The notes under the pieces are model-generated. The model was not told the DNA's origin. It made no database searches and saw only the letters and a list, made by a program, of their open reading frames with translations. A stretch of DNA of 20,781 nucleotides, taken from a virus. This document shows, piece after piece, positions 1 to 20,781 of this stretch; position 1 is the stretch's first letter; each line of letters begins with the position of its first letter. Position numbers and translations under genes: made by a program. Where the stretch lies: the IMG/VR virus record IMGVR_UViG_3300042565_002344, positions 1 through 20,781 of that record; one strand, 5' to 3'.

Positions 1-495
1 GCAGCAGGAACAGCAGCATCAATTGTAAATGGTGGAACATCATCAGCTGCAATATTTAATTTTCAAATTCCAGCAGGACCAACTGGCGCAGCAGGTGCTG
101 CAGGATCACAAGGTGTGGCGGGACAAAGAGGTTCTTATACATTTACAGGTATAAACAATCCAACAGGATCAAACCCAGCAAGCAAGCTAGGACTAGATAC
201 ATATTTAAATACAACCACTGGAGATTATTTCCAATATAATTCTACAAATACTACATGGGTACTTCAAGGAAACTTAAAGGGTCCAGTAGGAGCAGCAGGA
301 GCACAAGGCATTACAGGTCCAACGGGCTCAACAGGCCCAGCGGGAGAAACAGCAGTACAAAATGTAATAACAGAACTAGATAGCTGGAAAGCAGACCAGA
401 TACTCAATCTTGGTGTATACTATCCAAAGTACGAGTTCTTAACAAATATGACCCAGCAAAATGCAACACTTTTAGCAACAAGCATGATATTTTAG
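1..495 (+). CDS. Collagen-like tail fibre protein, 3' end (partial)
   Basis: The reading frame is open from the first base, so this is the C-terminal part (164 residues visible) of a longer fibre gene whose start lies outside the window. The GTG at 115 is an internal valine, not a start. The visible part begins with the tail of a beta module ending NFQIP, then a Gly-X-Y collagen block (AGPTGAAGAAGSQG), then a globular module containing GDYFQYNSTNTTW, then a second Gly-X-Y block and a C-terminal segment of about 45 residues. The same modules recur in the fibre genes at 15246 and 18727. Collagen-like triple helices in phages form trimeric fibre shafts. The role as a virion fibre is inferred from this architecture. 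A GGAG ribosome site follows the stop and serves the next gene. Confidence 0.8.
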   Translation, partial: AAGTAASIVNGGTSSAAIFNFQIPAGPTGAAGAAGSQGVAGQRGSYTFTGINNPTGSNPASKLGLDTYLNTTTGDYFQYNSTNTTWVLQGNLKGPVGAAGAQGITGPTGSTGPAGETAVQNVITELDSWKADQILNLGVYYPKYEFLTNMTQQNATLLATSMIF

Positions 496-507
496 GAGAA
501 AAAAACT

Positions 508-3500
508 ATGGCAAGAAAAATTTTAAGTTTAACAGATATTGATTTCGTACCAGGCACAGGAACCTTAACCATTCCTAAGCTTATTCGTAGAGAAAAGCTA
601 CTGTTAATCACAAATACAACAGCTAATAAGATTGTTTATAACTTTGCCGACCCTGCCCTAGGACTATATAGTCATTCATTTAGCACTCCTGCTTCAGATG
701 CATATCATGATGCCGCTCACGGAAAAACAATTTTAGTATTAAAATATAACACATCTTCAATGTCGCCTTCAGATGACTGGCAAATTGTTTATGATACAGA
801 AAATGAAGTATTTGAGCCAGCCGATTATTTGGTGGATGCAGTAGGAAAGCTTCGTACAGCAAACCCTACATCTCTTATTGATACTGACTTTGAATATGGT
901 ATTCAGAACTCTAAATGGGAAACCCTTACAATGATTCAAAACTACCCAGGGTTCTTCGGCAGATCATCTGGCGGAAACGCAATTGACATTCAGTTAATTC
1001 AGGGAAATGGAGCTTCTCCATTATCTACAATGACTGTTACATGTAACTCCCCACACGGCTTAAGCTCAGGAGATGTTATTTCTGTTCAAGAAACAACCTC
1101 AGACAATGCAGATGGAACATTTCTATGCTTCCCAACTGGAGCAACAACATTTACTTACACAGCAAAGGGTGTTGTTAGCGGAAACGTTCAAGACGGAACT
1201 CTTACATCAATCTACGGCGGCGGAATTTTTGACAATGCTCACATCATGGGTGGAGTTGTTGGACAGCTTGGATCATTTGCTGCAGTATCAGATCAAGCAA
1301 CTCCATCAAGAATTACAATTGTTTCACCAAAACCACACGGGCTTCTTCCAGGCACACCAGTTCTTATTACACAAAAAGAAGGAAGCAACTTTTTTGGAAG
1401 CTTCTTTATTGATACAGTAGATACACCAAACTCAATGTCATTTTTAGCAAATGGACAAATTCTTAATCCAATTAATACAACTGATCAAGGATTTTATGCA
1501 AAGCCTGAAGGATACGTAAACCATAGACCACATGATGGTGGAGTTATCATGTCTACAGGAAATAACGTATGTGGTACGCAAACAATGCGCCAGACACGTA
1601 GATACTTCAGATATCAGTCTGGAAAATCAATTCAATTTTCAACAGGAACAAAGTTTACTCCTACATTTCAGGTAGAGTATTTAGCTGCTAATGGAATAGT
1701 TCCAGGATCTACAGATATTACTGTAACTACTCTTAATTCACACAATTTGCAGCCAGGTGCATATGTTAAAATTGAAGGAACAGAGACATCTGGAAGCTAC
1801 AACCCATTTAATGGCGTTCACCTTGTAACAGCAATTATTGATGCTACAACATTTAAGTACAATGTAGTGTTTACTCAAACACTATCAGCAATTGATCAAA
1901 TTCCAGGCGGAGTAAATGTATTCTGTACAGCATACATTTGGAAGGGTGCATCAACAAGAGCTGGTCTATATTCAGAGCAAGATGGATTCTTTTTTGAATA
2001 TGATGGACAAGGAATCTTTGCTTGTCGTCAATGGTCTACTCAAGTACTTAGAGGAAATGTATCTGTTATTAAATATAACTCAACAGTAACTGGAAACGGA
2101 ACAATCTTTAGAAAGCAATTAGTTTCAGGAGATAAAATTGTAATCCGTGGACAATCTTATAGAGTTCTTCAAATTGCTTCAGATACATCTTTGACTATTG
2201 CCCCAGCATACCGTGGAGCAACCCAGTCAAGCGTAAAAGTTCGCAAAACCCAAATTATTAAAGTAAAGCAAGACCAGTGGAATCTAGATAAATTTGACGG
2301 AACAGGTCCATCAGGACACGTTTTCGATCCATCAAAGATGCAGATGACATATATTGATTATTCATGGTACGGAGCAGGAACAATTAGATACGGATTTAGA
2401 GGCCAAGGTGGAAAGATTACTTGGTGTCATGAAATTTCTAATAACAATAATAACCTTGCTGCATATCAAAGATCAGGTAACTTGCCAGCTAGATATGAAG
2501 CAATCAATGAACCAACGAAGTTTTCAAAACTAGTTGCAGGAGGAACGGCAGTAAGAGGATCTAATCTTCTTCCACAAGATACAGTAATGTATGTTGATAA
2601 CGTCGACTACTGGCCAGCAAGTGGATATCTTAGAATTCAAGATGAAAATTATGTAGAAATTGCAAGATTTACATCAATTGGTGCATACAATCAAACAGCA
2701 AAGGGATATGCTATGAATCTTATTCGTAGACAACCTTACGTAACATATTATGCAGGGTCATCCTATAGTCTTAATGGAACTTACGTAGCAGCAACCTTTA
2801 GACCAGATGCAACAATTCCTGGAGGATCAGGATCTGCACAAGTTTCAATTCAAGTTATTTCTCAGGAATGCGCTCCAGTTATGAGCCACTGGGGTTCTTC
2901 AGTAATTATGGACGGAGGCTTTGATGATGACGCTTCCTTTATCTTTACAGCTGGTATGCAGCGCTACCTACAGGTTGGTGGATCTGGATCGGTTTCAGCA
3001 ACAATTGTTTCTAGAGCAAGAGCATCAGGAGTTGCAACATTAACGACTTCAGCACCTCACTCATTACTTGCAGGATATAACGCAGTAATTTCAGGCGTAA
3101 ATGATGTCTCTGTAATCACTTACAAGCAACTAACTAATAACACAGCAAGTCTTACAACATCTGTTGCCCACAGACACAGAGTTGGCCAGACGGTGGTAGT
3201 CTCTGGAGTTGACAATGTGTTCAATGGTACATGGACAATTACTGGAGTTACATCTACAACATTCTTGTTTACTAGAAATTCTAGCAATATTCCATTCCAA
3301 GCAGTATCGCCATTTAATAGCCCAACAGCTTTAACTTCAAGCTATTACAATGGAACGTTTTTGATAAATAACGTTACATCAAATACTATTCAGTATGCGC
3401 TTGCTCAAGCAGATGAAACCTCATCTGCGGTTAATCCAAACGGAGCTATAACTCAGGTATTTGGAGCAACACAGCAGGCACGTCCTCTAATTTCACTTAG

Positions 3501-4014
3501 AGTTGCACCATCTGCAGATAATGGTACTGGACGTAACTTTGGACTTCGTGAGCTATCAAATAACATGCAGCTAAAGCTTTACAGCGTAAACATTTTGGCG
3601 CAAGGTCAGTTCCTTGTAGAAGGAATTCTAAACGCACAATCTCTAAACGGTGTTAATGTCCCAGATGCCTGGGCACTTAACAGAGTGGGTTCAGGATCAC
3701 TTGCTCAAATTATTTACCACGATAATACAGGTATACCTGGGTCACCAGTTCTTTCTCCTACGAATACAGTTTCTGGAGGAGACCGTGTATTTGCTTTCTA
3801 TACAGATAACGGCGGAGGTACAAACTACTCCGTAACACGTATCGATCTTACAAAAGCAAGAGACCTAGGAAACTCTATTCTAAATGGAGATGGAAGCACG
3901 GCTACGCCAGGTTTCCCAAATGCTCCAGACATCCTTACAATCGTTGCTACAAATCTTGGTTCTTCAGCGGCCAACATTTCAGCAGTGCTTGCATGGACGG
4001 AAGCGCAGGCTTAA
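508..4014 (+). CDS. Large virion structural protein with repeated HGL beta modules (T4-like phage type)
   Basis: This 1168-residue protein is the largest in the window and has an AGGAG ribosome site just upstream of its ATG. A segment near residues 119-135 (NPTSLIDTDFEYG, then WETL) resembles a signature I associate with large virion proteins of T4-like cyanophages. Five modules contain a histidine-plus-glycine turn followed by a beta hairpin ending in a T-T-F-x-(Y/F) strand: about residues 182 (SPHGLSSGD), 275 (PHGLLPG), 412 (SHNLQPG), 851 (APHSLLAG) and 888 (AHRHRVG). These look like small Ig-like or beta-sandwich repeats. No signal peptide, membrane segment or clear catalytic motif is visible. 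Its position between a fibre gene and a fibre cassette suggests a baseplate or tail-surface component; the exact place in the virion is unknown. Confidence 0.75.
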   Translation: MARKILSLTDIDFVPGTGTLTIPKLIRREKLLLITNTTANKIVYNFADPALGLYSHSFSTPASDAYHDAAHGKTILVLKYNTSSMSPSDDWQIVYDTENEVFEPADYLVDAVGKLRTANPTSLIDTDFEYGIQNSKWETLTMIQNYPGFFGRSSGGNAIDIQLIQGNGASPLSTMTVTCNSPHGLSSGDVISVQETTSDNADGTFLCFPTGATTFTYTAKGVVSGNVQDGTLTSIYGGGIFDNAHIMGGVVGQLGSFAAVSDQATPSRITIVSPKPHGLLPGTPVLITQKEGSNFFGSFFIDTVDTPNSMSFLANGQILNPINTTDQGFYAKPEGYVNHRPHDGGVIMSTGNNVCGTQTMRQTRRYFRYQSGKSIQFSTGTKFTPTFQVEYLAANGIVPGSTDITVTTLNSHNLQPGAYVKIEGTETSGSYNPFNGVHLVTAIIDATTFKYNVVFTQTLSAIDQIPGGVNVFCTAYIWKGASTRAGLYSEQDGFFFEYDGQGIFACRQWSTQVLRGNVSVIKYNSTVTGNGTIFRKQLVSGDKIVIRGQSYRVLQIASDTSLTIAPAYRGATQSSVKVRKTQIIKVKQDQWNLDKFDGTGPSGHVFDPSKMQMTYIDYSWYGAGTIRYGFRGQGGKITWCHEISNNNNNLAAYQRSGNLPARYEAINEPTKFSKLVAGGTAVRGSNLLPQDTVMYVDNVDYWPASGYLRIQDENYVEIARFTSIGAYNQTAKGYAMNLIRRQPYVTYYAGSSYSLNGTYVAATFRPDATIPGGSGSAQVSIQVISQECAPVMSHWGSSVIMDGGFDDDASFIFTAGMQRYLQVGGSGSVSATIVSRARASGVATLTTSAPHSLLAGYNAVISGVNDVSVITYKQLTNNTASLTTSVAHRHRVGQTVVVSGVDNVFNGTWTITGVTSTTFLFTRNSSNIPFQAVSPFNSPTALTSSYYNGTFLINNVTSNTIQYALAQADETSSAVNPNGAITQVFGATQQARPLISLRVAPSADNGTGRNFGLRELSNNMQLKLYSVNILAQGQFLVEGILNAQSLNGVNVPDAWALNRVGSGSLAQIIYHDNTGIPGSPVLSPTNTVSGGDRVFAFYTDNGGGTNYSVTRIDLTKARDLGNSILNGDGSTATPGFPNAPDILTIVATNLGSSAANISAVLAWTEAQA

Positions 4015-4017
4015 AAA

Positions 4018-4692
4018 ATGCCAGACTACTCATCCTTAACCACACAGATTAATCAATTTAAAACAGCAGCAACTGCTTTAATGACTAATGCTAACGACCC
4101 GCTAAATGCAAATGAATTGCAACTTGTAGGAGCGGCATTAAATCAGATGGGTAATACTTTAGGTGTTGCAGACATAAATAATGCTACTACCGACGCTCTA
4201 GCAACAATTGGAGCGGCAGGAACACTAGCAATTAATTCATTTAATAACAGCGTTAATGGAGAAAGATTAACTTTTGCAGAAGACGATATTGTAAATTTGC
4301 AAGGAAGAGTAGTAAATATTGAAGGGTTTGTTAATACAAACTCAGCTCAATATACAACTCTTCAGTCTACAGTATCAGCACTTCAAACATCTTTGTCTAC
4401 AGTGCCATCAAGTTGGAAACTAATTACAACAGCATATACAGCGGTTAATAATGACAGACTGCTTGTTCAAGCACCAGGGTCGGGATTAATTATAACATTG
4501 CCTCAAAGTCCTACTACAGGATTTACGGTTGAATTTGTAGACGCTTTAGGAACTGCAGCTACAACTAATTTTACAATTGCAAGAAATTCACAAAACATAC
4601 AAGGAGTTGCACAAAATCTTGTGTTTAACGTAAGCGGTGCTTATATTAGACTTATTTATGTAGATGCAACAAGAGGGTGGATAAGAGTATAA
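4018..4692 (+). CDS. Fibre protein: MPDY-type N-terminal domain plus tail-fibre C-terminal beta domain
   Basis: A 224-residue protein with three parts. Residues 1 to about 65 (starting MPDYSSLTTQINQFKTAA, with a conserved MGNTLGVAD) form a helical domain shared with the protein at 10454. Residues 75-130 are helical, Gln/Asn/Ser-rich and coiled-coil-like (LQGRVVNIEGF, LQSTVSALQTSL). Residues 133-224 (from WKLITTAYTAVNNDRLLV to YVDATRGW) match a C-terminal beta domain often seen in phage fibre proteins, where a polar strand pair is followed by TLPQSP and FTIARN. The start lies three bases after the upstream stop with only a weak ribosome site, so translation is probably coupled. It overlaps the next gene by one base. 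Likely a short trimeric fibre or attachment protein; specific function unknown. Confidence 0.7.
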   Translation: MPDYSSLTTQINQFKTAATALMTNANDPLNANELQLVGAALNQMGNTLGVADINNATTDALATIGAAGTLAINSFNNSVNGERLTFAEDDIVNLQGRVVNIEGFVNTNSAQYTTLQSTVSALQTSLSTVPSSWKLITTAYTAVNNDRLLVQAPGSGLIITLPQSPTTGFTVEFVDALGTAATTNFTIARNSQNIQGVAQNLVFNVSGAYIRLIYVDATRGWIRV

Positions 4693-5069
4693 TGGCAAAC
4701 TTAAGCGAAGTTTTAGCGGAAACAGCTGTAAAAACAAATCTTGATCTTCAGACCTATCGGACTGGAAGAAGAGATCTTGGAACCGTAAACGGTGCAGTTA
4801 ATCTTGATTTATCTCTTTCAAACGATTTTACTGCAACAGTAAATGGAAATACTACATTTACAATTATAAACACCCCCTCTACTGGCGTTGTAGGATTTTC
4901 TCTACAGCTAATTGGTGGCGGAGCATATACAATAACATTTGCAAATGGAAAATACCCATCAGCAACAGCACCAGCCTTAACATCAGGTGGAATTGATGTT
5001 ATAACATTTATCACCTATGATAATGGCACAAACTGGCGTGGAACTCTAGCAATGAAGGACTCAAGATAA
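4692..5069 (+). CDS. Small fibre beta-domain protein
   Basis: The chosen start is the ATG at 4692, sharing one base with the upstream TAA (TAATG). An in-frame GTG at 4677 would add five residues but lies inside the previous gene. The 125-residue product is a single predicted beta domain with the pattern DLGTVNGAVNLDLSLSNDFT, then NGNTTFTIINTP, FSLQLIGGGAYTITF, DVITFITYDNGTNWRGTL. This pattern is common in phage fibre and head-fibre proteins. A related domain, with KGTVNAGGTVACNI and GGSYTITWP, is in the protein at 13615. In both places the next gene is a tail-assembly-chaperone-like protein. No enzyme motif is seen. Likely a virion decoration or fibre subunit. Confidence 0.65.
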   Translation: MANLSEVLAETAVKTNLDLQTYRTGRRDLGTVNGAVNLDLSLSNDFTATVNGNTTFTIINTPSTGVVGFSLQLIGGGAYTITFANGKYPSATAPALTSGGIDVITFITYDNGTNWRGTLAMKDSR

Positions 5070-5569
5070 TGTACGCACAAGTTATAGATGAAGAAATTGT
5101 AAGAGTTATTGATGAGCAATCTTTAAGAGAGATGTACTCATCTACACATTTTCCAGCAGTAATAACTCAAGAAGCACTAGAGGGATTTGATAATTGGTAT
5201 GTTGTAGTAGACTCTACAGATTTGCCAGAATTTGACAAGGCTTCTAAGAAATTAGAGTTTACTAGATATTTTAACGGAACATCAGTTGTCGGTCAATACT
5301 CAGTTGTTGATCTTTCAAATGCAGAAAAAGCTGCAGCAAAAGAATCAAGAAAAAGCGAAGTTAGATACCATAGAGACAATACTCTAAATGCAACAGACTA
5401 TCTTATGACATCAGACCTATTCAATTCATTTTCATCAACAGATCAAGAAAAGATAGTTGAATACAGACAGGCTCTAAGAGACTTAACAAGCCAAGCAGAT
5501 CCATTTAATATTACCTGGCCATCACTCGATATTGAATCGGTTACCCTAAAATATAAAGTAGAGATCTAA
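5069..5569 (+). CDS. Tail-assembly-chaperone-like protein (Phage_tail_APC type)
   Basis: A 166-residue protein that overlaps the previous stop by one base (TAATG), with an AAGGA site nine bases upstream. The C-terminal half carries the hallmark of the Phage_tail_APC family: RYHRDNTLNATDYLM, then EYRQALRDLTSQADP and ITWPSLD. In that family the pattern is RD..L..TDW followed by YRqALRDi and WP. The N-terminal half (MYAQVIDEEIVRVIDE, then THFPAVIT) matches the small domain that starts the protein at 14071. Such proteins are small tail-fibre or tail-assembly helpers encoded next to receptor-binding genes. Here it lies directly upstream of the predicted beta-propeller, which suggests it helps that protein fold or attach. 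The assignment comes from motif recall only. Confidence 0.65.
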   Translation: MYAQVIDEEIVRVIDEQSLREMYSSTHFPAVITQEALEGFDNWYVVVDSTDLPEFDKASKKLEFTRYFNGTSVVGQYSVVDLSNAEKAAAKESRKSEVRYHRDNTLNATDYLMTSDLFNSFSSTDQEKIVEYRQALRDLTSQADPFNITWPSLDIESVTLKYKVEI

Positions 5570-6483
5570 TGCCATTTCCGCCAGCCAGATACTCGACAGC
5601 AACGGGAGTAAAATCTTTTTTTCTAAGACAAGTTATCACAAAAGGCTACGTACTTGCTGGATATAGAAACAGCCAGCCATGGACAAGCGTTAACGAAGTA
5701 ACACACTCAACTGACACAACTATTGATCTGGGCGGCGCAATGAATAACTCTAGCGCATACCCAGGAGGTATGTGTGATGATACATATACATACCTGCTTA
5801 AAGCCAACAACGCTGTAGGAGGACAGAGCTCCAATATGAATAGGTATAACATGAGAACTAATGTATCTGTTCAATATGGAAACTCTCCATATGAGGTAGC
5901 AAATGCAGGAACACTTATGCACCACGAGCAATTTTACGCATACGGTAAGCCAGCTCAAGGGTCAGCAGCAATTATGAAATTTAATTTTACAACAGGAGCA
6001 TGGATGAGCTCACTAGGCGCATCTTTCGGAAACAACTCTCAAACAATGTCATCTTTTTATCATGAAAGATTTGGATACCATTACGGAGACGACAATGGTG
6101 TAAAATTTACTTTTGCAACAGAAACACAAGCCAATTCTCCCATGAATGGTGTTCACGGACAACAAAAAGGAATTTCTTCAAAGCTAGCATATGTGTACGC
6201 AGGTAACGAAGGCAACTACGCTGGAGGATATAACTTAAGAAGATTTAGTGTTGTTACAGAAACAAACGTAGGAAACGTATCAAAGCCCATTGGAAACTGT
6301 GGAGAAGAAGATTTTGATATGGGACAGAATTGGCAGTACATGCTCGGAAACTATAATGGAGAGCAAAACAATAGATCTTGGAGATTTAACTATGCAACAG
6401 ACTCTGGCTATGAAGGCGGAGGAGGAATGCAGTCTAAGGGAGTTCCAGGCAGAAGTTCTGCTCAAAACGGTTACCGTTCTTAA
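5569..6483 (+). CDS. Predicted beta-propeller (Kelch-like) virion protein
   Basis: A 304-residue protein starting at the ATG that overlaps the previous TAA by one base. It shows a repeat about 45 residues long whose core strand reads hydrophobic-x-F/Y-x-x-T-(E/D/G): around residue 44 (VTHSTDTTID), 90 (MNRYNMRTN), 136 (MKFNFTTGAW), 178 (VKFTFATETQ), 225 (RFSVVTETN) and 271 (WRFNYATDSG). Between these lie aromatic strands such as QFYAYG, RFGYHYG and AYVYAGN. Six regular blades of this size fit a beta-propeller. It has no signal peptide or membrane segment and is rich in Gly, Asn and Tyr. It follows a chaperone-like gene in the same way that the LamG-like protein at 14515 does, so a host-surface-binding role is likely. 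The ligand is unknown. Confidence 0.6.
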   Translation: MPFPPARYSTATGVKSFFLRQVITKGYVLAGYRNSQPWTSVNEVTHSTDTTIDLGGAMNNSSAYPGGMCDDTYTYLLKANNAVGGQSSNMNRYNMRTNVSVQYGNSPYEVANAGTLMHHEQFYAYGKPAQGSAAIMKFNFTTGAWMSSLGASFGNNSQTMSSFYHERFGYHYGDDNGVKFTFATETQANSPMNGVHGQQKGISSKLAYVYAGNEGNYAGGYNLRRFSVVTETNVGNVSKPIGNCGEEDFDMGQNWQYMLGNYNGEQNNRSWRFNYATDSGYEGGGGMQSKGVPGRSSAQNGYRS

Positions 6484-6498
6484 TAGATAGGAAATAAA

Positions 6499-7230
6499 AT
6501 GAGATACATAAACGATATAACATCGGATGTTTCTAATTACACAAAATCACAAAAAGACATTCTTCTTTACGCTACCAATAGACACTGGGGCACACCAACG
6601 TTTAAAATAGATAATTTTGTTGGTGGATCGCAGTTTACACCTTTTGGTAAATTAAGACAGCTTCTTTTAGAGCTTGGGGCAAGAGAAACCATGATCGTAG
6701 AACAAGAGCTAAAAATAGAAAGAGTTAAACTAGAAATTGAACTAGAAAAAGAAAAGATTAGCTTTAGCACTTCTCCTATTGAGATAAAAATTCATGAGCT
6801 TAATATTAAAGAAAAAGAAAGAACTCTGCTAAATCTAAAAAATGGAGTTAGTTTGGTATACGAAGAGCGAGATAAGTATATGATGCTAATTGATAAGTTT
6901 AATAATTCCGAAGAAGGAAAACTTCCAGATGGCCGACAAATTATGGACATCATTGGTAATTACGAAGAAGAAGAAAGACTTGAAGCAGAGCTTTGGGGAA
7001 TTAGACTTGGAGCACAGGCTGCTTATGATCTAATGTTTTACGGAAGAGTTAATGGCGGAAACATGGAAGCAATTGATCAGCTACCAAAAGAGGTTAGAGA
7101 AATAGCTCTTGAAACTGCGGTAGTTAAAGCAATTGAAACTAACAAGCATTTAGATGCACTTCAAATAGAAACTAGAAAAAGACTAGAATTGTCTGATTCA
7201 GAAGACGGCCTTTGGGAAGAAATTGAATGA
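6499..7230 (+). CDS. Coiled-coil protein of unknown function
   Basis: I do not recognise this 243-residue protein. It has a GGAAA-type ribosome site in the 15-base gap after the propeller gene. The N-terminus (to about residue 50) is mixed and contains NRHWGTPTFKIDNF. Residues about 55-110 and 115-135 are strongly helical and charged (EQELKIERVKLEIELEKEKI, then HELNIKEKERTLL), typical of a coiled coil. The remainder is acidic and helical, containing YEEEERLEAELW and EIALETAVVKAIE. No transmembrane segment or enzyme motif is seen. It overlaps the next gene by four bases (ATGA), so the two are probably co-translated. It marks the change from fibre genes to the non-structural island. It could be a scaffold, adaptor or assembly factor; none is favoured. 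Confidence 0.55.
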   Translation: MRYINDITSDVSNYTKSQKDILLYATNRHWGTPTFKIDNFVGGSQFTPFGKLRQLLLELGARETMIVEQELKIERVKLEIELEKEKISFSTSPIEIKIHELNIKEKERTLLNLKNGVSLVYEERDKYMMLIDKFNNSEEGKLPDGRQIMDIIGNYEEEERLEAELWGIRLGAQAAYDLMFYGRVNGGNMEAIDQLPKEVREIALETAVVKAIETNKHLDALQIETRKRLELSDSEDGLWEEIE

Positions 7231-7775
7231 TCTATTTTTTATTTAACCCAGAAGACAATGCTCCATATATAAAAGAGGTAGGGGTATGGGGTAATGTTTG
7301 TGTCGGTGCAATAGATGAAGTTTTATTATCTTATATAAAGCTTCCAACTTCAATATCAGTATCAGAAGAAATTGCATACGCATGGAAGTTTGCTGGAAAG
7401 TATAAGGGAGAGATCAGTGTTAGAGAAAATACTAACTCTTATGACCAATTAGACCCTTCTTTACTTAAGCCACATAAAGATAAGTTTAAATATACTTTAT
7501 CAGAAAAGGATAAGGAAAATGGCTTCCTTTTTCACAAAGCAGTAATGTACTTCATGTTAAACAAACATTATTATAATAAGTTTTTAATTTCAAAGTCTAC
7601 CCCTGAAGAATTAAGAGGCGCAGATTGGAAATCCGAAGAAGACTTATTAAAAGATAAAAACAAAATAATTGAAGAAATAAAGTCTTGCCAAGATTGGCAT
7701 GAGACTGGTATACTAATATCTAACAGATTCGGAATTGCCCATATTCCTGAAGCGCAGGCCAAAATAGATTTGTAG
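7227..7775 (+). CDS. Hypothetical protein
   Basis: A 182-residue protein whose ATG overlaps the upstream TGA (ATGA), with GGGAAG upstream acting as a plausible ribosome site. I do not recognise the family. The N-terminus reads MIYFLFNPEDNAPYIKEVGV, which looks like short beta strands. The middle and C-terminus are charged and mostly helical (EEDLLKDKNKIIEEIKSC), with a conserved-looking ending around WHETGILISNRFGIAHIP. No signal peptide, membrane helix or cofactor motif is visible. The stop is followed four bases later by the U32-methyltransferase gene, whose ribosome site AGGAAA overlaps this stop. Tight coupling with both neighbours suggests a shared process, but the sequence alone does not say which. 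Confidence 0.55.
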   Translation: MIYFLFNPEDNAPYIKEVGVWGNVCVGAIDEVLLSYIKLPTSISVSEEIAYAWKFAGKYKGEISVRENTNSYDQLDPSLLKPHKDKFKYTLSEKDKENGFLFHKAVMYFMLNKHYYNKFLISKSTPEELRGADWKSEEDLLKDKNKIIEEIKSCQDWHETGILISNRFGIAHIPEAQAKIDL

Positions 7776-7779
7776 GAAA

Positions 7780-9423
7780 ATGTTTAGCGTTCCATTAAAC
7801 CCAAAGTTAAACGAAAAGCAAATGTCTGATTTTATTCAGTTTTTAAAAGAATATAAACAGTACATTTACGATTTTTATTTTACTTGCAGAATACCCCCGT
7901 TTACTCAAGATGCAATGGGAGATGTATTTGAGGGCCAAGAAGAAGACTACGACTATCTAATTAATTTGGCGCTATATGTGCAGTCCGAAACTGGAGTTCT
8001 AGCTTCAGCAGTTTTTAATAATACAGAAGTAAGACCTTCTCAACAAAATCTAGATCTATTTATTAAATCTTTTGCTTCAGTTTACGACGCAGGAATTCGA
8101 TCCGCAACAATACCTCACACGCACTGGATGGCTACAGGGCAAATTAAAAAAGCGTTTCCAGAGCTTTTTGTAAAGAATACAATTCTTAGAAATGTATCAG
8201 AGCCTAGAGATATTGAAAAACTAGCAAAAGCTGGCTTTGACTATATTAATTTAGACCGTGATCTAATGCGTGACCACGAAAAGCTTAAGCGTTTTAAAAA
8301 AGCCAAGCAGCAGTATGGAGTAAAGCTTTCGCTTTTAGCTAACGAAGGATGCTACGGCGGGTGCATAATGATGGATGAGCACTATCAATTCAATAACACC
8401 AGAACAGATGGACCTCAATATTTTAATGACCCTATAAGCAGGGTTTCCTGCCCAAAATGGGACCATGAAGACTTTGCCGTATCTTTAAAGACAGCTAATT
8501 TCCCACCTTGGAGAGAAGATTGGCAGGAGTTTATTGATGACTTAGGTATTGATGTTATTAAGATGCATGGTAGAGAATCACACACCAGGCTCAAAGAAAC
8601 CATGGATATAGTCAGGAGATATGCCAACAATGAAGAAATTTTATTTGACAGCTTTAATGATTTTATTGAAGAGACTAATATGGTTGACAAACCAATTACC
8701 GTCTGGCGTAATAAGATCAAAAATTGTAAATTTGATTGCTGGGATTGCGGCTATTGTGACAAAATAATGGCTGTCAAATATGGAAACCACATAAGCCCAA
8801 AGGTTGCTATTGTTGCACAGCAATTAGTTGACTCAGTAAACAATCCAATAGAAATTAATATACCAGGATTAACATCTACAAGAGTTCAATCTTTAATTAA
8901 TGGTCTGGCTAAGTCGTCTTCTAAATACCTCGAAATTGGTTCTTATCAGGGTGCTACAGCCGCTGCTGCATTAAGTGGTAACAATATACATGCATACTTT
9001 GTAGACACGTGGCAGGATGCCCCACAGGCCGTAAGAGAAGAATGGGAAACTCCAGAGACCAATTCCCTTGAAGAATTTAAAAAGAACATAGAGCCTTATA
9101 AAGGAAGCAACAAGGTCTTTATATCTAACTCAGATATGTTTAAGGTTAACGTTAAAAGCATCTCAGACATAGATCTGTTTTTTTATGACGGACCACATGA
9201 TCTTGAGTCTACAAGAAAAGCTGTTAAGTATTATTCGCCATCATTTGCTAATCAATCTATTTTAATATTTGATGATGCAAATTGGACGGAAGTGGTTCAA
9301 GGGGCACATAAGGGAATAGTTGATTCTGGATTAAAAATATTGTATAGTAAGAAAGTGTTAAATGCACTTGAGTCAGACACCGAGTGGTGGAATGGGCTAT
9401 ATATAGTAGTAGTAGAAAAATAA
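7780..9423 (+). CDS. U32-peptidase-like Fe-S TIM-barrel protein fused to a class I SAM methyltransferase
   Basis: A 547-residue two-domain protein. Residues 1 to about 330 fit the U32 family: alternating strands and helices, ANEGCYGGC (Cys191, Cys195), Cys224, and the late signature WREDWQEFIDDLGIDVIKMH followed by Gly264-Arg265. Cys36 could be a fourth cluster ligand, as in UbiV. Cys316, 320, 323 and 326 form a separate CX3CX2CX2C group. Residues about 365-547 are a Methyltransf_24-like domain: motif I Glu385-I-Gly387-x3-Gly391, acidic Asp409 in FVDTW, DGPH at 470-473 and FDDANW at 497-502. Characterised U32 proteins (UbiU/V, TrhP, RlhA) support oxygen-independent hydroxylation, so hydroxylation followed by O-methylation is a reasonable inference. 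The substrate is unknown. It overlaps the membrane protein gene by one base. Confidence 0.7.
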   Translation: MFSVPLNPKLNEKQMSDFIQFLKEYKQYIYDFYFTCRIPPFTQDAMGDVFEGQEEDYDYLINLALYVQSETGVLASAVFNNTEVRPSQQNLDLFIKSFASVYDAGIRSATIPHTHWMATGQIKKAFPELFVKNTILRNVSEPRDIEKLAKAGFDYINLDRDLMRDHEKLKRFKKAKQQYGVKLSLLANEGCYGGCIMMDEHYQFNNTRTDGPQYFNDPISRVSCPKWDHEDFAVSLKTANFPPWREDWQEFIDDLGIDVIKMHGRESHTRLKETMDIVRRYANNEEILFDSFNDFIEETNMVDKPITVWRNKIKNCKFDCWDCGYCDKIMAVKYGNHISPKVAIVAQQLVDSVNNPIEINIPGLTSTRVQSLINGLAKSSSKYLEIGSYQGATAAAALSGNNIHAYFVDTWQDAPQAVREEWETPETNSLEEFKKNIEPYKGSNKVFISNSDMFKVNVKSISDIDLFFYDGPHDLESTRKAVKYYSPSFANQSILIFDDANWTEVVQGAHKGIVDSGLKILYSKKVLNALESDTEWWNGLYIVVVEK

Positions 9424-10340
9424 TGGAAATCACAACATCTTTAATTACAGATAATCAACAGTATTTGTTGCTACTTGCAACAGTTATGGGGCTGTCCTTT
9501 TGGGCAAAGAAAACACAAGTATTCCTGCCAGTATATAAATTTATTGCAGATAAAGTAAAGTCAAAGAGAGCAGTTGTTGCTTTAATTTCTTTAATTTCAG
9601 GAGTGCTCCCAATCAACGGAAGAGCTTCAGTTTCTGCTGGAGCCCTAGATACAATTGCTCCAAATAATGAAAAAAGAAAAGTCTTTGGAATTATTGATTA
9701 TCTTTCAACCCATCATTACTACTTCTGGTCTCCATTAGAGGCAACAGTTCTTGTACCAATGGCTGCTTTAAGCATTTCTTATTGGGAGTTCATGGGAAGA
9801 ATTTGGCCTCTTCTTGCTACAGCTTTAATTGTAATTTTTTATTATATATTTAAGATTGTAAAAGAAGATGAGGTGGAAATTAATATATCTAAATCCATAG
9901 CACCTTCAACGTGGAAAGAAGACAGAAAGCAAATCAAGTCCTATGCAACAACCTTGCTATTTGTCGGACTAGTTATAATTCTAAGCAATATTGTAAAAGC
10001 AAATTTTGATCAAATCAATGCTTGGGTAAATGGCGCACATGATAATGGTCTACTAGTTCTAGTTGCAGTTGCAGGATTCCTTGCAAGCTTTGCATTAGGC
10101 TCAAGCGGTAAGTTTGCTGGTTTCACATCCCTATCCGCTACAGTTTATGGCATAGACTATTTGCCATTGTTCTTTGCAATAGATTATGCGGGATACATGC
10201 TGGCCCCAACTCACAAATGCCTTGTCATCACCAAGTCATATTTTGACACTCCGCTAAAGAAGCACTACAAGGCAATTTTTGCCTTGGTCCTGCCAATTGT
10301 TCTTGTGGGAATATTGACCTATTTAACCATAGATAAGTAG
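9423..10340 (+). CDS. DUF401-like polytopic membrane protein (putative permease)
   Basis: The start is taken as the ATG at 9423 overlapping the upstream TAA by one base; a GTG at 9384 would extend it 13 residues into the previous gene. The 305-residue product has about eight hydrophobic segments (near residues 13-27, 49-63, 99-119, 121-137, 170-190, 208-226, 238-259 and 284-303). Two features recall the DUF401 family of integral membrane proteins, related to ion and carboxylate transporters: SGVLPINGRASVSAGAL near residue 59, and APTHKCLVITKSYF near residue 261, comparable to the family's SPVHLCLVLT motif. It is shorter than the roughly 400 residues I expect for that family. A transport role is inferred and the substrate is unknown. 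It is the last gene before the 113-bp regulatory gap. Confidence 0.6.
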   Translation: MEITTSLITDNQQYLLLLATVMGLSFWAKKTQVFLPVYKFIADKVKSKRAVVALISLISGVLPINGRASVSAGALDTIAPNNEKRKVFGIIDYLSTHHYYFWSPLEATVLVPMAALSISYWEFMGRIWPLLATALIVIFYYIFKIVKEDEVEINISKSIAPSTWKEDRKQIKSYATTLLFVGLVIILSNIVKANFDQINAWVNGAHDNGLLVLVAVAGFLASFALGSSGKFAGFTSLSATVYGIDYLPLFFAIDYAGYMLAPTHKCLVITKSYFDTPLKKHYKAIFALVLPIVLVGILTYLTIDK

Positions 10341-10374
10341 TACCCCTGCTGGCTTCTTAAATGCCTGTGGGGTA
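10341..10374 (+). terminator. Inverted repeat after the membrane protein gene, possible terminator
   Basis: TACCCC (10341-10346) can pair with GGGGTA (10369-10374), and an inner GGC (10351-10353) with GCC (10363-10365), giving a stem-loop immediately after the stop at 10338-10340. No T-tract follows, so this is not a classic intrinsic terminator. It may instead be an attenuating hairpin or a transcript-end stabiliser. Confidence 0.35.
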
Positions 10375-10386
10375 TAATGGGTTAAG

Positions 10387-10409
10387 CAAAGGCAGTATAA
10401 CTGTCTTTG
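10387..10409. promoter_or_regulatory. Ten-base-pair inverted repeat, hairpin or operator
   Basis: CAAAGGCAGT (10387-10396) and ACTGTCTTTG (10400-10409) are complementary over all ten positions, with one G-U pair as RNA, around an ATA loop. As DNA it is a near-perfect palindrome; as RNA it is a stable hairpin. It overlaps the possible -35 box at 10407, so it could be an operator. No T-tract follows it, which weakens a terminator reading. Confidence 0.5.
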
Positions 10410-10453
10410 ACGATAAAGATTTATGATATACTTTTAGGTATAGGAGATACAAA
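10407..10453 (+). promoter_or_regulatory. Putative promoter and ribosome site for the second fibre cassette
   Basis: TTGACG (10407-10412) and TATACT (10427-10432) resemble -35 and -10 boxes, but the spacing of 14 is shorter than the preferred 17. A perfect TATAAT also occurs upstream at 10373-10378 without a good -35. AGGAG (10442-10446) lies seven bases before the ATG at 10454. This is the only gap over 30 bases in the window, so a promoter here is reasonable. Confidence 0.4.
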
Positions 10454-10786
10454 ATGCCAGATTATGCAAGTTTAACGTCCCAAGTAGAGTTATTCAAAAC
10501 TAAGGTAGCCGCCCTCAGCGGTTCTTCGCTTGGAGCACAAGAATTGGTTTACCTAGCTAAAGCAATTGAATCAATGGGAAATCTTTTGGGAGTCAACGAC
10601 GTATTGGCAGCTACAAACACCAAGCTCAACGACATCTCAACTGCTGTAACTGGCGCCGTAACAACAGTGTCATCCGCAGGAAGTACACAAGTAGCAGCAG
10701 TCGCTGCAGCAGGAGCAACACAGGTAGCAGCTGTTGCAAATGAATTAAACAACTTTACAATCTATCAGAATATGGGAGTAATATAA
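10454..10786 (+). CDS. MPDY-type short fibre-associated protein
   Basis: A 110-residue protein with a strong AGGAG ribosome site. Its first 65 or so residues align with the N-terminus of the protein at 4018: MPDYASLTSQVELFKTK here against MPDYSSLTTQINQFKTA there, then MGNLLGVND against MGNTLGVAD, and similar ATxxxLxxI spacing. The C-terminal part is an Ala/Val-rich imperfect repeat (GSTQVAAVAAAGATQVAAVA) that should be helical. It lacks the C-terminal beta domain of its paralog. As first gene after the promoter-like gap it opens the second fibre cassette, as the paralog opens the first. Likely a virion adaptor or base for a fibre. No enzymatic motif is seen. Confidence 0.6.
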   Translation: MPDYASLTSQVELFKTKVAALSGSSLGAQELVYLAKAIESMGNLLGVNDVLAATNTKLNDISTAVTGAVTTVSSAGSTQVAAVAAAGATQVAAVANELNNFTIYQNMGVI

Positions 10787-10787
10787 A

Positions 10788-11108
10788 ATGCCAACAACAG
10801 TTAGCTTACCAGCACGTTTTTATGCAGGAACACTTACAAATGCCGAAGTAGGAGTCTGGACAGTTCCAGCAGCAGAGACAGACGTAATCACATCGATTAC
10901 AGTACAAAATATCACACTTGCTGCTCAATCATTTGATGTTAAAATGGCAGGAACATTCTTGGCTTACCAGCTAAGTCTTCCACCACAAACATTCATGACT
11001 TTGGATATCAAGCAGGTTCTTAATACCGCTGAAAGTATTCTAGTTAAAGCCTCAAATAACAACGCAGTGACGATGTTTATTTCAGGCGTAAAAATAACAT
11101 CATCATAA
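10788..11108 (+). CDS. Small beta-sandwich virion protein
   Basis: A 106-residue protein with GGGAG upstream, starting two bases after the preceding stop TAA. It is predicted all-beta: WTVPAAETDVITSITVQNIT, a strand with FDVKMAG, then LDIKQVLNTAESILVKAS and VTMFISGVKI. The order and spacing match the N-terminal domain of the fibre protein at 15246 ([35 protein letters not shown]). That pattern, with a hydrophobic strand, a 'LNAGES' turn and a final 'ISGV' strand, recurs in phage structural proteins. It is probably a stand-alone version of a fibre attachment domain. Function beyond that cannot be read from the sequence. Confidence 0.6.
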   Translation: MPTTVSLPARFYAGTLTNAEVGVWTVPAAETDVITSITVQNITLAAQSFDVKMAGTFLAYQLSLPPQTFMTLDIKQVLNTAESILVKASNNNAVTMFISGVKITSS

Positions 11109-11124
11109 TTTAAAGGAGTAAAAA

Positions 11125-12120
11125 ATGTCACAAGTTTCCAACACTACAAGTTCAATTTATTTGCCAGGACTAACTACAACAATCAATGCTGCCGTAACAC
11201 AGGGACTACAGACTGGTATTACAGCAGAAGCGATTGCTTCTGGTGGTGTAAGCTCAATGTTCATGCCTCTTGAAACAAGAATTTATTCTTCTTCAAACTG
11301 GACACGTCCAGCAAACACAGGACCAGTTATTAAACTTGTTCTTGTCGGTGGTGGAGGTTCAGGTGGGTCTGGGCACTCTTGGTCACACAATGGATCTGGT
11401 GGCGGCGGAGCAGGACAACTTATTGAAAGATGGTTAGATATTTCTTCAATACCAGTTGGAGGAACTATTCCAGTTACTATTGGAAACGGTGGGCCAGCAG
11501 TTTCTGGAAACTCAAACGGAAACAATGGAGCAAACTCTTCATTTGGTGTAAACGGAAACTCATACTATTGTATTGCATACGGTGGAGGCGGAGGAGGATA
11601 TCCTTACGGAACTGGTAACAATGGAAACTCTGGAAGCATGGGACCTGGCATGGGCAATCAAAACGGCGGAGGCTCAGGCGGAGGCGGAGGCGCAGGAGGA
11701 GATTGGCAATATGGCGCAGCAGGCGGAGGCGGAGGCGCAGGAGGCGCAGCAGGCCCTGGAAGAAACACTACTTCAAGCAACGGTACAGGTTCTCCAGGAT
11801 ACCAAGGTGGATTTGGTTGGGGACCAGGAGCATCTGGTGGAGCACCAGGATCTAACCACAGTTGGACTTCATGGATTGGAGTTGGCGGTTTCGGCGGAAT
11901 TGGTCAATATGGAATTGCAGGCGGAGGCGGCGGAGGCGGCGGAGCAGGCGGCGGAGGCTCATGCGGTGGCGGAGCAGGTGGCTCACCAACAACTGATAAC
12001 TCAGGTGGAGAAGGCAGAAACGGAACAGGATCTGGTGGTGGTGGAAATTCTCACTCAAACGGAGTCGGCAACAGAGGAGGTTCTGGCGTAGCTATTATTA
12101 CATACTACGTTAAGGCATAA
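11125..12120 (+). CDS. Glycine-rich tail fibre adhesin, copy 1
   Basis: A 331-residue protein with a strong AAAGGAG ribosome site. Residues 1 to about 65 hold an N-terminal domain (SIYLPGLTTTINAAVTQGL) leading to the widespread fibre motif SSSNWTRPANTGPVIKLVLV. The remaining three quarters are extremely Gly/Ser/Asn-rich, with runs such as GGGGGGGAGGGGSCGGGAGG, and end VAIITYYVKA. Polyglycine segments of this type form stacked polyglycine-II helices in the receptor-binding adhesin gp38 of Salmonella phage S16, so a tip adhesin role is a sensible inference. It is a paralog of the protein at 12655: the first 95 or so residues and the last ten are conserved and the glycine-rich body has diverged. 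The local G+C rise follows from GGN codons. Confidence 0.7.
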   Translation: MSQVSNTTSSIYLPGLTTTINAAVTQGLQTGITAEAIASGGVSSMFMPLETRIYSSSNWTRPANTGPVIKLVLVGGGGSGGSGHSWSHNGSGGGGAGQLIERWLDISSIPVGGTIPVTIGNGGPAVSGNSNGNNGANSSFGVNGNSYYCIAYGGGGGGYPYGTGNNGNSGSMGPGMGNQNGGGSGGGGGAGGDWQYGAAGGGGGAGGAAGPGRNTTSSNGTGSPGYQGGFGWGPGASGGAPGSNHSWTSWIGVGGFGGIGQYGIAGGGGGGGGAGGGGSCGGGAGGSPTTDNSGGEGRNGTGSGGGGNSHSNGVGNRGGSGVAIITYYVKA

Positions 12121-12122
12121 CT

Positions 12123-12401
12123 ATGAGAGACTATGTATTTATTAATGAAGATGGCACAGTACATAACATACTAAGCCTAGTTGGACCTGAAGCAATTGAA
12201 GCAAACGAAGACCTAAAAGATCTCTTACACTTTGATTACACAGACTGGGCTTACGATGACAAACCAGGACCTGGCTCTACATATAACAGAGAAACAGAAG
12301 TTTGGACTAAGCCAATTCCACCTATTACAAATGTTGTTGTGGAGCACTTAGTAGAACTTACAGAACCAGTAGCAGACGAATTAGCGGGAGGTCAAGAATA
12401 A
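12123..12401 (+). CDS. Small fibre-associated protein
   Basis: A 92-residue acidic protein beginning MRDYVFINEDGTVHNILSLV, two bases after the upstream stop. It then has LLHFDYTDWAYDDKPGPGST followed by YNRETEVWTKP, and an acidic tail ending in ELAGGQE. The layout (short beta start, 'D..PGPG..Y' turn, Trp-containing strand with a proline after it) is like many small phage proteins encoded between adhesins. The next protein, at 12401, has a comparable pattern (ITDYDPQPGIMWVLEDNKFKAP). It overlaps that gene by one base. It could help assemble or cap the glycine-rich adhesin. I do not recognise a named family. Confidence 0.55.
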   Translation: MRDYVFINEDGTVHNILSLVGPEAIEANEDLKDLLHFDYTDWAYDDKPGPGSTYNRETEVWTKPIPPITNVVVEHLVELTEPVADELAGGQE

Positions 12402-12655
12402 TGTCAAGAGTATGGGCACTATTAGTAGACAACATTATAGGAAATGTAATTCTTGCAGAAGAAGATTTTATTGAATCTCATCCAGATTTTTCAGGATTAG
12501 ATCGGATTGACATTACAGACTATGACCCACAACCAGGAATTATGTGGGTACTAGAAGACAATAAGTTTAAGGCACCAGAATCAGTAAAACCAAAACCAGA
12601 ACACCTTGAGCTTGACCCAGTTAACAGTGTTTACGAAATTGAGGTAATATCATAA
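12401..12655 (+). CDS. Small fibre-associated protein
   Basis: An 84-residue protein coupled to both neighbours by one-base TAATG overlaps and preceded by GGGAGG. It opens MSRVWALLVDNIIGNVILAE, which looks like two strands of a small domain. It continues with an aspartate-rich ITDYDPQPGIMW segment and VLEDNKFKAPESV, a pattern resembling small phage proteins with 'P.PG..W' followed by 'F..P'. It shares this layout with the preceding 92-residue protein, so the two may be divergent relatives. It lies directly before the second glycine-rich adhesin, suggesting a helper or connector role. No enzyme motif is visible. Confidence 0.55.
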   Translation: MSRVWALLVDNIIGNVILAEEDFIESHPDFSGLDRIDITDYDPQPGIMWVLEDNKFKAPESVKPKPEHLELDPVNSVYEIEVIS

Positions 12656-13590
12656 TGGCAACATACGGAACAATTAATCAGATATACGTACCAGGACTAG
12701 ATGCTCAAATTTTAGCATCAACAACAGCGCTTTCAACATCTATTGCAATTCCATTAATTGCAGCAAATCTTTCAGGTTTTTATAATGCATATGAAGTGAC
12801 ACTTCTAAGCGGAGGTTCATGGACACGTCCAGCTAATAGCGCACCAAACATAGAAGTAACACTTGTGGGCGGAGGCGGCGGAGGCGGATGTACTAACGGC
12901 TCAACAAACCACGGTGGTGGTGGAGCAGGACAGCTTTTAAGAAGAATGCTAAACATTTCTTCAGTTCCAGTCGGAACAGGAATTTCTGTTGGTATTGCAA
13001 ACGGTGGAACATGTAATCAACAAGGTGGAAACTCAACATTCGGAACATCAGGTCAGCCATTCTATATGGTTGCATACGGTGGAGGATCATCACAAGGAAA
13101 CGGACAATCTGGAGATTGCGGACCAGGAGCAAACAATATTACAGGAATTGGCTCAGGCGGAGGCGGACAAGGTGAATGGGTTAACTCATGGGGTGCTGGC
13201 GGTGGAGGCGGTGGAGCAGGCGGAGCAGGACATCAAGCCAATACTCACTTTACAAGCTCTGGAGGATACTCAGGATACTTCGGTGGTTCAAGAAACTCAT
13301 CAGAAGGGTCATCAGGCGGAGGTCCAGGATGGGCTAATAGTAATGATTCAGGAAGAAGAGCTCAGGGTGGTTCAGGTGGACCAGGTCTTTACGGTCTTGC
13401 AGGCGGAGGCGGGGGAGCAGGAAGAGGAACTGGTGGAGCAGGATCTTGCGGAGGCGGTCAAGGACACGGAGATTACATTGGAACTCCAAGAGCTGACGCA
13501 ATGCCAAACTCTGGCTCAGGCGGCGGAGGCGGCGGAGGAAACACAGGCGGTTCAGGAATCTGTAAAATTACCTATTGGGTAAAAGCTTAA
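12655..13590 (+). CDS. Glycine-rich tail fibre adhesin, copy 2
   Basis: A 311-residue paralog of the adhesin at 11125, starting at an ATG that overlaps the upstream TAA by one base, with GAGGT upstream. Conserved with copy 1 are YVPGLDAQILASTTALSTSI, SGGSWTRPANSAPNIEVTLV, GGGGAGQLLRRMLNISSVPV and the C-terminal KITYWVKA. The middle is Gly/Ser/Asn-rich with several GGGGGG runs and clearly different in detail from copy 1. It probably folds as polyglycine-II helices around exposed loops that bind the host, as known for the S16-type adhesin. Conserved ends with a divergent core suggest alternative binding specificities. Frame-shifted open frames inside the glycine repeats are not genes. Confidence 0.7.
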   Translation: MATYGTINQIYVPGLDAQILASTTALSTSIAIPLIAANLSGFYNAYEVTLLSGGSWTRPANSAPNIEVTLVGGGGGGGCTNGSTNHGGGGAGQLLRRMLNISSVPVGTGISVGIANGGTCNQQGGNSTFGTSGQPFYMVAYGGGSSQGNGQSGDCGPGANNITGIGSGGGGQGEWVNSWGAGGGGGGAGGAGHQANTHFTSSGGYSGYFGGSRNSSEGSSGGGPGWANSNDSGRRAQGGSGGPGLYGLAGGGGGAGRGTGGAGSCGGGQGHGDYIGTPRADAMPNSGSGGGGGGGNTGGSGICKITYWVKA

Positions 13591-13614
13591 TTAAAGAAAT
13601 AAAAGGAGAATAAA

Positions 13615-14052
13615 ATGCCAGTATCAATGAGCCCACAAGCTGTTACACCATCTTTGTGGACATACACATACCTTCAGGCCCCAATCAATGGCCAAGGTTT
13701 TACATACTTTAATATTCCAGTCGAGTTTCAAGACAAGGGAACAGTAAACGCTGGAGGAACGGTAGCATGTAACATAGCAGAAGCTGGCGTATTTAAAGTA
13801 ATCGCAAACGGAAACTTAACAGTTTCATTTAATAATTACCCAACAACAGCCAAAGGTGCTTTCTGGCAGCTAGAAATTAAAGCAGGCGGATCTTATACAA
13901 TTACTTGGCCAGGAAACATTAAGTGGGACGGTGGCGGAGCAGCAAACATTGCACCACTACTATCAACAAATACAACACTATTAAATTTCTACACTAGAGA
14001 CGGTGGAACAACTGTTTTTGGTGGTTATGCATTTGCTGACCTATTCGTTTAA
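13615..14052 (+). CDS. Fibre beta-domain protein
   Basis: A 145-residue protein with a very good AAAGGAG ribosome site after a 24-base gap. The N-terminal 45 residues (MPVSMSPQAVTPSLWTYTYL) are distinct. The rest matches the small beta domain of the protein at 4692: KGTVNAGGTVACNI, NGNLTVSFNNYPTT, FWQLEIKAGGSYTITWPGNI, then TLLNFYTRDGGTTVFGGYAF. This domain is common in phage fibre and head-fibre proteins. As in the first cassette, the next gene encodes a chaperone-like protein starting MYA. It is likely a fibre subunit with an extra N-terminal adaptor. No catalytic motif is seen. Confidence 0.65.
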   Translation: MPVSMSPQAVTPSLWTYTYLQAPINGQGFTYFNIPVEFQDKGTVNAGGTVACNIAEAGVFKVIANGNLTVSFNNYPTTAKGAFWQLEIKAGGSYTITWPGNIKWDGGGAANIAPLLSTNTTLLNFYTRDGGTTVFGGYAFADLFV

Positions 14053-14070
14053 AAAATAAAAGGGGATTAC

Positions 14071-14514
14071 ATGTACGCAGTAGTTGAGAACAATCAAATT
14101 AAGAGTATTGGTGATATAACCATACTTTTCCCAAACACATCGTTTCCTTCAACCGAAGAGTACGGTGATTTCCTAACAGAAAACAATTTACATCCAGTAA
14201 TAACTGATTTAGAATACAATTCAAATACAGAGAAACTAGTTCCATGCGAACCATATCTACAGTCTGGCAAAGTTTACAACGTAAGAGTAGAGTCAATTTC
14301 TGCAGAAGATCAAAAAGATATATTGTTAGCTCATATTGATTTTGAACTAATTTCTACAGAAGGACTTGAAACAAAGTCAGACTTATCTGCAAAAGACAAA
14401 GAGTCCTGGGTAAAGTATAGAGAAAAGCTTAACCTATTAAAAGAATATTCAAATATATCAGAGATTACCTGGCCAGAAAAGCCTGTAGTCTATGGTGGAA
14501 CAGAGGGAAATTAA
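14071..14514 (+). CDS. Tail-assembly-chaperone-like protein, divergent copy
   Basis: A 147-residue protein with an AAGGGG ribosome site. The N-terminus (MYAVVENNQIKSIGDITILF, then NTSFPSTEEY) matches the small starting domain of the protein at 5069 (MYAQVIDEEIVRVIDEQSLR, then STHFP). The C-terminus keeps the family layout in weakened form: AHIDFELISTEGLETKSDL, WVKYREKLNLLKEYSN and ITWPEKP, against RDNTLNATDY, YRQALRDLT and ITWP in the other copy. Thus the RD and TDW positions have drifted but the YR and WP anchors remain. It is followed with no gap by the LamG-like gene in the same reading frame. Likely an assembly helper for that protein. Confidence 0.55.
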   Translation: MYAVVENNQIKSIGDITILFPNTSFPSTEEYGDFLTENNLHPVITDLEYNSNTEKLVPCEPYLQSGKVYNVRVESISAEDQKDILLAHIDFELISTEGLETKSDLSAKDKESWVKYREKLNLLKEYSNISEITWPEKPVVYGGTEGN

Positions 14515-15231
14515 TTGTTACCTAATCAGCGTTCAAACTTTCGTAGAGCTAGATTTACAACAGTAGGTCTACGGCTACACCTAGACGCAGCATTGCCTGG
14601 TACAGTAATTAGAGATGGTTCTAACTTTGTTTCAGCATGGAACGACAAGTCAGGCGCAAGTCGACATATGGTTCAGGCAACCCAAGCAAATAAGCCACTA
14701 TTTCAAGCAACAGGTTTAGGTGGACTAGGTGCACTTCAGTTTGATGGTACAGATGATTTTATGACATTCTCAGATCAAACCTTAGCGTATATTGCAGGAA
14801 GATCTTTTACAATTTTTTATGTTGCTTCAAAGCCAGCAAACAATAATACATACATCATTGGCGGAACAAATACTGGAACAAGAACAAATCTTTTTGCTGG
14901 AAACCTAACTGCAAATACCCACAGAGTTGGTTTTTATAACGACGAGCAAGGATCTATTGTAACAGCGGCACCATCAGGAACAACAGAAATTTACACAATT
15001 GTTTACGATTCATCAAATAACCAAAGAACCGTTAGAAGAAATAGAGTTGAAGTTTCTCGTGCAGTATCTGGAGGATCTTTAGCCTCAATGACAGGACAGT
15101 CAATAGGAAGATATATTTCATCTTACGGAAACTTTAAAATTGGAGAATTTTTAATTTACGATAGAGCTTTGCAGTTTGCAGAACAAGAAACTGTTGAAAA
15201 AGATCTAATATCTAAGTGGTCTATAGTCTAA
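14515..15231 (+). CDS. LamG/concanavalin A-like lectin-domain protein
   Basis: A 238-residue protein read from a TTG that immediately follows the in-frame TAA of the previous gene. GAGGG at 14503-14507, seven bases upstream, supports TTG initiation; no nearby ATG exists. The body matches phage and bacterial LamG-type concanavalin A-like domains: LRLHLDAALPGTVIRDGSNF, VSAWNDKSGASRHMVQ, GALQFDGTDDFMTF, strands around FTIFYVASKP, and a final IGEFLIYDRALQFAEQETVE. Such domains bind sugars or other surface ligands. The protein follows a chaperone-like gene, the same arrangement as the propeller in the first cassette, so a receptor-binding role is likely. Alternatively a fused product could arise by readthrough of the TAA. 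Confidence 0.7.
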   Translation: MLPNQRSNFRRARFTTVGLRLHLDAALPGTVIRDGSNFVSAWNDKSGASRHMVQATQANKPLFQATGLGGLGALQFDGTDDFMTFSDQTLAYIAGRSFTIFYVASKPANNNTYIIGGTNTGTRTNLFAGNLTANTHRVGFYNDEQGSIVTAAPSGTTEIYTIVYDSSNNQRTVRRNRVEVSRAVSGGSLASMTGQSIGRYISSYGNFKIGEFLIYDRALQFAEQETVEKDLISKWSIV

Positions 15232-15245
15232 GGGGGATTTAAAGT

Positions 15246-17627
15246 ATGTCATACGCTCCTATTAGATTTGCAGGGCCCTCACTAGTTCCAGCATCTCCAG
15301 CCAAAATATACACGGCTGTATCAACTATAATTATTAAAGAGTTTACTGTAACAAACTTCAGTGGCTCAACTTTGCCTTTTAGTATTTTCTTATTAGGGGA
15401 AAATGGCAATCAGGTTATTAATCTTTATAACATTAACAGATCAAGTTTAGACCCATACACTCTTTATGGAAATGTAAATGTTCCAAACAATACAACATTA
15501 AAGCTTGAGCACTCATTAATTTTAAATGCTGGAGAATCAATTGCAGCAGTTACAACAACGCCAAACTGTTTTTCATTAACTATATCTGGTGTTGATCTTT
15601 CTGGAACTCTTTCAGGAGGCGGATCAGGTGGAGGAACAACTGGAGCATCTGGTGCAGGATACTCTGACGTAGTTTCTATAACAACTAATCCAGTAACTAC
15701 TGGATCAAAGGTATTCTATGTTAATAATAGCGGTGCGTATACAGCAGGGCAACGTGTTCGTGTAATTAATCCACTTGCACTAACAACATATGTTGAAGGA
15801 ACTATCACACAAGTTGTAAAGAATGTCAGCATTACAGTAGCAGTAGATAGAACAAATGGAACAGGCACCTATTCTGATTGGGTTTTTGCAGTAGCGGGTA
15901 TCCCAGGTACTAATGGAACTGTAGGAGTAAATGGGGCAGCAGGCCCTACAGGCCCTACAGGCCCTACAGGCTTAGTAGGAGCAACTGGACCAACTGGCTT
16001 ACAGGGTCAAGGGTTAAGACTTGAAAATGTTGTTGCTGACGTAGCATCTTTACCAGCAACCGCAGCTTTAGGTGCAGCTTTTATTATTTCTTCAACGCAA
16101 GAAATTTATATTTATAATGGAACCGCATGGCAAAATGGTGGAACATATAAAGGACCTACAGGTTCTACTGGCTCAACAGGTGCAACAGGACCTACAGGAT
16201 CTACTGGTGCCACTGGAGCTGCAGGAAGATCTATTAATATTAAGGGAACAAAGGCAAACGTTGCTGCACTACCTTCTTCAGGAAACTCTTCAGGAGACTC
16301 ATGGATTGTATTAACAGATTTACATCTTTATGTTTGGGATGGATCTGCTTGGCTTGATGCTGGTCAATTCCAAGGTCCAACAGGTGCAACAGGACCAGCT
16401 ACAATTGCAGTTGGAACCGTATCTTCAACAGGACCATCAGGAACAACTACTGTAACAAACTCAGGAACTGGTACAGCAGGAGTCTTTGACTTTGTTTTAC
16501 AACAAGGTCCAACAGGTGCAACAGGACCAACTGGAAACGCTGCAACAGTAGCAATCGGAACAATAACTTCAACAGGTCCAACTGGAGTACCTTCTGTTAC
16601 AAATGTCGGAACATCAACTGCAGCATTACTTGATTTTATTTTAAAACAAGGAATAACAGGCCCAACAGGACCAGCAGGACCAACAACAATAACTTTAGGA
16701 ACAATAACAGCAACAGGACCAGAAGGCTCTCCATTAATTACAAACTCTGGAACATCTACAGATCTTGTTTTAAATTTTACTCTTAAACAAGGTCCAACAG
16801 GTTTAGCTGGTCCAACAGGACCAACAGGAGCCACAGGCGTCACAGGCGTCACAGGCCCAACAGGAGTAGGAGTCACTGGTCCAACAGGTACTGCTGGAGC
16901 TGACGGTACTGGAGTTTCAATACTTGGATCTTATGCTACATTTTCAGCACTGCAAGCAGCACAACCCTCTGGTCAAACAGGAGACGCTTATTTAGTTTCT
17001 GGAGAACTTTATGTTTGGGCAGGATCCTCATGGACAAATGTTGGAAGCATTCAAGGTCCAACAGGAGTCACAGGCTCAACAGGCCCAACGGGCCTTAACG
17101 GTGCAACAGGACCAACAGGCGCAACAGGCGCAACAGGCGCAAATGGATCAAGTATTCAAGGAGCAACAGGACCGACAGGTGTAGCTGGACCAACAGGTCC
17201 AACAGGAGCCACGGGAGCAACAGGTTTTGGCTCAACAGGCCCAACAGGACCAACAGGAGCAGACGGACCTGCAGGTGGCCCAACAGGACCAACAGGAGCA
17301 ACGGGAATAAGTATTACCGCTAATTATCTTGTTACAAGCCCACTAGGCGGTAGCTATAGCGTAAATGGAACTTCAGGAAATCCAACATTAACCTTATTAA
17401 GAGGCCACACATATGTGTTTACAGTAAACGCTGGAGGCCACCCATTCTGGTTGCAAACAACAAGTGGAGCTTACAACTCTGCTAATACATATGCAACTGG
17501 AGTAACAAATGGCGGAGAAGATGTGGGCGGTATTACATTTACCGTTCCAGCAAATGCACCAAACACCCTCTATTATATTTGCCAATTCCATGCAAGCATG
17601 AACGGAATCATTACCATAATCGGTTAA
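15246..17627 (+). CDS. Multi-domain collagen-like tail fibre with C-terminal cupredoxin-like domain
   Basis: A 793-residue fibre preceded by AAGGGGG. Domains in order: residues 1-130, a beta-sandwich related to the protein at 10788; 138-222, a fibre domain ([20 protein letters not shown]); Gly-X-Y collagen; globular modules near 255-300 and 328-376 ([16 protein letters not shown]); three copies near 385-513 of a module like [20 protein letters not shown]; more collagen; another YVWAGSSW module near 556-602; collagen to about 688; then a cupredoxin-like domain (688-793). That domain holds His732 (GHPFW), Cys779, His782 and Met785 (CQFHASM), the ligand set of type 1 copper sites. Trimeric collagen-like shafts with globular tips are typical phage fibres. 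Copper binding is inferred, not shown. Confidence 0.75.
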
Positions 17628-17653
17628 TGTTTATAACTAAAGCAGGGAAATAA

Positions 17654-18724
17654 ATGAAAATAGCAGTATATACAATTGCTTTAAATGAAGAGCAGTTTGT
17701 TGAACGTTGGTATGAATCTGCAAAAGATGCTGACTATTTGTTAATTGCCGATACAGGGTCTACAGATAAAACAATAGAGATAGCCGAATCCCTTGGAATA
17801 AATGTATTTAAGATATCAATTAATCCATGGAGATTTGATGATGCTCGTAATGCATCGCTTGCTTTAATTCCCGACGATATTGATTATTGCATATCCTTAG
17901 ATATGGACGAAGTTCTTTCTGAAGGCTGGAGAAAAGAAATGGAGTCTTTAGAAGGCTCTAATGTAACCAGACCAATACACACACTTGTTACTCATATATC
18001 TGAGATTGGACAAGAAGGAACAGAATTTGATGCATTAAGAATGCATGCAAGACACGGACATAGATGGAAGTTTCCAATTCATGAGTCTGTTTCATTTTAC
18101 GGTATAGAAGAATTAAGAAAAAAGATTGATGTAAAAATATATCATCTTCCAGATAACGACAAATCTAGAGGGCAATACCTTGCTCTTTTAGAAATGGCAG
18201 CAAAAGAAGATCCGCTAAGCGATAGATGTGCACATTACTATGCTCGTGAATTATTTTATTACGGTAGATACGAAGAGTCAGCGGCTGAATTTAAAAGACA
18301 CCTATCTTTAGAATCCGCTTTCTGGAAGCCAGAAAGATGTGAGTCAATGAGGTATCTTGCCAAATGCGAACCCCAAGCTAGGGAGTATTGGTTAAGAGCA
18401 GCAATTGCAGAATGCCCAGAAAGAAGAGAACCTTTTGTAGACTTAGCTCAATATTTTTACGAAGAAAAAGATTGGCATAAAGTAAAAGAATATTCAGAAC
18501 TTGCTTTAAACATAAAAGAAAAATATCTAGGATATTTTTGTGAATCAGATGCATGGGGATGGAAGCCTCACGACCTACTGGCCCTTGCAAACTACAATCT
18601 AGGAGATTTTGAAGAGGCTTCAAGGCATGGAGAAATAGCTGTTTCTTTATGTGAAGACCAAAGACTACACGACAATCTTGCCTTCTATCACGATGCTCAG
18701 AATCTTAAAAGTGGTATAATTTAA
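17654..18724 (+). CDS. GT2 glycosyltransferase with C-terminal TPR-like helices
   Basis: A 356-residue protein with an AGGGAAA ribosome site. The N-terminus is a family 2 glycosyltransferase: [19 protein letters not shown], then Asp33-T-G-S-T-Asp38 in the nucleotide-sugar fold, FDDARNASL, and a DxD metal motif Asp83-M-Asp85-E in ISLDMDEVL. From about residue 195 it becomes helical and TPR-like ([60 protein letters not shown]). No membrane segment is present, so it is probably cytosolic. It sits between two collagen-like fibre genes rich in Gly-Pro-Thr, so glycosylation of fibre threonines is a sensible inference; host surface modification is an alternative. Its last bases contain a promoter-like TGGTATAAT. 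Confidence 0.75.
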
Positions 18725-18726
18725 AA

Positions 18727-18727
<1 letters not shown>
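18712..18727 (+). promoter_or_regulatory. Extended -10 promoter-like site, possible leaderless start
   Basis: TGGTATAAT (18712-18720) is a perfect extended -10 element. The expected transcription start, about seven bases beyond, falls at the A of the ATG at 18727. No Shine-Dalgarno sequence precedes that ATG. No -35 box is evident, and chance occurrence in AT-rich DNA is possible. Confidence 0.35.
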
Positions 18728-20567
<1,840 letters not shown>

Positions 20568-20571
<4 letters not shown>

Positions 20572-20781
20572 AAAACTTTAACGCAATACTTTATTTATAT
20601 CCAGACGCTGTATTTAGTATGGTAAATGATGACGTATCTATGATAACCTGGGTTGGTCAAGAATATCCAGTTCCAACTGCAAAGCAGTTAAGCGATGCAA
20701 TTAAAGCAATAGAAGATAAAGAAGCACAAGATATTTTAGATAAAGAAGAAGCAAAAAATTCAGCTCTTAGTAAGTTGCAGG
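20568..20781 (+). CDS. XkdW-like small tail protein (partial, cut by window end)
   Basis: The ATG at 20568 overlaps the TGA of the collagen gene (ATGA) and has GGAG eight bases upstream. The frame stays open to the end of the window, giving 71 codons. The product starts [20 protein letters not shown], then [20 protein letters not shown], then a charged helix ([20 protein letters not shown]). This layout (a 'LYPDAVF' strand, a Trp-containing strand, 'P...' and a Lys/Glu-rich helix) resembles the small XkdW-type proteins found beside phage tail fibre genes. The similarity is from memory of the pattern. The C-terminus is missing. Confidence 0.6.

Follow-up and report, generated by a model that had tools for sequence, protein, structure and literature searches.

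Identity and distribution of the fusion gene

The window analysed here, a virus record of 20,781 bases, contains a gene in which a U32-like domain appears to be joined to a methyltransferase, which raises the questions of whether such a fusion is real, to which families its halves belong and on which substrate the protein could act. The single open frame reported in the first-pass annotation was confirmed, and the motifs quoted there were located in it, namely, GCYGGC at residues 190-195, C224, WREDWQEF at 244-251 and GIDVIKMHGR at 256-265. The gene and its predicted domains are as follows:

7780..9423, + strand: U32-like/Methyltransf_24 fusion gene with an ATG start, 547 amino acids; PHROG 1458, T4-GC 354 of cyanophages
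7780..8799, + strand: N-domain, residues 1-340, putative divergent U32-like TIM barrel (profile chain, hhalign, structural model)
8872..9420, + strand: C-domain, residues 365-547, class I SAM methyltransferase of the Methyltransf_24 type (Pfam, PDB sequence match)

A comparison of the window with L006 gave 176 synonymous and 50 nonsynonymous codon differences, with 202 of the base differences at third codon positions and a similar picture in the two domains; the fusion frame is under strong purifying selection in both halves.

Among the fetched contigs, 193 of 198 open reading frames with the N-domain also carry the C-domain; of the remaining five, four are cut by contig ends and one is the stand-alone bacterial protein L124. 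In annotated phage genomes, tblastn matched the fusion protein in 124 records, and in 121 the match covered 80% or more of the query. Apart from a Thermobifida phage, in which the methyltransferase part was matched and nothing else, the records (123 of 124) carry the name Synechococcus phage, cyanophage or Prochlorococcus phage. The fusion is present at full length in more than 120 isolate cyanophage records, where the sequence under the matches is annotated as ‘hypothetical protein’, in several isolate annotations as T4-GC 354. The PHROG 1458 profile was matched over its full length (E 5e-164, residues 46-547, profile positions 1-519 of 519), and the members of PHROG 1458/T4-GC 354 in the 123 cyanophage records, with the same two domains and 42-44% identity, are the same in kind as the window protein. 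The search of viral sequences for the same two-domain architecture, proposed in the first-pass annotation, thus found it in more than 190 fetched loci and 123 isolate records, and this recurrence rules out an assembly artefact. The fusion is real, conserved and carried by many large T4-like phages. The statement that no phage example had been described holds for the open-access literature searched, in which no description of a phage U32 protein was found, but the gene is common in phages, where it is simply unannotated; what is new is the identification of the two domains and the module linkage described below, not the family of sequences, which is old and common.

All four carrier isolates tested have genes of the psbA type, but no such gene was found in the 19 environmental contigs, among them those of L162, L170, L173 and L074; four of the 19 contigs are 140-166 kb long. 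The environmental carriers may have non-cyanobacterial hosts; the window phage is a relative of cyanophages.

Assignment of the N-domain to the U32 family

Direct searches with the N-domain gave no U32 match, and the cut-off of the Pfam U32 model (PF01136) was not reached. The earlier assignment of this half to U32 is correct through intermediates, but the relationship is remote. The bridge was provided by a profile including L124 (about 41% identity); this profile retrieved proteins in genomes of the Desulfobacterota type, the phylum of a Syntrophaceae MAG, with E-values down to 1.7e-23. In the resulting bridge group, A7, three of the four distinct representatives scanned lie above the PF01136 cut-off. 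In hhalign comparisons, the phage family matched A7 at 99.7% over 311 columns, A7 matched UbiU, UbiV, TrhP and RlhA of E. coli at 98.1%, and the merged set matched the E. coli U32 proteins at 97.8%; directly against the four E. coli proteins alone the phage family gave a weak 13%, the match being strong with intermediates only, and reversed and column-shuffled controls stayed below 1%. The A7 profile, built from bacterial U32 relatives alone without phage sequence, recovered the N-domain of the window with E 1.5e-22 over frame residues 5-355, and its matches among 6,755 open reading frames were limited to the phage fusion family and the partner of L124. A7 also matched the solved U32 structure 5d88 with E 3.5e-17. 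The N-domain is accordingly homologous to U32 through intermediates.

The AlphaFold2 model of the N-domain (pLDDT 87, pTM 0.87) has a predicted U32 TIM-barrel fold; in Foldseek, 5d88 had the highest TM-score among the 50 matches listed and was fifth by E-value, behind MTHFR in the top position. An unrelated TIM barrel, suggested by MTHFR and by a match to the xylose isomerase-like AP_endonuc_2 family (E 0.027), was ruled out, since the chain of sequence profiles ends at U32 and a U32 protein gives the best TM-score listed. Judged by its sequence, the N-domain is a divergent U32 branch, outside the family both by the Pfam cut-off and by the published cysteine motif.

Two observations concern other U32-type genes of phages. 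A protein of Escherichia phage OLB35 that is named ‘Peptidase’ (BFVD entry A0A3G3MCS7) was matched by the N-domain model with E 4.6e-10 and TMt 0.72, and is possibly another phage U32-type protein. The UbiU/UbiV matches in phage records were mostly to short unannotated records or to a bacterial contig filed as phage, and were therefore left out of the count of phage U32 genes.

Conserved cysteines and the putative Fe-S site

The N-domain contains seven cysteines, all of them candidate Fe-S ligands, encoded as follows:

8350..8364, + strand: codons of C191-x3-C195 (NEGCxGGC), invariant
8449..8451, + strand: codon of C224, invariant
8725..8757, + strand: codons of C316-x3-C320-x2-C323-x2-C326 at the end of the N-domain, kept in A7

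In 113 non-redundant sequences C191, C195, C224, C316, C320, C323 and C326 are invariant except for gaps, and the whole seven-cysteine pattern is also present in A7. Most U32 families have the motif CX6CX15CX3/4C, with variants in UbiU and UbiV (PMC6747719), and equivalents were also sought for E162, C170 and C177 of TrhP (PMC6599085). Neither this motif nor the UbiU/UbiV variants were found in the N-domain, where the cysteines have another spacing; in the alignment of the A7 and E. coli U32 profiles the NEGC segment lies roughly opposite the stretch before the first U32 cysteine, and the spacing differs. The pattern would be consistent with one cluster and an extra site, or with two clusters. 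Like UbiU/UbiV, TrhP and RlhA (PF01136), to which its profile similarity via bacterial intermediates is remote but significant, the N-domain has conserved cysteines, a K-x-x-GR block and, by prediction, the TIM-barrel U32 fold. Unlike these proteins, it falls below the Pfam cut-off, differs in the number and spacing of cysteines, and belongs to a single chain fused to a methyltransferase, without a second U32 subunit.

The catalytic motif of the characterised U32 proteins is not clearly kept, which favours a reading in which the U32 fold with its Fe-S site is a binding or redox module and the methyltransferase, as the sole enzyme, modifies a virion protein or glycan; the location of stand-alone relatives of the methyltransferase domain near a glycosyltransferase gene in L039, L040, L042 and L044 points the same way. 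The seven cysteines together with E189, H201, W244, D247, K261 and R265, which are essentially invariant in the 113 sequences, argue instead for an active site, and this reading is decidedly improbable.

Methyltransferase domain

The class I methyltransferase recognised earlier in the C-terminal half stands: the domain matches PF13578 (Methyltransf_24) with E 5e-10 over residues 384-499, at 40.5 bits against a cut-off of 26.3, and the match is common to all 36 aligned members. The residues of the SAM-binding motif, G387, G391 and D409, are invariant. The domain also has an invariant acidic site:

9187..9282, + strand: codons of D470 and D498-D499-x-N501

TrmR is the best PDB sequence match of the C-domain (E 1.4e-4), and the alignment spans the TrmR metal site. 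In this weak match the TrmR counterparts of D470, D498 and D499 are positions 133, 159 and 160 (D133 and D159; the Asn position is D499 here), which we take to be the metal ligands of TrmR. A metal site of Asp, Asp and Asn is found in Rv0187, an enzyme of the COMT type (PMC6543040). The Pfam family of TrmR, Methyltransf_3 (PF01596), was matched by one of the 36 members, with E 0.0016, so the domain is placed outside it. Its sequence fits an O-methyltransferase with a metal site.

Gene neighbourhood and linked module

The location of the fusion gene in a tail cluster, noted in the first-pass annotation, is supported in the form of a tail-fibre setting. Three genes lie upstream:

5569..6483, + strand: phrog_1417, uncharacterised fibre-region protein
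6499..7230, + strand: phrog_1409 (T4-GC 353), coiled-coil-like protein
7227..7775, + strand: phrog_1604, uncharacterised, directly upstream of the fusion gene in the window

Neighbours were counted in non-redundant phage loci, 97 of which had 3 kb of sequence upstream and 95 enough sequence downstream. The gene of phrog_1409 is upstream in 95 of the 97 loci and that of phrog_1417 in 92. In isolate genomes the U32-like domain, phrog_1409 and phrog_1417 were each found in 123 records with an identical breakdown of 77/38/8, the record counts being compared and the identity of the record sets being taken from them; the neck gene gp14 is present in about 463 cyanophage-named records. In S-ShM2, plastocyanin, gnd and other genes, several kb in all, separate the fusion gene from phrog_1409, and all three genes are kept. 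Given the equal counts, the proximity in nearly all loci and the retention in S-ShM2, the U32-methyltransferase gene, phrog_1409 and phrog_1417 behave as an accessory module beside the fibre genes, although part of the linkage may reflect shared phage ancestry. Phrog_1417 is diverged, at 26-33% identity in most matches listed; it lies among tail-fibre genes and may be an adhesin.

Directly downstream, at 9420-10340 and overlapping the stop codon of the fusion gene, is a gene for a predicted membrane protein similar to DUF401/TIGR00529 (phrog_14035). This permease-like DUF401 gene is present in 69 of the 95 loci with enough downstream sequence.

Bacterial relatives

The nearest stand-alone relatives of the N-domain are encoded in an operon at L124:5303-12195, in a Syntrophaceae MAG, and L233:16-7238, in a genome of the same order. 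The N-domain is encoded there once or twice, together with a short second U32-like protein (97% to A7 in hhalign), an acetyltransferase, a membrane protein and CysD/CysNC-like genes, and the operon looks like an undescribed pathway. The uncharacterised proteins of A7 and of L124/L233 share with the N-domain the seven cysteines, NEGC, K-x-x-GR and C-x3-C-x2-C-x2-C, but have no fused methyltransferase, and in L124/L233, unlike in the phages, the operon also encodes a second U32-like protein and includes genes resembling those of sulfate activation. Other bridge-group genes were found beside AMP ligases with a molybdopterin oxidoreductase, subunits of the xanthine-dehydrogenase type or a canonical U32 gene. 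At L228:5930-9058 a U32-like gene, a methyltransferase and a type III polyketide synthase are consecutive, and at L229:6107-8752 radical SAM and U32-like domains are fused in one frame of 881 amino acids.

In bacteria, these contexts point to oxidative tailoring of small molecules. A host metabolite, such as a quinone or a lipid, could be what the phage protein hydroxylates and O-methylates. UbiU and UbiV, which work on ubiquinone precursors (PMC6747719), offer a parallel, as do the AMP ligase, xanthine-dehydrogenase-type and polyketide synthase neighbourhoods and the L124/L233 operon. A small-molecule substrate would leave the all-or-none link with phrog_1409 and phrog_1417 unexplained, and we consider it rather unlikely.

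Proposed function

UbiU and UbiV form a heterodimer, and Bacillus subtilis requires TrhP1 and TrhP2 together. The precedent invoked in the first-pass annotation is borne out by the literature: yrrM (trmR), yrrN and yrrO form one operon, the U32 proteins help to make ho5U, and TrmR methylates it to mo5U (PMC6599085). The U32 proteins TrhP and RlhA are required for RNA hydroxylation, and Phytophthora and Phaeodactylum have fusions of TrmR with TrhO, an unrelated hydroxylase (PMC6599085). From the trmR-trhP operon and the TrhO-TrmR fusions, hydroxylation and O-methylation of one substrate is a natural proposal by analogy, and this part of the earlier suggestion is retained; its RNA variant is disfavoured, because the gene sits in an accessory module with a coiled-coil-like and a fibre-region protein. 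In that variant a tRNA or rRNA pyrimidine would be hydroxylated and O-methylated during infection, as U34 is by TrhP1/TrhP2 and TrmR in B. subtilis. The systems just cited and TrmR as the best structural sequence match speak for it. Against it, no RNA-binding domain was found in the fusion protein and no tRNA in the window, the methyltransferase is outside the Pfam family of TrmR, and the linked genes are those of the fibre region, not RNA genes; modification of RNA is unlikely. With yrrM-yrrN-yrrO the fusion shares the pairing of U32 with an O-methyltransferase and the aligned acidic metal-site positions, but it is one gene where B. subtilis has separate genes, its methyltransferase is of the Methyltransf_24 family with weak similarity to TrmR, and the Asn ligand of TrmR is replaced by Asp.

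We favour, at somewhat less than even probability, a bifunctional hydroxylase-methyltransferase acting on one substrate, most likely a component of the module. Starting from the computed domain assignments, the fusion, its conservation and its gene linkage, we infer Fe-S binding, hydroxylation, O-methylation, the order of the steps and the substrate as follows. The seven cysteines of the N-domain would probably bind one or two Fe-S clusters, and the N-domain would probably add a hydroxyl without O2, by analogy with UbiU/UbiV, TrhP and RlhA. The fused SAM-dependent, probably metal-assisted methyltransferase would then methylate that hydroxyl, and the product would be a methoxy group on one substrate. 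Since the fusion gene and those of phrog_1409 and phrog_1417 are inherited together as one unit, this substrate would most likely belong to the module, being either a protein of it or the decoration of that protein, modified while virions are assembled. The bacterial relative whose neighbours are a methyltransferase and a type III polyketide synthase is a point in favour of two coupled steps. Against them, UbiU/UbiV and TrhP1/TrhP2 are paired, whereas the phages have one U32-like open reading frame each, no second one being present in four isolate genomes and four long contigs; the cyanobacterial hosts, too, produce oxygen, and a cluster sensitive to it would be unexpected there. The more specific proposal, in which an O2-independent enzyme would place methoxy groups on an adhesin of the virion or on the decoration of that adhesin, is unlikely.

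If true, this more specific proposal would mean that a U32-type enzyme can use protein as its substrate and that phages have a system for post-translational methoxylation. U32 proteins are a recently recognised class tied to oxygen-independent hydroxylation, the mechanism of which is unsettled, and with a single-chain fusion to a methyltransferase that would consume the product, available in cultured phages with tractable hosts, both the substrate and the sequence of reactions can be tested directly. The abundant T4-like cyanophages also gain a hypothesis of function for a conserved module that is entirely unannotated.

Other genes of the fibre cluster

Two large proteins with collagen-like G-P-T/G-A-T repeats are encoded at 15246-17627 and 18727-20571; such repeats were ruled out as the substrate, being present in three of 113 loci. 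Between these two fibre genes, at 17654-18724, lies a gene for a family 2 glycosyltransferase with a TPR-like C-terminus (phrog_13126), the homologue of which is the glycosyltransferase gene mentioned above for L039, L040, L042 and L044. The genes at 4018-4692 and 10454-10786 have similar N-termini (MPDYSSLTTQINQFKT and MPDYASLTSQVELFKT, respectively) and are apparently diverged paralogues within the fibre cluster. Two glycine-rich proteins that resemble each other are encoded at 11125-12120 and 12655-13590, each gene being overlapped by a long open frame in another frame.
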